DNA of 64,000 nucleotides from Salinibacter altiplanensis (GTDB taxonomy: Bacteria; Bacteroidota; Rhodothermia; Rhodothermales; Salinibacteraceae): assembly GCF_002894645.1 (NCBI RefSeq), contig NZ_NCQY01000002.1, forward strand, positions 24,848-88,847. Direction: 5' to 3'. A program made the position numbers and the translations under genes. The notes under the pieces were generated by a model. It was not told where the DNA came from, searched no databases, and saw nothing but the letters and a program-made list of their open reading frames with translations. Below, in pieces: positions 1 to 64,000 of the stretch (its first letter is position 1; each line of letters opens with the position of its first letter).

Positions 1-955
1 CGCGGGAGTAGTCGCGGTAGAGCATGGAGGCGACCGCATCGACGCGCAGGCCATCCACATGGTATTTGTCCATCCAGAAGAGGGCGTTGGAGAGGAGAAA
101 GTTACGCACGCCATTCTTGCCGAAATCGAAGACCCGTGTGCCCCAGTCCGGATGCTCTCGCATGCGCGGGTCTTCGTACTCGAAGAGGTGGGAGCCGTCG
201 AAGTACGTGAGGCCCTGCGGGTCGGTGGCAAAGTGGCCGGGCACCCAGTCCATGATGACCCCGATGCCGCGCTGGTGCAGGGTGTCGATGAGGTGCATGA
301 GGCCCTCGGGGTCGCCGTAGCGGAAGGTGGGGGCGTAGTAGCCGAGGAGTTGGTAGCCCCACGAGCCGTAGTACGGGTGCTCGGCCAGCGGCAAAAACTC
401 GACGTGCGTGAAGCCCAGGTTCTGCACGTGATCGGCCAGCGGCTCGGCTGCTTCGCGGTAGCTGAGCGACGCGCCGTGCTCTTTGTGCCGCCAGGAGCCG
501 AGGTGCACCTCGTAGATGGAGAGGGGCCCGTCCAGTCCGCTGGGGCCCTCCCGCTCGTTCATCCAGGTGGTGTCGCCCCACGTGTAGGTGTCGAGGTCAG
601 TGACGATGGCCGAGAGGCCCTCGTACGTGTTTTGGGCAGGGGGCTCCATCCGGAAGGCGTAAGGATCGGTCCGGTCCAGCCACTCGTCATCGGCCCGGAG
701 GTGATACTTGTACTTGTCGCCCGGCTGGGCGCCGCGAACGTATCCTTCCCAGAGCCCGCCCTCGCGCCGGTCCAGCACATCGGCGCCGAAGCGCCAGTCG
801 TTAAAGTCGCCCGTCACCTCCACCCGGTCGGCGTTGGGGGCCCAGACGCTGAACCAGGTGCCCCGTTGGTTGGGATGCGCCCCCATCCGTTCGTAGCTGT
901 GGGCATGGGTGCCTTGCCGCCAGTAGTAGATGTCGTCGTCGGTGAGGTGGGGCAT
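1..955 (-). CDS. glgB: 1,4-alpha-glucan branching enzyme GlgB (partial, C-terminus outside window)
   Basis: Only the N-terminal ~318 codons are present; the frame runs open off the left edge. Reading from the ATG at 955 gives [12 protein letters not shown], then an N-terminal CBM48-like beta-sandwich ([21 protein letters not shown]) and the start of the GH13 barrel ([64 protein letters not shown]). The Asp in the last motif is the GH13 nucleophile. The enzyme cuts alpha-1,4 chains and re-attaches them as alpha-1,6 branches in the cytoplasm. It lies 47 bp downstream of the treS-maltokinase fusion on the same strand, so it is probably the last gene of a glgE-treS/mak-glgB operon. The family call is very secure; the start is the first ATG before the CBM48 domain. 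Confidence 0.97.
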
Positions 956-1002
956 GGGGGAGAGGCAACAGGTGAGAAGGGACGGAGGCGCGGAGAGGGG
1001 AG

Positions 1003-4000
1003 TCAGGCGTCGAGGGGGTCGGAAGCGGTTGTGTCCCGGGGGGCGAGCAGGCGGCGGAGGCCGTGCAGTGGGAGCCAGGCCCAATCGGGACGATGGTTGA
1101 GCTCGTAGCGGACCTCATAGAGGGCTTTGTCGAGGAGAAAGGCCCAGAGGAACGAGTAGCGGGCCGGGGCGGCCGGGAGGAAGGAGGCCGCCCCGGTTGT
1201 GTCGGCGTAGGCGTCGAGGAAGGTGGTCTCCGTCCAGTAGAGCAGCGCATCGATCCACGGCTCGTCGTCCGAGTTTGCATCCGGGTGGTCGTGCCAGGAG
1301 GCGAGGACGGCGTACTCCAGGGAACGAAGCATGCCGGCCACGTCTCGGAGTGCGTTTTCGCGCTTGCGGCGTTCGTCGAGGGGGCGGGTCGGCTCGCCCT
1401 CAAAGTCGAGAACGTACACGTCGCCCTCGGCCCAGAGGAGCTGGCCGAGATGGTAGTCGCCGTGAATCCGGATGCGGTCGTGATGTGCCGGCACGTCGTC
1501 GAGGGGAGCAAGACGTGTTTGGGCTGTGCGCCACGCCGTGGCGGGGGGCGTGTCTTCCGGGCGCAGGTCCGACTGTCGGCTGAGAAGAGTGCGGGTGTCT
1601 TCCATCTCGTCCCGGATGCGATCGGCCAGTTCCGTTCCTGCGTCCGCCGGGGCCTCGGTCGGGCGCATGTCCTTGCCCGTCGCTTGGGCCAGCGCATGAT
1701 GCATCTCGGCGGTGCGCACCCCGAGCGTCCGGGCAAACGAGATCAATTCCGGGGCCAGCTCTTCGAGCCAGACCGGCACCGTCGCGTTCAGGAAGCGGTC
1801 CGCCGTCCAGCTGGGGCCGTCCGTCGACGGGGGGGTGTTTTTGGCCTGCTCGTGCGGGAACGGCGAATTGTGGACGCGGTCGAGAAACGTGGTCGTGCAG
1901 GAGAGGGCGTAGCTCCATGTGTCGGTGTCCACCGCGAGGGCTTCCTGAAGCACGCCGAGGGTGTACTGCCGATGGCGGCGTCGAAAATTGAGCGTGCCGT
2001 GGAGCCGGGGCGAAAACGTAAAGTCGACGTCCGTCAGGTGCTCCAGGAGCTCTTTTTCGGGGTTGGGGCCCTCTTCCAGGCGACGGTAGAGCTTGAGAAA
2101 GTAGTCGTCGTCGACGATGGCGGAGGTGTTGCTCTGCTCGCCGGTGAAGAGGCGCACGTCGTCGGGGGGCTCGGTGCCCATCGCCTCGGACGGCTCGGCC
2201 GTGTAGAGGCCCTTTAGCGAGCGCCCGGTGCCCCCTTGCTGCCACCACCGGAAGAGGGTGGCCCAGAACTGAGGATTGACCGTGGCGTCGTAGACGAGTC
2301 GCCGTTCTCCGGTCTCGTCCACCTCCAGCCACGCCAGGGTGGCGTTGGGATGCTCGTCGAGAAGCTCAGAGGCCTCTGGCCCCGAGGCCGCCATCAGGGG
2401 CAGGGTGTAGAACGACGTGTCCTCCTCAAGGTCGACCCGGAGCACGGACAGGTACACCACGGGGTCGCTCTGGAGGCGAACTGCGTCCTCGACCTCCACG
2501 TCCGTGATGACTTCTCCCTTGGCCCCAAACCAGCGCTGCTCGTTGATAAACGCGGGGAGGAGCGCTTCGATCTGTTCGGGGCCGCGGCGCTGCGCCATCG
2601 TAGGCACGAGCACATTCTGTAGGCCCTCGGCCACCGGCAGGACGGGGCGGGTGCGGCCGTTTTTCCCCTCGTGGGGCTGGAGGCCGCTGCGGCGTGTGTC
2701 GTCGCGCTGCACGTCCTCTTCGGGCACCAGCTTGAACCAGTAAAAGTGGTGGGGACCTACGGTCAGGTGATAGTCGTCGCGGCCGATGGCGGGAAATGCG
2801 GACTGGCCGGACAGCTCGACCGGGGTGAGGCCCTGCAGGTCGTCCCGGGCGGGGAGGTGGACCGACTGCGTGAACCGGGACAGATTGTTCACCACCAGAA
2901 TGCGCTCGCCCTCATGCTCACGGAGAAAGGCAAGAATGGACTGGTTCTCTACGGGCAGGAGCTCGAGGCTCCCGCGGCCAAAGATGGCTTTGTGCTGCTG
3001 ACGGAGAGCAATGAGGCGGCGCATGAAATGGAGCAGCGAGTGGGGGTCCGCTTCCGCGTCCTCCACGTTTACAAACTCGTAGCTGTACTTGCCCCGATTG
3101 ATGGGGGGCATGAACAGCTTGTGGTGGGGCGCCCGCGAGAAGCCGCCGTTCTTGTCGGGGCTCCACTGCATGGGGGTGCGCACCCCGTTGCGGTCGCCGA
3201 GAAACGGATCGTCGCCCATCCCAATCTCGTCGCCGTAGTAGACGATGGGGCTTCCCTTGAGGCTCAACAGCAGCGCGTTCATGAGCTCCACGCGGCGGCG
3301 CTCGCCCCCGAGCAGTGGCGTCAGGCGGCGCCGGATGCCCACGTTGATGCGGAAGCGATCGTCGGCCCCGTACTCGTGGTACATGTAGTCCCGCTCCTCG
3401 TCGGTCACCATTTCGAGGGTCAGTTCGTCGTGGTTGCGGAGGAAGAGGGCCCATTGTGCGTCGTCGGGGATGCCACTCGTGAGGGTGAGCATCTCCACGA
3501 TCGGCCGTCGGTTTTCGCGCCGCAGGGCCATGTAGAGCCGCGGCATGACGGGGAAGTTGAACGCCATCTGCACGCCCGTGCTGTTCCCGTCCGCATCCTC
3601 GCCGAAGTAGGGAAGCGTGTCCTCGGGCCACTGGTTGGCCTCGGCCAGGAGCACCTTGCCGGGGCCGTAGCGCTCCTCTACGGCGGCGCGAAGCTCCTTC
3701 ACGTAGGCGATCGTCTCGGGCAGGTTTTCGCTGCCAGTGCGTTCCCTCTCAAAGAGATAGGGCACCGCGTCGAGCCGGAGGCCGTCCACCCCCATGTCGA
3801 GCCAAAAGAACATGACCTCCTTCATCTTCTCCCGCACCTCGGGGTTGTCGAAGTTGAGGTCGGGCTGATGAGAGAAGAAGCGGTGCCAGTAGTACTTCTC
3901 CGCCTTCGGGTCCCATTCCCAGTTCGAGTCCTCCGTATCGGTGAAGATCACCCGCACATCCTCGTACTTCTCGTCCGTTTCGCTCCAGACGTACCAGTTG

Positions 4001-4383
4001 TGCTTGTCGGAAGTGGGGTCACGGGCCTCCTGAAACCACGGGTGTTGGTCGGAGGTGTGGTTCAGCACCAGCTCCGTGATGACCCGCATGCCACGGGCGT
4101 GGGCGTCATCAAGAAATGCCTGGAAGTCGTCGAGGCTGCCGTGAATCGGCAGGACCTTAAAGTAGTCGGCGGTGTCGTAGCCGTCGTCCTTGAGCGGGCT
4201 CTCCAGGAAGGGAAGCAGCCAGAGGGTATTCACGCCCAGCGATTCGAGGTAGGGCAGCTTTTCGCGGAGTCCCTGAAAATCCCCGAAGCCGTCGTTGTTT
4301 GCGTCGTAGAAGCTGCGGACGTGCAGCTCGTAGATGACGGCGTCTTTGTACCAGCGGGGATCGTCGAGGAAGTCGTCGGGCAT
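1003..4383 (-). CDS. treS: Trehalose synthase / maltokinase fusion (TreS-Mak)
   Basis: A 1126-residue bifunctional protein. Residues ~1-575 are a GH13 trehalose synthase: [17 protein letters not shown] near the N-terminus, nucleophile Asp205 in [10 protein letters not shown], acid/base Glu248 in [11 protein letters not shown] and transition-state Asp319 in [12 protein letters not shown] short linker leads to residues ~600-1126, a maltokinase with an aminoglycoside-phosphotransferase fold: [11 protein letters not shown] at its start, catalytic loop [13 protein letters not shown], metal-binding [11 protein letters not shown], and the typical [17 protein letters not shown]. It converts trehalose to maltose and phosphorylates maltose to maltose-1-phosphate, the donor for GlgE encoded just upstream. 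The start at 4383 was preferred over an in-frame codon 96 nt upstream, because that extension is low-complexity and the GH13 domain begins directly after this ATG. Confidence 0.96.
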
Positions 4384-4424
4384 GCAGCAGGAGGTGTTTG
4401 GTATTTGGGTGTTGAGGTGTTCCA

Positions 4425-4456
4425 GGGTTGGGGGGTTCGAGGGTTGGGGGGCGTTT
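4425..4456 (+). repeat. Two 16-bp tandem units forming a G-quadruplex motif in the treS leader
   Basis: The plus strand carries two adjacent near-identical 16-base units, each GGGTTGGGGGG plus five bases, giving four G-runs (3, 6, 3, 6) with loops of 2, 5 and 2 bases. This meets the usual G3+N1-7 quadruplex pattern over 4425-4451. It sits between the glgE stop and the treS ATG. Because both genes are on the minus strand, the G-rich strand is the template; the transcript would be C-rich. Confidence 0.75.
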
Positions 4457-4491
4457 CGAGTCCCTGAGCACAGCAGCACCCGAACGCCGAG

Positions 4492-6528
4492 TCATGCGTG
4501 CACGAGGCGGTCGTAGGCGGCGTGCGTGTGCTCACTCGTGCCGGCGGGTTCGAGCCGGAAAATGTGTGCGGGGCGGTCGGGGGAGAGATGGAGGTAGTGA
4601 TGGGTGCCCCGCCAGGTGTAGTGGGCGTCGTGGAGGAGGTCGTGGGCCGAGAAGGCCTCGTCGGCCGGCAGGCCGAGGTCGTGGACTGGAAGCACGAGCT
4701 GCCCCTCGCACTCGTTGTGGGGATTGAGGCTGACGACCACGACGATCCGGTTGTCCCCGGCGGTCTTGCTGTAGGCGATCAGGTCCGGGTGTTGCGTCTC
4801 CAGAAACCGGATGGACCGCATCTGCTGCAGGGCCGGGTTCTCGTTTCGGAGGCGGTTCACCCGTGCCATGAAGGGCTGGAGCGACGTGGGATCGTTCCAG
4901 TCCCAGGTCCGGATCTCATACTTTTCGTTGCGAGCATACTCCTCCTTGTGGGCGCGCTGCTGATTGTCGACGTGCTCGAAGGGCGGGCCGTAGACGCCAT
5001 AGGTGCTGGACATCGTGGCCGCGAGCACGAACCGGCTCTTGTGGGCGGGACGCCCGCCGTCGACCAGCTCGTCGTGCAGAATGTCGGGCGTGTTGGGCCA
5101 GAAGTTGGGGCGGAAGTATTCGGCCACCTCGGTCTGGAAGAGCTCCTTGCCGTACTCCTCGAGGGCCTCCGGCGTGTTGCGCCAGGTGAAGTAGGTGTAG
5201 GAGGTGTTGAAGCCGAGCTTGGCGAGGTGGTACATCGTCTTGGGCCGGGTGAAGGCCTCCGACAACACGACGAGCCCGGGCGTCTCCTCGCGCAACTCGC
5301 GCAGGCACCACTGCCAGAAGGCGAACGGCTTGGTGTGAGGATTGTCGACGCGGAAGGTGGTGACGCCGTGGTCGATCCAGTGTTCAAAGATGCTCTTCAG
5401 CTCCGTCCAGAGCGCGGGCCACGCCTCCGTTTCGAAATTGATGGGGTGGACATCCTTGTATTTCTTCGGCGGGTTTTCGGCGTAGCGCAGGGAGCCGTCG
5501 GGGCGGTGGTAGAACCACTCGGGGTGGTCCTCGACGTAGGGGTGATCGGGCGAGCACTGAAACGCAATGTCGAGGGCGACCTCCAGGCCCAGGTCCTGGG
5601 CCCGCTCCACGAAGCGGTCGAACGCCTCGATGCCGCCCAGCTCGGGGTGGACGCTCTTGTGCCCCCCCCTCGCTCCGTCGTCGAGAAAGCCGCCGATGGC
5701 CCACGGGCTGCCGGGGTCTTCGGGGGCGGCCTCGGGGGCGTCGCCCGGGCCCTTTCGGTTCGTCTCCCCGATGGGGTGGATGGGCGGGAGGTACACGACG
5801 TCGAAGCCCATCTCCTTGATGCGCGGCAGCCGCTCGGCGGCGTCGTCGAGCGTGGCGTGCTGGTCGTCCTCCCGGGCCGACCGGGGAAAGAACTCGTACC
5901 AGGCGCCGGTCCGGGCCCGCTCGGGGTCCACGAGCACCTCGTAGGTGGCGCTGGTCGTTTGCTGGTCGTGGGGGGCGTTGCGACGCACGAGTTCGGCAAC
6001 CTCGCCCCCGAGGGCCACCTCCACGTTGCGGTTTTCGAAGGCGTCGATGTGAGCCTCGAGCCTCTCCCGGTCGTCGTCTGGGGCGTCCGCGGCGGCCGCG
6101 TTGAGCAGCGATACCCCGGCGGTCAGTTCGCTCTCGATCTCGGCGGGTGGCTCGCCGCCCTCCACCCGGCGCCGAAACTGGTCCTGCCACGTGGCGAAGC
6201 GGTCGATCCAGGCCCGCACGCGGTAGAGGTAGTGGCCCGGAGACGATACCTCGAAGGCGCCGGTGTACTCGTCGTTCTCGACGTGGGGCATGCGGATGAT
6301 GTGCTCCGTCTCCTCACTCGCGTGGCGGACCACGAGCTCCACGGCCAGGGCTTCGTGGCTGTCTACGAGGACCCCGGCGGTCACCTCCACCTGTTCCCCC
6401 ACGGCCCGTTTGATCGGCCATTGTCCCTCGTTAATGGCGGGGGCCACCGACGAAATGACAATCCGCGACCAGGACGTAGGCAGGGTCGAGTCGGGAGACG
6501 CGGGCGGCGGTGGGGCAGGGGAAGACAT
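4492..6528 (-). CDS. glgE: Alpha-1,4-glucan:maltose-1-phosphate maltosyltransferase GlgE
   Basis: 678 residues, the normal GlgE length. It transfers maltosyl units from maltose-1-phosphate to the non-reducing ends of alpha-glucans in the cytoplasm. The N-terminal beta-sandwich and helical insert (residues 20-200) precede the GH13 barrel. The nucleophile is Asp395 in TTFRVDNPHTKPFAFW and the acid/base is Glu424 in VVLSEAFTRPKTMYHL, almost the same numbering as the characterised Streptomyces enzyme (394/423). YLPPIHPIGETNRKG and NTSYTYFTWRN are further GlgE hallmarks. The ATG at 6528 (MSSPAPPP) was chosen over an upstream codon because the upstream part is not conserved-looking. First gene of the minus-strand glucan operon; the 108-bp gap to treS contains the G-rich repeat. 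Confidence 0.97.
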   Translation of the reverse strand: MSSPAPPPPASPDSTLPTSWSRIVISSVAPAINEGQWPIKRAVGEQVEVTAGVLVDSHEALAVELVVRHASEETEHIIRMPHVENDEYTGAFEVSSPGHYLYRVRAWIDRFATWQDQFRRRVEGGEPPAEIESELTAGVSLLNAAAADAPDDDRERLEAHIDAFENRNVEVALGGEVAELVRRNAPHDQQTTSATYEVLVDPERARTGAWYEFFPRSAREDDQHATLDDAAERLPRIKEMGFDVVYLPPIHPIGETNRKGPGDAPEAAPEDPGSPWAIGGFLDDGARGGHKSVHPELGGIEAFDRFVERAQDLGLEVALDIAFQCSPDHPYVEDHPEWFYHRPDGSLRYAENPPKKYKDVHPINFETEAWPALWTELKSIFEHWIDHGVTTFRVDNPHTKPFAFWQWCLRELREETPGLVVLSEAFTRPKTMYHLAKLGFNTSYTYFTWRNTPEALEEYGKELFQTEVAEYFRPNFWPNTPDILHDELVDGGRPAHKSRFVLAATMSSTYGVYGPPFEHVDNQQRAHKEEYARNEKYEIRTWDWNDPTSLQPFMARVNRLRNENPALQQMRSIRFLETQHPDLIAYSKTAGDNRIVVVVSLNPHNECEGQLVLPVHDLGLPADEAFSAHDLLHDAHYTWRGTHHYLHLSPDRPAHIFRLEPAGTSEHTHAAYDRLVHA

Positions 6529-6756
6529 GCTGGGGGAGGGGCAAACGCAAAATGCGACGGGGGCTCCGGTGGGCAGGAGCACCGGACGACAACGGGCATA
6601 CACGCTACGCATTGGGAAACAGAAATCCCAGCGTGAAAGTCGGAATGCAACTGTGAAGGGGCGGGCTCATTGGAGGGTGCAGTCTGCGGTCCAATTTTTG
6701 TGGCTCAAGTTGGACGCCGCAGGTCGCTCCGTGCTTTTGAGTTGTTCTCCTGTTGT
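6529..6756. promoter_or_regulatory. Divergent glgE/glgX intergenic region
   Basis: 228 bp separate the divergent glgE and glgX starts, so promoters for both the glgE-treS/mak-glgB operon and glgX should lie here. The half near glgX is less GC-rich (a T-rich run around 6693-6700). No operator or consensus promoter could be assigned with confidence. Confidence 0.4.
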
Positions 6757-8943
6757 ATGGACGCGTCTTTTCCCTCATCGATCGATTCGAATACGCAAGA
6801 CCGGAATGATCGTCATATCCAACCCGGCAGGCCCTACCCACGAGGAGCGACGTGGGACGGCATCGGCGTTAACTTTGCCCTGCACAGTGCCCACGCCGAC
6901 CGGGTTGAGCTGCTGCTGTTTGAGGACGCCGACGACCGGGAGCCGGCGGTCACGTTCGAGCTGCCGGAGCACACCGGCCCCATCTGGCACGGCTACGTCA
7001 CGAACGTACGGCCCGGACAGCTCTACGGATACCGCGTCTACGGCCCCTACGACCCCGCGAATGGGCACCGGTTTAACCCCAACAAGGTCCTGCTCGACCC
7101 CTACGCGAAGGCCATCGGGCGCCCCCTCCGCTGGAACGACAGCCTCTTTGGCTACGACGTGGACGCGGACGCGGCGGACCGCTCGTTCAACTCCCAGGAC
7201 AGCGCCCCCCATGCGCCCCTCGCGGCGGTGGTCGAAGAGACGTTTGCCTGGGGCGACGACCAGTCGCCCGAAATCCCGTGGCAGGACACCCTCATCTACG
7301 AGACGCACGTAAAGGGGATGACTCAGAAGCACCCGGACGTGCCCGAACGCCTGCGGGGGACGTATCTGGGCATGGCCTGCAAACCGGTTCTTGATCACCT
7401 CAAGACCCTCGGCGTCACCACGGTACAGCTTCTGCCGGTGCACGCCAAGCTGCATCGCCGCGAGCTGCTCCGCAAGGGGCTGCGGGAGTACTGGGGCTAC
7501 AACACGCTTTCCTACTTCGCGCCGGAGCCCGAGTACGCCGCCAACGGGCCGACCAGCGCGGTGCGCGACTTCAAGATGATGGTTCGCGCCCTTCACGACG
7601 CCGGGCTCGAAGTGATCATCGATGTCGTCTACAACCACACCTGTGAGGGCAATCAGCTGGGCCCCACGCTCTCGTGGCGGGGGGTCGACAACCGGACCTA
7701 CTACAAGCTCAACCCCGATGACGAGCGGCACTACATGGACTACACTGGGACGGGCAACACGCTCGACCCCGGCGACGCGTACGTCCTGCAGATGATTATG
7801 GACAGCCTGCGCTACTGGGTGACGGAGATGCACGTGGACGGCTTCCGATTCGACCTTGCGTCGGCCCTGGCGCGCGAGCTGTACGACGTCGATATGCTCG
7901 GCTCCTTCTTCAAGGTGGTGCAGCAGGACCCGGTGCTGAGCCAGGTCAAGCTCATCGCGGAGCCCTGGGACGTGGGGCCCGGCGGCTACCAGGTTGGGTC
8001 GTTCCCGTGGCAGTGGGCCGAGTGGAACGGCCGCTACCGCGACACCATCCGTCGCTTCTGGCGGGGCGACCGCGGGATGACGGGGGACGTGGCGACCCGG
8101 GTGACCGGCTCCAGCGACCTCTACGAGCGGTCGGGCCGCCGCCCGTTTGCGTCCATCAACTTCGTGACCGCCCACGACGGCTTTACGCTGCAGGACCTCG
8201 TCAGCTACGACGAGAAGCACAACGAGGAAAACAAAGAGGGCAACGAGGACGGCCACGACGACAACCACTCGACAAACTGTGGGGTGGAAGGCCCCACCAA
8301 CGATCCGGAGGTGATCGAGCGTCGTGAGCGGCGCAAGCGCAGCATCATGGCCACGCTCCTGTTGTCGCAGGGCGTGCCCATGATTTTGGGCGGAGACGAG
8401 CTGTCCCATACGCGCCGGGGCAACAACAACCCCTACTGCCAAGACAACGAGATCAGCTGGTACAACTGGGACCTCGACGAGCGTGAGCAGAGGTTCCTCG
8501 AGTTCGTGCAGCGGCTCGCGGCTTTTCGGAAGGACCATCCAAGCTTTCGACGGCGGCACTTTCTGGACCCGGCCGACGAGTCGGATGGCTCCGGCGACGT
8601 GCTCTGGTGGCACCCGGAGGGACGTGAGATTACGGAGGGGGACTGGCACGACGAGGGCCTGCACGCCTTCGGATACCTGCTCCGCGGTCACAACCTGGCG
8701 CCCGACTCCAAGGGCCATCCCCGAACCGACGACTCGTTTCTGGTGCTCATGAACCAGGGCGGGGCGCCGGTCGAATTTGCGATGCCGGCGGAGACCAACG
8801 AACTCATTGACCTGCACTGCAAGGCCTGGCACGTGGTGCCGGAGCTGGCGGATTTTCTGGATGATCCGGGCGCCATCGAGCCGGGGGGCGTGCTGACCCT
8901 GCGGCCCCACCGACTGCTGGCCCTCCAGGCAGAGCCAGAGTAG
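6757..8943 (+). CDS. glgX: Glycogen debranching enzyme GlgX
   Basis: 728 residues, typical of GlgX/isoamylase (GH13_11). It hydrolyses alpha-1,6 branch linkages of glycogen or limit dextrins. N-terminal CBM48 region ([20 protein letters not shown]), then the catalytic barrel: [14 protein letters not shown], nucleophile in [13 protein letters not shown], acid/base in [16 protein letters not shown], and third acid in [17 protein letters not shown]. It is followed by the family-specific [17 protein letters not shown] and [18 protein letters not shown]. The ATG at 6757 is used because an upstream in-frame GTG-less extension lacks homology-like sequence. Divergent from glgE; synthesis (GlgE, GlgB) and debranching (GlgX) are thus side by side. 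A MITE-like repeat begins six bases after the stop. Confidence 0.97.
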
Positions 8944-8949
8944 AGGCCT

Positions 8950-9209
8950 GAGAAGCTGTCCGGCGGACGGTCTGTGCCCCCGGCGAGTGCGCGTTGCACT
9001 CTGCATTCGGTCGCTGCGCTCCCGGCACTGTGCTCCCAGCGCACTCTGAAAGCACTCGGTCGCTCTGCTCCCAGCGCTGTGACCTCGGGGAGCTCACGCA
9101 AAATGGCTTCTGTACGCCCCCAGTAGTGCCGCTCCAAGGGATCATGTGAGCGCCCTTCTGGAGCGTCGTCCTCTTGGTTTCGGCCTATTCATCCCCCAAA
9201 CAGCTCTTC
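8950..9209. repeat. MITE-like dispersed element, family 1, copy A
   Basis: Starts GAGAAGCTGTCCGGCGG at 8950 and ends CCCCAAACAGCTCTTC at 9209, imperfect terminal inverted repeats. Inside are two 26-bp sub-units (9003-9028 and 9052-9077) of the form ..TCGGTCGCTGCGCTCCCRGCRC and a block GCAAAATGGCTTCTG. All these parts recur in copy B at 14441-14794. No coding capacity is evident. It lies directly behind glgX. Confidence 0.7.
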
Positions 9210-9287
9210 GGGGAACTCCGGATGGACCGGCGTTGGTCTACTCCCTAGGGCAGGTTCAAGGGGGGCTTCTCGGGACGCGAGGGACTC

Positions 9288-9393
9288 GTCACTCTGAGGG
9301 GGCTGCCAAGCGACTGAAGAATCTCGTCGACTCCGGCGTTTTCGCCGCATTCGGAGAGATCTTTCGACTCCGCTTCGCTCCGCTCAAGATGAC
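9288..9393. repeat. Dispersed repeat, family 2, copy A
   Basis: 106 bp bounded by GTCACTCTGAG on the left and CTCAAGATGAC on the right, an imperfect terminal inverted repeat. The right 32 bases (9362-9393), read on the minus strand, match 25971-26002 at 26 of 32 positions, including a 17-base block of identity around GCGAAGCGGAGTCGA. Contains GAAGAATCTC...GAGATCTTTCGACTCC, which also appears in degenerate form in the other copy. Between this and 9620 nothing else was recognised. Confidence 0.65.
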
Positions 9394-9619
9394 TCCATTG
9401 CAAAAGGGATTGCCTGAAACTGCACCAAGAGAGCCGCACGTCTGTCCGGTACGGGCGCTTCGGCCTTCTGGTCGTGCCGTCCCCCCTCCCCCCAGTGCGG
9501 TCACACAGCCAGTGTCCCCACACAGCCAGCGTCCCATGCCGGGAGGCCCCGTCCTGTGCTGAACGGCCGAGGCCTGCCCATGGAGGGTCGCGCCGCGTCG
9601 TGCACGTCCGAGCTCCGAT

Positions 9620-9655
9620 CCCTTTGCCCCAAAATATGAATATTTATTTAACTGA
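9620..9655 (+). promoter_or_regulatory. AT-rich candidate promoter upstream of the 621-aa unknown protein
   Basis: CTTTGCCCC is followed by a 25-base A/T tract (AAAATATGAATATTTATTTA), an abrupt change from the surrounding GC-rich DNA. The TTTG and the TATTTATTT resemble elements of Bacteroidota promoters, but the spacing is not the canonical one. It lies about 110 bp before the ATG at 9767, so a 5' leader is likely. Confidence 0.35.
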
Positions 9656-9766
9656 AGGCGGGTAGGTTATGACTGCCCACGTTCTCGTGCCTAACACACA
9701 AACGACTCATGATTGGTTGGGTCGCACTTCTCCTCTAACATCCACGTCAACGGTCGTCTAGTCGCC

Positions 9767-11632
9767 ATGCGATACACGCTTTTCGGACATCTATGCGGAC
9801 AACTCTGTTCTGATTACCAAGAAGACTTGGCAAACGCAACCCTTCGGCTGTACCGACCCGAGGGCGAGAATTCCCAAATTGTGGCCCGCGCGGCTGCGGA
9901 GACCAAGCGCACGCACCAAATTCTCGACCGGGGGGAGGCGGAGGCCAGAGCGGATCGTCTCCTGGCCGAGACGGAGCTCGATTCCGAGGGGCGCTTCGAG
10001 GTCGTGCTCGGTGAGGAAATCGACTACGATGGGGAGGCCATCGAGGTCGACGTGTACTTCGAGTCGGTGCCCGGAATGCCCGAGGACGTAGAAGCGGATC
10101 CTCTACAGGTAAGCATCACCACCCTTCAGCCGCAGTGGCGCAAGGGAGAGGAGGGGGCTCGATTTGGGTGGGAGCACTGCATCCCCGAGCGCTTCTGGTG
10201 CCAGGTGCGTGGGCAGTTTAGGGCCTGGACAATCTGTGGCGATGTGACCCTCTGTGCCACCGACGAACCGGTCGAGGGGGTGACGGTGGTTGCCTTCGAC
10301 CGGGACTGGATCCAAGACGATGAACTGGGGGTTGCGACCACCGACGGAAACGGCCGGTTTCGCATCGACTATCTGCGGCAGGACTTCGAGCCCGGCACTG
10401 TCATCGACGTTGAGCTCGTGGGCGGCCCCGACCTGTACTTTCGGGTGGAAACCCCGGGCGGCCAACCGCTCCTCGCCGAAGATTCCTCAGAGGGGCGAAC
10501 GAGAAGCCGAGAGAACGCGGGGCCCTGCTTTTGCGTGCACCTCTGCATCGACGAAGAGCCGGACGACCCGGATCCCGAGGTCTACCCGGCCTTCACTAGC
10601 GTAGGGGGGTATGACTTTCAGACCGACATCGACAGTGGCCCGGCGGGCACGGGGGAGACGGTACGCCGCGGGAGGGCCTTCTACCACGCACTTCGGCTGA
10701 ATGGGATCATGTCGAAGACGTTGAACGGAAATCCCCTGGAGTACAAATTCCAGTATCGAGAACGGGGGGCGTCCTCCTGGACGGACGTGACTCCTTCTCA
10801 AATCCGCAAGACGAAGATCGGGACGCTCGAAAAGGTGGACACTTCTGTCTCGCCCCCGCGCATCAGCACCAAAGATTACGTCGTGGGGGGCACGCCTGAT
10901 TCCGATGAAGTGGCCGTCACCCCCAATGGAAACTGGATCCCGATGCCCCAAAAGTCGGGGGTCTTCAGTGGGGATGGATCGTTCGTGCCGAATCACGACC
11001 AGATTCAGCTGGACTCCCGAACGCTGGCAACGTTTGCGCCCGCGGTCGACCTGACCGGCATCGACGCGGGAGACAGTGCCGAGGCGCCCTCCGGAGTGTC
11101 GCTTGTTCAGAATAGACAGTTCGAGATCCGGATGCTCGTGCGAGAGCATCCCCTCAACTCGACTCCCAGCGCGTCTACGGAGGTGGGTCACCTTGAGAAG
11201 ATTGCGGTCAACAATCGGCTCTACGACTACCTCCGCCACCCCAACTGGATGAGCGAACAGGTCAACGACGGGCTTGCCGTGGCGATGGTCAATCTCGAAG
11301 AGCTGGGAAGCAGCGGGTGTGAGGGCATTCAGGACACCCTGAACGTGCGCTTTACTGCGAGCCACCCGAACCTGGGAACTGTTCGTATCAAGGTGGACGG
11401 ACCGGGCGGTCCGTACCGGACGACCCCCACCCCCGCCGATCCAAATGTGAACGGGAATGGAGATGAGAACTTGTACGGGTCCATCGACTTCCAAAAGATC
11501 TCCGGGGGCACAAAGGCCGAAGAGTTGAAAAACTGTGCCTACACCGTGACCCTCTCTGCTGAGGTGTTGCTCACGAATGGCGACACTGTGCCGAGCACCC
11601 GTCACGACCAGATCGCCTTCTGCAAAGGGTAG
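9767..11632 (+). CDS. Uncharacterised protein with transthyretin/carboxypeptidase-regulatory-like domains
   Basis: 621 residues, no recognised family and no function assigned. The N-terminus (MRYTLFGHLCGQLCSDY) opens directly into a beta-sandwich-like segment (ATLRLYRPEGE, ELDSEGRFEV). A second one at ~165-230 resembles carboxypeptidase-regulatory/transthyretin-like folds: ICGDVTLCATDEPVEGVTV, then DDELGVATTDGNGRFRIDY. No signal peptide or membrane helix is visible, yet there are many cysteines, including paired sets (CGQLC and CFCVHLC) that are unusual in this window. The C-terminal half has no recognisable motif but looks beta-rich. The ATG at 9767 was chosen because the preceding in-frame stretch is not protein-like. 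It stands alone behind an AT-rich upstream region; the next gene starts 152 bp downstream. Confidence 0.85.
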   Translation: MRYTLFGHLCGQLCSDYQEDLANATLRLYRPEGENSQIVARAAAETKRTHQILDRGEAEARADRLLAETELDSEGRFEVVLGEEIDYDGEAIEVDVYFESVPGMPEDVEADPLQVSITTLQPQWRKGEEGARFGWEHCIPERFWCQVRGQFRAWTICGDVTLCATDEPVEGVTVVAFDRDWIQDDELGVATTDGNGRFRIDYLRQDFEPGTVIDVELVGGPDLYFRVETPGGQPLLAEDSSEGRTRSRENAGPCFCVHLCIDEEPDDPDPEVYPAFTSVGGYDFQTDIDSGPAGTGETVRRGRAFYHALRLNGIMSKTLNGNPLEYKFQYRERGASSWTDVTPSQIRKTKIGTLEKVDTSVSPPRISTKDYVVGGTPDSDEVAVTPNGNWIPMPQKSGVFSGDGSFVPNHDQIQLDSRTLATFAPAVDLTGIDAGDSAEAPSGVSLVQNRQFEIRMLVREHPLNSTPSASTEVGHLEKIAVNNRLYDYLRHPNWMSEQVNDGLAVAMVNLEELGSSGCEGIQDTLNVRFTASHPNLGTVRIKVDGPGGPYRTTPTPADPNVNGNGDENLYGSIDFQKISGGTKAEELKNCAYTVTLSAEVLLTNGDTVPSTRHDQIAFCKG

Positions 11633-11784
11633 GCGCGGTGCGGCGGAGGAGGCGACGACCACTCAAAGGACGACACGAGCGGGAGGGGGGCCGGACGGCC
11701 TGTCGGCCTCGGCGCCTTGCGACTGGGGGCGCTCCTTCTCACTTTGTGTGCGGTCGTTCCCGTTCCTGATGAGTGCCCCCCACC

Positions 11785-14442
11785 ATGCTGTCCCCATCCC
11801 GTCTCCTCCCGATTGTCTTGGCTGTCTTGTTTGTGGTGGGTCCCGCCGGGGCCCAGCCCACTGACCTGACGCCGGAGCGCTTCTCGTTTGAGCCGGACCT
11901 GGCCTACGACAGCAGCATCCCGTCCCCCGAGGAGGCGCTCGGCTACGCGATGGGCACCCAGTTTACCCTCCACGCCGACGCGGTGGACTACCTGCGCACG
12001 CTGGCCGACGCGTCCGACTGGGTGACGATGGGCACGTACGGCGAGACCTACGAGGGGCGCACGCTGCCCTACCTCGTCGTCACGAGCGCCCAGAATCAAG
12101 GGCGCCTCGACCAACTCAAGCAAAACAGCCGGCGTCTCTCCGATCCGGCCAGCCTGTCGGACGGCGCTCGGGATCGGCTCCTCCAGAACCAGCCGGTGTT
12201 CGTCTCCTACAGCTACAACATCCACGGCAACGAGCCGGCGTCGACGGAGGCGGCCCTGCAGGTGGCCTACCGCCTCGCCGCGGCGCAGAACGACCGCACC
12301 GGGGCCCTCTTGCAAGAGGCGGTCGTGGTCATGTACCCCACAGTGAATCCCGACGGCCGCGACCGCTACGCCTATTGGGCCCGCTCGATGCAGCGCGCAC
12401 AGGTGGCCACCGAGCCGGCCGACATCGTCCACGATGAGCCATGGCCGCAGGGACGGACCAACCACTACTGGTTCGACCTCAACCGGGACTGGGTGTGGAA
12501 CGTGCACCCCGAGATGGAAGGCCTGACCGGTGTCTATCAGGAGTTCATGCCGCAGGTGCACGCCGACTACCACGAGCAGGGGTACAACGACCACTACTTC
12601 ACCATGCCGGGGACCACCCCGCGCAACCCGATTCTGCCGGACCGCTACGTGGCCTGGGCCGATACCTTCGGGCGGGCCAACATCGAGGCATTCGACCAGA
12701 ACCAGGTTGCCTACTTTACTCGTGAAGCGTTCGACTTCTTCTACCCCAGCTACGGATCGTCCTACCCCAGCGTGATGGGCGGCATCGGCATGCTGACCGA
12801 GCAGGCGGGCATTGGGGCGGGCCGGGCCGTCGAGAACAACGACGGCTATACGCTCACCTTCCGCCAGCGCGTCCACGACCACTACGCCACCTCGCTGGCG
12901 ACGATCGAGGCGTCTGTCGAGAACCGGCGGGCCCTTCTGGAATACGACCTCGACGCCCACTCGCAGGCGAGCAACACGATCGAGACGGCCGCCTACGTCT
13001 TTCCCGACGATCAGGGCACCGGATACCTGTACGACCTGCTCGACATGCTTCGCCACCACGGCGTGGAGGTGGAGCGGACGACGGAGACCGCACGGCTCGA
13101 CAACGCGCTCGACTACCGCACCGGCGAGCGAACCGATCGTCGTGTGGGGGCCGGAGCGTACGTCGTGCCCACCGACCAGCCACGTCACCTCTTCGTCAAT
13201 ACGCTCCTGCGGCGCCAGGTGGCGTTCGAGGACTCGGTGATGTACGACATGTCCACGTGGTCGGCGCCGCTGGCGTACAACCTGGAGGCGTACAGCACCC
13301 GCGAGTCGGTCGGGGCGGGAACGGCGTCTGTGGAGACGGCCCCAACGCCCGCGGCCGGTGTCACGAATTCCGGCGCGCAGTACGCGTTCGTCGTAGAGTG
13401 GGATCAGCGCCACGCGCCCCGCGCCCTGTCGGCACTCTGGGACGCGGGCTACCGGGTGCGGGCGGCCCACGAGTCGTTCGACACCGGATCGCGGTCGTTC
13501 GGGGCGGGCTCCCTCATCGTGCTGCTCGGGCGCAATCCCGCCCACGACGCCCCGGCGGCCGACATGCAGCGCATCGCGTCGGAGGCCGGGGTCGAGATCG
13601 TCGGTTTCGACACCGGTCGTGTGGCGGACGGGCCGGATCTCGGCTCGGCCGACAACGCCCCGGTGCAAGCGCCCGAGGTGAGCATGCTTGTCGACCAGCC
13701 CTTCTCCACGTACACGAGCGGACAGATTTGGTACCTGTTCGACCAGGAGACCGAGCTTCCCATTACCCGGATTCGCGCGTCCAATCTAGAAGAGTCGGCC
13801 ACTGGAGACGGCCGCTACGCCCGGTACGGCAAGGCGTCGCTCGACGCGCTCGACGTGCTCATCCTGCCCGGTGGGTATGGCATCGATGCCGTCTTCGACT
13901 CGGCCCGCTTGGAAACCCTCCGCGAGTGGGTGCGCGACGGCGGCACGCTCGTGGGCACCGAGGAGAGTGCCCGCTTCCTGACGGCGGACGGGTCCGGCCT
14001 CACGGACGTGGAGGCGATGCAGGACACCACCGACAGTCCCATCGGGCCGTACACGTCGTACGCGGCCCGCGACGACTCGAGCGGGCTCGACTACGTGCCC
14101 GGGGCTGCGCTCACCGGTCGCCTCGACACCACTCACCCACTGACGTACGGAATCGGGCGCGAGGTGTATTCGCTGAAGTACGGCGTGTCCGGCCTGGAGC
14201 CGAGCGCAGAGCTCCAGACGGCCGGCTACTACGCCAAGGACGTTGACGACCTGCTCGTGAGCGGCTACGCCTCGCAGGAAAACCTTGGTCAGATGGCCGG
14301 CACGTCCTTCGCCGGGACCGTCGAGATGGGCGAGGGGCAGGTCGTATTCCTCGTCGACAACACGCAGTACCGCATGTTCTGGCGCGGCCCCAGCCGCATG
14401 ATGCAGAACGCCGCGATGCTTGTGCCCGGACTGATGGATTGA
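11785..14442 (+). CDS. Secreted M14 zinc carboxypeptidase with C-terminal amidotransferase-like domain
   Basis: 885 residues with a clear signal peptide (MLSPSRLLPIVLAVLFVV..GPAGAQ). The M14 catalytic domain (~40-360) shows the zinc motif HxxE in YNIHGNEPASTEAAL, the NPDGR motif, FDLNRDW, and the third ligand in HADYHEQGYNDHYF. After a linker, residues ~560-885 look like the class-I glutamine-amidotransferase/DJ-1 fold seen behind many large Bacteroidota M14 peptidases (LDVLILPGGYG, VRDGGTLVGTEESARFL). It probably removes C-terminal residues from peptides in the periplasm or outside. A GTG twelve bases upstream is an alternative start. The stop codon overlaps the first bases of repeat family 1 copy B. 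Confidence 0.9.
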   Translation: MLSPSRLLPIVLAVLFVVGPAGAQPTDLTPERFSFEPDLAYDSSIPSPEEALGYAMGTQFTLHADAVDYLRTLADASDWVTMGTYGETYEGRTLPYLVVTSAQNQGRLDQLKQNSRRLSDPASLSDGARDRLLQNQPVFVSYSYNIHGNEPASTEAALQVAYRLAAAQNDRTGALLQEAVVVMYPTVNPDGRDRYAYWARSMQRAQVATEPADIVHDEPWPQGRTNHYWFDLNRDWVWNVHPEMEGLTGVYQEFMPQVHADYHEQGYNDHYFTMPGTTPRNPILPDRYVAWADTFGRANIEAFDQNQVAYFTREAFDFFYPSYGSSYPSVMGGIGMLTEQAGIGAGRAVENNDGYTLTFRQRVHDHYATSLATIEASVENRRALLEYDLDAHSQASNTIETAAYVFPDDQGTGYLYDLLDMLRHHGVEVERTTETARLDNALDYRTGERTDRRVGAGAYVVPTDQPRHLFVNTLLRRQVAFEDSVMYDMSTWSAPLAYNLEAYSTRESVGAGTASVETAPTPAAGVTNSGAQYAFVVEWDQRHAPRALSALWDAGYRVRAAHESFDTGSRSFGAGSLIVLLGRNPAHDAPAADMQRIASEAGVEIVGFDTGRVADGPDLGSADNAPVQAPEVSMLVDQPFSTYTSGQIWYLFDQETELPITRIRASNLEESATGDGRYARYGKASLDALDVLILPGGYGIDAVFDSARLETLREWVRDGGTLVGTEESARFLTADGSGLTDVEAMQDTTDSPIGPYTSYAARDDSSGLDYVPGAALTGRLDTTHPLTYGIGREVYSLKYGVSGLEPSAELQTAGYYAKDVDDLLVSGYASQENLGQMAGTSFAGTVEMGEGQVVFLVDNTQYRMFWRGPSRMMQNAAMLVPGLMD

Positions 14443-14794
14443 GAAGCTGTTTGGCGGACGCTCTGTGGCCACCCCGACGAGTACTTGGTCGCTGCGCTCC
14501 CAGCGCTGCGACTTTGTGGATCTCGTGCAGCCTGGGAACTACTTGGTCACTGCGTTCCTGGCGCACCCCGGAGAGTACTTGGTCGCTATGCTCCCAGCGC
14601 AAGATGGCTTCTGCATTCGCCCGGTAGCTCACCACGGGCATGACCTCACTCCTGCTCGGCCCCCGCTACAGAGACTCATTACAGAGACTCATTTGGGCAC
14701 CATTTTGCAGCTTCGCCCACTGTGTGTACTCGGCTGGGCCTCGTCAGTCGCTACGCTCGTGTCGGCTGAACATCAATCCACCAAACAGCTTCTG
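14441..14794. repeat. MITE-like dispersed element, family 1, copy B
   Basis: 354 bp with good terminal inverted repeats: GAGAAGCTGTTTGGCGG (14441-14457) against CCACCAAACAGCTTCTG (14778-14794), 15 of 17 positions complementary. It contains three 26-bp sub-units at 14481, 14539 and 14575 (TACTTGGTCGCTGCGCTCCCAGCGC type, each ending in a GCGC-N5-GCGC mini-hairpin) and the block GCAAGATGGCTTCTG shared with copy A. No transposase. Its first bases supply the end of the M14 peptidase stop codon. Confidence 0.75.
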
Positions 14795-14831
14795 AACCGG
14801 GCCAGATCGTCCGGTCGAAACTCAAGACTGC

Positions 14832-15215
14832 TTACGTGGCCGACAGGGCGTCTTCGATGGTGTCCACCAGCCTGTCGCGGGTGAACGGCTTGCCAAGGTA
14901 CTCATCGAACCCCTTCTGAAGAAAGTCATCCCGGTCGCCGGGCATGGCAAAGGCCGTAACCGCGACGGCCGGAGTGTCGTCGAGGGACTCCCGATCACGA
15001 ATTGTGCGGAGGAGTTCCACGCCCCCATCCTTTTCGCTGAGGTTGATGTCCAGCAGGAGAAGGTCGAATGACTCCGCCGCCATGTGGTCTAGGGCCTCCT
15101 CCACGCTGGAGGCAAGGGTGATGTCATAGTCGCCCTGCAGCGTGTGCTCCAGGAGCAGGCGTGTGTCCGGGTTGTCCTCGACCGACAGAATCCGAGGGGG
15201 GTCGGATGCACCCAT
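14832..15215 (-). CDS. Single-domain response regulator (CheY-like receiver)
   Basis: 127 residues forming one receiver domain and nothing else: acidic pocket in ILSVEDNPDTR, phospho-acceptor Asp in LLLLDINLSEKDGG, switch Thr in AVAVTAFAM and the invariant Lys in YLGKPFTRDRL. It would accept phosphate from a histidine kinase and act by protein contact, since there is no output domain. No cognate kinase is adjacent; the only other two-component protein in the window is the orphan kinase at 23914-24972. ATG at 15215 follows directly from the domain boundary. Confidence 0.93.
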   Translation of the reverse strand: MGASDPPRILSVEDNPDTRLLLEHTLQGDYDITLASSVEEALDHMAAESFDLLLLDINLSEKDGGVELLRTIRDRESLDDTPAVAVTAFAMPGDRDDFLQKGFDEYLGKPFTRDRLVDTIEDALSAT

Positions 15216-15864
15216 AAAGGGGCTACGGTTTAGCCACAGAAGACATGAAATCTACAGGGCGAAATATATGATTTGCGGGGATCGTTCCATTCCTTGCAAA
15301 CTTACTGTCTCAAAACGCGCTTTTGGCAAACAATGTCAGAAACAACACCAAAGCCAGCAGGACGATGCCTCATGCTGCGGTCGGCGCCCCGAGGCGCGAA
15401 ATGAAACAGGTTCTGAGTTCCTGTTGGGGAGACTCCTGTTGGGCAGTCTGGAGGCTCGCCGCGTGGTTCGTGAGCAGAGGCCGCCCGATGTGTCCGAGGA
15501 GACCCCGATGGGCGGCTGTTGTCAGGTACGTGGGGATAGAGACTCGGGGGGAGGCACCGTCCCCACGCAGGGAGAGACAGGGTCAACAGACGAGACCGAT
15601 AGACCCCTACACTTTTCCGGATGTGTTGCCAACGGTAGGTTCCCCGATGGCAAGTCTCCCAACCGCATCCAGTTGGGGCAGGCTTGACGGACGCCCAAGA
15701 GCGACTTCGGTGAGAAGGCTTCCGATGCCGATCAGCAGCCCCAGGCCGGGCGGTCACCTCAGACAACGCCCGTTCGCAACAAGAGTCGGATGGGAACGTC
15801 TGCAGAACCACCGGTGATGTATAATCGAAACCCCCACTCGGCGTGTGCCAAGCAGGGGGAAGGG
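15216..15864. other. 649-bp stretch without a recognised gene
   Basis: Open frames exist on both strands but none gives protein-like composition or a known motif. On the minus strand around 15755-15610 a short hydrophobic stretch (GLGLLIGIGSLL) ends at a stop after about 50 codons and could be a gene remnant. The end near the receiver gene is AT-richer (15245-15320) and may contain its promoter. Confidence 0.5.
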
Positions 15865-15938
15865 TAGCGCGGGAGGGATTTGAACCCTCGACCTCCGGGT
15901 TATGAATCCGACGCTCTCACCAGCTGAGCTACCGCGCC
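15865..15938 (-). tRNA. tRNA with CAU anticodon, probably elongator Met
   Basis: Read on the minus strand: acceptor GGCGCGG pairs with CCGCGCT, D-arm GCTC..GAGC, anticodon loop TTCATAA (anticodon CAT), T-arm GAGGG TTCAAAT CCCTC, discriminator A. Length 74 nt; CCA is not encoded. The first acceptor pair is G-U and the pair at 31-39 is A-C. It lacks the three G:C pairs of initiator tRNA in the anticodon stem, so elongator Met is the best call. An Ile tRNA with lysidine-modified CAU cannot be excluded from sequence alone. Confidence 0.9.
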
Positions 15939-16026
15939 GTGGTCGAATGACAGACGTTTGTATGATCACACGCACGCCTGGTGTTTCCTGGACGTGGTGA
16001 AGAAGTGGTGGACGGCCAAAGCCTCA

Positions 16027-16329
16027 CTAGTTGAGATGATCAACGTGCCGGAGCGTCGCCGGGTCCATCAGGCGGTTGATCTCGTGGCGCAGCACATCGC
16101 GTAGGTGCCAGCCACTGGGCAGCTCGCCGTCCGAGACCTCCACGAAAAGGGTGATGCGTCCCCGGGTGGCTTGGAGGGCCCGCTTTTCGGTGTGGGGAGC
16201 GTCGGGGCGGTACGCACGAAACTGGAAACCGCGGTGGGAGTCCACAGGACAGAGGGGAAAGTGCGCCGTTGGAGATGCGAGGATGTCGTCCTGTCTCACG
16301 CGGCCTGGGCGGCGGTGTTCGGGGCCCAT
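16027..16329 (-). CDS. Hypothetical 100-aa protein, possibly 5'-frameshifted
   Basis: Unrecognised. The C-terminal part reads like a genuine protein (HFPLCPVDSHRGFQFRAY, GRITLFVEVSDGELPSGWHL, VLRHEINRLMDP) with good GC3, whereas the first ~15 residues are low-quality. In the next frame, an ATG at 16408 starts a different protein-like stretch (MQKLREEGNVRLKAYEDN) that degenerates near 16330. A single frameshift in the G-rich run around 16300-16345 would join them into one ~125-residue protein. The gene is divergent from holB. Either a short intact gene with the ATG at 16329 (GTG at 16332) or a frameshifted one. Confidence 0.5.
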   Translation of the reverse strand: MGPEHRRPGRVRQDDILASPTAHFPLCPVDSHRGFQFRAYRPDAPHTEKRALQATRGRITLFVEVSDGELPSGWHLRDVLRHEINRLMDPATLRHVDHLN

Positions 16330-16427
16330 CACACAGGTCTTGCTTCGGTGTAGGGTTGTCCTCGTAGGCTTTGAGTCGTACGTTGCCCTCCTCCCTTAAT
16401 TTCTGCATGACCCCACACGCACGTCCG

Positions 16428-17615
16428 ATGGCCTGGAGTTCCGTTCTCGATCAGGATCGGGTGGTCCACACGCTGCGTCGGGCCCTTGCCCAAGAGCGGG
16501 TGGCCCACGCGTATCTGTTGCACGGCCCCGATGGGGTTGGCAAGCGGACCGTGGCCTACGAGATGGCCCGCGCCCTGCAGTGCCCCGAGTGTGCCGACGA
16601 GGCCTGTGACGCGTGTCCCACCTGCCGCAAGACCCGGCGTATGGTGCACCCGGACGTGCACGTCAACCTCCCTCATCCGTGGAGCCAGGAGAAGGACCGT
16701 GACGAGGAGGACATGGGAAAACGGATCCGGCGGCTTGGCGACAATCCGTACGCGGCCATCGACTACGTGCGTCGCCCCTCTCTCTCCGATCCCTCCGAGA
16801 CGTCGAACCAGCAGGTGTACTACCGCATTGGCCAGGTGCGGCAGGACATCATCCAGCCCATGAGCCTGGCGCGAGGGGAGGGGCAATACAAGGTCAACAT
16901 CCTAATTGACGCGGAAAAGATGCGGGAGGAGGCGGCCAACACGTTCCTAAAACTGCTGGAGGAGCCGCCCCCGCAGACGGTCTTTTTGCTCACCACGAAT
17001 CGGCCCGAGCAGCTGCTGCCCACCATTCTGTCGCGGTGCCAGCAATTGCGGTTCGACCCGCTTCTGCCAGAAACGATCGAACAGGCCCTCGTGGATCGCG
17101 ACGGCATGGAGCCGGACGCGGCCTCGATGCTGTCACGAATGGCGGACGGCTCCTACAGCCGGGCCCTCGAACTGGCAGAGAACGATGCCCTGATGACCAG
17201 CCGTGAGCTGGTGCTCGACTACTTCCGGGCGGCCTACACGCAACAGGTGGAGTCGCTCGACTCGTGCATCCAAGAACTCAAAAGCCAGGGCCGTGAGCGG
17301 GTGAAAAGCGTGCTCCGGCTCATGCTGCGCTGGATGCGCGACCTGCTCCTGTACCGTACGATGGGGGAGGAGGCTCCCCTGGTAAATGTGGATCAGAAGG
17401 AGGCCGTGGCTCGCTTCTGCAACAACCTTCCAGACGCCGACCTGGAGGGGATGGTGACCCTCGTAGAAGAGGCGATGGAGCTGGCGGAACGCAACGTGCG
17501 TGTTGCGCTGGTCCTCACCGCCCTCGCTCACGGCCTGGCCCGGGCGATGCGCGGGCAGGCGGTCGAGACCCTCTACGTTCCCCTCTCCGAGGCAGAACGA
17601 CCAACGCCCGCCTAA
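16428..17615 (+). CDS. holB: DNA polymerase III clamp-loader subunit delta-prime
   Basis: 395 residues of the AAA+ clamp-loader family, which helps open and load the sliding clamp at the replication fork. Walker A in LLHGPDGVGKRTVAYEMA, a zinc module (CPECADEACDACPTC), the sensor/partner region TFLKLLEEPPPQTVFLLTTN and the SRC motif in ILSRCQQLRFDP. The ATG at 16428 (MAWSSVLDQDRVV) is aligned with where the family normally begins; an ATG at 16407 would add seven residues and would overlap the possible divergent ATG at 16408. It is followed after 62 bp by a TPR-protein gene. Confidence 0.92.
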   Translation: MAWSSVLDQDRVVHTLRRALAQERVAHAYLLHGPDGVGKRTVAYEMARALQCPECADEACDACPTCRKTRRMVHPDVHVNLPHPWSQEKDRDEEDMGKRIRRLGDNPYAAIDYVRRPSLSDPSETSNQQVYYRIGQVRQDIIQPMSLARGEGQYKVNILIDAEKMREEAANTFLKLLEEPPPQTVFLLTTNRPEQLLPTILSRCQQLRFDPLLPETIEQALVDRDGMEPDAASMLSRMADGSYSRALELAENDALMTSRELVLDYFRAAYTQQVESLDSCIQELKSQGRERVKSVLRLMLRWMRDLLLYRTMGEEAPLVNVDQKEAVARFCNNLPDADLEGMVTLVEEAMELAERNVRVALVLTALAHGLARAMRGQAVETLYVPLSEAERPTPA

Positions 17616-17677
17616 GGACTCCCTCCGACGTCCCGGGCGGATCTCATTGACCCAGTCGTAGCACGCCCTCTTGCGCC

Positions 17678-18496
17678 GTGAGTCGTCTGTTTTGCGTGTC
17701 TTCGTTTGGGCGCCTGGGGCCGGTGGTCGGGCTCCTCCTGGTGAGTCTGGTGGGGGGGCATGGGGGGACGTCATCGGCACTGGCGCAGTCCACCGGTGCG
17801 GCCGACTCAGCTCCCGAGAACACTCTTGTGGCGGTCGACAGTCTGCGTCGGGCAGGGGCCTTCCAGGCCGCGCAGAAGCGCCTTCAAGCCCTGCGCCAGC
17901 ACGCCCCCGACCGGGTTGCGGTGCTGTGGCGCCTCGCCTACACATACGCCGACATCGGACAGTCCACCGAGGACGAAGACGTACGGACGCAGTACTACGA
18001 GAATGCGCTTGCCGTGGCGGAGGCTGGCCTTGCGACGGACTCGACCAGTGCTCGGGCCCACCTAGCGATGGCGGTGGCGCAGGGGCGGGCGGCCCTGGAC
18101 GCCGGCACCCGGGAACGCATCGAGCGGTCCCGTGCGGTGAAGCGCCACGCGGACCGGGCCCTCGCGATCGACTCGACGCTCGATGGGGCCTACCACACGC
18201 GGGGACGCTGGCACCGCGAGGTGGAAAACATCGGCTTCTTTCAGCGGGCCCTCGTGAAGACCGTCTACGGCGGGCTCCCCGAGTCCTCGATCGACCAGGC
18301 CGTTCGGGACTTTCAGCGGGCCCTTGAGCTGCACGACCGGATTCTTCATCACCTTGAGCTGGGCAAGACGTATCTGCAAATGGATCGGCCGGACGCGGCG
18401 CGGCGCGAACTGCAGGCGGTCCTCGACCGGCCGGTCGAAGAGCCGTTCGATCCGGACTACAAGGACGAAGCGCGCCGGCTGCTTGAGGACCTTTGA
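17678..18496 (+). CDS. Exported TPR-repeat protein
   Basis: 272 residues from a GTG start. An N-terminal hydrophobic signal (GLLLVSLVGGHGG..SALAQ) is followed by alpha-helical TPR-like repeats: a first pair around residues 50-110 (RRAGAFQAAQKRLQALRQHA), AHLAMAVAQGRAALD, and a final pair (AVRDFQRALELHDRILHHLELGKTY). It resembles the RMDN-type TPR proteins seen in Bacteroidota, with an insert (ENIGFFQRALVKTVYGG) typical of that group. Probably a periplasmic scaffold; no enzymatic motif. It lies between holB and the vWA gene on the same strand, but a 102-bp gap separates it from the latter, so membership in that operon is unclear. Confidence 0.75.
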   Translation: MSRLFCVSSFGRLGPVVGLLLVSLVGGHGGTSSALAQSTGAADSAPENTLVAVDSLRRAGAFQAAQKRLQALRQHAPDRVAVLWRLAYTYADIGQSTEDEDVRTQYYENALAVAEAGLATDSTSARAHLAMAVAQGRAALDAGTRERIERSRAVKRHADRALAIDSTLDGAYHTRGRWHREVENIGFFQRALVKTVYGGLPESSIDQAVRDFQRALELHDRILHHLELGKTYLQMDRPDAARRELQAVLDRPVEEPFDPDYKDEARRLLEDL

Positions 18497-18598
18497 GGAG
18501 AAGGCATCGATCGTTTTTAACAGCGTGTCTGGAACGTCGACCGGGGCGGTCGATGCCATTTCTGAGCCGTCGTTTGCGTCCCGCAATTCCTTGCTTGC

Positions 18599-19465
18599 AT
18601 GCCGTATTCCGCCGCAATTAGTCGTCAGCAGCCCACTGCAATCCTGTTCCTGCTCGACCAGTCGGCGTCGATGCAAGAGCCCTTCGGCGGGGCCGAGAAG
18701 ACGGGCGACGCGGCCCCGAGCCGCGCCCGTGTGCTGGCGGACACGGTGAACGACCTTCTGCAGAACCTGGTGCTACGGTGCGCCAAAGAGGAGGGCGTGC
18801 GCGACTACTTCCACGTCGGCGTCGTTGGCTACGGGCAGCGTGTGCAGCGCCTCGTTCAGCCGACGGAGGAGTACGCCCCTGGCACCGGTCTCGTCCCCAT
18901 CAGTCACCTTGCCGACCGGCCCCAGCGCATGGAGCAGCGGGTGACGGAGGTGGACGATGGGGAGGGCGGCACGACGGAGACGCGGGTCAAAACACCGATC
19001 TGGTTCGATCCGCAGGCCAAGAACGGAACGCCCATGTGTCAGGCGCTCGACCTGGCGGCCCAGTCCGTGCGCGACTGGATCGACCAGCACCCGCACAGCT
19101 TTCCCCCCATCGTCCTGAACGTGACCGACGGCGAGGCCACGGACGGGGACCCGCTCCGCTACGCCCAAGAGCTGCGCTCGTTCGCGACCGACGACGGAGA
19201 GGTGTTGCTCTTCAACATCCACCTGTCCGCGTCGGAAGAACCGCCCGTGGAACTGCCGTCCGCCACCGACGGGGTGCCGAACGACGACGAGTACGCCGAG
19301 GTGCTCTTCCAGATGTCGAGCCGGCTGCCGTTCTCCATGCGATCGGCCGCGGAGCAGGAAGGCTACAGCGTCACGCTCGACACGCGGGGGTTTATTTTCA
19401 ACGCCGACCCGGTCTCGCTCGTCACGTTCCTGGAGATTGGCACGCGGCCGAGCAATCTGCGGTAG
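18599..19465 (+). CDS. vWA domain protein of a TerY-P triad
   Basis: 288 residues forming essentially one von Willebrand factor A domain. The metal-ion-dependent adhesion site is intact: FLLDQSASM (Asp20-x-Ser22-x-Ser24), a Thr in NGTPMCQALDLA, and the Asp in VLNVTDGEATDGD. No signal peptide, so cytoplasmic. It resembles TerY-type vWA proteins that pair with a PP2C phosphatase and a kinase. The next two genes are exactly these, spaced 45 and 17 bp on the same strand, which supports a three-gene operon. The partner and ligand are unknown; known TerY-P systems are linked to tellurite or other stress responses. Confidence 0.88.
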   Translation: MPYSAAISRQQPTAILFLLDQSASMQEPFGGAEKTGDAAPSRARVLADTVNDLLQNLVLRCAKEEGVRDYFHVGVVGYGQRVQRLVQPTEEYAPGTGLVPISHLADRPQRMEQRVTEVDDGEGGTTETRVKTPIWFDPQAKNGTPMCQALDLAAQSVRDWIDQHPHSFPPIVLNVTDGEATDGDPLRYAQELRSFATDDGEVLLFNIHLSASEEPPVELPSATDGVPNDDEYAEVLFQMSSRLPFSMRSAAEQEGYSVTLDTRGFIFNADPVSLVTFLEIGTRPSNLR

Positions 19466-19510
19466 GGAGATGGTGATCTCGTCCGGCATGTGAACTGGCC
19501 GAAAGCGTCA

Positions 19511-20314
19511 ATGAGTGCGCCCCCACGGCCCGACTCTTCCCACGGAGCCCCTGCGACGGGGGAGGCCTGTGTGTTGGCCGTGCCGAAAGGGGGCGGACGC
19601 ATGGACGCCTACGAAGACGCGGCGTCCGTTCGGGCCGAGGCGTGGCCGGCTCGGCTCGCCGTGGCCGACGGGGCAACGGAGTCGGCTTTCGCCAAGGAGT
19701 GGGCGGAGCGCCTGACGCGCGGCGTGGTGGAGCAGGGCGCCTCCACCCCCGAGTCCCTGCGCCGGGCGGTGCCGGACTGGCAGGCGCAGTGGCGGGCGGC
19801 GGTCCGTGCGCGTGCTGAAGAGGGCCCCTGGTACGTGGGGGCGAAGGCGGCGGAGGGCGCCTTTGCCACGCTGCTGGGGCTATCACTGCGGGCCGACGGG
19901 CGGTGGCGCGCCGTGTCGGTCGGCGACGGTTGCCTCTTTCGGGTACGAGACGGAGCCCCTGTGCAGAGCTGGCCGTTCGGAGCGGCCGATGCGTTTACGA
20001 ACCGGCCCGCCCTCGTGCCCAGTCGCCCGGGCCAGACGCTGCCCACGCCCGAGGCGACCTCCGGATCATGGAGCGCGGGCGACGTCTTTGTGCTCGCCAC
20101 CGACGCCGTTGCCGCTTGGCTTCTGGCCCCGGAGTCGTCTGTCGGACCGGCGGCCGCGGCAGCGTGGGACGAGACACAGTTTCGACGAGCCGTAGAGCAG
20201 GGGCGCACCGAGGAGATGCTCCGCAACGACGACGCCACGCTTCTCATCATGCGTATTGCCGAGACGCCGGACGCAGGGTCGGAGGCCTCGCCGGCCCCGC
20301 CGAACCGATCGTAG
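19511..20314 (+). CDS. PP2C-family protein phosphatase of the TerY-P triad
   Basis: 267 residues. PP2C hallmarks: RMDAYEDAASV and ARLAVADGATESAFAKEWA supply metal-binding acids, WRAVSVGDGCLFRVRDG is the conserved GD strand, GDVFVLATDAVAAWLL supplies the ATD motif, and RNDDATLLIMRI the terminal DD motif. It should remove phosphate from Ser/Thr residues, presumably on the kinase encoded next or on a shared target. The ATG at 19511 is preferred to a GTG 21 bases upstream. No signal or membrane segment. Second gene of the operon. Confidence 0.9.
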   Translation: MSAPPRPDSSHGAPATGEACVLAVPKGGGRMDAYEDAASVRAEAWPARLAVADGATESAFAKEWAERLTRGVVEQGASTPESLRRAVPDWQAQWRAAVRARAEEGPWYVGAKAAEGAFATLLGLSLRADGRWRAVSVGDGCLFRVRDGAPVQSWPFGAADAFTNRPALVPSRPGQTLPTPEATSGSWSAGDVFVLATDAVAAWLLAPESSVGPAAAAAWDETQFRRAVEQGRTEEMLRNDDATLLIMRIAETPDAGSEASPAPPNRS

Positions 20315-20331
20315 CGACGAGACGCGCCGTT

Positions 20332-22161
20332 ATGCCGAGCTATCCCCCCCCGAGTGAGTACCAAGAGGCCCTCCAGGCCCCCGCCGTGGCGTTCGCGGAT
20401 TCCGAGCTCCAAAACGGCACGCCCCGGACGAACGCGCTCGGCCTGCCGCAGCCCGTCACCGGATCGTTTGCCGCGGTCTTTCCGATGACGACGGACGCGG
20501 GGAGGCGCTACGCCGTCAAGTGCTTCCTGGCGGAAATGCCCGACCAGCAGGCCCGGTACGAGGCCGTCGCTGAAGTGCTGGAGGGGATCGACCACGATGC
20601 GTTTGTCGAGTTTGCCTACCAGCCGGAGGGCATTTCGGTGCGGGGCGAGGCATATCCACTGCTCAAGATGAAGTGGGCGGAAGGCATTCCCTTGAACCGG
20701 TTTGCCGAGAAGCACCTCGACCGGCCCGGCGTGCTGGACCGCCTGGCGGAGGCCTGGGCCGGCCTCATGGCGGACCTGGAGTCCATGGACCTGGCCCACG
20801 GTGACCTTCAGCACGGAAATGTATTGGTGGAGACGGCGGGCGAGGCGCTGCGGCTTCGGCTCGTGGACTACGACACGATGTACGTGCCGGCGCTGAAGGG
20901 ACGGGCGAGCGCAGAGGTGGGGCACCGCAACTACCAGCATCCCGACCGCACCGACGCTGACTTCGGGCCCGCCCTCGACTGCTTTTCCGGGCTCGTCATC
21001 TACACCGCCCTGCGAGCCTGCGCCGTGCGGCCGGAGCTGTGGGACGAGTACGACACCGGGGAAAACCTGCTCTTTCGGGATGCTGACTTCTACGCCCCGG
21101 AGGAGTCGCCTCTCTTCGGTGCCCTAGGGGAGATCGAGCCCCTTCGCGCGCTGTCGGACGCGCTGCGGACGGCCTGTTACGTGGAGCCCGCCGACGTGCC
21201 GCCCCTGCCGGCCGTGCGGGACGGCCGCCTGGAGCCGAGTCAGGTTTCGGTGTCTCGGTCCAACGCCCAGCGGGGGCGCGACACGGGGGAGCGAAGCACG
21301 GCTGCCCGCGTCTTCCTTCCCGTAACAATTGGGGGGGTGGGGATGGCGCTTGGGCTGGCTGGGGTGGGAAGGGGACTCGTCGCCGCCGGGGTGCTTTTGG
21401 CAGGAGCGAGCGTGGGGGCGGGAGTCGTCGCGACGCGGTACCGCCGCCTCTCCCTCGTCCGACGCCGACGCCGATTGGAGCAGGAGGCCGACCGCTTCCG
21501 GTCCACGATCCAAGAGCTCGAACGCGAAGTGGCCAGCCTGCAAGAGAAGCGCGACGAGCTGCGCACGTCCATGGCCGAGCGGCGGCAGGAGCGGCTGCGG
21601 GAGATTCAAGAGCAGGTGCTACACGATCGTCTCAAGCACCACTTTGTCGAGGAGGTGCGGGACGTCGAGGGACTCACCCACAAACACGTCGTGCGGCTGA
21701 AGGCCGCCAATCTACGCACTGCCTCGGAGCTTACGCCGGCGGCCGTCGACGCTGTGCGGCGCATCAGCGATCGGGCCCGTGCCCGGCTCAAGATGTGGCG
21801 GGCGGCCCTGGAGGAACGGTACGCCGACGAGATTCCGGATGCGTTATCGCCGGCCCAGGAGCGACGTCTTCAGCGCTACATCGAGCACCGGATTGACGAC
21901 CTCGGTGATCAGATCGGCCGCACCCGCGAAAAGATCCAGACGCAGCGGACGGAGCTCGAGCGCATCGAGGAACGGCTCGATGAGATGCCGAACCTGAGCG
22001 TTGGGCACTACGTGTGTTTCCTGCTCCGGCTCGCCGCGCTCCCGGACCGGACGGGAGCGCCTCCCGAACCGTCGCGCCCACACGAAGTGGGGACGTCTGA
22101 TGACCGTGCACCGGTGCCCGAGCCGGTTGAGGACGACCGTTCGTGGTGGACACAAGGGTAG
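20332..22161 (+). CDS. Membrane-anchored Ser/Thr kinase-like protein with coiled coil and helix-hairpin-helix region (TerY-P triad)
   Basis: 609 residues. N-terminal kinase-like domain (~40-300): VAIK-like lysine Lys63 in RRYAVKCFLAEM, catalytic Asp158 in LAHGDLQHGNVLV, and metal-binding DYD (179-181) instead of DFG in RLVDYDTMYVP. HGDLQHGN plus DYD is characteristic of the kinases in TerY-P triads. A hydrophobic double segment (~326-370) rich in Gly/Ala probably spans or inserts in the membrane. It is followed by a coiled coil (~380-430, RRRRLEQEADRFRSTIQELE), a helix-hairpin-helix-like part (KHVVRLKAANLRTASELTPA) and a further coiled coil. The Glu-Lys pairing and substrate are not visible. 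The gene closes the three-gene operon; a hairpin follows its stop. Confidence 0.88.
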   Translation: MPSYPPPSEYQEALQAPAVAFADSELQNGTPRTNALGLPQPVTGSFAAVFPMTTDAGRRYAVKCFLAEMPDQQARYEAVAEVLEGIDHDAFVEFAYQPEGISVRGEAYPLLKMKWAEGIPLNRFAEKHLDRPGVLDRLAEAWAGLMADLESMDLAHGDLQHGNVLVETAGEALRLRLVDYDTMYVPALKGRASAEVGHRNYQHPDRTDADFGPALDCFSGLVIYTALRACAVRPELWDEYDTGENLLFRDADFYAPEESPLFGALGEIEPLRALSDALRTACYVEPADVPPLPAVRDGRLEPSQVSVSRSNAQRGRDTGERSTAARVFLPVTIGGVGMALGLAGVGRGLVAAGVLLAGASVGAGVVATRYRRLSLVRRRRRLEQEADRFRSTIQELEREVASLQEKRDELRTSMAERRQERLREIQEQVLHDRLKHHFVEEVRDVEGLTHKHVVRLKAANLRTASELTPAAVDAVRRISDRARARLKMWRAALEERYADEIPDALSPAQERRLQRYIEHRIDDLGDQIGRTREKIQTQRTELERIEERLDEMPNLSVGHYVCFLLRLAALPDRTGAPPEPSRPHEVGTSDDRAPVPEPVEDDRSWWTQG

Positions 22162-22162
22162 A

Positions 22163-22180
22163 CAAGTGTCCCCTCACTTG
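22163..22180. terminator. Candidate bidirectional hairpin between convergent genes
   Basis: CAAGTG (22163-22168), a 6-base loop TCCCCT, then CACTTG. It lies in the 33-bp gap between the convergent kinase and GroES-like genes, where a shared terminator is expected. There is no U-tract, so the evidence is only the inverted repeat and its position. Confidence 0.35.
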
Positions 22181-22194
22181 ACGGCTGCCTCACA

Positions 22195-22611
22195 CTACTC
22201 GTCTTCGTCCCAAAGGTCCTCCAGGTCGTCGATCGTCGTATCCGACGGCTCTTCCTCGGGCGTATCGTCGCCGCGCACGAGGGCCAGAATGGCGTTGTGC
22301 TGAACGATCATGTAGTTTGTCTCCTCGTAGCGCAGGTCGATTGCCTCGTTGCCCATGAAGAAGGCGTAGTCGCCCGAGTTGGCCTGGAGCGGCAGGTACC
22401 GGACGGGCGTTTCGGACTCCTTCCAGGTTTCGCTCTCGCTGTACTCGGGGTTTTGGGTCAGGTACCCCGGGCCGGTTTTTACGACCCGACCGCTCAGAAC
22501 CTCGCCTTGCTGCGACACCGACGCGGGAAGCACGAGGCCGGTGTCCGTCTTGTCTTCGCCAGTCTGTGGCTCAATGAGAACGCGATCGCCAACGACAATC
22601 AGGTCCGCCAT
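22195..22611 (-). CDS. GroES-like co-chaperone family protein
   Basis: 138 residues. The N-terminal ~105 residues match the chaperonin-10 fold: LIVVGDRVLIEPQTGEDKT, mobile-loop-like DTGLVLPASV, GRVVKTGPGYL, and YAFFMGNEAIDLRYEETNYM before the last strand. The C-terminus is an acidic tail (EEEPSDTTIDDLEDLWDEDE) not found in classical GroES. No groEL is adjacent, so this is probably a second, divergent GroES-like protein rather than the main co-chaperonin. ATG at 22611 begins the fold directly. Confidence 0.85.
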   Translation of the reverse strand: MADLIVVGDRVLIEPQTGEDKTDTGLVLPASVSQQGEVLSGRVVKTGPGYLTQNPEYSESETWKESETPVRYLPLQANSGDYAFFMGNEAIDLRYEETNYMIVQHNAILALVRGDDTPEEEPSDTTIDDLEDLWDEDE

Positions 22612-22768
22612 AAACGGAAGCGTGGACTCCTAGAGAGAACGGGGAGCAGAACAAAAAAGGCGACAGTCCTAACGAGGCCGTTGGGCGCAGGTTCATGCTC
22701 CCCCAAGGTTTGCACAAAAACCATACGTCTCCTCGGTGCCGAGCCTGGACGGACCGAGATGTCCTGAG

Positions 22769-22861
22769 TTAGACAAACTGGAAAATGACGTAGACGAGAA
22801 GGCCCACAATGCCCGCAGCGATGGTCATCAGCCGGATCGTGCGGTCAACCGAGTTCTCCAT
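22769..22861 (-). CDS. 30-residue single-pass membrane peptide
   Basis: A complete short reading frame, ATG to TAA, giving MENSVDRTIRLM followed by TIAAGIVGLLVYVIFQFV. The last 18 residues form one transmembrane helix preceded by a short charged N-terminus, and the codons are strongly GC3-biased like neighbouring genes. Function unknown. Similar tiny membrane proteins often attach to larger membrane complexes, but nothing here identifies a partner. It stands alone between the GroES-like gene and pgl. Too short for compositional proof, hence moderate confidence. Confidence 0.6.
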   Translation of the reverse strand: MENSVDRTIRLMTIAAGIVGLLVYVIFQFV

Positions 22862-23070
22862 GGTGGGGGAGTGGAGGGACCAGAAGTCAGAAAAAAGGTG
22901 AATCTCTTGGCTTCAAGTGTACGAGAACGTACGGTTTGTTCAAACTGGGTGCACTCGGGGTTAACAATTTTTTGTTGAACTTGCCCCGAGCCCCGCCCCA
23001 GTGTCGACGGGTTTGTGGGGGCACGTGGGCGAGTCCACGGGGGCCAAAAGAGCGGCTCACGTGCCCTTGT

Positions 23071-23817
23071 TTATTCCGACGAGCGGGGGCGGGCCGCCGC
23101 GTCCACGTACCAGAGCAGTGTGCCGCGGGGGTGCACCTGCGCGGCCGGAAGAGAAGAATCAGTCTGGTCGAGCACGCGGGCGAGGGCGTCCTGCTTCCCC
23201 TCACCGGCCACGAGGAAAAGGGCACGCCGGGCGCCGTTGAGCACCGGCAGGGTGCACGTCAGGCGAGTAGAAACCTCGTGACGAGGAGGAGCGGTCACGG
23301 CTCGGGCCCACGCCTCGTCGGTGCGACGCTGTTCGGCCGTGCCGGTTTCAGGAAAGAGGGAGGCGGTATGGCCGTCGCCCCCGAGCCCGAGAAGAACGGT
23401 GTCGAACGTTGCGGAGCGGTCGGGAAAATAGCGTTGGAGGGTCTCCGCGTAGGCCCTGGCGGCCGCGTCGGGGGATGTCAGGTGGGTGGGGATGGGGTGC
23501 ACCTGATCGGGCGGAATGGGAACCGCATCGACGAGGGCATCGGTTGCCATGCGGGCGTTGCTGTTCGGATGGTCGAAGGGAACGAACCGTTCGTCGCCCC
23601 AAAACAAGTGGATGCGGGACCAGGGCAGTGTGCCCTCGGCCTCCGCCGCAAGGAGTTCGTAGAGACGGCGTGGCGTGCTGCCCCCGGCCAGGGCAAGAGT
23701 GTAGCGGTCCTGAGTGCGGAGGGCCTCGTGGATGTCGGTGGTCAAGTCTTGGGCCGCCGCCCGGCTCAGGGCCTCCAGGTCCGGAAATCGGTTGAGGATG
23801 GAAGAGGAGGAGCCCAT
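23071..23817 (-). CDS. pgl: 6-phosphogluconolactonase
   Basis: 248 residues, standard for the DevB/SOL type. It hydrolyses 6-phosphogluconolactone to 6-phosphogluconate in the oxidative pentose-phosphate pathway. Motifs: LALAGGSTPRRLYELL near the N-terminus, HLFWGDERFVPFDHPNSN with the substrate-binding residues, and LLGLGGDGHTASLFP. No zwf or gnd is adjacent. The ATG at 23817 gives the usual short lead (MGSSSSILNRFPDLEAL). Next upstream on the same strand is the sensor kinase, 96 bp away. Confidence 0.95.
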   Translation of the reverse strand: MGSSSSILNRFPDLEALSRAAAQDLTTDIHEALRTQDRYTLALAGGSTPRRLYELLAAEAEGTLPWSRIHLFWGDERFVPFDHPNSNARMATDALVDAVPIPPDQVHPIPTHLTSPDAAARAYAETLQRYFPDRSATFDTVLLGLGGDGHTASLFPETGTAEQRRTDEAWARAVTAPPRHEVSTRLTCTLPVLNGARRALFLVAGEGKQDALARVLDQTDSSLPAAQVHPRGTLLWYVDAAARPRSSE

Positions 23818-23913
23818 GTTGGATGTGTGGGGTTGGGAAGCGAAGTGTCCGGGACCGTCCGCCAGTCGGGAACGCCCTGCATCGTCCCGGATGAGCAGGG
23901 CGTTATGAACGGT

Positions 23914-24972
23914 TCAAGCCGGCTTCAGGCTGGACTGGGGCGAAGTTGGCAGGGTGAAAGAGAAGGTAGAGCCCTCGCCGGGCGCGCTTTCAACGTGGAG
24001 TTCGCGGTCGTGGGCCCCCAGAATGTGCTTCACGATGGCGAGGCCCAGCCCGGTTCCGCCCTGGTTGCGGGACCGGCTCTTGTCGACCCGGTAGAAGCGC
24101 TCGGTAAGGCGGGGAAAGTGGTCCGGCGAAATGCCAATGCCATCGTCCATCACGCGGATCACGACCTCGTCGTTTTCGGGTTCGGCCTCCAGTTGCACAG
24201 TGCCGCCCTCCGCGTTGTACTTGATGGCGTTGTCCACCAGGTTTACGAGCACTCGGCGGAGACGGTCGAAGTCGCCGTAAACCTGGGGAAGGTCCGGCGC
24301 GACCTTCTGTCGGGGCATGATTCCCGTCTCCTCGGCCCGAAATTCGACCGACTCGACGGCGGTGTCGAACAGCTCCGTGACGTCGAACGCCTCGCTCGAC
24401 ATGTCCAGTTCCTCCGTTTCGATTTTTGTAATAGTGGAGAGGTCCCGGGCCAGGTTGTCGAGGCGGTTGGCGTGGTGGAGAATTTTCTTGAGGAATGTGC
24501 GGTTCACCGAGTCGTCGGTGAGGGCGCCGTCGAGCAGGGTCTCGGCGAAGCCCTGGACGGAGAAGATCGGGGTCTTAAGCTCGTGGGACACGTTCCCGAT
24601 AAACTCGCGCCGGTAGCTTTCCATCTCCTTCAGCTTCCGGATCTCGGTCTCTAGGCTCTGGCCCGTGCGGTAGACCTCCCAGAGGAGCGTGCTCAGCTCG
24701 TCGTCGTGGGGGCCGGAGGGGGGCGTCTGGGCGTCGAACTGGTGGGTGCGGATCTCGTGCAGTACGGACTGAAGGTGGCGGAGGCGACGGTGGAGCCAGA
24801 CGTGGCTCGCGGCGTAGGTGAGAGCTGCGGTCCCCAGCCCGAAGAGAACGGCGACGCCGACCGAGACGCTCGACACCAGCCCCACGCCGAGCCCAGCGAC
24901 GGCACCCGCGGTGCCCCCAATTTTGAGGCCCAGGCGACTTACGAATGGGGGAAGCCGAGGAACAAGTGACAC
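23914..24972 (-). CDS. Orphan PhoR-like sensor histidine kinase
   Basis: 352 residues from a GTG start. Two N-terminal membrane helices (VGLVSSVSVGVAVLFGLGTA region, ~15-60) flank almost no periplasmic loop, so the sensed signal is probably intramembrane or cytoplasmic. A HAMP-like linker follows, then H-box FIGNVSHELKTPI, N-box VNLVDNAIKYN, G1 VMDDGIGI, F-box FYRVDKSRS and G2 GTGLGLAIV. All catalytic parts are intact. No response regulator is adjacent on either side, unusual for PhoR-type kinases that normally follow phoB. The lone receiver protein at 14832-15215 is a possible but unproven partner. Confidence 0.93.
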   Translation of the reverse strand: MSLVPRLPPFVSRLGLKIGGTAGAVAGLGVGLVSSVSVGVAVLFGLGTAALTYAASHVWLHRRLRHLQSVLHEIRTHQFDAQTPPSGPHDDELSTLLWEVYRTGQSLETEIRKLKEMESYRREFIGNVSHELKTPIFSVQGFAETLLDGALTDDSVNRTFLKKILHHANRLDNLARDLSTITKIETEELDMSSEAFDVTELFDTAVESVEFRAEETGIMPRQKVAPDLPQVYGDFDRLRRVLVNLVDNAIKYNAEGGTVQLEAEPENDEVVIRVMDDGIGISPDHFPRLTERFYRVDKSRSRNQGGTGLGLAIVKHILGAHDRELHVESAPGEGSTFSFTLPTSPQSSLKPA

Positions 24973-25099
24973 AGGCTGTGCACGGCTGTCGGAAGTGTGT
25001 GGCGAGGGGGGTCAATTCATACTTCCTTGGCCCAGTCCTGCGTTCCTCGATCTGGGGACGAGCGGCATTAACAAACTGAAATCCGTCTCGGGAGTCCCC

Positions 25100-25849
25100 T
25101 TATGGGGCCCCCGGGAGGCCCTTCTTGTCGTCGAGGGTGGGCAGGCGGTCGAGGAGTGACGACAGGGGGGGGTCGTGCCTTTCGGCGAATACCTCAAACG
25201 ACACGTGGTCGCCGATGGTGTCGAGGGGACGGTGCTCCTCGATGACCGGGCGGTACGTCTCGTAGCAGTGGAGGGCCTCGCGCCCCGTCTCCAGGTCCTC
25301 GTCCCGAATTGGGAGCTGGCAGTCGATGAGCGCTGGGGGCGAGTGCGAAAGGTGGGCCGGCCGGTCTGCGTCGTCGGGAGCGGGAGAAAGCGCATAAAAC
25401 GCAAGGCGACGCGGCGCGGCCGCTCCGTCCCTGCGGAGGGCACACACCGCACGCTTCACGACGGCGTGGGCGACGAGGTGGTCGGGGTGCCCGCTGATGC
25501 CGTGGACGGGATACGTGACGACCACGTCCGGCTCGTAGGTGTGAATGTACGACACGATCTCGTCCTCCAGGACCAGTGGGTTAAGCTCGGCAAGCCCCCC
25601 GTCCGGGTACTCCAACACCGTCAGGGAGTTGAGGTCCAGGGTGTCCGCCACGTCCTGCATCTCCTGGTAGCGCGCCGCCGCCATTTCGTCCTTCGAGTAC
25701 CCGAGGCGCTCCCGCTGCGACGTTGCCTCCCCTCGGGTGAGGGTCAGCAGGTGCACCTCGTGGCCCGCGCGGCGCTGCCGGGCGAGGGCGGGCACTGGCC
25801 CGAAGCACTCGTCGTCGGGATGGGGAAAGATATACAATAGGGATGCCAT
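25100..25849 (-). CDS. PIG-L family N-acetylglucosaminyl deacetylase
   Basis: 249 residues. The zinc-binding motif HPDDE occurs in LLYIFPHPDDECFG at the N-terminus, and the second ligand in VHGISGHPDHLVAH. Family members remove acetyl groups from GlcNAc-containing small molecules; one branch (BshB) makes bacillithiol, another modifies glycolipids. Which reaction occurs here cannot be told. The ATG at 25849 starts the fold two residues before the first strand; an extension of 42 codons upstream is unlikely. It is followed 127 bp later by the histidine kinase on the same strand. Confidence 0.9.
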   Translation of the reverse strand: MASLLYIFPHPDDECFGPVPALARQRRAGHEVHLLTLTRGEATSQRERLGYSKDEMAAARYQEMQDVADTLDLNSLTVLEYPDGGLAELNPLVLEDEIVSYIHTYEPDVVVTYPVHGISGHPDHLVAHAVVKRAVCALRRDGAAAPRRLAFYALSPAPDDADRPAHLSHSPPALIDCQLPIRDEDLETGREALHCYETYRPVIEEHRPLDTIGDHVSFEVFAERHDPPLSSLLDRLPTLDDKKGLPGAP

Positions 25850-25970
25850 CGGGGCAAGAGACACGTTTTGAAAGACGACGCGCGTTCTCTTATGCACGAG
25901 TCGCCCGCTTGGTCGCCGCGACGGTGATGCAAGGGGCACTACGTAGGTCGGCAAAACAACTTTGAAACCC

Positions 25971-26142
25971 GTCATTCCGAGCAGAGCGAAGCGGAGTCGA
26001 GGCGCTGGGGGCGCAGTGACCGGGTGCTCCTGGAGTGAATCTCTCGGAAGAAGGGGGAGCGACCCCTATGAGCAGCTTCCGCTTGATTCAAAGAGATTTT
26101 TCAACGCCCTCCTCTCACTGTTCGGCGGTCGCTCAGAACGAC
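25971..26142. repeat. Dispersed repeat, family 2, copy B
   Basis: 172 bp bounded by GTCATTCCGAG (left) and CTCAGAACGAC (right), an imperfect terminal inverted repeat. The left end (25971-26002) matches the inverted 9362-9393 at 26 of 32 positions. Internal GAATCTCTC and AGAGATTTTTC form an inner inverted repeat (26037-26100). It fills the gap between the PIG-L gene and the BFD-like gene, with no coding capacity. Confidence 0.65.
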
Positions 26143-26172
26143 TCTTGCGCAACCGTATGTCTTCGGGGCTAC

Positions 26173-26403
26173 TTAGGATGAGGCAGGCCCTGCATCGGAC
26201 TCCTCGTCCGCCTCGATCACCTCGTGGAAGACGGTCTGCCCCGTTTCTAGCATCCGGTCCACGTAGGGATGGCAGAGCTCACAGTTTTCGCCGAAGGTGA
26301 CGTGGGCCTGGAGCTCCTCAATCGAGTCCGCTCCCGTGTCTCCCGCCACTGTCTTCAGGGCCGTGAAGGTCTGCGCGTAGCAGTAGCAGCGATCGATGGT
26401 CAT
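26173..26403 (-). CDS. BFD-like (2Fe-2S)-binding protein
   Basis: 76 residues with the cysteine pattern of bacterioferritin-associated-ferredoxin domains: Cys6-x-Cys8 (DRCYCYAQTF) and Cys41-x2-Cys44 (ENCELCHPYVDRM). These would hold one [2Fe-2S] cluster. The C-terminus is an acidic tail. It follows the BtuF-like gene after 26 bp on the same strand, as last gene of the B12 operon. A role in electron supply, for example for cobalamin reduction, is only an inference from that position. Alternative: a general ferredoxin-like helper. Confidence 0.75.
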   Translation of the reverse strand: MTIDRCYCYAQTFTALKTVAGDTGADSIEELQAHVTFGENCELCHPYVDRMLETGQTVFHEVIEADEESDAGPASS

Positions 26404-26429
26404 TGTTGAAGGCTCGGGATGAAGAGCGA

Positions 26430-27374
26430 TTACCGAGTCGAGGCGGGAGCCGGGGCCGGGTCGCGCCGCCAGGCCGTTTTTCGATGAGAGCGATCGAACG
26501 CGGCGTGGAAGCGGTCCGGGTGGAGAATCTCGGCCAGAATGTCGAGGGAGGTTGCCAGCCGGGGCCCGGGCCGGTTAAAGAAGTGATTCCCGTCGGTCCG
26601 GTACACGTGGCCGGTCTGCACGGCCCGCAGGGCGGTCCACCGTGGGTCGGTCCGGAGACCGTCCATCTCTGCGTCCGTCCGCGACAGGCCAAACCCACAC
26701 GCCATGACGACGATGCGGTCCGGGTCGGCGTCGTGCAGGGCGTCGAGGTCGGCGCGCCGTCGGGTGAAGACCGGCGTTCCGCCCGCCGCCTCCAGGAGCG
26801 TTGGGACCCAGCCCCCGGCCCCCATCAGCGGATCGATCCACTCCAGGGCCGCAACGGTGGGGCGGTCGGACGAGTGGGCGGGGGCCACTACGCGCGACAC
26901 CGCCCGCATGTGGGTTCGCATCTGCTGGACACACCGGTCGCCGCGGTCGGGGCAGCCGAGGGCCACGGCCACGCGCCGAATGTCACTGCGCACGTCCGCG
27001 AGGGACCGTGGCTCCAGGGCCATGACCGCCGGATTGCCCTCGATGCGGTCGGCCACCGCCTGCTCCACCGTTGACAGGGACACGGCGCACACCTCGCACT
27101 GCGATTGGGTGAGGATGAGGTCGGGCCGCAGGTCACTCAGCCGCTCCACGTCCACGTCGTAGACCGACATCGCCTCGTCGAGTAGGGTCCGCACCCGGTC
27201 GTCAATCTCGCGGCTTGATCCCTCGAGCGGCACCTTCGGGGCGGTGAGGGCAGGCAGCGCCTCTACGCCGGGCGGGTGGTCGCATTCGTGCGAGCGGCCC
27301 ACCAGGTCGTCCCCGTGGCCGAGGGCGACCACGATCTCGGTGGCGCTGGGGATGAGGGACACAATGCGGGGCAT
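26430..27374 (-). CDS. btuF: BtuF-like cobalamin-binding protein
   Basis: 314 residues of the type III periplasmic binding fold: MPRIVSLIPSATEIVVALG, then GRSHECDHPPGV, LILTQSQCEVCAVS, and ALEWIDPLMGAGGWVPTLLEAAGG. These are the features of the BtuF/TroA-like cobalamin-binding group. No signal peptide is present, which is common in this subgroup, and its location is therefore uncertain. It belongs to the operon behind the cobalamin riboswitch; no btuC or btuD lies in the window. Twenty-one bp separate it from the membrane protein upstream. The role in B12 capture follows from family plus operon context. Confidence 0.85.
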   Translation of the reverse strand: MPRIVSLIPSATEIVVALGHGDDLVGRSHECDHPPGVEALPALTAPKVPLEGSSREIDDRVRTLLDEAMSVYDVDVERLSDLRPDLILTQSQCEVCAVSLSTVEQAVADRIEGNPAVMALEPRSLADVRSDIRRVAVALGCPDRGDRCVQQMRTHMRAVSRVVAPAHSSDRPTVAALEWIDPLMGAGGWVPTLLEAAGGTPVFTRRRADLDALHDADPDRIVVMACGFGLSRTDAEMDGLRTDPRWTALRAVQTGHVYRTDGNHFFNRPGPRLATSLDILAEILHPDRFHAAFDRSHRKTAWRRDPAPAPASTR

Positions 27375-27395
27375 GGGAGAGGAACGCGATGCGCA

Positions 27396-27938
27396 TTACG
27401 CCGAGGCGGACGCCGGGGCCGATCGAAGAGCGGGCACCGCCCGCTTCAGCAGGGCGACCCCGCCGAACAGCACGGTCACGTATACGGCGTTCCCCGCGAG
27501 GCTGTTGGCGAGGTACGGCAGGCCGGCGACGTAGCAGGCCCAGAGGCCGGCGGCCGTCGGCGGGTAGGTGTGGAACAGCCACCACATTCCGAAATTGGTG
27601 ATCAGGAAGAAGAGCAGCGACCCGGCCACGGTGGCCCCGGCGACGCGCCCCACGCTCCGGGTCGACCGCAGCCCGAAGCCGAGCAATCCAATGGCCGCAA
27701 AGCCGCCGTAGACGAACGGCACGAGCGCGTGGAAGCCGATCACGAGGTCGCCCAGCAGCAGGGCCACGAGGGCCACGCCGAGGCCCACCCATCGGTTCGC
27801 AAAGTGCGCCCCGCCGAACAGCGCCAGGGCGGCGATGGGCGTGACGTTGGGCGGGTGGGGCACTAGGCGGGCGGCCGCGGCGAGCAGGACGATGCCGGTG
27901 AGAACGGCGAAGCGGACAAGACGATCGCGAGACATCAT
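27396..27938 (-). CDS. Small polytopic membrane protein of the B12 operon (DUF6580-like)
   Basis: 180 residues, about five transmembrane helices: FAVLTGIVLLAAAARLV at the N-terminus, ALALFGGAHFANRWVGLGVA, LVIGFHALVPFVYGGFAAIG, VAGSLLFFLITNFGMWWLF and VYVTVLFGGVALL. PHPPNVTPIAALALFGG is characteristic of the DUF6580/ECF-S-like group that often sits with cobalamin genes. A role as substrate-binding membrane component for B12 or a precursor is an inference. Two adjacent ATGs (27938, 27935) are equivalent starts. It lies 46 bp after the BtuG-like gene and 21 bp before btuF. Confidence 0.75.
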   Translation of the reverse strand: MMSRDRLVRFAVLTGIVLLAAAARLVPHPPNVTPIAALALFGGAHFANRWVGLGVALVALLLGDLVIGFHALVPFVYGGFAAIGLLGFGLRSTRSVGRVAGATVAGSLLFFLITNFGMWWLFHTYPPTAAGLWACYVAGLPYLANSLAGNAVYVTVLFGGVALLKRAVPALRSAPASASA

Positions 27939-27984
27939 GGAAGCGTTGGGGACGTGTGCGGGTGGAAACGGAGGCGCAGAGGGC

Positions 27985-29160
27985 CTACTGCTCATCGCGC
28001 AAGAAGGAAATGTGGCCCGGGCTATTCCCCGTTTCGAAGCGTGTGACTTCGTTTCCACTTCGGTCGAGGACGAGCGCGGTCCCGTCTGCCGAAAAGAGCG
28101 GTCCGCCAGCGTCGCCAATGGGAAGGCGTGTCACGTACAGGTCTTGCGTTACGTCGTCGTAGCCGACCGCCGTAATGCCAATCAGCCCGTCGTCCTGTGG
28201 AACTGTGAAGCTACCGTCCAGCGCGTTCGCGTCGGTATTGACCCGGAAGATCTCGCCGGTTCCGCTGCCAAATGCCCCGCTGCCGCTGATGGCGTACAGC
28301 TCCTCGGCTCCCTGCGAATAGTACGCTGACTGCGACCCGTTCGCCGAGCCAATGGGGGCGCCGAGCGCCACGCGGTCCCTGATCGTCTCCTCGATCGGGT
28401 TCAAGAACAGCACCGTAGACGACTGTTCGGCCCCACCCTGGCACACCACGGCCACGTCGTTTTCGGCATCCACAAATACGCTCTTCGGACCGGCACAGCC
28501 GGAGAAAGACAAGGTCGTATTTACGGTGTCGGCGTCCGCATCGAGCACCGAGAGGGTCCCGTCCGCGGCATTTGCCACGAACGCCTTTCCGGCGGCAACG
28601 CCGATGCCCTGTGGCGACCGTCCCACGTCGATTCGTTCCGTGACCGAGTTGTTGTTCAGGTCGACCACCGACACAGTGCTCGGCTTGGGATTGAAGTTTT
28701 CGTCGAAACGGCTGAGGTTGGAGACGTATCCCTTGTCCGCCGACGGAAACGCGATATACCGTGGGGGGCGCGGGTTCGAGATTTGCCCAATTGGCCCGAA
28801 CTGATCGGTGTCGAAGGTTGTGATTCGGCCGGCATTGTCGGCCTGCGTGTTGTCGACCACGAAGAGGCGGTCGTTGTGCAGGGCGAGGCTATTGATGAAC
28901 GCCACGTTGATGTCATTAAGTGTGGCCGTGGAGTCTGATGGGCTGTAGAGCGTGAGGGAGCCGTCCTGGGCACTGAAGTTGCCCGAGTTGGCAATTACCA
29001 CGTCCGTGGTTATCTGGCGTGTGTCATCATTCGAGCCGAAGAGGTCGCAGCCCGTCAGCGACAGCGTAGCGACGGCCAGGAGGGCCATCCACACAGCTGG
29101 CCGGCGCCACCGCACGTTCAGACGAGATGTAGGAGCGGAGGAGGAAGAGAAGCGCATCAT
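27985..29160 (-). CDS. BtuG-like surface beta-propeller lipoprotein
   Basis: 391 residues. Lipoprotein signal with lipobox LSLTGC (Cys38), then YncE-like beta-propeller repeats: VVIANSGNFSAQDGSLTLYS, NSLALHNDRLFVVDNTQADN, GYVSNLSRFD, SVVDLNNNSVTERIDVGRSP, KAFVANAADGTLSVLDADA, and ALVLDRSGNEVTRFETG. In Bacteroides, BtuG is a surface propeller that binds cobalamin very tightly and caps BtuB; this gene lies 9 bp after btuB and behind a cobalamin riboswitch, so the same role is likely. The BtuG assignment rests on fold and position, not on conserved binding residues. ATG at 29160 chosen. Confidence 0.82.
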   Translation of the reverse strand: MMRFSSSSAPTSRLNVRWRRPAVWMALLAVATLSLTGCDLFGSNDDTRQITTDVVIANSGNFSAQDGSLTLYSPSDSTATLNDINVAFINSLALHNDRLFVVDNTQADNAGRITTFDTDQFGPIGQISNPRPPRYIAFPSADKGYVSNLSRFDENFNPKPSTVSVVDLNNNSVTERIDVGRSPQGIGVAAGKAFVANAADGTLSVLDADADTVNTTLSFSGCAGPKSVFVDAENDVAVVCQGGAEQSSTVLFLNPIEETIRDRVALGAPIGSANGSQSAYYSQGAEELYAISGSGAFGSGTGEIFRVNTDANALDGSFTVPQDDGLIGITAVGYDDVTQDLYVTRLPIGDAGGPLFSADGTALVLDRSGNEVTRFETGNSPGHISFLRDEQ

Positions 29161-29169
29161 CGATTGAGT

Positions 29170-31146
29170 TCAAGAAGAAGGAAGAGAAAACCGAAGTCGG
29201 AGGGTTGCGTGGCGGGGGGGCATGGGATAGAGCCGTATAATCTCGTAGCGGCGGTCGAGCACGTTTTTGACCTGCGCCTCCAGGGCGAGCCGCCCTGTAT
29301 TGAACGACCACTCGTAGGCGGCCCGGACGTCGACCGTCTGGTACGGCGCGAGAGACTTGGACTCGTCGCTTGAATAAAAGCGGGTCCCCACGAGCCGACC
29401 CGTGGCGGAGACCGATAGTCCTCGCCATTCCATGCGGGACCAGAGCTTCCACGTCTGCTGGGGGACGTAGGGCAGTTGAGCGCCGTAGGCCGGCGAGTTG
29501 GGATTCGCCCGGTTTTCGGCCCGGGTGTGTGTGAAGTGGCTGCCGCCGGACACCGTAAGGTTGGGCCGGAACTGGCGCCGGGCCCGCACGCTCAGCTCCA
29601 GGCCCCGGCTGTAGACGCGGGACACATTGGACGGGCTCCACACCTGCACGCCGTTGATCTCGTAGCTGGGCCGCCACACAATCTTGTCGGTGAGGCGCGT
29701 GGCAAACGCCGTGGCCTCCGCGGTGAGCAGGGCGTCGGCGCGGGTGAGGCGGAAAGACACGCCGCCCTCTGTGGTCCACCCATCCTCGGGCTGGAGGCCA
29801 GGGGTGCCCCCCGGCTCGTAGTAGCGCTCGTTGAAGGTGGGATAGCGAAAGGCGCGCCCCACGAGGCCGCGGAGGGTGAGACGGTCTCCGTCGAGCGGCC
29901 GCCAACGAACGCCGAGGCGGGGGCTCGGCACGACGGTCGGCTCCCCGTTCGCGCCAATGGCGTCGAGCCGCACCGCCGGCTGGAGCTCAAACGGTGCGAA
30001 TGAGAGCGTGGCATCCACGAACGTGGCCCCCGACAGGCGGTCGACGCCCTCGTTCAGGGAGGCCTGGTCGTAGCCGACCGTGGTGCCCGCCGTGATTGAC
30101 CCGAGGGACGAAAGGGGATAGCGCAACTCGGCGTTCGCCTCCGTGGCCGTCGTGACGGTCGTGCGGTCGGTTTGGGTCGGGGGATTGTGGTAGCGGAGGC
30201 GGGAGCGCTGGCCCCGTGCCGAGAGGTCGAGGGTGCCCCTGCCCAATGGCAAGGTGCCTTCGGTCCAGATCCGCCCCAGCTCGTCCCACTGACGGGCCCC
30301 GCCGCTGCGTGCGCTGGCCGGACCCGGAAGGCCGCGCCGCGCCTTTGTCCACCACCCGGACAGGCGCCACTGCCGGTCCTCGCCCCGCCACATGCCCCGC
30401 CCGAAGAGGCTCAGCGTGCGCGCCCCGGCCCCGTCCCGTCGCAGCGTCTGTGAGGGGACCAGGAACGAGTTTTGGTACTGAAAGTCGCCGTCCGTGCGGT
30501 AGTAGCGCCCCGCGACCAGCCCGGACCAGGAGCCCCGCCCGCCCGTTGCGAGGGCCGACACGTGCCGTTCGTCGTACGCGCCCCCGCCCCCCGCCACGCG
30601 GAGGAGCGGATCGGTCTGTGGGCGCAGCGTGCGGAGGTGCACGGTGCCGCCCAGACTCCCGGAGCCGTGCCGGGCCGATCCGGCCCCGTGCTGCACCTCG
30701 ACCGACTCGATGAGGAGGGTGGGGAGCAGCGACAGGTCTACCTGGCCCGTTTGCGGGTTGGCAACGCGAAGGCCGTCGAGCAGCACCTGCGTCTGCGTGC
30801 CGCCCATGCCCCGCATCGAGAGGCTGGCGAGACCCGTGCTTCCGTACTGCTTTACAAAGGCCCCGGAGCGCATCGATAGCAGGTCGGCCACCGACTGCGC
30901 GCCGCTCTCGGCCACGGCGTCCGCGTCGAGGGTCGTGACGTGGGCGGCCGCGGGGATGGAGGAGGCGCGATCCAGAATGCCCTCTACAGTCACTTCGGGA
31001 AGGGTTACGGACATCGCGATGGACGAGTCCGGCGTCCCCGAAACGACCGGCGGGCGCCACGTCGTGTCGGCGGGGGCGGACCCCTGGCCCCACGCAGAGA
31101 GGGGCAGAAGGAGGACCGAAGCGAGAAGTACGACGCGTGCAACCAT
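29170..31146 (-). CDS. btuB: BtuB-like TonB-dependent outer-membrane receptor
   Basis: 658 residues. Signal peptide (MVARVVLLASVLLLPLSAWGQG), a TonB-box-like PEVTVEG, the plug domain (residues ~55-190; SGAQSVADLLSMRSGAFVKQYG, LASLSMRGMGGTQTQVLLDG, ESVEVQHGAGSARHGSGSLGG), and a barrel ending in the aromatic C-terminal strand (RLRFSLPSS). Length and plug sequence match BtuB rather than the larger siderophore receptors. It should import cobalamin with energy from TonB. The cobalamin riboswitch ~230 nt upstream supports this substrate directly. First gene of the minus-strand B12 operon. Confidence 0.93.
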   Translation of the reverse strand: MVARVVLLASVLLLPLSAWGQGSAPADTTWRPPVVSGTPDSSIAMSVTLPEVTVEGILDRASSIPAAAHVTTLDADAVAESGAQSVADLLSMRSGAFVKQYGSTGLASLSMRGMGGTQTQVLLDGLRVANPQTGQVDLSLLPTLLIESVEVQHGAGSARHGSGSLGGTVHLRTLRPQTDPLLRVAGGGGAYDERHVSALATGGRGSWSGLVAGRYYRTDGDFQYQNSFLVPSQTLRRDGAGARTLSLFGRGMWRGEDRQWRLSGWWTKARRGLPGPASARSGGARQWDELGRIWTEGTLPLGRGTLDLSARGQRSRLRYHNPPTQTDRTTVTTATEANAELRYPLSSLGSITAGTTVGYDQASLNEGVDRLSGATFVDATLSFAPFELQPAVRLDAIGANGEPTVVPSPRLGVRWRPLDGDRLTLRGLVGRAFRYPTFNERYYEPGGTPGLQPEDGWTTEGGVSFRLTRADALLTAEATAFATRLTDKIVWRPSYEINGVQVWSPSNVSRVYSRGLELSVRARRQFRPNLTVSGGSHFTHTRAENRANPNSPAYGAQLPYVPQQTWKLWSRMEWRGLSVSATGRLVGTRFYSSDESKSLAPYQTVDVRAAYEWSFNTGRLALEAQVKNVLDRRYEIIRLYPMPPRHATLRLRFSLPSS

Positions 31147-31374
31147 AGAAAAAGCCCTTACCTCCGCAGAGAGGCTCGGGCGGCTGCACGGGACCCACGA
31201 AATGCACCCCGGTGTCCACTACAGAAGGGATAGACGGGGCTGTGTCGGCGTCCGCCACGGGGGAGACGCGTCGAGCGACGAGGGCCATCATCAGGGCAGG
31301 CACGCCACAAGCCTCAGATCCCGGAGGTTGTTGGCGGTGAGAGAATCCACGATGGCGGTCGGGATTCCCGTCAC

Positions 31375-31615
31375 GCACACAGGCAGGTCTCCTGGCTCCT
31401 CGAACCCACGGGCCGCAGAGAACGCGGCATCGCGTGGTCGACGCACATGCGTGGCGATCCTCCTTCCCGCCACGACGAGCTGTCCCGACGGCCGTTGCCG
31501 GGAGCACTCGGTCGGGCAGTGGCGAATCGCCTCCAGCGCACGTCCATTGTTCGAGTCACAGTTGCGGGTACAGCCCCAGACTGGCCCCGGCGGATGACTG
31601 AGTGGAGCGGCAAAA
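31375..31615 (-). promoter_or_regulatory. Cobalamin riboswitch upstream of btuB
   Basis: On the minus strand, in the correct order: CCCGCAACTGTGA (31556-31568), GCCACTG (31517-31523), CGGGAAGG (31462-31469) and the B12 box AGCCAGGAGACCTGCC (31382-31397). These are the conserved cobalamin-aptamer blocks. The 5' P1/P2 side (31570-31615) is more diverged. It lies about 230 nt before the btuB start, so cobalamin binding should reduce expression of the btuB operon; outer boundaries are approximate. No gene was seen in the remaining leader (31147-31374) or in 31616-31810. Confidence 0.93.
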
Positions 31616-31810
31616 CGATGTCAGTCCCTCAGGGTGTACCGTGGCGGCACTGGGGTTCCCTTTTCATCTCGCCCGGCAAGCACTGGGCGAGAACCTGTGA
31701 CGTGTGTAAAAGAACAGGCTTCAAGTACAGTTTTAATGTAGACGCTCGGCGTGGTCAAGCACAATCCCTTCACGAGATCTTTCGTGGTCTCGTCTGAGGG
31801 GCCGACGGCC

Positions 31811-32200
31811 TCATCGTCCACGGAGGCGCCGGGCCAGTTCGGCGGTGTGCTCCGCGTCGCTCGGCATCGTGCCGTCCCCGTTGGGGGGCTCAAGACGGCC
31901 GTCCGCCGCGTCGCTCAGGGGCGAAAGGTCGGTGGACTCGTCGTGCTCGGCGATCCAGGCCTCGCTGGTGACAATCGTCTCCAGATTCTGCACGCGCTCC
32001 TGAAGAGCCTCCCGTTCCTCCTCCAGGCGGGCGAGGCGATCCTCCAGCCCGTCGATCCGGTCCTCGACCACCCGCGTGGAGCTGCCCAGTTCCCGGTGCT
32101 TGGTCTTGAACGTGAGCCATTCCTTGTACCCGGCCAGGGCAATGCCCAGGATGGGAATCGCAAAGACCATGACGACTGCAACCAGGGGGACGAGGGACAT
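31811..32200 (-). CDS. PspB-like membrane-anchored coiled-coil protein
   Basis: 129 residues. One N-terminal transmembrane helix (LVAVVMVFAIPILGIALAGY) is followed by a coiled coil (residues ~40-80, RVVEDRIDGLEDRLARLEEE). The acidic, disordered tail is specific to this organism. This is the layout of phage-shock-protein B and its relatives, where the coiled coil binds a partner at the inner membrane. No pspA or pspC lies nearby, so the assignment is structural only. ATG at 32200. Confidence 0.65.
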   Translation of the reverse strand: MSLVPLVAVVMVFAIPILGIALAGYKEWLTFKTKHRELGSSTRVVEDRIDGLEDRLARLEEEREALQERVQNLETIVTSEAWIAEHDESTDLSPLSDAADGRLEPPNGDGTMPSDAEHTAELARRLRGR

Positions 32201-32348
32201 GGGCGTCGGTCCGGGGGTAAGGCATCAATACGTCGAATTGTATGTCGACGACTTCACTCCTGTTGCACAAAGCGGTGGACGAGATTGGTGGTGGACCAAG
32301 GGAGGCTTTTGAAGTCCAGGGTTGTAGAAAAGGAGAGAACCGGTGGGG

Positions 32349-33308
32349 CTAGTCGAGCAGTGTGGGCACCGACTCGTACTGGTCGGCCACGGCGTGGGCC
32401 TCCGCGGCCAGCCGCTCCTGAAGGGCCCGTGGCTCCAGCACGCGTGCGTGGCGTCCCCAGCTCAAAAGCCACGGCATCACTTCGAGCATGTGGTCGACGT
32501 TCAGCGTGACCAGTAGCCGGTCGTCGGAGAGGGACTCCCGCGCCTCCACCTCGACGGAGGGAGGCACCTGCACGTCCGCGGCCACCGGCTCCGCGAAGAC
32601 CGCCCGGACGCGTCGCTGGGGCGGGGCGGCGGGGCCCTGAGAACGCGCCCCGTAGCTGGCCGGGCGCTTGAAGGCGGCGTTCGTCATCTCGAGCTCGCGG
32701 ATCCGCTGGAGCCGGAGGTGGACCACGCGGTCGCGGTCGTGCCCGTACCCCACGAGGTGCCACGCGCCGCCCTGCCGCACCAGGCCGTACGGGTCGATCT
32801 GCCGCGTGATGGTGCCGTTGCCGGAGCTGTGTGCCAGGCTAGCCATCAGGGTCCGCTCTTCCACGAGGGCGTGACGCGCCTGCCGGAGGAGGCCGTCCGT
32901 GGTCGAGTCGCCAAAGACGCTGGGCGGCACCAGGGGCACACTTCCGCGCAGAGACAGGGCCCGCTCCCGGTCGTCGGGCGGGAGCACGTCCTCAATCTTG
33001 TGCTGTGCCGCCCGGGCCGCGGCCTGGTAGCGGCCGCTGAAGTTGCGGGCGGCGTAGGCACTGCCCAGGACGAGCATGACCGCCTCGTCGCGCGTCAGGC
33101 GGATCGGGGCGAGCAGGTAGTCGTCGGGCAGTCGATAGCCCTTGCCCGGCACCCCCTGCAGCGGCACGCCCGCCTCCACCATCGCCTGCACGTCGCGGTA
33201 GACGGTGCGCTCGCTGACGCCCAGGGCACGGGCCAGGTCGGCCGCACGCGTCCAGGCGTCAGGCTCCAGTTGCAGCAGAATGGCGGGCCAACGTTCGGAG
33301 GGCGTCAT
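32349..33308 (-). CDS. HTH/WYL-domain transcriptional regulator
   Basis: 319 residues. An N-terminal winged helix-turn-helix (DLARALGVSERTVYRDVQAM) is followed by a WYL domain (~140-240; QIDPYGLVRQGGAWHLVGYG with DRDRVVHLRLQRI) and a C-terminal extension of the WCX type (ending ERLAAEAHAVADQYE). YafY-type regulators of this build sense nucleic acids or nucleotides in several systems. The target is unknown. No partner gene is linked, since the PspB-like gene lies 148 bp downstream. The ATG at 33308 directly precedes the HTH; the 253 bp upstream to the next gene hold nothing recognised. Confidence 0.9.
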   Translation of the reverse strand: MTPSERWPAILLQLEPDAWTRAADLARALGVSERTVYRDVQAMVEAGVPLQGVPGKGYRLPDDYLLAPIRLTRDEAVMLVLGSAYAARNFSGRYQAAARAAQHKIEDVLPPDDRERALSLRGSVPLVPPSVFGDSTTDGLLRQARHALVEERTLMASLAHSSGNGTITRQIDPYGLVRQGGAWHLVGYGHDRDRVVHLRLQRIRELEMTNAAFKRPASYGARSQGPAAPPQRRVRAVFAEPVAADVQVPPSVEVEARESLSDDRLLVTLNVDHMLEVMPWLLSWGRHARVLEPRALQERLAAEAHAVADQYESVPTLLD

Positions 33309-33561
33309 GGGCGATGGAGCGGAGTCGCAACAGCGATGCGGACTCGCCAAGATAACCAAACGGACGCCGGACTTTCATCCCCCGGTTCTTGTGCTGCAGG
33401 GCAATCGCATGTCGAAAGCTTTGTCGAGTGATGGAGGCTCCGCTGCCGCTGACCCTAGAAGGAAAGCCAGGAATGCACGGCGTCGGTTAATCTCTCACAG
33501 ATGTGGTGTATCTGTACAGGGAAGCATTGGGGGCTGAACGACATCGAGGTGAGAGGCCGAC

Positions 33562-34263
33562 CTAGGACGACGACTCTACCGCCCAGACAAACTCAAGAAG
33601 CGGCTGAACATCCTGGGCCATGCGGACGACCTCCCCGGCAAAGTTCGGGGACTGGAGGGCCTCGTCCGGGTAGTCCCGCTTGACCACGTAGTTTTTCCAC
33701 TTCAGATACGGGGCAATGGGGGCGTCCCGATAATCGCTGAAGCCCTTCGGCATGCCCGTAAGGGTGTCTTCCATGCTGTGAACCGGCAGGTCACGGGCCT
33801 TCATCTCGTCGAGAAGCGTGAGGAACCGCTCCGGCTCCGCCGCGATGCGGTCCCGAACGGGGCGAAGGTACGACACGCTCGGCTGGTAGAAGCCCGCCCC
33901 CAGGAAGCAGGAATCCGGCTCTACGTGCACGTAGACGACCCCGTTCTTGTCGCGGTGCCCCGAGCGGTCGAACACGCCGCTCACGTGCGTCTTGTACGGC
34001 GTCGTGTCCTCGGTGAAGCGCATGTCCCGGTAGATGCGGAACTGCGAATCCGTCGGGTGGGCGGTCAGCGGGAGGTCCGTGTCGGCGAGGCGCCGCGCGC
34101 CGTCGGTTAGCAACAGCTCCAACGGCTCCTTGAGTTCTGCTTCGTAGGTCTCCTTGCGCGCCTTGAACCAGTTGCGGTCGTTGTTGGCGGCCAGGGCGCG
34201 GAGAAACCCGAAGGCCTCGGGGCGGAAGCCCGGGAACGGCGGGTGGGAGAACAGTTCGGCCAT
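33562..34263 (-). CDS. DUF2461 family protein
   Basis: 233 residues of the DUF2461/TIGR02453 family, whose biochemical function is not known. Typical signatures are FLRALAANNDRNWFKARKET at the N-terminus, FRIYRDMRFTEDTTPYKTH, GVVYVHVEPDSCFLGAGFYQ and PYLKWKNYVVKRDYPDE. Cytoplasmic, no membrane segment. The start at 34263 (MAELFSHPPFPGF) fits the family start well. It follows 28 bp behind the ABC permease gene on the same strand. Confidence 0.9.
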   Translation of the reverse strand: MAELFSHPPFPGFRPEAFGFLRALAANNDRNWFKARKETYEAELKEPLELLLTDGARRLADTDLPLTAHPTDSQFRIYRDMRFTEDTTPYKTHVSGVFDRSGHRDKNGVVYVHVEPDSCFLGAGFYQPSVSYLRPVRDRIAAEPERFLTLLDEMKARDLPVHSMEDTLTGMPKGFSDYRDAPIAPYLKWKNYVVKRDYPDEALQSPNFAGEVVRMAQDVQPLLEFVWAVESSS

Positions 34264-34291
34264 GTGCTGTTGGCGTTTTCGGAGTATGAGT

Positions 34292-35125
34292 TCACAGGTC
34301 CGCCCGCCGGTACCCGGCATCTCCGATTGCCAGTGAGACCAGCCCCCAGAGTGCCAGGACGATCAGGCTGAACCAGTTCGTCAGGAAGAACGGTTCCGAG
34401 CCGGACCCGGAGAGGAATCCGCCGATGGCGTTCTGGTAGGCGCCACTGGGCGGAAGCTGGAACAGAAACGTGACCCAGTCCGGCCTCGCCCCGAAGTTGC
34501 CTGCCAAGAATCCGCTGGGCACCTGGAAACCGCTGGCCACGAACCACGCTCCGAGGGGTACGACGTCCCACGCGACCTCAAAGACGACGAGAAGCAGGAC
34601 ACTGATCGTCGCCGCCCGGGTGGTGGAAGTGGTCATTGCGGAGACGCCGACGAAGACGGCCACGTACGCTAGAACGTAAAACAGCGTGACGACGACAAAA
34701 ACGGCGTATTCGACCGGGGAGAACGGAACGCCTCCGGCAAACACGACCGCGAGCATGGACAAAAGACCAACCGCGACAGGGACTGCGAGCACGAGGCCGC
34801 GGCCCACGACCTTTCCCAGAACAACGTCGCGTCGGGTATGGGGCAGGCTCAACAGGAGCTTGCCGGAACCACTCTCGGTCTCGCCCACGACGGACTTGTA
34901 GCACGCCACTACCGAGGCGACGGCGACGAAGAGCGTCACCGGCGAGGCGAGAAAGCCGAGCAGACCCATCGTCGATACCCTTGGCTCGGCGGTTATGGCG
35001 GGGACGAACGCGTACAGGCCCGCCACCAGCATGGCCAGCGCCAGGAACGTCGCCGAAAGCGCCCACAGCACCCGCGACCGGCGGGCGTCATGGAAGTCCT
35101 TGCGAGCAACGGTCGTCCAACTCAC
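34292..35125 (-). CDS. ABC-2 type permease, haloarchaeal-like
   Basis: 277 residues from a GTG start. Six transmembrane helices (AMLVAGLYAFVPAI, LLGFLASPVTLFVAVASVVA, GLVLAVPVAVGLLSMLAVVF, YAVFVVVTLFYVLAYVAVFV and two later). The N-terminus (MSWTTVARKDFHDARRSRVL) and GETESGSGKLLLSLPHTRRD are the pattern of ABC-2 permeases of haloarchaea. It forms an exporter with the ATPase encoded just upstream; their coding regions overlap by four bases (GTGA), which points to coupled translation. Substrate unknown. The haloarchaeal resemblance is by eye and suggests transfer between halophiles. Confidence 0.85.
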   Translation of the reverse strand: MSWTTVARKDFHDARRSRVLWALSATFLALAMLVAGLYAFVPAITAEPRVSTMGLLGFLASPVTLFVAVASVVACYKSVVGETESGSGKLLLSLPHTRRDVVLGKVVGRGLVLAVPVAVGLLSMLAVVFAGGVPFSPVEYAVFVVVTLFYVLAYVAVFVGVSAMTTSTTRAATISVLLLVVFEVAWDVVPLGAWFVASGFQVPSGFLAGNFGARPDWVTFLFQLPPSGAYQNAIGGFLSGSGSEPFFLTNWFSLIVLALWGLVSLAIGDAGYRRADL

Positions 35126-36057
35126 GATGAATCACCCCCGGTGACGACGGTCTCCTGATGCTTGGTGTAGTGGGCAAACAGCTTTTCCAGGGAGGTGCCC
35201 TGGGTGGTGAAATCGCGGATCTCCGCCCCGCAGTCCTCCAGTGCATGGAGAATGGCAGTCTTGTTTCCGCCGTCGGTGTGGACGGTCACCACGTCTCCCT
35301 CGACCCCCACGGAGCGGACCCCTTCAACAGCTTCAACGGCCTCGATCACTCCCTCTGGAATGAGGACGACGGCAATCGACAACGTCTCGCTCGCCCCCGA
35401 GGCCTTCCGCAGGCCCTCGATGGTGTCGACGGCGACGATCCGGCCGCGGTTGAGGATGGCGACCCGGTCGCAGATGGCCTCGACCTGCTCAAGGATGTGA
35501 CTGGAGAAGAACACGGTCGCACCACGGTCGCGCTCTTCCCGAATCATCCGGCGGATCTCGCGGGCGCCATTGGGATCCAGGCCAGTGGTCGGTTCGTCCA
35601 GCACCAGCAGGTCGGGTTCGCCCACGAGCGCCATTGCCAGCACCAAGCGCTGTCGCATCCCCTGGGAGTAGTCCCCCGCGGGCCGATCGGCCGCGTCCTG
35701 GATGCCCACGCGGGCCAGGAGTGCCTCGGGGCCGTCGTCGACGCCCTTCGAGTCGATGGCAAACTGAACATGCTGCCGACCGGTGAGCCGGTTGTACACC
35801 TGACAGGCGCCGGGCAACACGCCCGTGCGCTTCCGGATCGCCAGGCTCTCGCGCTGGGCGTCGAACCCCAATGCCTTCGCTCTCCCCTCGGTTGGCCGGA
35901 CGAAGTCCAGCAGGATGTCTATGGTGGTGGACTTTCCGGCACCATTGGGGCCGAGGAAGCCGAAAATCTCTTCCTCCTCGACGGTGAAATTGACGTCATC
36001 GAGGGCAGTCACGTCCCCGAATTGCTTCGTGACTCCCTCCAGTTCGATCGCTGCCAT
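35122..36057 (-). CDS. ABC transporter ATP-binding protein
   Basis: 311 residues. An ABC ATPase of the ABC-2/CcmA-NatA type. Walker A is in FGFLGPNGAGKSTTIDILL, the signature in GDYSQGMRQRLVLAMAL, Walker B in LLVLDEPTTGLDP and the H-loop in VFFSSHILEQVEAI. The C-terminal ~80 residues form the small beta domain common in drug or antibiotic exporters (VRSVGVEGDVVTVHTDGGN, SLEKLFAHYT). The ATG at 36057 was chosen; the same frame stays open upstream only because it lies opposite the third-position frame of the UDG-like gene. Operon partner of the permease at 34292-35125. Confidence 0.94.
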   Translation of the reverse strand: MAAIELEGVTKQFGDVTALDDVNFTVEEEEIFGFLGPNGAGKSTTIDILLDFVRPTEGRAKALGFDAQRESLAIRKRTGVLPGACQVYNRLTGRQHVQFAIDSKGVDDGPEALLARVGIQDAADRPAGDYSQGMRQRLVLAMALVGEPDLLVLDEPTTGLDPNGAREIRRMIREERDRGATVFFSSHILEQVEAICDRVAILNRGRIVAVDTIEGLRKASGASETLSIAVVLIPEGVIEAVEAVEGVRSVGVEGDVVTVHTDGGNKTAILHALEDCGAEIRDFTTQGTSLEKLFAHYTKHQETVVTGGDSS

Positions 36058-36193
36058 GTCCAAGGTCAGACCGGTCGAAAAGAAAACAGGGAGTCGCGGT
36101 GCGAAGTCTGTGCGACTCGGGTCGTGGATGAGTAGTTCAGCAAGGGGGGGCGTTCTTGTCGGGGCAAATTCGAAAAACGCAATCCGCAAGGGG

Positions 36194-36841
36194 CTACGTC
36201 CCGAGGCCCATCTCCGCCACGATGTCTTCGATCCCCGCCTCGAACTTGTTCGCGCCGCCCTGCGAGGGGTGCCGCACGTACGTCGGATCGGCCCCGACTT
36301 CGTCGAGGGCGCGCTCGCCCTTGCGGCCCACGCCCACGGTCCGGTCGGGCTCGAGGGCGTCGAGCAGTTCGCGCAACAGCTCGTGCCAGTCGCGCACCTC
36401 CGAGCGGCGGGGTGTGCGGATCGAGAGCGGGTCGCCGGCGTCGTGCGGGTGGAGGGGCAGGCTGTTCCAGACGAAGAAGTGGGGGAAGTGGGGCTGGAGC
36501 ACCCGCCAGAAGATGGATGCGCTGTACTCGGTGATCGGCACGTCCTTCTGGCTCGTGGCCCCCCCGTCAATCGGAAAGTCCGGGTCGGTGAGCTGCGACT
36601 CGCTCGTGACCGGCACGCCCGAGAAGCGACAGCCCCACGGGCCGGGGGCTTCGAGCAGGAGAAAGAGCCGCGGCGCCTCGTCGAAGCACGACAGGTACTG
36701 CCGCAGGTTGTCGCGGCGATGGGCGGGCGCCTCAGGCCCGTCGAGATCGTCCCGGCGGTCGCGGTACGGGTTGAACAGCTCGTCGGTGGAAGCAGCCGGA
36801 AAGACGTGCGTGTCGAAGAGGTCCCAGACGGCGGGAAGCAT
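36194..36841 (-). CDS. Uracil-DNA glycosylase superfamily protein
   Basis: 215 residues. Motif 1 is LFLLLEAPGPWGCRFSGVP, and HPSQGGANKFEAGI near the end is placed where the second UDG motif lies. FVWNSLPLHPHDAGDP and LEPDRTVGVGRKGERAL are also consistent with the superfamily. The gene could remove uracil from DNA, but the catalytic residues differ from classic UNG, so substrate is not certain. The start at 36841 (MLPAVWDLFDTH) excludes an upstream poorly conserved extension of 32 codons. The ABC ATPase gene lies 136 bp downstream on the same strand. Confidence 0.8.
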   Translation of the reverse strand: MLPAVWDLFDTHVFPAASTDELFNPYRDRRDDLDGPEAPAHRRDNLRQYLSCFDEAPRLFLLLEAPGPWGCRFSGVPVTSESQLTDPDFPIDGGATSQKDVPITEYSASIFWRVLQPHFPHFFVWNSLPLHPHDAGDPLSIRTPRRSEVRDWHELLRELLDALEPDRTVGVGRKGERALDEVGADPTYVRHPSQGGANKFEAGIEDIVAEMGLGT

Positions 36842-36949
36842 CGGAGGAGACAGGGGGAAGACGGAGAGGGTGTGGGAGAACGGTGAGAGTGGTGCCCCCG
36901 AAGCTCTGCGTGAATGAGGTGCATTCGCGAGCCTCATCGGGGGCGCGGA

Positions 36950-38086
36950 TCAGGCAGACCCGGCGGTGTTGTCGACACGGGGAAAGGCAAAGTCGGCGTA
37001 GCCCATCTCGGCAGTTCCGAACCACCGGTACGCGTCCTCGCGGGCGTCCTTGTAGGCCTCGTAGATCTTGCGGTACTGCCCATTGCCGGACGCCTTGTCC
37101 TCCAGGATCTGAGTCGTAATCTCCTGCGCCCGGCCCATCACCTCGTCGGGGAAGCGCCGGAGGGTGGTGCCTTCGTCCAGCAGGCGGTCGAGCGCCGCGG
37201 GGTTCTTGTGGTCGTACTGGGCCATCATGCGGACGTTGGCCTCGGCGGCGGCCGTTTTGAGGGCCTCCTGGTACTGCGTCGGCAGCTCGTCGTAGGCGTC
37301 CCGGTTGACGTAGAACGTGAGGGCGGGCCCGGGCTCCCACCAGCCGGGGTAGTAGTAGTACTGGGCCACCTCCTGGAAGCCGAGCTTCTCATCGTCGTAG
37401 GGCCCCACCCACTCGGCCGCGTCGATCGCGCCCCGCTCCAGCGACGGGTAGATCTCGCCGCTCGGAAGGACCTGCGTGTTGACGCCCATCTCGCTCATCA
37501 CACTGCCCCCCATTCCCGGAATGCGCATCTTGAGGCCGTTCATGTCGGAGAGGGAGCCCACCTCCACGTTGAACCAGCCGCCCATCTGTGTGCCCGTGTT
37601 GCCGCCCGGCAGGTTGAGGATGTTGAAGTCGGCGAAGAGGTCGCGCAGGAGGTCCATTCCGCCGCCGGAGTAGACCCAGGCGTTGTACTGGCGGGCCGTG
37701 AGGCCGAATGGGACGGTGCAGTCGAACGCCAGCGCGGGGTTTTTGCCGATAAAGTAGTAGCTGGCCGAGTGGCCCATCTCGACGGTCCGGTTCCGCACGC
37801 TGCCCAGCACTTCAAGGGGGGGCACCAGCTCGCCGCCCGGGTACGTCAGAATCTCGAAGTTGCCGTCCGTGAGGGCTTTCAGGCGCTCGGACAGCACCTC
37901 GGCCGCGCCGTAGATGGTGTCGAGCGAGCGGCTGAAGCTGGAGGCGAGCCGCCACCGCACCTGTGGGTTCGTCTGGACGTTGGGGGCGCCGTCGCTGGCC
38001 GACGATTCGCCGTCGCCACAGCCGGTCAGAAGGCCGGCCCCGGCGGCGCCGAGCAGGGCTTTCCGGGCAAAGTCGCGGCGTTCCAT
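36950..38086 (-). CDS. TRAP transporter solute-binding protein (DctP/TakP-like)
   Basis: 378 residues. Twin-Arg-like N-terminus (MERRDFARKALLGAAGAG) with a lipobox-like LLTGC, then a DctP fold: WRLASSFSRSLDTIYGAAEV, ILTYPGGELVPPLEVLGSV, VEMGHSASYYFIGKNPALAF, GLKMRIPGMGGSVMSEMG and YYYYPGWWEPGPALTFYVN. The last motif fits the 2-oxoacid/lactate subgroup (TakP), where an Arg in the GLKMRIPG motif binds the carboxylate. No DctQ or DctM membrane subunits are in the window; the gene is an orphan here. Confidence 0.92.
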   Translation of the reverse strand: MERRDFARKALLGAAGAGLLTGCGDGESSASDGAPNVQTNPQVRWRLASSFSRSLDTIYGAAEVLSERLKALTDGNFEILTYPGGELVPPLEVLGSVRNRTVEMGHSASYYFIGKNPALAFDCTVPFGLTARQYNAWVYSGGGMDLLRDLFADFNILNLPGGNTGTQMGGWFNVEVGSLSDMNGLKMRIPGMGGSVMSEMGVNTQVLPSGEIYPSLERGAIDAAEWVGPYDDEKLGFQEVAQYYYYPGWWEPGPALTFYVNRDAYDELPTQYQEALKTAAAEANVRMMAQYDHKNPAALDRLLDEGTTLRRFPDEVMGRAQEITTQILEDKASGNGQYRKIYEAYKDAREDAYRWFGTAEMGYADFAFPRVDNTAGSA

Positions 38087-38205
38087 GGGGAGGGCAGAAT
38101 CAGTGTGCGGGGCGTGTGAAAGGGACCGTTTAGTATAGAAGCCAGTGGACCTCGGCGCAACCCCGTCCTCGGGGCGGCCTCGCCCGCACGCGCTGCGGAG
38201 ATGAC

Positions 38206-38532
38206 TTGGAGTGCCAACATTGGCTCGTCGAGGCCGTGCCGGAGCCCTGTGAGGCTGGGAGGCATCCACACGAGTCCGGCACCTGCCCCCGCAACAATGA
38301 GGAGCAGGAGCGAGATTTCGGCCCAGCCCATGCCGGGCTCCGGGGCCTGTTCGTCGACCTCCTCGCACTCTCGTTCGAGTCGCCGGTGGCCTACGCGGTG
38401 CTGCTCATGGGGGCGGGCGTCGCCCTGCTCGGCTACTACCTCATCGAGCAGGACGAGCCGGATCGGGCCAATGGCGTCTACACGCCCAGTGATGCCCCAA
38501 CGCCCGAATCGGTCGGGGAGCTAGAACTGTAG
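38206..38532 (+). CDS. Possible small membrane protein with acidic tail
   Basis: 108 residues if the ATG at 38206 is used. The C-terminal half looks genuine: one transmembrane helix (PVAYAVLLMGAGVALLGYYL) followed by an acidic tail (EQDEPDRANGVYTPSDAP), in line with halophilic proteins. The N-terminal half has poor composition. The true start may be a codon near the helix. An antisense frame (38331 down to 38026, start MGWAEISLLLLIVAGAGAG) competes for the same DNA but overlaps the DctP-like gene. Function unknown. Confidence 0.4.
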   Translation: MECQHWLVEAVPEPCEAGRHPHESGTCPRNNEEQERDFGPAHAGLRGLFVDLLALSFESPVAYAVLLMGAGVALLGYYLIEQDEPDRANGVYTPSDAPTPESVGELEL

Positions 38533-38588
38533 CGGGAATCCGGGATGCGTGCGGGACTTCCTCGACCGCCACGAGCGCCGCATCGCGC

Positions 38589-39314
38589 TCACTCCTCGCG
38601 GTGCGGGCGAAGCGGGCGCATCACGACCTCCGAGATGAGATGGTTCGCCGGGGCCTCCAGCACGTGCTGGACCGTCGCGGCGACGTCGTCGGGGTCGAGC
38701 GGGTTTTCGGTCATGTCGACCCCTGCCACGTCAAAGAAGTTGGTCTCGACGGAGCCAGGGTAGAGGCACGTCACGCGGATGCCGTCCTCGCGCACCTCTT
38801 TCATTACCGCTTCGCTGAAGCCCCGCACGGCAAACTTGCTGGCGTTGTACGCGCTGATGTTGGGGTTGCCCAGGAGGCCTGCGATGGAGGCGATGTTGAC
38901 GATGTGTCCGCCAAAGCCGGTCGCCTCGTTCTGGTCGCGCATGCGGGGGACCGCCTCGCGGGTGCAGAGGTAGACGCCCCGCACGTTCGTGTCCATTTGC
39001 ACGTCGAAGGCGTCGGTGTCGAGGTCGTCGACCGGGCCAAACTGCCCGAGCCCGGCGTTGTTGATCAGCACGTCTGGGGGGCCGGCCTCGGCATCGACGG
39101 TGTCGAAGGCCGCCTCGACCGCGTCTTCCTTCCGGACGTCGCACGAGACGGGCCTGAACGCGTCCCCCAGGTCGTTCTGTAGCGCCTGGAGCTTGTCGGT
39201 GCTCCGGGCAAGGCCGTAAACGGCGGTGCCCCGATCTACGAGTGTGCGAGAAATGTGGGCGCCAAGGCCCTTGCTGGCGCCGGTAACCACGGCGACGGCG
39301 TCGGTCAAGTCCAT
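38589..39314 (-). CDS. Short-chain dehydrogenase/reductase
   Basis: 241 residues, classical SDR. NAD(P)-binding TGASKGLG in VAVVTGASKGLGAHISRTL, NNAG in VLINNAGLGQFGP, catalytic Ser in IVNIASIAGLLG and the YxxxK in SAYNASKFAVRGFSE. The C-terminal PGSVETNFF is typical. It oxidises or reduces an alcohol/carbonyl substrate not predictable from sequence. It stands alone; the 208 bp to the next gene hold nothing recognised. ATG at 39314. Confidence 0.93.
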   Translation of the reverse strand: MDLTDAVAVVTGASKGLGAHISRTLVDRGTAVYGLARSTDKLQALQNDLGDAFRPVSCDVRKEDAVEAAFDTVDAEAGPPDVLINNAGLGQFGPVDDLDTDAFDVQMDTNVRGVYLCTREAVPRMRDQNEATGFGGHIVNIASIAGLLGNPNISAYNASKFAVRGFSEAVMKEVREDGIRVTCLYPGSVETNFFDVAGVDMTENPLDPDDVAATVQHVLEAPANHLISEVVMRPLRPHREE

Positions 39315-39522
39315 AGGAACAAAGAATTGGATTATAGATGACGGTACGAACTTTTACCGCCTGGGCCCGAATGGGGTTGCCGCTGAGCAGTGATTACTTC
39401 GGAAATGGATCCTTTGCGCGCCACGCAGCCGAGGATCTCACCCCCCATTGTCGATGGCTGTGACGCGGCCCCCACGGAACGGGGACGGGTCGTGTGGAAG
39501 GATGTCCCGCACCGGCTGCTCG

Positions 39523-40317
39523 CTAAAATACATCCCCCGGCAATTCCACATTCACCTGTACACTTTGTACCTCAATGGCAATTGGGTCGCCAGACATTAT
39601 CTGCTTCATCATGTTCATCTGGTCGCCCATCATTTGCTCCATTTGCTTGCGCTGCTGCTCCGGCAGTTGCTCCATCTTCTCCATCATCTGCTGCATCTGC
39701 TGGCGCTGTTTGTCGGAAATGTTCGCGTTGAGCTGAATCTCCATCCGATGCGGGAGGGTGAGGCCGTCGGTCGTCTCGTACCTTTTGAAGCGCACGGTGA
39801 CCGACGACGGGTTGGCCTCCTGTGAATCAGACGCGGCGGTCTCCACGACCATACGAGCGGGGACGTGCCGCTCGGCGTCGATGTAATAGGTCATGCTCGT
39901 TGCGTTTTCTTCCACATTGGGGTTCACGGCGGAGGGATTGTCGACCTGCAGGATGTGGCAGCGTACGCCATCGATGGCCTCGGTTCCTGCGTACGTGGCG
40001 TGCTGCTTGAGGCGGTCGAACTGCAGGCCGTAGGCCGCCGACGGGGTGGTGTTGGCGGCAAATGAGGAGGCGTCCGTCCCCTTCAGCCGCGTCTGCGTTC
40101 GGTAGGTGGGTCCGTCGTCCCCCATGTCTTTCTGGTGGTAAGAGGTGTAGAGGTTGGTCTCTACAATGTAGGTATCGACCGTCTCCATCTGCCGGTCGTA
40201 AACGGACTGCATATCGCTGACGACTGAGGCGACGGACTGGGCCGATGCCGGGACGGCCCCGAGGAGGAGAGAAAAAACAAGAGAAAGGGCGACGGTGACC
40301 GAACGGCGGTGCAACAT
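39523..40317 (-). CDS. Periplasmic LolA-like protein with Met/Gln-rich C-terminal segment
   Basis: 264 residues with a clear signal peptide (ALSLVFSLLLGAVPASAQ). The central beta-rich domain (KGTDASSFAANTTPSA, LQFDRLKQHATYAG, YYIDAERHVPARMVV, VRFKRYETTDGLTLPHRM) resembles the LolA/LolB-like fold of outer-membrane lipoprotein-sorting proteins. Residues ~205-245 form an unusual helix with eleven methionines in about 40 residues and many glutamines (QQMQQMMEKMEQ, KQMEQMMGDQMNMM). A binding function for metal or a partner is speculative. The start at 40317 avoids a non-signal-like extension. Divergent from trmH, 128 bp away. Confidence 0.75.
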   Translation of the reverse strand: MLHRRSVTVALSLVFSLLLGAVPASAQSVASVVSDMQSVYDRQMETVDTYIVETNLYTSYHQKDMGDDGPTYRTQTRLKGTDASSFAANTTPSAAYGLQFDRLKQHATYAGTEAIDGVRCHILQVDNPSAVNPNVEENATSMTYYIDAERHVPARMVVETAASDSQEANPSSVTVRFKRYETTDGLTLPHRMEIQLNANISDKQRQQMQQMMEKMEQLPEQQRKQMEQMMGDQMNMMKQIMSGDPIAIEVQSVQVNVELPGDVF

Positions 40318-40445
40318 GGCAGCGTGGGAGTGAGTCAAGGGAGGTGCGGTATAAGCCAATGTGTCCGGAGACGCTCGGCGGACACGACACGAGAGATTTG
40401 GGTTCTCAACACAATTTCAATACGCTCGGTCGCATTCCAGGATTC

Positions 40446-41222
40446 ATGAGCCATCACCAGGTCGACGCAGAGAAAGAGATGAACCGGCTGCTCGCAGCGG
40501 GGGGAACGCCGCCGGTTGAGACCGATCCCTTCACGATCGGGGACGTGCGCCTGTCGCCCGGGCGCATCGTCGGGCTGCTTCGGCCTCACATGCGAGAGCG
40601 GCGGCTGGAGCGCATTCGAGACGTCGTGGGGAGCCGGACGCGCACCGTGGTGCCGGTGGTGGAGGGGCTCGTGAACACCGGCAATGTGAGTGCCGTCATG
40701 CGGTCAGCGGAGGCGCTGGGGCACCAGGACATGCATGTGGTGCGGGGCGAACACGACCGGTACAAGCACTCTCAGCGGACGGCCCAGGGCGCGAAGCACT
40801 GGCTCGACGTATGGCACTGGAATGCACCGAAGGCCTGTGCCGCACACCTCCAGGACGCCGGCTACCGTGTTGTAACCATGCACCTACATGCAGACACGGT
40901 GCCGATTCGAGATCTGGACTTTACCGAGCCCACGGCGCTCGTCTTCGGCAACGAGGAGGCAGGAGTGACCGATGCAATGCTCGACGCCTCCGACGCGGCC
41001 TGTGAGGTGCCGCTTCCGGGCTTCACGGAGAGCTTCAACGTGTCCGTGGCGGCGGCCGTGGCACTCTACCACGCCCAGCAGGATCGGATCGACCGCCAGG
41101 GCCGCCACGCCGATCTCAGTGATGCGGAGCGGGCTCGCCTGGAGGCTCGCTTCTGCCTCCGCAGTGTGAACAATGCGGAGCAGATTATCGAGCGGAAGCT
41201 CGGGGATGAGGAGCGACCGTAG
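40446..41222 (+). CDS. trmH: tRNA (guanosine-2'-O)-methyltransferase TrmH
   Basis: 258 residues of the SPOUT superfamily. The three SpoU motifs are present: VNTGNVSAVMRSAEALG with the catalytic Arg, ALVFGNEEAGVTDAML, and VPLPGFTESFNVSVAAAVAL. TrmH methylates the 2'-OH of G18 in the D-loop of tRNA. A short N-terminal helical part (EKEMNRLLAAGG) and a C-terminal extension (SVNNAEQIIERKL) match TrmH rather than the rRNA methyltransferase branch. The ATG at 40446 was preferred over earlier in-frame codons that precede any helix. Confidence 0.9.
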   Translation: MSHHQVDAEKEMNRLLAAGGTPPVETDPFTIGDVRLSPGRIVGLLRPHMRERRLERIRDVVGSRTRTVVPVVEGLVNTGNVSAVMRSAEALGHQDMHVVRGEHDRYKHSQRTAQGAKHWLDVWHWNAPKACAAHLQDAGYRVVTMHLHADTVPIRDLDFTEPTALVFGNEEAGVTDAMLDASDAACEVPLPGFTESFNVSVAAAVALYHAQQDRIDRQGRHADLSDAERARLEARFCLRSVNNAEQIIERKLGDEERP

Positions 41223-41258
41223 GCGGGCCGGGGGAGTTGTATCGGGCGAGCACCGTGG

Positions 41259-42881
41259 CTACTTGGACTGCGCCGCTTCTGTGTCGGCCGTGCCGGCGAG
41301 TGATTGCAGCTGGCGGCGGACGGAGGCGTCGGCGTCGTCCCACTGTGAGGCGAGGGCCGACCGGGCTGCGTCGGCCCTCGCGGGCTCGCCGGCCTGGGCA
41401 GCGGCACGCGCCTTGCCCCAGAGCGAGCGGGCCCGGTCCGGGTAGCGCCCCAGCGTGGTTTCGAACTGCGTCAGGGCGTCGGCCGGCCGGTCGAGAGCGA
41501 GGAGCGCCTCGCCGTACAGCTCGGGGGCGGGCTTCGCGGGAAAGGGCGGGCCAAAGTTCAGCGGGCGGTCCGTTTCGAGGGCCGTGGCCTCCTCCAGGCG
41601 TGCAAGGGCCTCTTTGCCGTCGCCGTCCTTCAGTGCGATCAGGCCCTCCAGTTCGAGCACCTGAATTCGGAGCGCTGCCGACGGGTCGTCGCCCAGGGCC
41701 GACCGGGCGTCTTCCAGGGCGGCCCGGGCGGCGGAGAGGCTCCCCTCCTGTGCAGCGGCGAGGCCCCGGCCCGCATGCAGCGTGACGGTGCCGCGGGCGT
41801 CAAGGGTGGAAGCGTCCACGTCCATCGCGTCCGCGAGGGCGTCGTATTGGCCCCAGTGTTCCGTCTCCACGACGTAGGCGACGGGCATGTACCACCGCAT
41901 GTAGTCAGCATAGCCGGTCTGGACCCTTGAGTCCGTCGCGTGGGATTGGGTCGTCTTGAGGACGGACCGGGCGTCCTCGTGGCGCCCCTGCTGGAGACGC
42001 GCGTAGTGGAGCCAGTGCAGGGCATGAAATCCGCCCCCGCTCAGCCCCTCATTGGCCGCAGTGCTCTTTTCCTTGGCGGCCCGGTAGGAGTCGACGTTCG
42101 ACGAGGCGCCGCGCGTCCACTGCCCGAGGGCGAAGAAGATGTGCGACGGCATGTGGAGGGCGTGGGGCGCCGCCGGGGCGATGTCGGCGTACACGCGGGC
42201 CGGGCGCAGGCCGAGCGGGGCGTGCACCGGGTCGTCGTAGGCATGGATCAGGTAGTGGGCCGCCCCGGGATGCTGTGGGTTTGCGTCGAAGACCTCCTCC
42301 ACGATCGATGCGGCGCGCATGTACGTGGCAAAGTCGCGCCCCTCGTGGGCCGTGCCCAGGATGGACAGGGCGTGAAAGGCCTGGGCGTCGAGATCGTCGG
42401 GGTACTGCTCGGCGAGCGTCGCCATCGCCGTTTCGTAGGCGTCGTCGCGGGCCTCCTTGCTCTTGGGATTCTCGTCCCCGGCGCCGTAGAGGACGTGGAG
42501 TGTGCGGAGGTACGCCCTTGCCCGCTCGGTCGGGGCCGCGTCGAGGCGCGCCTCCAGCGTCGGGGCCAGGTCGCGCAGCGCCGCCAGCGCAGCCTCGCGG
42601 TCCTGCTCCATCCACACCGGGTGGTTGTACGTCATGGCCTCGCCCCAGTGGGCCATCGCGAAGTCGGGATCGACCGCCTGTGCTTCCTGGAAGGCGGCGC
42701 GGGCGTCGTCGTACTCGAAGCTGTGCAGCATCAGCAGGCCGCGGAGGAACGGCTTCTGGGCCGCCTCGGCCCCGGAGTTCTCGAACTCGGTGGTGCCGTA
42801 CTCGGTCGGTTGGGCGAAGACGGGAGCGGCGAGGAGGCCGAGGACGACGAGGAGGGTGGCACTGTGGGCGAGGCGACGCAT
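41259..42881 (-). CDS. Exported TPR-repeat protein
   Basis: 540 residues with a signal peptide (ATLLVVLGLLAAPVFAQ). TPR pairs run almost the whole length: LLMLHSFEYDDARAAFQEAQ, FAMAHWGEAMTYN, AHYLIHAYDDPVHAPLGLR, LHWLHYARLQQGRHEDARS, ALRIQVLELEGLIALKDGDG, ALDRPADALTQFETTLGRYP. The motif PHALHMPSHIFFALGQW is typical of a widespread family of secreted TPR proteins of unknown role. It is expected in the periplasm as a protein-binding scaffold. Divergent from ptuA with 189 bp between. Confidence 0.85.
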   Translation of the reverse strand: MRRLAHSATLLVVLGLLAAPVFAQPTEYGTTEFENSGAEAAQKPFLRGLLMLHSFEYDDARAAFQEAQAVDPDFAMAHWGEAMTYNHPVWMEQDREAALAALRDLAPTLEARLDAAPTERARAYLRTLHVLYGAGDENPKSKEARDDAYETAMATLAEQYPDDLDAQAFHALSILGTAHEGRDFATYMRAASIVEEVFDANPQHPGAAHYLIHAYDDPVHAPLGLRPARVYADIAPAAPHALHMPSHIFFALGQWTRGASSNVDSYRAAKEKSTAANEGLSGGGFHALHWLHYARLQQGRHEDARSVLKTTQSHATDSRVQTGYADYMRWYMPVAYVVETEHWGQYDALADAMDVDASTLDARGTVTLHAGRGLAAAQEGSLSAARAALEDARSALGDDPSAALRIQVLELEGLIALKDGDGKEALARLEEATALETDRPLNFGPPFPAKPAPELYGEALLALDRPADALTQFETTLGRYPDRARSLWGKARAAAQAGEPARADAARSALASQWDDADASVRRQLQSLAGTADTEAAQSK

Positions 42882-42914
42882 GGCGCTGAACGGGGCGTGG
42901 TAAAAGGGATGTCG

Positions 42915-42971
42915 TCAGCCCCAACCTCTTGTTTTCCGAAAGGTTCGAAGAGAGACGAGAATGGGGGCTGA
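42915..42971. other. Long-range inverted repeat between the TPR gene and ptuA
   Basis: TCAGCCCC (42915-42922) and GGGGCTGA (42964-42971) are fully complementary over eight bases with a 41-base loop that itself contains AACCTCTT and AAGAGA. It may form a hairpin in a leader RNA or a cruciform operator for the defence operon. The DNA between it and the ptuA ATG is AT-rich (TTGAAAATTTCCC) and may hold the promoter. Confidence 0.35.
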
Positions 42972-43070
42972 GAGTATACAGGCCAAGTTCTGAAGCCGGA
43001 CCGGGATCGTCTGCCAGGGTCTCTATGTTGAAAATTTCCCGCAGATACGAGCATTTGCAGAGGTGTTACC

Positions 43071-44453
43071 ATGAGTGAGGATTCGTTCCCCGAAGACCTC
43101 CCGCCGGCCTACTTTTTGTCCCTCACCCTGGAGAACGTGCGGTGCTTCGGCCCGGAGCAGACGCTCGATCTGACAGACGAGGAGGGGCGTCCCGCGCAAT
43201 GGACGGTGTTGCTTGGGAATAATGGGACGGGGAAAACTACACTATTGGAGGCGCTTGGGGGAATCGCGACTGCCTTCGAAAAATATGGGGATGTGGAGTC
43301 TTCAGGTCAGCTTGAGAACTTGTTCTTCACCGGAATAGACTTCTTTCGGGAAGTCAGGGCTGGTGACAGAGATGCACTGGTTGGTGGAGAGTATGTCTTA
43401 GGGAGAGCTCTCCCAAGGAAAGTGCAAAGAAACCGCGAGTCCGAAAACTTCAAATTCAGAAAGAGCAGATCGAAGAGAGAGGCTGGGTTTCAGTTCGTTG
43501 ATGGAAATATTCCAAGCTCCCAAGAAACCAGAGGATTTCAGTGCCGAGGGTATGGGGCTACACGGAGGATGGACAAACGAGTCCATTACGAGAAGGAAGA
43601 AAGTACGGCAATTGGTAATCTCAGAGAGGAGGCAGCTAAATTACCGAACGTGGAAGAATGGTTGCTCCGAACGGATCACGCTGCCAAGAGCGAAAAGCCA
43701 AAAGCGAAACGCAGGTTAGAGCAGATCGAAGGGGTCTTGGCCAATCCAGAGTCTGGTATTCTTCCGGACGTAGATGATCTGCGCTTCGCAAAGCAAGAAG
43801 GTGATACATCCCCCCCACGCGTCGAATTCCACACGCTGTACGGCTGGGTCACCATCGACCAACTCAGTCTCGGCTACCGCACGATGATTGCGTGGGTCGT
43901 AGATCTGGCCTGTCGTCTGTTTGAGCACTATCCAGAGAGCGCCAATCCGCTCGCAGAGCCCGCGGTCTGTCTGGTCGACGAGATTGACCTGCATCTCCAC
44001 CCGAAATGGCAGCGGAAGATCATCGACTTCCTCTCGGACCGCTTTCCGAACACGCAGTTCATCGTCACGGCCCACAGTCCGCTCGTGGTGCAGGCGGCGC
44101 AGGATGCCAACATTGCTCTTATGAGGCGGGTCGAGGTGGAGGACGGCGACGACTACGTCGAAATTCACAACGACATGGAGCCAGTCGGCAATCTGCGGGT
44201 GGATCAGATTCTCACCAGTGACCTTTACGGATTGGAAAGCGCCCGTCCGCCGCAACTGGACGGTCTCCTGGAGGAGCGTCAGGAGATTCTCTCGTCGTCC
44301 GAACTGACCGAGGAGGACGAGAAACGACTGGACGAGATCGAGGAGGAAATTGGCGATCTACCCTCCGGAGAAACGAAAGAACAGCGAGAGGCGATGGACT
44401 TCATCAAGGATGTCGCGAATCGACTCGAAAAGGAGGGGGAAACCATCTCGTGA
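43071..44453 (+). CDS. ptuA: Septu-type defence ATPase PtuA
   Basis: 460 residues, a RecF/SMC-like ABC ATPase. Walker A Gly49-Thr56 in LLGNNGTGKTTLLEAL, the signature-like LSLGYRTMIAW, Walker B in VCLVDEIDLHLHPKWQRKI and the H-loop in FIVTAHSPLVVQ. In Septu the ATPase associates with the HNH nuclease PtuB to act against phage. The next gene encodes that nuclease, so a complete two-gene system is present. Bases ~43290-43810 (residues ~74-247) are clearly AT-richer than the flanking parts of the same gene and contain many A/T third positions. The C-terminus is acidic (LTEEDEKRLDEIEEEIG). ATG at 43071. Confidence 0.88.
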   Translation: MSEDSFPEDLPPAYFLSLTLENVRCFGPEQTLDLTDEEGRPAQWTVLLGNNGTGKTTLLEALGGIATAFEKYGDVESSGQLENLFFTGIDFFREVRAGDRDALVGGEYVLGRALPRKVQRNRESENFKFRKSRSKREAGFQFVDGNIPSSQETRGFQCRGYGATRRMDKRVHYEKEESTAIGNLREEAAKLPNVEEWLLRTDHAAKSEKPKAKRRLEQIEGVLANPESGILPDVDDLRFAKQEGDTSPPRVEFHTLYGWVTIDQLSLGYRTMIAWVVDLACRLFEHYPESANPLAEPAVCLVDEIDLHLHPKWQRKIIDFLSDRFPNTQFIVTAHSPLVVQAAQDANIALMRRVEVEDGDDYVEIHNDMEPVGNLRVDQILTSDLYGLESARPPQLDGLLEERQEILSSSELTEEDEKRLDEIEEEIGDLPSGETKEQREAMDFIKDVANRLEKEGETIS

Positions 44454-44497
44454 CGGCTGTCGGTGGCGTTGGTCTTCGAGCAGGTTTAGCGCATCTC

Positions 44498-45310
44498 ATG
44501 ATTCAGATCGAAAAACGCGACTCACCTCCGGAGATTCTTGAAACGGATGGCGTGGACGAGCGGCGGGCCCATTCGGTGTCCTACGCCCATGATCCGGAGG
44601 CTTATCAATCCGGGGAGCGGTCGTTCGAGTTCGACGACAGCATCTACGGCCACGAGTCTGTAAAGTCGGCGCTCATTGAAGCGCAGCACCGGAAATGCAG
44701 CTTCTGCGAGTCGAAAGTTACGCACGTGGCGTACGGGGACGTGGAGCACTTTCGCCCAAAATCCGGACACAGACAGCATTCGGAAGAGGCCCTTCGGCGA
44801 CCGGGCTACTACTGGCTGGCCTACGAGTGGACGAACCTGTTTCTCTGCTGTCCCCTCTGCAACCGCCGTCACAAAAACAATCTGTTTCCGCTCCGCAATC
44901 CAGAAGATCGGGCTCAGTCACACCGCGACGAGATCGAGGATGAGGAGCCCGTGTTTTTACATCCCGGACGAGAGGATCCGGAGGCGCACATCGGATTCCG
45001 GAAGGCGGTCGCGTTTGCGAAAGACGGGTCCACACGAGGACGGCGAACGATCGAGGCACTACGACTTAATCGGGAAGCGTTGATGGAGGTGCGCAGGGAC
45101 TATCTCGCCACCGCATTCAAAGAAATTCGCGTGCTCCTTCGAATGGTGGAGAGTGGAAACCTTACCTCCGAAAAAGAGACGGAAGCTCGACAGGTGCTCC
45201 GAAGACTGATGGAACAGAAGCGACAAGACGCGCAGCGCGACGATAGGCCATTTGCCTCGATGCTTTGCGATGCCCTCGAGAAGGTTGAGGCCCAGATTCC
45301 AGAAGAATAA
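44498..45310 (+). CDS. ptuB: Septu-type HNH endonuclease PtuB
   Basis: 270 residues. HNH nuclease with zinc-binding cysteines Cys67-x2-Cys70 (HRKCSFCESKV) and Cys118-x2-Cys121 (LCCPLCNRRH). The active-site His84 lies in DVEHFRPKSG, and the closing motif is RHKNNLFPL. The N-terminus MIQIEKRDSPPEIL fits the usual start of TIGR02646-like nucleases, so 44498 was chosen. A GTG at 44450 overlapping the ptuA stop (GTGA) would allow coupled translation and add 16 residues. Expected to cut nucleic acid when PtuA releases it during infection. Distinct from a retron-linked Septu since no reverse transcriptase is present. Confidence 0.88.
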   Translation: MIQIEKRDSPPEILETDGVDERRAHSVSYAHDPEAYQSGERSFEFDDSIYGHESVKSALIEAQHRKCSFCESKVTHVAYGDVEHFRPKSGHRQHSEEALRRPGYYWLAYEWTNLFLCCPLCNRRHKNNLFPLRNPEDRAQSHRDEIEDEEPVFLHPGREDPEAHIGFRKAVAFAKDGSTRGRRTIEALRLNREALMEVRRDYLATAFKEIRVLLRMVESGNLTSEKETEARQVLRRLMEQKRQDAQRDDRPFASMLCDALEKVEAQIPEE

Positions 45311-45330
45311 GGGTCCGGTGGATGTCACCG

Positions 45331-45822
45331 TCACGCCCCGGTGCTCCCTATGCGCATCCAGGTCAGCTCGTCGCAGGAGACAGCAATCCGTCCCTTCGCA
45401 TCTACGAACCGCTCGGCCCCGTCCGGAGGAACCCGGAAGAGGTCGATCGGGGCCGTCCGATCGGTCGTGCGGACGGCGCGCTCCACGGGGTCCTGCACTG
45501 CGTCCAGGGACCGATCCCACTTGCTGAAGGCGAGGTGGGTGTCGGGGTAGGCGGTCACGAGGTGCTCAGTCTTGTCCGGCCCCACGGCCCCGGCCTCGCC
45601 CCAGAACTGCGGCCGGCCCCGCCGCCGGTCCACCGCCACCACGTCGGGCTTGTACTTGTCGTCCACGTTGACCTCCACGTCCAGGTCGGGGTAGTCGGGC
45701 AGATACAGCGCCCACAGGAACGCCTTCATCCAGACGTGCTCGATGCGCTCCTGCTTGCGCTTGACGAGCACGATCTGTTCGCCGTGGGCGCGCAGCGTCA
45801 ACTTGCGGCGGAGGTGGCGCAT
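45331..45822 (-). CDS. Uncharacterised protein, weakly YaeQ/PD-(D/E)XK-like
   Basis: 163 residues, no confident family. The order YKPDVVAVD and then QFWGEAGAVGPDKTEHLVT is reminiscent of the YaeQ family and of PD-(D/E)XK nuclease cores (Asp...Glu-x-Gly). Catalytic activity is not established. It is rich in charged residues and has no membrane or signal segment. The ATG at 45822 (MRHLRRKLTLRAHGEQ) precedes the first predicted strand. Tail-to-tail with ptuB, 20 bp apart; whether it is linked to the defence system is unknown. Confidence 0.6.
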   Translation of the reverse strand: MRHLRRKLTLRAHGEQIVLVKRKQERIEHVWMKAFLWALYLPDYPDLDVEVNVDDKYKPDVVAVDRRRGRPQFWGEAGAVGPDKTEHLVTAYPDTHLAFSKWDRSLDAVQDPVERAVRTTDRTAPIDLFRVPPDGAERFVDAKGRIAVSCDELTWMRIGSTGA

Positions 45823-45912
45823 CAGCGGAAGAACAGAAGAACGAGCACCGTGTATCCGCAGGGCAGGCTCGGACCGCTTCCCCTTGGTCCCCGCGGGATT
45901 TTCGACGGCCAA

Positions 45913-46244
45913 GATACGTCTTGCAAACGATGGACTATCCTATTTAACTGATATCGCTGCGGTCTTTCGGGGTTCGCCACGCGGGATCCCCTGTACGCAT
46001 CGAAGCCTCCGATCGGGGCGGGGACTGGGCGGAAGAAGTGGGCACTGTGGTGGGCGAGATTCTGATCAGCAGGGCCATCTGCCACGAACTTCCCGACGCA
46101 CCGACGAGCGCGCCGCAGTCCGACGGGGCGAGAACGGGTCGAGGAGAGGAGAAGCAAGCCACCATCCGTGCCCCTGGAAAACGGCCGCCGGGGTTGTGCG
46201 TAAGACGTACGCACTGCCATTCCCCTTAGAGCCTCCGACCGTCT
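45913..46244. other. Gap without recognised gene before rsmB
   Basis: 332 bp. AT-richer around 45935-45960 (CTATTTAACTGATATCG), which could be a promoter for the minus-strand gene or for rsmB. No reading frame with protein-like composition was found. Confidence 0.4.
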
Positions 46245-47591
46245 ATGGACGTCACGATCGATACCGTTTCGCCTGCCCGCGTGCATGCCCTTGACCACCT
46301 TGAGCGGGTGCGGAGCGACGACGCCTTCGTCGACAAGCTGACGATTGAAGACGCCGAGGCCCGCACGCGTCGGCAGGCCCGCGAGCTGGTGGCGGGGGTC
46401 ACGCGGCAGCGCCGGTGGCTCGACTTTGTGCTGGGCGAAGCGTACCACGGCGACTACGACTCGATGGAGCACCGGCTCCAGGAGATTCTGCGGCTTGGGC
46501 TTTACGAGCTGTTGTTCCAGTCCACTCCCACCCACGCGGCGGTCGACGAGTACGTGGAGCTTGCCAAGAAGGCGCTTCGGCCCGGCGCGGGCAACCTCGT
46601 CAACGGCGTCCTGCGCACCATCGACCGCGACCGCGAGTACATTCCTACCCCCGATACGGGCGGGGACGCAGAGGACCTGGCCCTTCGCTACTCGCATCCG
46701 ACCTGGATGGTGCAGCGCTGGCTGGACCGCTTTGGGCTCGACGAGACGACCGAGCTGCTCCGGGCCAACAACCGGCGCCCCATGTACAGCGTGCGCATCA
46801 ACCCGCTGCGCACGAGCAAGGCCGAGGTGGCGGACTGGCTCGACACGCACGACGTAGTGAACGTGGACTCGCCATACCTCGACCGGCATCTGCGCCTGAA
46901 GCGCCTCCAGGCCCTCATCGAGGGCGACCTGCTCGACGACGGGCAGGTCGCGGTGCAGGACGAGAGCGCCGGCCTCGTGGTGCACCTGCTCGACCCCCAG
47001 CCCGGCGAGACGCTGATCGATGGCTGCGCCGCACCGGGTGGCAAGGCGATGCACGCGGCGGCCCGGATGGAGGGCACGGGCACGATCTACGCGGTCGACC
47101 GCGACGAGCAGCGCCTGGAGCGGGTCGAAGAGGCAGCGTCGGCCCAGGGTGTGTCCGAGATGACCGAGGTGGAGACCGCCGACCTGCGCACATGGGCCGC
47201 CCAGCCGGATCCGCCGCAGGGTGATCGGGTCCTGTTGGACGTGCCGTGCACGGGAATGGGGGTGCTGGCGAAGCGGGCCGGCCTGCGGTGGCGCCGGTCG
47301 ATGGAGGACCTGGAGGAGATGGCGGAGCTGCAGGACGAGCTCCTCAACGCGGCGGCCCAGCTCGTGCGGCCCGGCGGCCTGCTGGTCTATAGCACCTGCA
47401 CCACCGAACCCGAAGAAAATAAACGGCGCGTCGAGGCCTTCCTGGCCCGCCACGACGAGTTCACGGTCGAGCCCGCGGATGACCAGGTGCCAGACGAGAT
47501 GATTTCGGATGCGGGCTTCCTCGCGACCTTTCCCCACCGCCACCGCATGGACGGTGCCTTTGCGGCCCGGCTGCGCCGAGACGAGGCCTAG
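46245..47591 (+). CDS. rsmB: 16S rRNA (cytosine-967-C5)-methyltransferase RsmB
   Basis: 448 residues. An N-terminal NusB-like RNA-binding domain (residues ~5-140; RRQARELVAGVTRQRRWLD, LGLYELLFQSTPTHAAVDE, NLVNGVLRTI) is followed by the methyltransferase. It has the AdoMet site LIDGCAAPGGKAMHAA, the first cysteine in LLDVPCTGMGVL and the catalytic cysteine in VYSTCTTEPEEN. The domain pair and both cysteines are diagnostic for RsmB. It modifies C967 of 16S rRNA in the cytoplasm. ATG at 46245 directly precedes the NusB fold. Confidence 0.95.
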   Translation: MDVTIDTVSPARVHALDHLERVRSDDAFVDKLTIEDAEARTRRQARELVAGVTRQRRWLDFVLGEAYHGDYDSMEHRLQEILRLGLYELLFQSTPTHAAVDEYVELAKKALRPGAGNLVNGVLRTIDRDREYIPTPDTGGDAEDLALRYSHPTWMVQRWLDRFGLDETTELLRANNRRPMYSVRINPLRTSKAEVADWLDTHDVVNVDSPYLDRHLRLKRLQALIEGDLLDDGQVAVQDESAGLVVHLLDPQPGETLIDGCAAPGGKAMHAAARMEGTGTIYAVDRDEQRLERVEEAASAQGVSEMTEVETADLRTWAAQPDPPQGDRVLLDVPCTGMGVLAKRAGLRWRRSMEDLEEMAELQDELLNAAAQLVRPGGLLVYSTCTTEPEENKRRVEAFLARHDEFTVEPADDQVPDEMISDAGFLATFPHRHRMDGAFAARLRRDEA

Positions 47592-47643
47592 GTACGGCCT
47601 GGCGGTTTCGTTTTGACCTCTCCCCACATGTGCACGCTCCCCC

Positions 47644-48840
47644 ATGCCTGCACAATGGCTCGGGCGATCAGCACTGGGTCTGTTGCTGCTCGTGGCCCTT
47701 GGGGCCGGGCCTGTGCGCGGGCAGCGCATCGCCAAGTATGGGGCGGAGTTTCTGGCGGGCGGCGTGGACGCACGGGCCCTCGGAATGGGGGGAGCGTACG
47801 TGGGGCTGGCCAACGAGGTGAGCGCGGGGTACTGGAACCCGGCCGGCCTGCAGGGCCTGGCCTACCCGGAGGTCAGCTACATGCACGTGGAGCGCTTCGC
47901 CGGGGCCGTGTCGTTCGACTACGGCGGCGTCGCGATGCCGGTGACGGCCCGCTCCACAGTCGGCGTGTCGGTCTTTCGGAGCGGGGTGAACGACATCGTG
48001 AATACGCTCGCGGCCTGGAACCCGGACCGGGGCCGGCCGCTCCCTGACTACGAGAGCCGCATCACGCGCTTCTCGGCGGCTGACTGGGCGCTGTTCGTTC
48101 ACTACAGCCGCGCGGTGAGCGACCGCCTCGCGGTGGGCGTCAACTTTAAGGGAATCCACCGCTCCATCGGCGACTTCGCCAACGCCTGGGGCTACAGCAT
48201 GGACGTGGCGGCCCGCTACCGGGCCGGTCCCTACCGGGTGGGCGCCGTGATCCGTGACGTGACGACCATGCTGCAGAGCTGGAGCATCACCCCCTCGGCT
48301 TTTGAGGTCAACTGCGTCAACCCGGTCGACGAACAGCCCTTCGACGCGTGCCTGAACGAGAACGGAACCCTCATCGAAGGCAACGCGGCGCGTTACCAGG
48401 CCGTGTTCGATCAGCGCATTCCGCAGGGGGGGACAGCGCTCGTCCTGCCGGTGGCGCGGCTCGGCTCCGGGGCCGTGTGGCCGGTGGGCGACGGGCACAC
48501 GCTCACCGTGGGGCTCGATGTGGACGTGGCGGTGGACGGGCGGCGGGCCTTTGTGCCCAACGTCGGCGACGTGTCGGTTCGGCCACGGCTGGGAATGGCC
48601 TTTCGCTACGCCGGCGTGGTGGAGCTGCGGGGCGGCGTGCAGCGCCTTCAGGTGGGCACCCCCAGTGGGATGGACCTCACCCCCTCCGTCGGCGCCGGGC
48701 TCGACCTGGAGCAGGTGTCCGTCGACTTCAGCTTCGGCGACTTCGCGGGGCTCGTGGCGGACGACCTGGGCTACTCGTACCGCATCTCGGCCCAGCTTCG
48801 CCTCGAACAGCCCGGCCTGGAGCGGCCGGGGGAAGAGTGA
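47644..48840 (+). CDS. PorV/PorQ-family outer-membrane protein
   Basis: 398 residues with a signal peptide (ALGLLLLVALGAGPVRGQ). Mature start FLAGGVDARALGMGGAYVGL and AGYWNPAGLQGLAYPEVSY are hallmarks of the PorV/PorQ (UPF0164) barrels, relatives of FadL. Strands alternate along the rest. Members act in type IX secretion or as general outer-membrane channels in Bacteroidota relatives; which applies here is unknown. It follows rsmB by 52 bp on the same strand, perhaps co-transcribed. No other type IX gene is in the window. Confidence 0.85.
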   Translation: MPAQWLGRSALGLLLLVALGAGPVRGQRIAKYGAEFLAGGVDARALGMGGAYVGLANEVSAGYWNPAGLQGLAYPEVSYMHVERFAGAVSFDYGGVAMPVTARSTVGVSVFRSGVNDIVNTLAAWNPDRGRPLPDYESRITRFSAADWALFVHYSRAVSDRLAVGVNFKGIHRSIGDFANAWGYSMDVAARYRAGPYRVGAVIRDVTTMLQSWSITPSAFEVNCVNPVDEQPFDACLNENGTLIEGNAARYQAVFDQRIPQGGTALVLPVARLGSGAVWPVGDGHTLTVGLDVDVAVDGRRAFVPNVGDVSVRPRLGMAFRYAGVVELRGGVQRLQVGTPSGMDLTPSVGAGLDLEQVSVDFSFGDFAGLVADDLGYSYRISAQLRLEQPGLERPGEE

Positions 48841-49275
48841 CGGCGTCGGGCCGGCCGACAAATGAGTATCCGGTTCGGTGGCCCTCGAAAGGGACTGGTT
48901 CACGGGGGAACGTCCTGATCCGTTGAATGGGGGCGGCAGTGGAAGCCGCTACTCCCGTGCCATCACTCCATGTGACCGAAGGCAATGTGTTCTGCTACGG
49001 GTGCTGAAAAATTGCCCCCCTGGTGCCTCATCGTTCGAGGTCTCCCCCATCAGGTTAGTGGGAAAAAGCGGTTGCCGTACCCAACACACCGAGCACTTTG
49101 TTGATCGACGGTTGTCTACTCCGGAACTGGCGGTAACGCAGGCAGCGGACCGAAAAAGTCGGCGCGCCTTTCCCACCGCATTGCCTGTTTCTTTCCACCC
49201 CATCTTCACGGGCCAAAGGGACGAAGCCCCTTGAAAAAGCCGAACTTACCCGCTAGCGTATTGGCGCTCTCATGA

Positions 49276-49303
49276 TATAATCAATCTAAATAAACAAAGA
49301 TTG
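49276..49303 (+). promoter_or_regulatory. Promoter with operator-like inverted repeat upstream of the siderophore receptor
   Basis: A canonical TATAAT (49276-49281) is followed at once by CAATCT (49282-49287) and AGATTG (49298-49303), a perfect six-base inverted repeat with a 10-base AT-rich spacer. It lies 63 bp before the receptor start. An overlapping -10 element and palindrome fits repression, and iron control is likely from the gene content, but the sequence is not a standard Fur box. The remaining gap 48841-49275 shows no gene. Confidence 0.45.
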
Positions 49304-49365
49304 CCTCCCTGACGCTTTCCCCTCTCGCGCGACTTTGCTCTTCTCACGGACTCTCTTTTCTGCCG

Positions 49366-51786
49366 ATGCAGTCTCTTTCGTCGTTCTGGTGTCGTGTTCG
49401 GATCGTTGGTGCTGTTTTGATTTCTGCTGGTCTGATCAGCGGCCTCTCTATGCAGGCACACGCCCAAAAATCGACAGGAACCATTGAAGGCGTCGTGCAG
49501 ACGATGGACGAGGCACCTGCTCCTGGGGTAAACGTGGCGCTTCGGGGGACGTCTCTCGGCACCACGACGACCGAGGAGGGAGGCTATGTCATTAAAAATG
49601 TGCCGGCGGACTCCTACACGCTCGTCGTGTCCTACGTGGGACTCGAAACAAAACAGCGCGACATCATGGTGAAGGCCGGTGCGCGCACGTCGGTGTCCCC
49701 GATTACGCTGGAGGAGTCAACACAGACGTTGGAGGAGATTGTGATTGAGGGAGGAGAGCGTACCTCCTACACCCCGTCCTCAAGCCAGTACGTGGCCAAG
49801 ATGCCACTGGACGATATCGACAACCCGCAGGTGTACAACTCCGTCCCGTCGACGCTCCTCGACGATCAAGTGGCGACGAGTTTCGAGGACGTGATGACGA
49901 ACGCGCCCGGTATTTTCAAGCTGTGGGAGGCTACCGGCCGCGGGGGCGACGGTGCGGGGAGTTATTCGATTCGCGGGTTTTCCGTTCAGCCGACGATGAA
50001 AAACGGGCTTCCTGCTCTCACGAGTGGGTCCCCGGATCCCTCCAACATCGAACGGGTCGAGATTATCAAGGGCCCATCCAGTACGCTGTACGGCAGTAGC
50101 CTTATCTCCTACGGGGGACTCATCAACGTAGCGACCAAGAAGCCCCGGCACTCCTCCTTGAATGGGGAGGTCTCGTACAAAACGAAAAGCTTTGGTCTCA
50201 ACTCGATGAACATGAATCGAGTGACGGCGGATGTCAATGCGCCGGTCAGTGACGATCTCGCCCTTCGGATCAACGGGAGCTTTCACGATGAGGACAGCTT
50301 CCAGGATGCCGGTTTTCGACGGTCCTTTTTCCTGGCCCCCTCGCTGTCGTACAAGCCGACCAAGGATCTGTCCGTGCTCGTCAGTAGCGAGCTCTACACC
50401 TCGGAGCAGACCAACCCGACCATGCTGTTCATGAATCGAGCGGTGCCGCTTGAGGCCACGACGGTCGAGGAGCTCGGGTACGATCCGCAGCACTCCTTCA
50501 CCGACGACGCCGTCACGATACGCACCCCGACGTTTGGGGTCCAGACTCAGATGCAATACAAACTTAGCGAGCAGTGGGAGACACAGACAGCAGCTTCGTT
50601 CAGCTCGGCTTCCTCGGAGGGCTATTATTCATACCTATGGGATGGCCGGCGCTCCGAAAATACGTTTACTCGGTTCGTCAACGATCAGGATCAAACCACG
50701 ACTGGAATTGACGTTCAGCAGAACCTGCTCGGAGACATTTCCCTGTTCGATACGGAAAACAAGATGGTTGCGGGACTCGAATACTTCCGGAATCGAGTGT
50801 CCAACGAAAACACCGAATTTAAACCCGTTGGACAGGTAGCAGTCCCCACGTCCACACCCGGTGACTTCTCAAAGTCAGACGTTGACGCTGCGCTCAAGGA
50901 TGCCAATCGGAACGACAAGACGACCAAGCAGGCCCGGTACAGTGCCTACGCGTCAGATATCGTGCACATCATCCCGGAGTTGTCCGTAATGGCAAGCCTT
51001 CGGCTCGATCACTTCGACCAGGGGGGCGACACGTCCACGGACGAAGACGACTATACCCAGACCACCCTGTCGCCCAAGTTCGGCGTCGTCGTGCAGCCGC
51101 TTCCCGACCGGCTCTCGGTCTTCGGGAATTACATGAATGGCTTCCAAAACGTCGAGCCTCAAACGCAGAACGGACAGACGCAGACGTTCGAACCGGAGCG
51201 GGCGAACCAGTGGGAGACGGGCGTGAAGGCGAGTCTCTTCGAGGACCGGGTCGAAACAACGATCAGCTACTACGACATCACCGTGTCGAACAAGGTGCGA
51301 CCGGACCCGGATAGCCCCGATGCGAGCATCCAGGACGGTGAGGTGCGCAGCCGCGGTGTCGAGCTAAGCGCGACGGCTGCTCCCGTAGAGGGCCTTCAGC
51401 TGATTGCGGGATACAGCTATAATCACAGCAAGAACGAAAAGACTGAACAAAATGTGGAGGGGCGTCGGCCGGAAGAGGCCGGCCCCGAGCATCTCGTGAA
51501 CGGCTGGGCACACTACCGGTTGTCCAGCGGCCCACTTGATGGACTTGGGATCGGGGGTGGGGTCAACTACGCCAGCGAGAATGCTGTTCTGAATAAGGAG
51601 AGCACGGGGCGGTTCACACTGTCGTCCTACGTTGTGTTTGATGCATCGATCTCGTACGAGACCCGTCGGTACCGGGTGGATCTGAAGCTCGATAACCTGA
51701 CGGACAAGACCTACTACAAGGGGTGGACGACGATCAATCCGCAGGCGCCGCGCAGCGTGACGACGAACGTAACCTACAAGTTTTAA
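49366..51786 (+). CDS. TonB-dependent siderophore receptor with carboxypeptidase-regulatory-like domain
   Basis: 806 residues. Signal peptide (VGAVLISAGLISGLSMQAHA), a CarboxypepD_reg-like domain (residues ~35-125; GTIEGVVQTMDEAPAPGVNV, GTSLGTTTTEEGGYVIKNVP), a plug with the siderophore-type motifs (SYSIRGFSVQPTMKNGLPAL, IERVEIIKGPSSTLYGSSLI, YGGLINVATKKP), and a barrel ending in NVTYKF. The ferrichrome/coprogen-type plug suggests a ferric hydroxamate substrate, but this is uncertain. It is the first gene of a four-gene operon with two small membrane proteins and a PepSY protein. ATG at 49366. Confidence 0.92.
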   Translation: MQSLSSFWCRVRIVGAVLISAGLISGLSMQAHAQKSTGTIEGVVQTMDEAPAPGVNVALRGTSLGTTTTEEGGYVIKNVPADSYTLVVSYVGLETKQRDIMVKAGARTSVSPITLEESTQTLEEIVIEGGERTSYTPSSSQYVAKMPLDDIDNPQVYNSVPSTLLDDQVATSFEDVMTNAPGIFKLWEATGRGGDGAGSYSIRGFSVQPTMKNGLPALTSGSPDPSNIERVEIIKGPSSTLYGSSLISYGGLINVATKKPRHSSLNGEVSYKTKSFGLNSMNMNRVTADVNAPVSDDLALRINGSFHDEDSFQDAGFRRSFFLAPSLSYKPTKDLSVLVSSELYTSEQTNPTMLFMNRAVPLEATTVEELGYDPQHSFTDDAVTIRTPTFGVQTQMQYKLSEQWETQTAASFSSASSEGYYSYLWDGRRSENTFTRFVNDQDQTTTGIDVQQNLLGDISLFDTENKMVAGLEYFRNRVSNENTEFKPVGQVAVPTSTPGDFSKSDVDAALKDANRNDKTTKQARYSAYASDIVHIIPELSVMASLRLDHFDQGGDTSTDEDDYTQTTLSPKFGVVVQPLPDRLSVFGNYMNGFQNVEPQTQNGQTQTFEPERANQWETGVKASLFEDRVETTISYYDITVSNKVRPDPDSPDASIQDGEVRSRGVELSATAAPVEGLQLIAGYSYNHSKNEKTEQNVEGRRPEEAGPEHLVNGWAHYRLSSGPLDGLGIGGGVNYASENAVLNKESTGRFTLSSYVVFDASISYETRRYRVDLKLDNLTDKTYYKGWTTINPQAPRSVTTNVTYKF

Positions 51787-52011
51787 CCCATACGTTTTGG
51801 GCGGAGGTTACGTGGCAGCCCTCGAGGTTTGAGATCCTGAGCAATCTCTCAACTGGCGGGTCCCGGTCGTCCCCGAGCCGTCATTGACGATGCGTGCGGG
51901 GGAGAGCCGATCGCTTTTGCGATGGCGGGGGCGCTTCGTGCAGAAGTACAATCGTGGCGGTGTGCTCCGCTGTTGAGACTCGTTAGCCCCAAAGCAGAGG
52001 TGCCTCGCTTT

Positions 52012-52320
52012 ATGCTTGTTGCAGCGCTTGGACTAACATACCTGGGCGTAGCGCTCCTCTACGCCGCCTCCCCGACGACCGGTGCAGCTCCCATGCTGGG
52101 AACCGCGAAGTGGAGTCGTCTCGGCGGCGTGGTCGCTCTGGTGATGGGACTCGGGGGCTCTACAGGGGCAGGATCCGTAGAGACAGGCATTCTCATCTGG
52201 CTATCAACGGGCATGGCGTCCGGCTCCCTGCTTGTGATTGCTGGGCCGCTCGTTGATCGCTTTGTCCCGACCACCGGTTTTCTGGCGTTCGGAGGCGCTC
52301 TTCTCGGCCTCTTCCTGTGA
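52012..52320 (+). CDS. DUF3325-like small membrane protein
   Basis: 102 residues, three to four hydrophobic helices (LVAALGLTYLGVALLYAASP, LGGVVALVMGLGGSTGAG, GMASGSLLVIAGPLVDRF, LAFGGALLGLFL). Sequence and position between the TonB receptor and the PepSY protein fit DUF3325, which accompanies iron-siderophore genes in many Gram-negative bacteria. Function unknown. The ATG at 52012 was chosen; an upstream in-frame ATG at 51922 gives a poorly hydrophobic extension. Confidence 0.65.
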   Translation: MLVAALGLTYLGVALLYAASPTTGAAPMLGTAKWSRLGGVVALVMGLGGSTGAGSVETGILIWLSTGMASGSLLVIAGPLVDRFVPTTGFLAFGGALLGLFL

Positions 52321-52354
52321 CGCGTTTTTGTTTTGGACCCGCAACACTCCATCT

Positions 52355-52636
52355 ATGAAATACGACTGGTCGACCGCCGAGGCCTGGGGAAAGGCAGGAG
52401 CGGGACTGCTTCTCGGCACTGTGCTGTACATCGCCTTCTGTTCGTTCTGTGCCACCAGCGTCCCTGTCGCGCAGGATGTGGCCCTGGTTCTCGGTTTGTT
52501 GGGCGGCTTTCCGGTGTGGGTAGGGGGCATCTACTACGCTGTGCTCTCACAAACGGTCGTGCGGGCCTGGCTCGTGCTGGGGGCCGCCATTGGGCTTCTG
52601 GCCGGTGCCGTCCTCTATGCTCAGTTCATTGCATAA
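52355..52636 (+). CDS. DUF3649-like small membrane protein
   Basis: 93 residues with three hydrophobic helices: WGKAGAGLLLGTVLYIAFCS, VALVLGLLGGFPVWVGGIYY and AWLVLGAAIGLLAGAVLYAQ. Layout fits DUF3649, which sits beside DUF3325 and PepSY genes in iron operons. Separation from the previous gene is 34 bp and from the PepSY gene 12 bp. Function unknown; probably a helper of the PepSY protein in the inner membrane. Confidence 0.65.
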   Translation: MKYDWSTAEAWGKAGAGLLLGTVLYIAFCSFCATSVPVAQDVALVLGLLGGFPVWVGGIYYAVLSQTVVRAWLVLGAAIGLLAGAVLYAQFIA

Positions 52637-52648
52637 CTTCCCTCTGCC

Positions 52649-54268
52649 GTGTCGACGCTTCCCCCTCGTGCCTACAAACTTTCTTGGGACGCCCATTCCG
52701 TCACGGGGATTGCGATTGGACTGGCCCTCTTCGTGATTTTTGCGACCGGGGCGCTTGTTCTCTTCCGCGGTGAGATCCGGAAGTGGGAAGAACCGAAGCT
52801 GCGGGCGCAGCCGGGGGAACGCATCTCGCTCGACGCGATGGTCCATCCCATTTTAGACTCCCTGAGCCAAGAGGGAGCGTCCCCCTCACGTCTCCGGATA
52901 GGTCTGCCGGAGGGGAGAGACGACAATTTGCACGTGAAGGCAACCGGGGAGGGCATGAATGCCACGCCCAACGTGTGGGTCAACTCGACGACGGGAAAGT
53001 GGGTGCGCACGCCCGAAGAGGGGGCCATCACACAGACGTTGTACTACCTGCACTTCTTCTACCAGCTGGGACGATGGGGGGTCTACCTCGCGGGCCTCCT
53101 CGGTGTGTTTGGGCTGTTGGCCGTGGTCACGGGAACGGCGATGCACCTCGACCGCATCGTCAAGGATTTCTTTCAGTTTCGGCCCGGCAAGACGCTGCGG
53201 GTGGCCTGGGCCGATGCCCACAAGGTCCTAGGCACCATCGGGCTCCCCTTCCAGACGATGTACGTGTTCACGGGAGCCTACCTTGGGCTGTTGGGAATTG
53301 CGGCCCTGCCGTACGTCGTGTTTCTGTTCGACGGCGACTCGACAGACTATTTGCGCGAAGCCGGATACTATGCGCCCGCGGTCCAGGTTGATTCCGTGGC
53401 CTCCGCCTCGGCGGACCGACCTTCCCTTCAGCGGTTTGCCGCTCGGGCTGAGGGCGCATGGCCCGACTTCGATCCGGAGAAGATGGTCGTCCATGACATG
53501 GGGCACCCCAACAGCCGCGTTGAAGTCATTGGGTACCGGCACGGCGCCGTCTTTGGAGGGACCGGCTCCGTCATTTTTCACGGGGCCACCGGGGAGGAGC
53601 TATTGCGGAAGCCGCCGGCCGAGGCCAACCTGTTTAACGAGTCAGTGCAGAGCACGGAGACACTGCACTTTGCGAGGTTCGGAGGCACGGCCCTCAAGAT
53701 TCTCTTCTTTCTGCTGGCGGTTGCCTCGTGTGCCGTCATCCTTACGGGCAACCTCACGTGGTTGGAGGTGCGGGACACGGAACACCGAACCGTCAACCAA
53801 ATGCTGGCCCGGCTCACGGCGGGCGGGGCCACGGGCTTCCTGCCCGCCGTCGCCCTGCTGTTTCTCGCGGATCGGGGGATGTCGGGGGGCGTCCCCGATC
53901 CGAACTGGTGGGGAGACCTGTTCTTCTTCGGGGGCTGGGCGGTGGCGATCGTCTACGCCCTCTGCCGTCGCAATGTGGCCCGTACCCACCGGTCGCTGCT
54001 CGTGATCGGAGGGGGACTGGCCATGCTCGTCCCTGTTGCCAACGGCGCAACGACGGGCGCATGGCCGTGGGCGGCCTGGGCGGCGGGGCAGTGGGCCGTA
54101 CTGGGGGTTGACCTCGGGGCCATCGGGTGTGGCCTCGGGGCACTCGGCACGGCTGCCCTCCTGACCGTGGACGCCTCCCCGAACAACGCTTCTCCGCCGT
54201 CCTCCGCTTCTGATTCGGGGTCGGATCCTGCCGTGGAGCCCGTTCTTGTCTCGGTCGCCCCGGAATGA
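52649..54268 (+). CDS. PepSY-associated transmembrane protein (siderophore-iron reductase-like)
   Basis: 539 residues from a GTG start. N-terminal helix (VTGIAIGLALFVIFATGALVLF), a large periplasmic part with PepSY-like sequence, then further helices (WGVYLAGLLGVFGLLAVVTGT, GTALKILFFLLAVASCAVIL, GFLPAVALLFLADRGMSGG, VAIVYALCRRNVA). The histidines in YYLHFFYQLG and the AWADAHKVLG motif are consistent with heme or metal binding. PiuB-like proteins of this build are thought to reduce ferric siderophores at the inner membrane. The C-terminal tail is disordered and acidic/Ser-rich. Last gene of the iron operon; the 332 bp behind it hold no gene. Confidence 0.85.
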   Translation: MSTLPPRAYKLSWDAHSVTGIAIGLALFVIFATGALVLFRGEIRKWEEPKLRAQPGERISLDAMVHPILDSLSQEGASPSRLRIGLPEGRDDNLHVKATGEGMNATPNVWVNSTTGKWVRTPEEGAITQTLYYLHFFYQLGRWGVYLAGLLGVFGLLAVVTGTAMHLDRIVKDFFQFRPGKTLRVAWADAHKVLGTIGLPFQTMYVFTGAYLGLLGIAALPYVVFLFDGDSTDYLREAGYYAPAVQVDSVASASADRPSLQRFAARAEGAWPDFDPEKMVVHDMGHPNSRVEVIGYRHGAVFGGTGSVIFHGATGEELLRKPPAEANLFNESVQSTETLHFARFGGTALKILFFLLAVASCAVILTGNLTWLEVRDTEHRTVNQMLARLTAGGATGFLPAVALLFLADRGMSGGVPDPNWWGDLFFFGGWAVAIVYALCRRNVARTHRSLLVIGGGLAMLVPVANGATTGAWPWAAWAAGQWAVLGVDLGAIGCGLGALGTAALLTVDASPNNASPPSSASDSGSDPAVEPVLVSVAPE

Positions 54269-54572
54269 TCGAAAATGAGATCGCGCGCACCCAATTAACG
54301 AGGGAGCTGCATCCTCTCTTGTCGCAGGTCCCGATGATCGGTGTGGACCGGGGACTCTCAAACGTTGTGTCGGTCTCCCATGACCTGTAGCTCTGTCAGG
54401 GGCGCAATCTCTGGTGTGCAATCCCGTAGAGGCCGGGACGCTGCCCAGGGGCTCCGTGCATGTGCCGAACAGGGGCGACTCACTGCGGATATCGACCTGC
54501 CTGACACACTACACATTCGGTACTGAACACGTGCACGTTGCGCGCGGCACGGCCGGGCGGTCTGTCGAAGGA

Positions 54573-54593
54573 GGACACGAGGGCCCGGTGTCC
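54573..54593 (-). terminator. Candidate hairpin downstream of ligA
   Basis: GGACAC (54573-54578) and GTGTCC (54588-54593) are complementary with a 9-base GC-rich loop, 8 bp beyond the ligA stop. No U-tract follows, so only position and pairing support it. The rest of 54269-54572 shows no gene. Confidence 0.3.
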
Positions 54594-54600
54594 GTGGCCC

Positions 54601-56673
<2,073 letters not shown>

Positions 56674-57262
56674 CTATGCTCGTCGGAGGGGGTGCGAAAG
56701 GAAGAGGGAGTGAGTGCCAGGGGGAGCCGTCTGTTTCTGCCAGCAGTCTCTTTTGAATTCGATTGGGGGGACGGACGTTCGGGCCGCGCGCCGTAATTAC
56801 GCGTCGTCACGGATTTGTCCGATGCGGCCCCGACGCGGACTCCTGTGTTGAACTTCGTCTGCCGTTTCCACGCGGCCCACCGTCGTACTCCCGCCGACGG
56901 TGGGCGAGGGGGGAGGGGCAGACGATTGGGGACACGGTCGGGACGCGATGAGGACGAGAGACGAGGCCGGAACTGTTGTGGACGAAGACACGCTGAGGGA
57001 TGCGAGAAGAGGGGCTGTCTCGAAGGGTTGCCCTGGTGGAGTAAGCATTTGAAATGTACCCAGGCGGGAGCGAGGGCCCGTTGAAAAAAGATCGGATTAT
57101 CGAGGAGATGCGGAGGCAAGAGCGGGAGCTGGAAGGTCGGCCGCCGGGGGCTGGAGGAGAAAGGCCCGCCGCACAGCCAGGATCCCTCGGGCAGACCGCT
57201 TGTTTGGAGGAGCGGTTCGCGCGTTGTTGTACAGTTCGGGCCGTTTCGGTCCCAATGCTTGT
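56674..57262. other. Gap between ligA and the PorT-like gene
   Basis: 589 bp, should hold the ligA promoter. A plus-strand frame from 57054 begins with a helix-like charged stretch (KKDRIIEEMRRQERELEG) but soon loses protein-like composition; it was not called. No repeat or RNA structure was recognised. Confidence 0.4.
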
Positions 57263-57907
57263 ATGCGTTCTGTTTTCTGGGGGCTGGTTCTCGTGGGACT
57301 GCTTGCGAGCACCTCCCCGAGTCAGGGCCAGGATTCCCGCCAGTACGGCCTCACACTCGGTGTGAATCGCGTCACGCTGCAGTCGCCCGCGTCCGACCTG
57401 AGTAGTTATTTTGCCGGGGGTGGGGGCTTTGTGGCGCGCCAGCGCCTGTACGGTCCTGTGTCGGTGCAGGCCGAGTTGCTACTGAGTCAGAACGGGGGGC
57501 GGGTCGACTCCGATCGGGGTGGGGCCATTGACTATGAGGTCGGGTACCTCAAGCTGCCCCTCCTGCTGCATCTGCAGACGCCCACCATACAATCAATCGC
57601 GCTGCACGGGGAGGCCGGCGGATTTGGGGCCGTCAAGATTTTCGAGCGGCAGACGCCGGGAGACGGTGACGTGAGCGTTTCGTTCGACACAGGGCAGTCG
57701 TTCTACCGCCGTCTGGACGCCGGGGGCATTGCGGGCGTCGGGGCCACCGTGCCGATTGGGGCCCGCCGGCTCAACCTGACGGTGCGCCGGGTGTGGGGCC
57801 TGCGAGACGTGGCCCAGGGAGGAATAGACCAACAGTTCTCCGATGCGCCCTTTCCCGAAGAGGCAGAGACGCGGGCGTGGTCCCTGGTGGTCCGCCTCGG
57901 GTTTTAG
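57263..57907 (+). CDS. PorT-like outer-membrane beta-barrel protein
   Basis: 214 residues with a signal peptide (SVFWGLVLVGLLASTSPSQG). Alternating strands with aromatic ends: YGLTLGVNRVTLQS, GGGGFVARQRLYGPVSVQAE, LLLSQNGGRVDS, VGYLKLPLLLHLQ, RAWSLVVRLGF at the C-terminus. This matches the outer-membrane beta-barrel (PorT/OMP_b-brl_2) family common in Bacteroidota relatives. Function unknown. The ATG at 57263 begins the signal peptide directly. Confidence 0.8.
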   Translation: MRSVFWGLVLVGLLASTSPSQGQDSRQYGLTLGVNRVTLQSPASDLSSYFAGGGGFVARQRLYGPVSVQAELLLSQNGGRVDSDRGGAIDYEVGYLKLPLLLHLQTPTIQSIALHGEAGGFGAVKIFERQTPGDGDVSVSFDTGQSFYRRLDAGGIAGVGATVPIGARRLNLTVRRVWGLRDVAQGGIDQQFSDAPFPEEAETRAWSLVVRLGF

Positions 57908-58189
57908 GGCCGGGCCGCCCGTCGAGACGCCGTCCTTAGGAGCGCACTTCAAGTGAAGTCAATAACAGAGCCTTCGGCGTAGGTGGGACCCAGTTGGGCC
58001 TTAGCCCACGCTGCACGAAGGAATCGAAGGCGGCGATTTGTTTGCAAAACGGCAGTTGGCCTCTTTTCTTGGACCAATCTGCCCCGCAGCCCTCTTTGTC
58101 CACCGGCTGCGGCCCTCCCACGGCGAACTGCACGCCAAGCCTTGTCTCGCCGTGGGGTCGATGTTTGTTTTCGACGACGTCCCCGGCAC

Positions 58190-61100
58190 ATGTACCTCAC
58201 CAAACTCGAAATGCAGGGCTTCAAGAGCTTTGCGGACGAGACCACACTTACGTTCGATCCCGGCGTGACGACCATTGTTGGGCCGAACGGGTGTGGAAAG
58301 TCGAACATCGTTGACGCCATCCGGTGGGTGATTGGTGAGCAGCGTCCCACCGTGCTCCGGTCGGAGAAGATGGAAAACCTGATCTTTAACGGCACGGCCG
58401 ACCGGCGTCCGCTGGGCATGGCGGAGGTGGAGCTGACGATCGAAAACACCGACGGGGTGCTGCCCACGGAGTATGCCGAGGTGACCATCGGCCGTCGCCT
58501 CTTCCGCGACGGCACGTCCGAATACCTGATGAACGGAACCACGTGCCGCCTCAAGGACATCACGGATCTGTTCATGGACACCGGCATGGCGGCCGATGCC
58601 TACTCGGTGATCGAGCTCAAGATGGTCGACGAGCTGGTGTCCGGCTCCACCGAGGACCGCCGCCGCATGTTTGAGGAGGCGGCCGGCATCACGCGCTACA
58701 AGATGCGTCGGCGGCAGGCCCTCCGCAAGCTGGAAGGCACGCAGTCGGACCTAGAGCGCATCCGCGACCTGACCGACGAGGTGAGCACGCAGGTCGAGCG
58801 CCTGGAGGCCCAGGCGGAGACGGCCCAGCGGTACCAGGAGGCCGAAACGGAGCTGCGGCGCCTGGAGCTTCTGCTCACACAGGTGGAGTACGACCGCCTG
58901 ACGGAGCGGCAGGATGAGTTGGCAGCACAGGAGACAGAGCACGCCGACCGCGCCGAGGCCCTGGCCGAGGACGAGCGGGCGACGGAGGCTCGCCTTGAGG
59001 ACCTCCGAGAGACCCTGTCGGAGCGAGAAGACACCCTCCAAGAACGCCGCGAGGCCTTGCAGGAGCACCGGGCGCGCGTCCGGGAGCTGGAGGCGGAGCA
59101 GCGCCTGCAGCGGGAGCGCCTGACCCGCGCCCGTGACGACCGGGAGGAGGCCCAGCAGGCCCAGGAGGAGGCCCGCCAGCGGCGCACTGAACTTACCGGT
59201 GAGGTTCAGCGCCTGGAAAGTGCTTTGGAGCAGGCGCGTCCGGCCCTCGACGAGGCGGAGGCGACCCTCGAGGAGGCTCGTGACGAGCGGGACGCGGCGA
59301 AGGCGGCCGCAAACGAACTACGAGAAGATGTTCGGCGGCACCGGGAAAAGGCAGAGGCCGCGGAAGACGAGCACGCTGAGCAGCGCCGGGCGCTCGACCA
59401 GCGGACGAATCGACAAGAGCTGCTGGAGGATGAGCGGACTCGTGCCCGCACTCAGTACGATGACCTGGCGGAGAAGGTCGAGGCGTTCGACGCGCGCATC
59501 GAGGAGGCCGAGGCCGAACGTACTGCCGCCGAGCAAACGCTCGAAGAGGCGCGTTCGGCCCTGGCGGAGGCCACCACGGAGCGGGACACGCGCCAAGCAG
59601 CGCTGGAGGATGCTCGAGAAGAGCTTCGAGAGCGGAAGCGCCGCCGCGACGCGGCCGAGGCGGAGGTGGAGCTCCTGGAGGGCCTCGTGGGCAGCTACGA
59701 CGAGTTTTCGGACGCCGTTCAGTTCCTGGCCGCCGAGGGCCTCTTCGACGACCTCTATACCGTAGCCGATGTGCTCGGGTGCGACGACGACGTGCGCGTG
59801 GCGCTCGATGCCGCGCTGGGGGACTTCGCGTCCTGCGTGGTCGTGTCCACCGCCCAGGACGCCTGGGCTGCCGTCGACCGCCTACGCGAGGCCAGCAAGG
59901 GACAAACGTCCTTCCTTGTGCTCGACCGGCTCCCCGACTCGCCGCCGTCCCCGTCGGCGCCCGACGGCACAGTGCCCCTGCGGACGGCCGTCCGCACGAC
60001 GGACCCGGCGTACACGGCCCTGGCCGACACGCTGCTGCACGATTGCTACCTCGTCGACACGCTGGAGGAGGCCGAGGCGCTCGCCGATGGCTTTCAGGAA
60101 GAGCCCCGAACGGTTCGGATCTTTGCCCGCACGGGCGAGTGGGTCGACTCCACGGGCGTCCTTCGTGGAGGAAGCCAGCAGGACGATGTGTCGCCGGCCG
60201 CGAGCCGCCTTGGGCGCCGCGAACAGCTGGCCCGTGCCCGCGACCAGCATGCCGACCTGCAGGCGGCCGTCGACGAGCAGGAGGCAGCCGTGGCGGAGGC
60301 GAAGGCTGCCCTCGGCACGATCACCCTGGCGGCCCACGAATCTGCGGTGGAGGAGGCCGAGGCGACCCTCGCCGACGCCGAGCAGCGCCTCGAACGGCTC
60401 CGCTACGAGCGAACCTCCACGAAAGAGCGGTGTGCTGAGCTCCAGAAACGCCTCGACGAGATTGAGGCAGAGCGTGCCGAGCACGAGGATCGCGTCCACG
60501 ATCTCCGACAGACGGCAGAGGCCGCCGAGGAAGCGATGCGGCGCCGGCGCCAGGAACGCGCCGAGGCGGAAGAGGCGCTCACCGAGGCGGAGGACCGTGA
60601 GCGGACGGCCGTCGACGCCTTTAGTGAGGCACAGGTGGCGGCCGTGGAGGCCCGAAACCGCGTCGACAACCTGGAGCAGGACCTGGAGCGGGCCCGCGAC
60701 CAGATCGACGAGATCGACCGGCAAACCGGCGAGCGAACAGCAACGCTTGAGAACCTGACGGCCACCATCGAGGAGGCCCTCGACGAGCAGACGGAGCTCG
60801 ATGAACAGATCGAGGCCCTCCGCGAGGAGCGGAAGGCCCGGGACCAGTCCGTGGAGGCGGCCGAGGAGGCCCTTCAGGAGACGAAGGCACAGATCGACGA
60901 GGTGGAGTCCCGCCTCCGCTCGATTCGGCAGGAGCGGGAGGCCGCCCTGGAGCAAAAAAACGAAGCGGCCGTGGCGCTTACGAAGGTGGAGACCCGCACT
61001 CAAGACCTGCTCGACAGCATGAAGACGGACTTCGACCGTGACCTGGCGGACGATCCGGCGTCGGTGCCCGAGGCATTCGACGAGGCGGAGGCACAATCCG

Positions 61101-61750
61101 AGGTGAAGAGCCTGCGGGGAACGATCAACGCCCTCGGCGACGTCAACCCCCTCGCGCTGGAGGAATACGAAGAGGAAAAAGAACGCCTCGATTTTCTCCA
61201 GGAGCAAAAGACGGACCTGGAGGAGGCGGAGGACACGCTCCTCGACACCATCCAGGAGATCAATGCGAAGGCCTCGGAGCGCTTCATGGAAACCTTCGAG
61301 GAGATCAGGGAAAGCTTCGGAACCCTCTTCACCGAGCTGTTTGGAAAGGGCGCTTCGGCGGAGCTCCAGCTGGCAGAGCCGGACGACCCCATCGATTCGG
61401 CCATCGAGATCGTGGCCAAGCCGCGGGGCAAACGGCCCGTCACGCTCGACCAGTTGTCCAGTGGTGAGAAGGCCCTGACGGCCACCGCGCTGCTCTTCTC
61501 CATCTACCTCGTGAAGCCGAGCCCCTTCTGCGTCCTCGACGAGGTGGACGCGCCTCTCGACGACGCCAACGTGGAGCGCTTCATGAGTCTCGTTCGCCGA
61601 TTTGAGGGCGACACCCAGTTCGTGCTCGTGACCCACAACCAGCGCACGATGGACCTGTCAGACCGCATGTACGGGGTCACGATGGAGGAGCAGGGCGTGT
61701 CGAAGCTCGTAGGGGTGGAGTTCGACGAGGCCGCGGAGCTGACCGGCTAG
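58190..61750 (+). CDS. smc: Chromosome segregation protein SMC
   Basis: 1186 residues. N-terminal ATPase half with FKSFADETTLTFDPG and Walker A in TTIVGPNGCGKSNIVDAIR (residues 31-38), a very long acidic coiled coil, a hinge around residues 515-670 (LGCDDDVRVALDAALGD), a second coiled coil, then the signature LSSGEKALTATALL and Walker B in FCVLDEVDAPLDDANVERF. SMC dimers with ScpA/ScpB organise and separate chromosomes. The coiled-coil arms are unusually rich in Glu/Asp, consistent with a halophile. The ATG at 58190 (MYLTKLEMQGFKSF) is the normal SMC start. No scpA or scpB in the window. Confidence 0.97.
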   Translation: MYLTKLEMQGFKSFADETTLTFDPGVTTIVGPNGCGKSNIVDAIRWVIGEQRPTVLRSEKMENLIFNGTADRRPLGMAEVELTIENTDGVLPTEYAEVTIGRRLFRDGTSEYLMNGTTCRLKDITDLFMDTGMAADAYSVIELKMVDELVSGSTEDRRRMFEEAAGITRYKMRRRQALRKLEGTQSDLERIRDLTDEVSTQVERLEAQAETAQRYQEAETELRRLELLLTQVEYDRLTERQDELAAQETEHADRAEALAEDERATEARLEDLRETLSEREDTLQERREALQEHRARVRELEAEQRLQRERLTRARDDREEAQQAQEEARQRRTELTGEVQRLESALEQARPALDEAEATLEEARDERDAAKAAANELREDVRRHREKAEAAEDEHAEQRRALDQRTNRQELLEDERTRARTQYDDLAEKVEAFDARIEEAEAERTAAEQTLEEARSALAEATTERDTRQAALEDAREELRERKRRRDAAEAEVELLEGLVGSYDEFSDAVQFLAAEGLFDDLYTVADVLGCDDDVRVALDAALGDFASCVVVSTAQDAWAAVDRLREASKGQTSFLVLDRLPDSPPSPSAPDGTVPLRTAVRTTDPAYTALADTLLHDCYLVDTLEEAEALADGFQEEPRTVRIFARTGEWVDSTGVLRGGSQQDDVSPAASRLGRREQLARARDQHADLQAAVDEQEAAVAEAKAALGTITLAAHESAVEEAEATLADAEQRLERLRYERTSTKERCAELQKRLDEIEAERAEHEDRVHDLRQTAEAAEEAMRRRRQERAEAEEALTEAEDRERTAVDAFSEAQVAAVEARNRVDNLEQDLERARDQIDEIDRQTGERTATLENLTATIEEALDEQTELDEQIEALREERKARDQSVEAAEEALQETKAQIDEVESRLRSIRQEREAALEQKNEAAVALTKVETRTQDLLDSMKTDFDRDLADDPASVPEAFDEAEAQSEVKSLRGTINALGDVNPLALEEYEEEKERLDFLQEQKTDLEEAEDTLLDTIQEINAKASERFMETFEEIRESFGTLFTELFGKGASAELQLAEPDDPIDSAIEIVAKPRGKRPVTLDQLSSGEKALTATALLFSIYLVKPSPFCVLDEVDAPLDDANVERFMSLVRRFEGDTQFVLVTHNQRTMDLSDRMYGVTMEEQGVSKLVGVEFDEAAELTG

Positions 61751-61804
61751 AACCGGGGCGCCGGGACGCATCGTGCACGCTGGGATCCCAAGAACCCAAG
61801 TACG

Positions 61805-62932
61805 ATGGACGCGCTGCTCACCGACCTGCTAGATGTGTTGCGCCGCACCGGGCTCGACGCGGTGTTGATTCTGGCGGGCGCCGCCGGGCTGGGAGGGCTT
61901 GGCTACGCCGTCGTGCACCGTAGCCTTCGGGCCCTGATGGGCGATCTGGAGTGGGCGGCACCGCTGCGGGGGGCGCTTCTTCGGCGGACCCGCGCGCCAC
62001 TGCGCATCCTGGCGCCTGTGCTGTGTGTCTACTTGGCGCTGCCCACGGTTCGCGCATCGCTTCCCGGCGTGGCCCGGACGGTGCTCGGCAACGCGCTGCA
62101 GGCACTTGTCGTCGTGGGGGGAGCCTGGATGCTGCTGGCGATGCTGTACGCCGTGGAGGAGGCCGTCTCGGTGCGGTACGAAACGGACACACCGGACAAC
62201 CTGCAGGGCCGCAAAATCGTCACCCAAACGCGCATCCTCCGCCGAATTGCCGCGACGGTCATCACCATCGTCGCGGCCGGCCTCGTGCTCATGCAGTACG
62301 AGCCGTTTCGCGAACTCGGGACCGGCATCCTGGCGTCGGCGGGCATCGCCGGTATCGTTGTTGGCGTCGCGGCCCAGCGCACGCTCGGCGACCTCATTGC
62401 GGGCATCCAAATTGCACTTACCCAGCCCATTCGGGTCGACGACGCAGTGATCGTAGAAGGAGAGTTCGGGTGGGTCGAGGAGATTACGCTCACGTACGTC
62501 GTGGTGCAGGTGTGGGACCGGCGACGCATCGTCCTCCCCATCACGCACTTTCTGGAGCAGCCCTTCCAAAACTGGACCCGTACCTCAACGGACCTCATTG
62601 GAACGGTTTTTCTCTACCTCGACTACACGGTGCCGATCGACGACCTCCGGGCGGAACTTCGGTGCATCGTGGAGGCCTCCGAGCATTGGGACCATGATGT
62701 GGTGGGGCTCCAGATGACGGATGCCTCGGAGCGAACCGTCACGCTCCGGGCCACCGCGAGTGCCAAGGACGCCCCCACGCTCTGGACCCTGCGGTGCGAG
62801 ATCCGCGAGAAGCTCGTGGCCTACATTCGCGAGCACTACCCCGACGCCCTGCCGACGCTGCGGACCCGGCTCGAGACCTCGAAAGACGGCGAACGCCTGG
62901 ACAACGACGGTGATGCCCAGGGGCCCATGTGA
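61805..62932 (+). CDS. MscS-type mechanosensitive channel
   Basis: 375 residues. About five transmembrane helices; the last (residues ~170-200; LASAGIAGIVVGVAAQRTLG) is the pore helix, with AAQRTLGDLIAGIQIALTQP leading into the beta domain (IRVDDAVIVEGEFGWVEEIT). The cytoplasmic alpha/beta domain follows (VFLYLDYTVPIDDLRAEL). MscS channels release solutes when osmolarity falls suddenly, which is relevant in a halophile. The C-terminal tail is acidic. Fifty-four bp behind smc, same strand. ATG at 61805. Confidence 0.92.
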   Translation: MDALLTDLLDVLRRTGLDAVLILAGAAGLGGLGYAVVHRSLRALMGDLEWAAPLRGALLRRTRAPLRILAPVLCVYLALPTVRASLPGVARTVLGNALQALVVVGGAWMLLAMLYAVEEAVSVRYETDTPDNLQGRKIVTQTRILRRIAATVITIVAAGLVLMQYEPFRELGTGILASAGIAGIVVGVAAQRTLGDLIAGIQIALTQPIRVDDAVIVEGEFGWVEEITLTYVVVQVWDRRRIVLPITHFLEQPFQNWTRTSTDLIGTVFLYLDYTVPIDDLRAELRCIVEASEHWDHDVVGLQMTDASERTVTLRATASAKDAPTLWTLRCEIREKLVAYIREHYPDALPTLRTRLETSKDGERLDNDGDAQGPM

Positions 62933-63143
62933 TCAAGGGAGAACCCATTCGCTGCTCGAATCGACGCTCGCTCCCGCGTACAAAATGCTGGGGGCAAGAT
63001 TGCGTCTCCCAGAGGGACCGCTGGCGCCAACGTCTTCAAGATCACACTGCGTCGCTCCTCTCAGGGGCCCTGCGTGCGGACGTACCAGGCGTCCCCGAGA
63101 GAAAGACCATGGTTGTTTGTGACGTGCACCTATTGGCCGCGTC

Positions 63144-64000
63144 TCACGTCGAAGAAGAGCCGGGGTTGTATCCGTCGCCCCCGATGTCGCCCCCAACGTC
63201 GTCAGCAGGGGCCCCTCCGGCGAGCGGTTCCGCGGGCGGGGCGGCTGCCTTCCCCTCCGTTTCGATCGCAAATTGCCGCACCGTCTCCTCCAGCTCCCCG
63301 CTGAGCTCTTCCAGCCGCCCGGCGGTGTCGGACACCTGCGTCACGCCGGCCGCCGACTCCCGGGCCGCCGTCGAGATCGACTCGACCGACCGGGCAATCT
63401 CCTCGCTGGTGGTGGACTGCTGCTCGGAGGCCGCCGCAATCTCGTCGGCTCGCTCCTCGACCTTCGAGATGGCCGTGACGATCTCCTCGATTGCCTCCCC
63501 GGCCTCTTCGGCCAACTCGAGTCCCGTCTCCGCCCGCTGGCTGCTCTGGCGCGCGGTGCCGACCGCGCCGTCAATCTCCTGCCGCACCTTGTCCATGATT
63601 CCTCCAATCTCGTCGGTGGCCGCGTCGGCCTCCTCCGCGAGCTCGCGTACCTCCTCAGCGACGACTGCAAAGCCCTTTCCCTCTTCCCCAGCCCGGGCCG
63701 CCTCGATCGCGGCGTTGAGGGCCAGGAGGTTGGTCTGGTCGGCGATCTCGTCGATGCGGTCGACAACTTGCCCGATCTCCTCCCCGTAGGCGCCGAGGCG
63801 CTCGATGGTGTCGGTGGTGTTTTCGATGGCGGAGGCAATGCCCTCCATCTGGTTGGTGGCCTCCCGGACCGTTTCGCTCCCGCGCCGGGCGGTCTCCCCA
63901 CCGGCCTGGGCCACCTCGGCGGTCTTCTGAACGCTGCGGGCGTTGCCGTTGATCGTCTGGTTCAGCTCCTCGACGGCGGCGGCCACCTCCTCGGCCTGGG
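63144..64000 (-). CDS. Methyl-accepting chemotaxis protein (partial, N-terminus outside window)
   Basis: The C-terminal 285 codons; the frame is open to the right edge. The signalling tip is [19 protein letters not shown] followed by [15 protein letters not shown], which is the conserved CheA/CheW contact hairpin. Long alternating helices on both sides carry Glu/Gln pairs typical of methylation sites ([19 protein letters not shown]). The C-terminus is a Gly/Ala/Pro-rich tail without a CheR-binding pentapeptide. It belongs to a chemoreceptor whose sensor part is not in the window. The 211 bp between it and the MscS gene (convergent) show no gene. Confidence 0.96.

What the first reader, a model, noticed from the sequence alone, without database searches (positions are those of the whole stretch)
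18599..22161. Compact vWA / PP2C / membrane kinase operon: a TerY-P triad without Ter genes
Three tightly spaced genes encode a vWA domain with intact MIDAS, a PP2C phosphatase and a kinase-like protein with HGDLQHGN and DYD motifs. This matches the TerY-P triad described in comparative genomics as a phospho-signalling module. Here it stands without any TerB/C/D/E gene in the window, and the kinase carries a Gly/Ala-rich membrane segment plus coiled coils and an HhH-like part. What the vWA protein binds and what the kinase phosphorylates is unknown, so it may be a little-studied membrane stress sensor of halophiles.
Basis: partly seen in the sequence, partly recalled or inferred. Interest (0 to 1): 0.72.

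Follow-up and report, generated by a model that had tools for sequence, protein, structure and literature searches.

The report
Membrane kinase–phosphatase–vWA signalling triad
Three neighbouring genes of a Salinibacter-type bacterium encode a vWA-domain protein, a PP2C-type phosphatase and a kinase with a predicted membrane-spanning hairpin, which would together work as an on/off phosphorylation switch; nearly all examined genomes of its family carry it, so it is likely an everyday signalling unit rather than a phage-defence cassette, although its signal and targets are unknown.

Summary
In detail: vWA (18599-19465, intact MIDAS), PP2C (about 19511-20314), Hanks-type kinase (20332-22161, 609 aa). 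PADLOC profiles call the triad TerY-P (TerY 318 bits, PP2C 89, kinase half of STK_OB 266). But the kinase lacks the OB fold or zinc ribbon of described TerY-P kinases: after the kinase domain come a predicted membrane hairpin, long helices and a degenerate helix-hairpin-helix (HhH) pair, homologous to the tails of E. coli YegI and actinobacterial triad kinases. It is no visible island: it sits in a conserved holB-TPR-vWA-PP2C-kinase block; the kinase is in 26 of 27 family genomes; vWA occurs in 38 of 39 kinase-bearing genomes of the order and none of the other 75. Constraint is graded: dN/dS 0.04 (vWA), 0.17-0.19 (kinase), 0.34-0.37 (PP2C). Rhodothermales kinases lost the HhH GxG hairpins (kept in 1 and 0 of 27, against 37 and 49 of 62 in Actinobacteria), with an invariant His beside the first. 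Most likely a membrane-anchored, cytoplasm-facing phospho-switch of YegL/PphC/YegI style: a new variant of a known kind, not halophile-specific. Signal, substrates and any phage role are untested.

The parts
18599..19465 (+). vWA protein, TerY type, 288 aa
   Evidence: PADLOC TerY 318 bits over the whole profile; 70-96% identity in 37 of the 38 genomes of the order that have it, the other (G239) having only a second-type copy at 47%; AlphaFold2 pLDDT 85, vWA/integrin-I-like fold
18656..18670 (+). MIDAS DQSAS (residues 20-24); T144 at 19028-19030 and D177 at 19127-19129 complete it
   Evidence: D20, S22, S24, T144, D177 invariant in 42 rows
19511..20314 (+). PP2C-type phosphatase, 267 aa from ATG 19511 (GTG 19490 possible)
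   Evidence: Pfam PP2C_2 39.6 bits, over its cut-off, PADLOC PP2C 89 bits; D53, D139, D198, D240 and D241 at 99-100% in 80 rows
20332..22161 (+). Hanks-type kinase with predicted membrane hairpin, long helices and HhH-like pair, 609 aa
20797..20820 (+). catalytic loop HGDLQHGN (residues 156-163)
20866..20874 (+). DYD motif in the place of DFG (residues 179-181)
21310..21435 (+). predicted two-helix membrane hairpin (residues 327-368)
   Evidence: 41-49 residues without D/E/K/R in 24 of 27 Rhodothermales kinases, in the other 3 (the window included) one such residue near the middle; net positive flanks on both sides in 26 of 27; two helices in the model
21451..21633 (+). long helices, likely coiled coil 1 (about residues 374-434), basic
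21646..21819 (+). degenerate HhH pair (about residues 439-496) without the GxG hairpins, with invariant His450
21850..21984 (+). long helix, likely coiled coil 2 (about residues 507-551)
16371..18496 (+). syntenic upstream neighbours holB (DNA polymerase III delta') 16371-17615 and a TPR protein 17678-18496; not claimed as functional members

Best explanation
The vWA, PP2C and kinase genes form a conserved triad whose products would work as a reversible Ser/Thr phosphorylation switch, with the kinase predicted to be anchored in the cell membrane by a helical hairpin and to keep both its catalytic domain and its HhH-like tail in the cytoplasm. Inferred cycle: the basic juxtamembrane helices and HhH-derived pair bind a cytoplasmic or nucleoid-side ligand (presumably nucleic acid in HhH-intact relatives; in Rhodothermales the GxG hairpins are gone, so more likely a protein or another polyanion), the kinase autophosphorylates and phosphorylates targets, PP2C resets it, and the vWA protein, through its MIDAS metal site, acts as the conserved adaptor or phospho-target that carries the output to a slowly evolving cell component. 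Shown: gene content, motifs, homology, synteny, co-occurrence, grading of constraint, loss of the HhH glycines. Predicted: hairpin and topology. Inferred: catalysis, ligand, role of vWA, housekeeping role rather than phage defence.
For: TerY/PP2C/STK profile matches. Catalytic and MIDAS residues invariant. Conserved block holB-TPR-vWA-PP2C-kinase in Salinibacter, other genera of the family and Rhodothermus, without the TPR gene in G056 and G297. vWA in 38 of 39 kinase-bearing genomes of the order against 0 of the other 75. All three genes under purifying selection, vWA dN/dS 0.04, second lowest of 12 neighbouring genes in two pairwise comparisons. Tail homologous to actinobacterial triad kinases (HHalign probability 98%, E 8e-15; reversed control 0.2%) and to YegI (89%, E 2e-6). 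YegI is reported as a membrane-bound Ser/Thr kinase that autophosphorylates, and PphC as the phosphatase that dephosphorylates it (PMC13232886 passages). Hairpin with positive flanks on both sides. HhH pair and second long helix as conserved as the kinase domain (88% and 94% against 86% to S. ruber), and residues 369-500 basic (pI 9.8-11) against pI 4.5 for the kinase domain. Ten neighbours are ordinary by Pfam (one of the ten has no Pfam match); PADLOC gives 0 matches for 8 of the 10 and weak partial ones to candidate models for a response regulator and a histidine kinase.
Against: No activity was measured. PP2C shows no detectable specific kinship with E. coli PphC (HHalign probability 1%); vWA only a weak one with YegL (78%, E 2e-5, C-terminal half); the kinase profile aligns with YegI only through the tail, not the kinase domain. 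Loss of the HhH glycines weakens a DNA-sensing reading. vWA and kinase are unlinked in 4 of 27 family genomes, so they need not act as one complex; two of those four (G001, G020) are fragmented assemblies. The set is patchy in the order (39 of 114 genomes), and within the order the kinase tree does not follow families cleanly, so transfer or loss is possible. OB-fold relatives defend against phages, and slow evolution does not exclude that here.
Confidence: 0.6

Rival explanations
1. It is a TerY-P anti-phage defence system that happens to be chromosomally fixed: the kinase senses infection and phosphorylates a target to stop phage growth.
For: All three PADLOC TerY-P profiles match. OB-fold TerY-P-like modules are described as stand-alone anti-phage systems (PMC11090510 passages; PMC7699616 passage), and TerY-P protects P. 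aeruginosa PAO1 (PMC10889362 passages).
Against: No OB fold or zinc ribbon; no defence system recognised among ten neighbours by Pfam or PADLOC beyond weak partial matches to candidate models; kinase in 26 of 27 genomes of the family, mostly in a conserved block; vWA dN/dS 0.04. Defence genes are usually patchy and fast-evolving (general knowledge).
Confidence: 0.15
2. The HhH-derived part still binds DNA and the kinase is a membrane-to-nucleoid sensor activated by DNA, as reported for B. subtilis YabT.
For: Conserved basic juxtamembrane stretch and basic residues 369-500. YabT is a membrane kinase activated through a basic juxtamembrane DNA-binding motif (starts of the abstracts of PMC3708118 and PMC6333020 in the listing). 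HhH-intact homologues in Actinobacteria and E. coli.
Against: GxG lost in 26 of 27 (first) and 27 of 27 (second) Rhodothermales hairpins; Pfam HHH_5 appears, below its cut-off, in YegI and two actinobacterial rows but not among the matches of the whole window kinase.
Confidence: 0.15
3. The three genes are merely neighbours: the vWA protein has its own role and only PP2C and kinase form a pair.
For: vWA is away from the PP2C-kinase pair in G016, G020 and G023; holB-TPR-vWA stays together in G016 and G020.
Against: Near-perfect co-occurrence of vWA and kinase; same three-gene order in 65 of 65 actinobacterial loci examined, which were picked by their vWA; in G001 it is the kinase that is apart, not vWA.
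Confidence: 0.1

Closest known systems
E. coli YegL - PphC (YegK) - YegI
   Same: Same gene order vWA-PP2C-kinase; kinase with membrane segment then helices and HhH pair; tails homologous
   Different: YegI has a degenerate catalytic loop (VGDVNQNS) but GVG and GFG hairpins; here the catalytic loop is intact and the HhH is degenerate. PP2C and vWA are not detectably or only distantly related to PphC and YegL
TerY-P of anti-phage type (TerY, PP2C, STK with OB fold; PADLOC TerY-P)
   Same: TerY vWA, PP2C and kinase domain match its profiles
   Different: Kinase tail is membrane hairpin and HhH-like, not OB; no defence island seen; kept across a family
TerY-P with zinc-ribbon kinase (CoCoNuT- and Ter-associated)
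   Same: vWA, PP2C, STK triad (PMC11090510 passages)
   Different: No CxxC for a zinc ribbon; no restriction or Ter genes recognised nearby
Actinobacterial vWA-PP2C-kinase triads (kinase with TM helices; mentioned in PMC7159879 passages)
   Same: Same order in 65 of 65 loci examined, vWA 46-53% identical, kinases with a predicted membrane segment and HhH
   Different: HhH hairpins mostly intact there; longer kinases (680-790 aa in 60 of 62)
B. subtilis YabT
   Same: Hanks kinase anchored by a C-terminal membrane helix with a basic juxtamembrane region (starts of abstracts)
   Different: No vWA or HhH tail known to me (recalled); similarity of working only, no membership claimed

Membership tests
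TerY-P triad (general) | TerY-type vWA gene | tested here: met
   318 bits over the whole PADLOC TerY profile; E. coli YegL scores 11.7
TerY-P triad (general) | PP2C gene next to it | tested here: met
TerY-P triad (general) | Ser/Thr kinase domain of the TerY-P type | tested here: met
   STK_OB profile positions 2-306 of 562, 265.7 bits
TerY-P, anti-phage OB type | OB fold after the kinase domain | tested here: not met
   The modelled C-terminus from residue 302 is all helical or disordered. The profile's C-terminal half is unmatched, but it is also unmatched in a Nocardia kinase that looks OB-type by eye, so the profile alone does not decide
TerY-P, anti-phage OB type | blocks phage | not testable with these tools
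   -
TerY-P, zinc-ribbon type | C-terminal zinc ribbon | tested here: not met
   Cys only at 64, 217, 230, 282, 562; no CxxC
TerY-P, zinc-ribbon type | neighbouring Ter or DNA-processing genes | tested here: not met
   TerD absent from the genome; TerB- and TerC-type hits on other contigs; ten neighbours scanned. The neighbour holB is a replication gene, which I do not count
YegL-PphC-YegI | kinase with membrane segment and helical HhH C-terminus | tested here: met
   HHalign with YegI 89%, E 2e-6; whole-kinase profile 97%, E 2.5e-11, again on the tail; model
YegL-PphC-YegI | intact HhH GxG hairpins | tested here: not met
   window GLT and RIS against YegI GVG and GFG
YegL-PphC-YegI | PP2C and vWA orthologous to PphC and YegL | tested here: inconclusive
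   PphC 1% probability, YegL 78%
YegL-PphC-YegI | membrane localisation, autophosphorylation, reversal by the phosphatase | not testable with these tools
   reported for E. coli

The most novel reading that the evidence does not exclude
A membrane-anchored vWA/PP2C/kinase switch with an HhH tail is the old, chromosomally kept form of the TerY-P module, a core signalling unit of Rhodothermales. The anti-phage OB-fold triads arose from it by swapping the kinase's C-terminus, and in Rhodothermales the HhH pair was rebuilt from a DNA grip into a new ligand site marked by an invariant histidine, read out by an almost unchanging vWA hub.
Probability: 0.25. Interest if true: 0.62.

Novelty: new variant of a known kind. 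Interest (0 to 1): 0.42.

Why it matters
TerY-P modules are known mainly from phage defence, tellurite islands and restriction clusters. This set looks like a resident, chromosomally fixed version in a whole bacterial family, with a YegI-like membrane kinase. If confirmed it would give a non-defence reference state for the TerY vWA/PP2C/kinase module, a candidate in vivo substrate (the vWA protein), and a natural experiment on what the HhH tail does, since one lineage lost the hairpin glycines while keeping the part conserved.

Tried and rejected
Halophile-specific stress sensor: rejected as too narrow, because the same block is in Rhodothermus and the same triad in Actinobacteria. Mobile defence island: no support among ten neighbours, GC 0.60-0.71 over 10-30 kb with the triad at 0.67-0.70, no vWA match in 50,697 phage records, and matches in only 2 of 72,556 plasmid records, both cyanobacterial. 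Gene fission of the kinase in G012/G013: rejected, both halves lie at contig ends. The genes between PP2C and kinase in Rhodothermus as a fourth component: rejected, they are an isocitrate lyase family gene and an HTH/IrrE-like regulator, and most other genomes have PP2C and kinase next to each other. Direct ortholog of PphC: not supported. PDB sequence searches gave nothing specific for vWA or PP2C. The PDB fold searches of the whole kinase model are filled by kinase domains, so the fold of the C-terminal part was not tested. A class-wide search around E. coli for reference proteobacterial TerY-P triads could not be run, so no experimentally tested TerY-P protein was compared directly; PADLOC profiles stood in for them.

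Papers: the listings showed no title or abstract start about this triad in Salinibacter or Rhodothermales (open-licence library only; up to 15 listed per search). Gao 2020, Anantharaman 2012 and the two Rajagopalan papers were not seen; they are known here through passages of other papers and recall.

Rows dropped before counts: the HhH count used 62 of 67 kinases from 65 actinobacterial loci (1 OB-like, 2 short or interrupted, 2 cut by contig ends left out) and 27 full-length Rhodothermales kinases, 20 of the family and 7 outside it (truncated L025, L026, L030, the frameshifted G008 kinase (L027/L034) and the second-type G239 kinases left out). The tree used 53 rows and a quick search; YegI is a very long branch, so the root is unsure. 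Strain names given to G015, G016, G023 and G056 rest on equal contig lengths (G016), not on a label.
Full report
What is there. Three + strand genes at 18599-19465 (vWA, 288 aa), about 19511-20314 (PP2C, 267 aa from ATG 19511) and 20332-22161 (kinase, 609 aa) lie 45 and 17 bp apart. The window is part of a 3.59-Mb, 99.75% complete genome, close to Salinibacter grassmerensis by protein identity (96% for vWA, 84% for the kinase's first 320 residues).

Families. Pfam sees VWA and Pkinase just under their cut-offs and PP2C_2 above; no NCBIfam model is matched over its cut-off. PADLOC-DB gives TerY 318 bits, PP2C 89 bits and STK_OB 265.7 bits, the last only for the kinase half. E. coli YegL matches the TerY profile at only 11.7 bits, PphC matches none, and YegI does not match STK_OB.

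The kinase tail is different. In the literature TerY-P kinases carry a C-terminal zinc ribbon, and the stand-alone anti-phage version an OB fold (PMC11090510 passages; PMC7699616 passage). Here there is no CxxC and the AlphaFold2 model (mean pLDDT 84.3, pTM 0.57) is helical or disordered after residue 302: helices 323-344 and 348-372, long helices 374-412, 414-434 and 507-551, and four short helices 439-496. In 27 full-length Rhodothermales kinases the membrane stretch is 41-49 residues without D/E/K/R in 24, and in 3 (the window included) one such residue lies near the middle; flanks are net positive on both sides in 26. That is what a two-helix hairpin with both ends in the cytoplasm looks like; it is a prediction. 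Profile comparison shows the tail (from residue 373) to be homologous to that of actinobacterial triad kinases (98%, E 8e-15; reversed control 0.2%) and of E. coli YegI (89%, E 2e-6). The kinase domains of the window and YegI were not aligned by that method; only the tails were. In E. coli the genes are in the same order, yegL-pphC-yegI, with yegJ between the last two on the other strand. YegI is reported as a membrane-bound kinase that autophosphorylates and PphC as dephosphorylating it (PMC13232886 passages; the two original papers were not held). [quoted passage not shown] A 2020 survey mentions actinobacterial kinase genes fused to a zinc ribbon or to TM helices next to PP2C and vWA genes (PMC7159879 passage).

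A lineage-specific change. In relatives the HhH hairpins read like GIG/GVG: GxG in 37 of 62 (first) and 49 of 62 (second) actinobacterial kinases, third-position Gly in 59 and 54; YegI has GVG and GFG. In Rhodothermales GxG survives in 1 of 27 and 0 of 27 (third-position Gly in 1 and 5), while the residue after the first hairpin is His in all 27. Pfam HHH_5 is seen, below its cut-off, in YegI and two actinobacterial rows and faintly in the one Rhodothermales kinase that kept GIG; it is not among the 19 families matched by the whole window kinase at E up to 1, nor among the best 25 of 41 shown for its tail fragment. Yet the part is conserved: 88% identity to S. ruber for the HhH pair and 94% for the second long helix, against 86% for the kinase domain and 58% for the tail end, and residues 369-500 are basic in an otherwise acidic protein. 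So it has a use, but probably not the usual HhH grip on DNA.

Distribution. In the family, 27 of 27 genomes give a kinase match, but one (G021) only a weak one, so 26 of 27; vWA 25 of 27. vWA and kinase lie side by side in 20 of 27; in G016, G020, G023 and G001 they are at separate places; in G002 and G010 the kinase lies at a contig end; G021 lacks both. In the order, 44 of 114 genomes give a kinase match, 39 of them strong and 5 weak (E above 1e-8), and 38 of 114 have vWA; 38 of the 39 have both (the exception, G002, is 84% complete), and none of the other 75 has vWA. One of the 38, G239, has only a second-type triad. In a draw of 247 genomes of the phylum 13 match, and all 11 strong matches lie in this order. 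The block holB-TPR-vWA-PP2C-kinase is shared with other genera of the family and with Rhodothermus; G056 and G297 lack the TPR gene there; a Cpn10-like gene lies convergent downstream in S. ruber, G014, G023, G029, G056, G003, G005, G180 and G001. In G016 and G020 the break fell between vWA and PP2C, in G001 between PP2C and kinase. In Rhodothermus an isocitrate lyase family gene and an HTH/IrrE-like regulator gene sit between PP2C and kinase, but not in the related G180, where the three genes are adjacent. A vWA-based scan of named genomes confirmed 105 relatives and kept 80: 65 are actinobacterial and all 65 have vWA, PP2C and kinase in this order; of the 15 Rhodothermales loci 12 show all three.

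Second type. G239 carries a 47% identical vWA with a kinase that matches only in its first 310 residues and has another tail; G284 has a 50% identical vWA with such a kinase, cut by a contig end, besides the usual set. Nocardia miyunensis has an HhH-type triad and one whose kinase looks OB-like by eye side by side. In the kinase tree the Rhodothermales HhH kinases are one clade (SH-aLRT 99); the few OB-like and other-tail kinases fall among HhH-type kinases. With YegI also HhH-type, this hints that the HhH tail is older, but the OB-like sample is two and the root is on a very long branch.

Constraint. Against S. ruber (G015) and G014: vWA dN/dS 0.040/0.040, kinase 0.171/0.193, PP2C 0.366/0.341, with Cpn10 0.018/0.021 the lowest and PP2C the highest of 12 neighbouring genes in both comparisons. 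A hub that hardly changes beside a fast phosphatase suggests that vWA faces a conserved partner. This is inference.

Mechanism and rivals. The best reading is a membrane-anchored, cytoplasm-facing phospho-switch with vWA as adaptor or target. Defence cannot be excluded: TerY-P protects P. aeruginosa PAO1 (PMC10889362 passages). Against it stand the missing OB fold, the fixed block, and ten neighbours without a recognised defence system; PADLOC gives weak partial matches to candidate models for the response regulator and the histidine kinase among them, as such common domains will. A DNA-activated kinase like YabT (starts of abstracts only) is possible because of the basic juxtamembrane region but is weakened by the lost glycines.

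Verdict. Real, well conserved, and a variant of a described module rather than a new kind. What appears new, as far as the listings show, is the family-wide fixed version, the graded constraint and the rebuilt HhH.

Noticed in passing
22195-22611 (-): Cpn10/GroES-like protein of 138 aa with an acidic tail, convergent with the kinase gene in many relatives; dN/dS about 0.02.
   Followed up: partly
21310-21435 and loci L025, L026, L032, L033, L029: Contigs of G012 and G013 end inside or beside the codons of the membrane hairpin, and one of G010 close to it; the stretch may be hard to assemble.
   Followed up: no
P0021 (1480-bp metagenome contig): A Salinibacter-like kinase domain fused to a Pfam PF18967 region; on so short a contig it may be a chimera, or a different membrane tail.
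   Followed up: no
L105 6417-9389 and L051 9335-12306: In Rhodothermus an isocitrate lyase family gene and an HTH/IrrE-like regulator gene lie between PP2C and kinase (Pfam on the L105 pair).
   Followed up: partly
L147 4208-7853 and 8001-11796: Nocardia miyunensis carries two vWA-PP2C-kinase triads next to each other, one with a kinase that looks OB-type by eye and one HhH-type.
   Followed up: partly
P0092, P0113: Proteins with two kinase domains of this type in tandem.
   Followed up: no
L186 3620-5233 (-): In G291 a gene with TPR repeats lies on the opposite strand between PP2C and kinase.
   Followed up: partly
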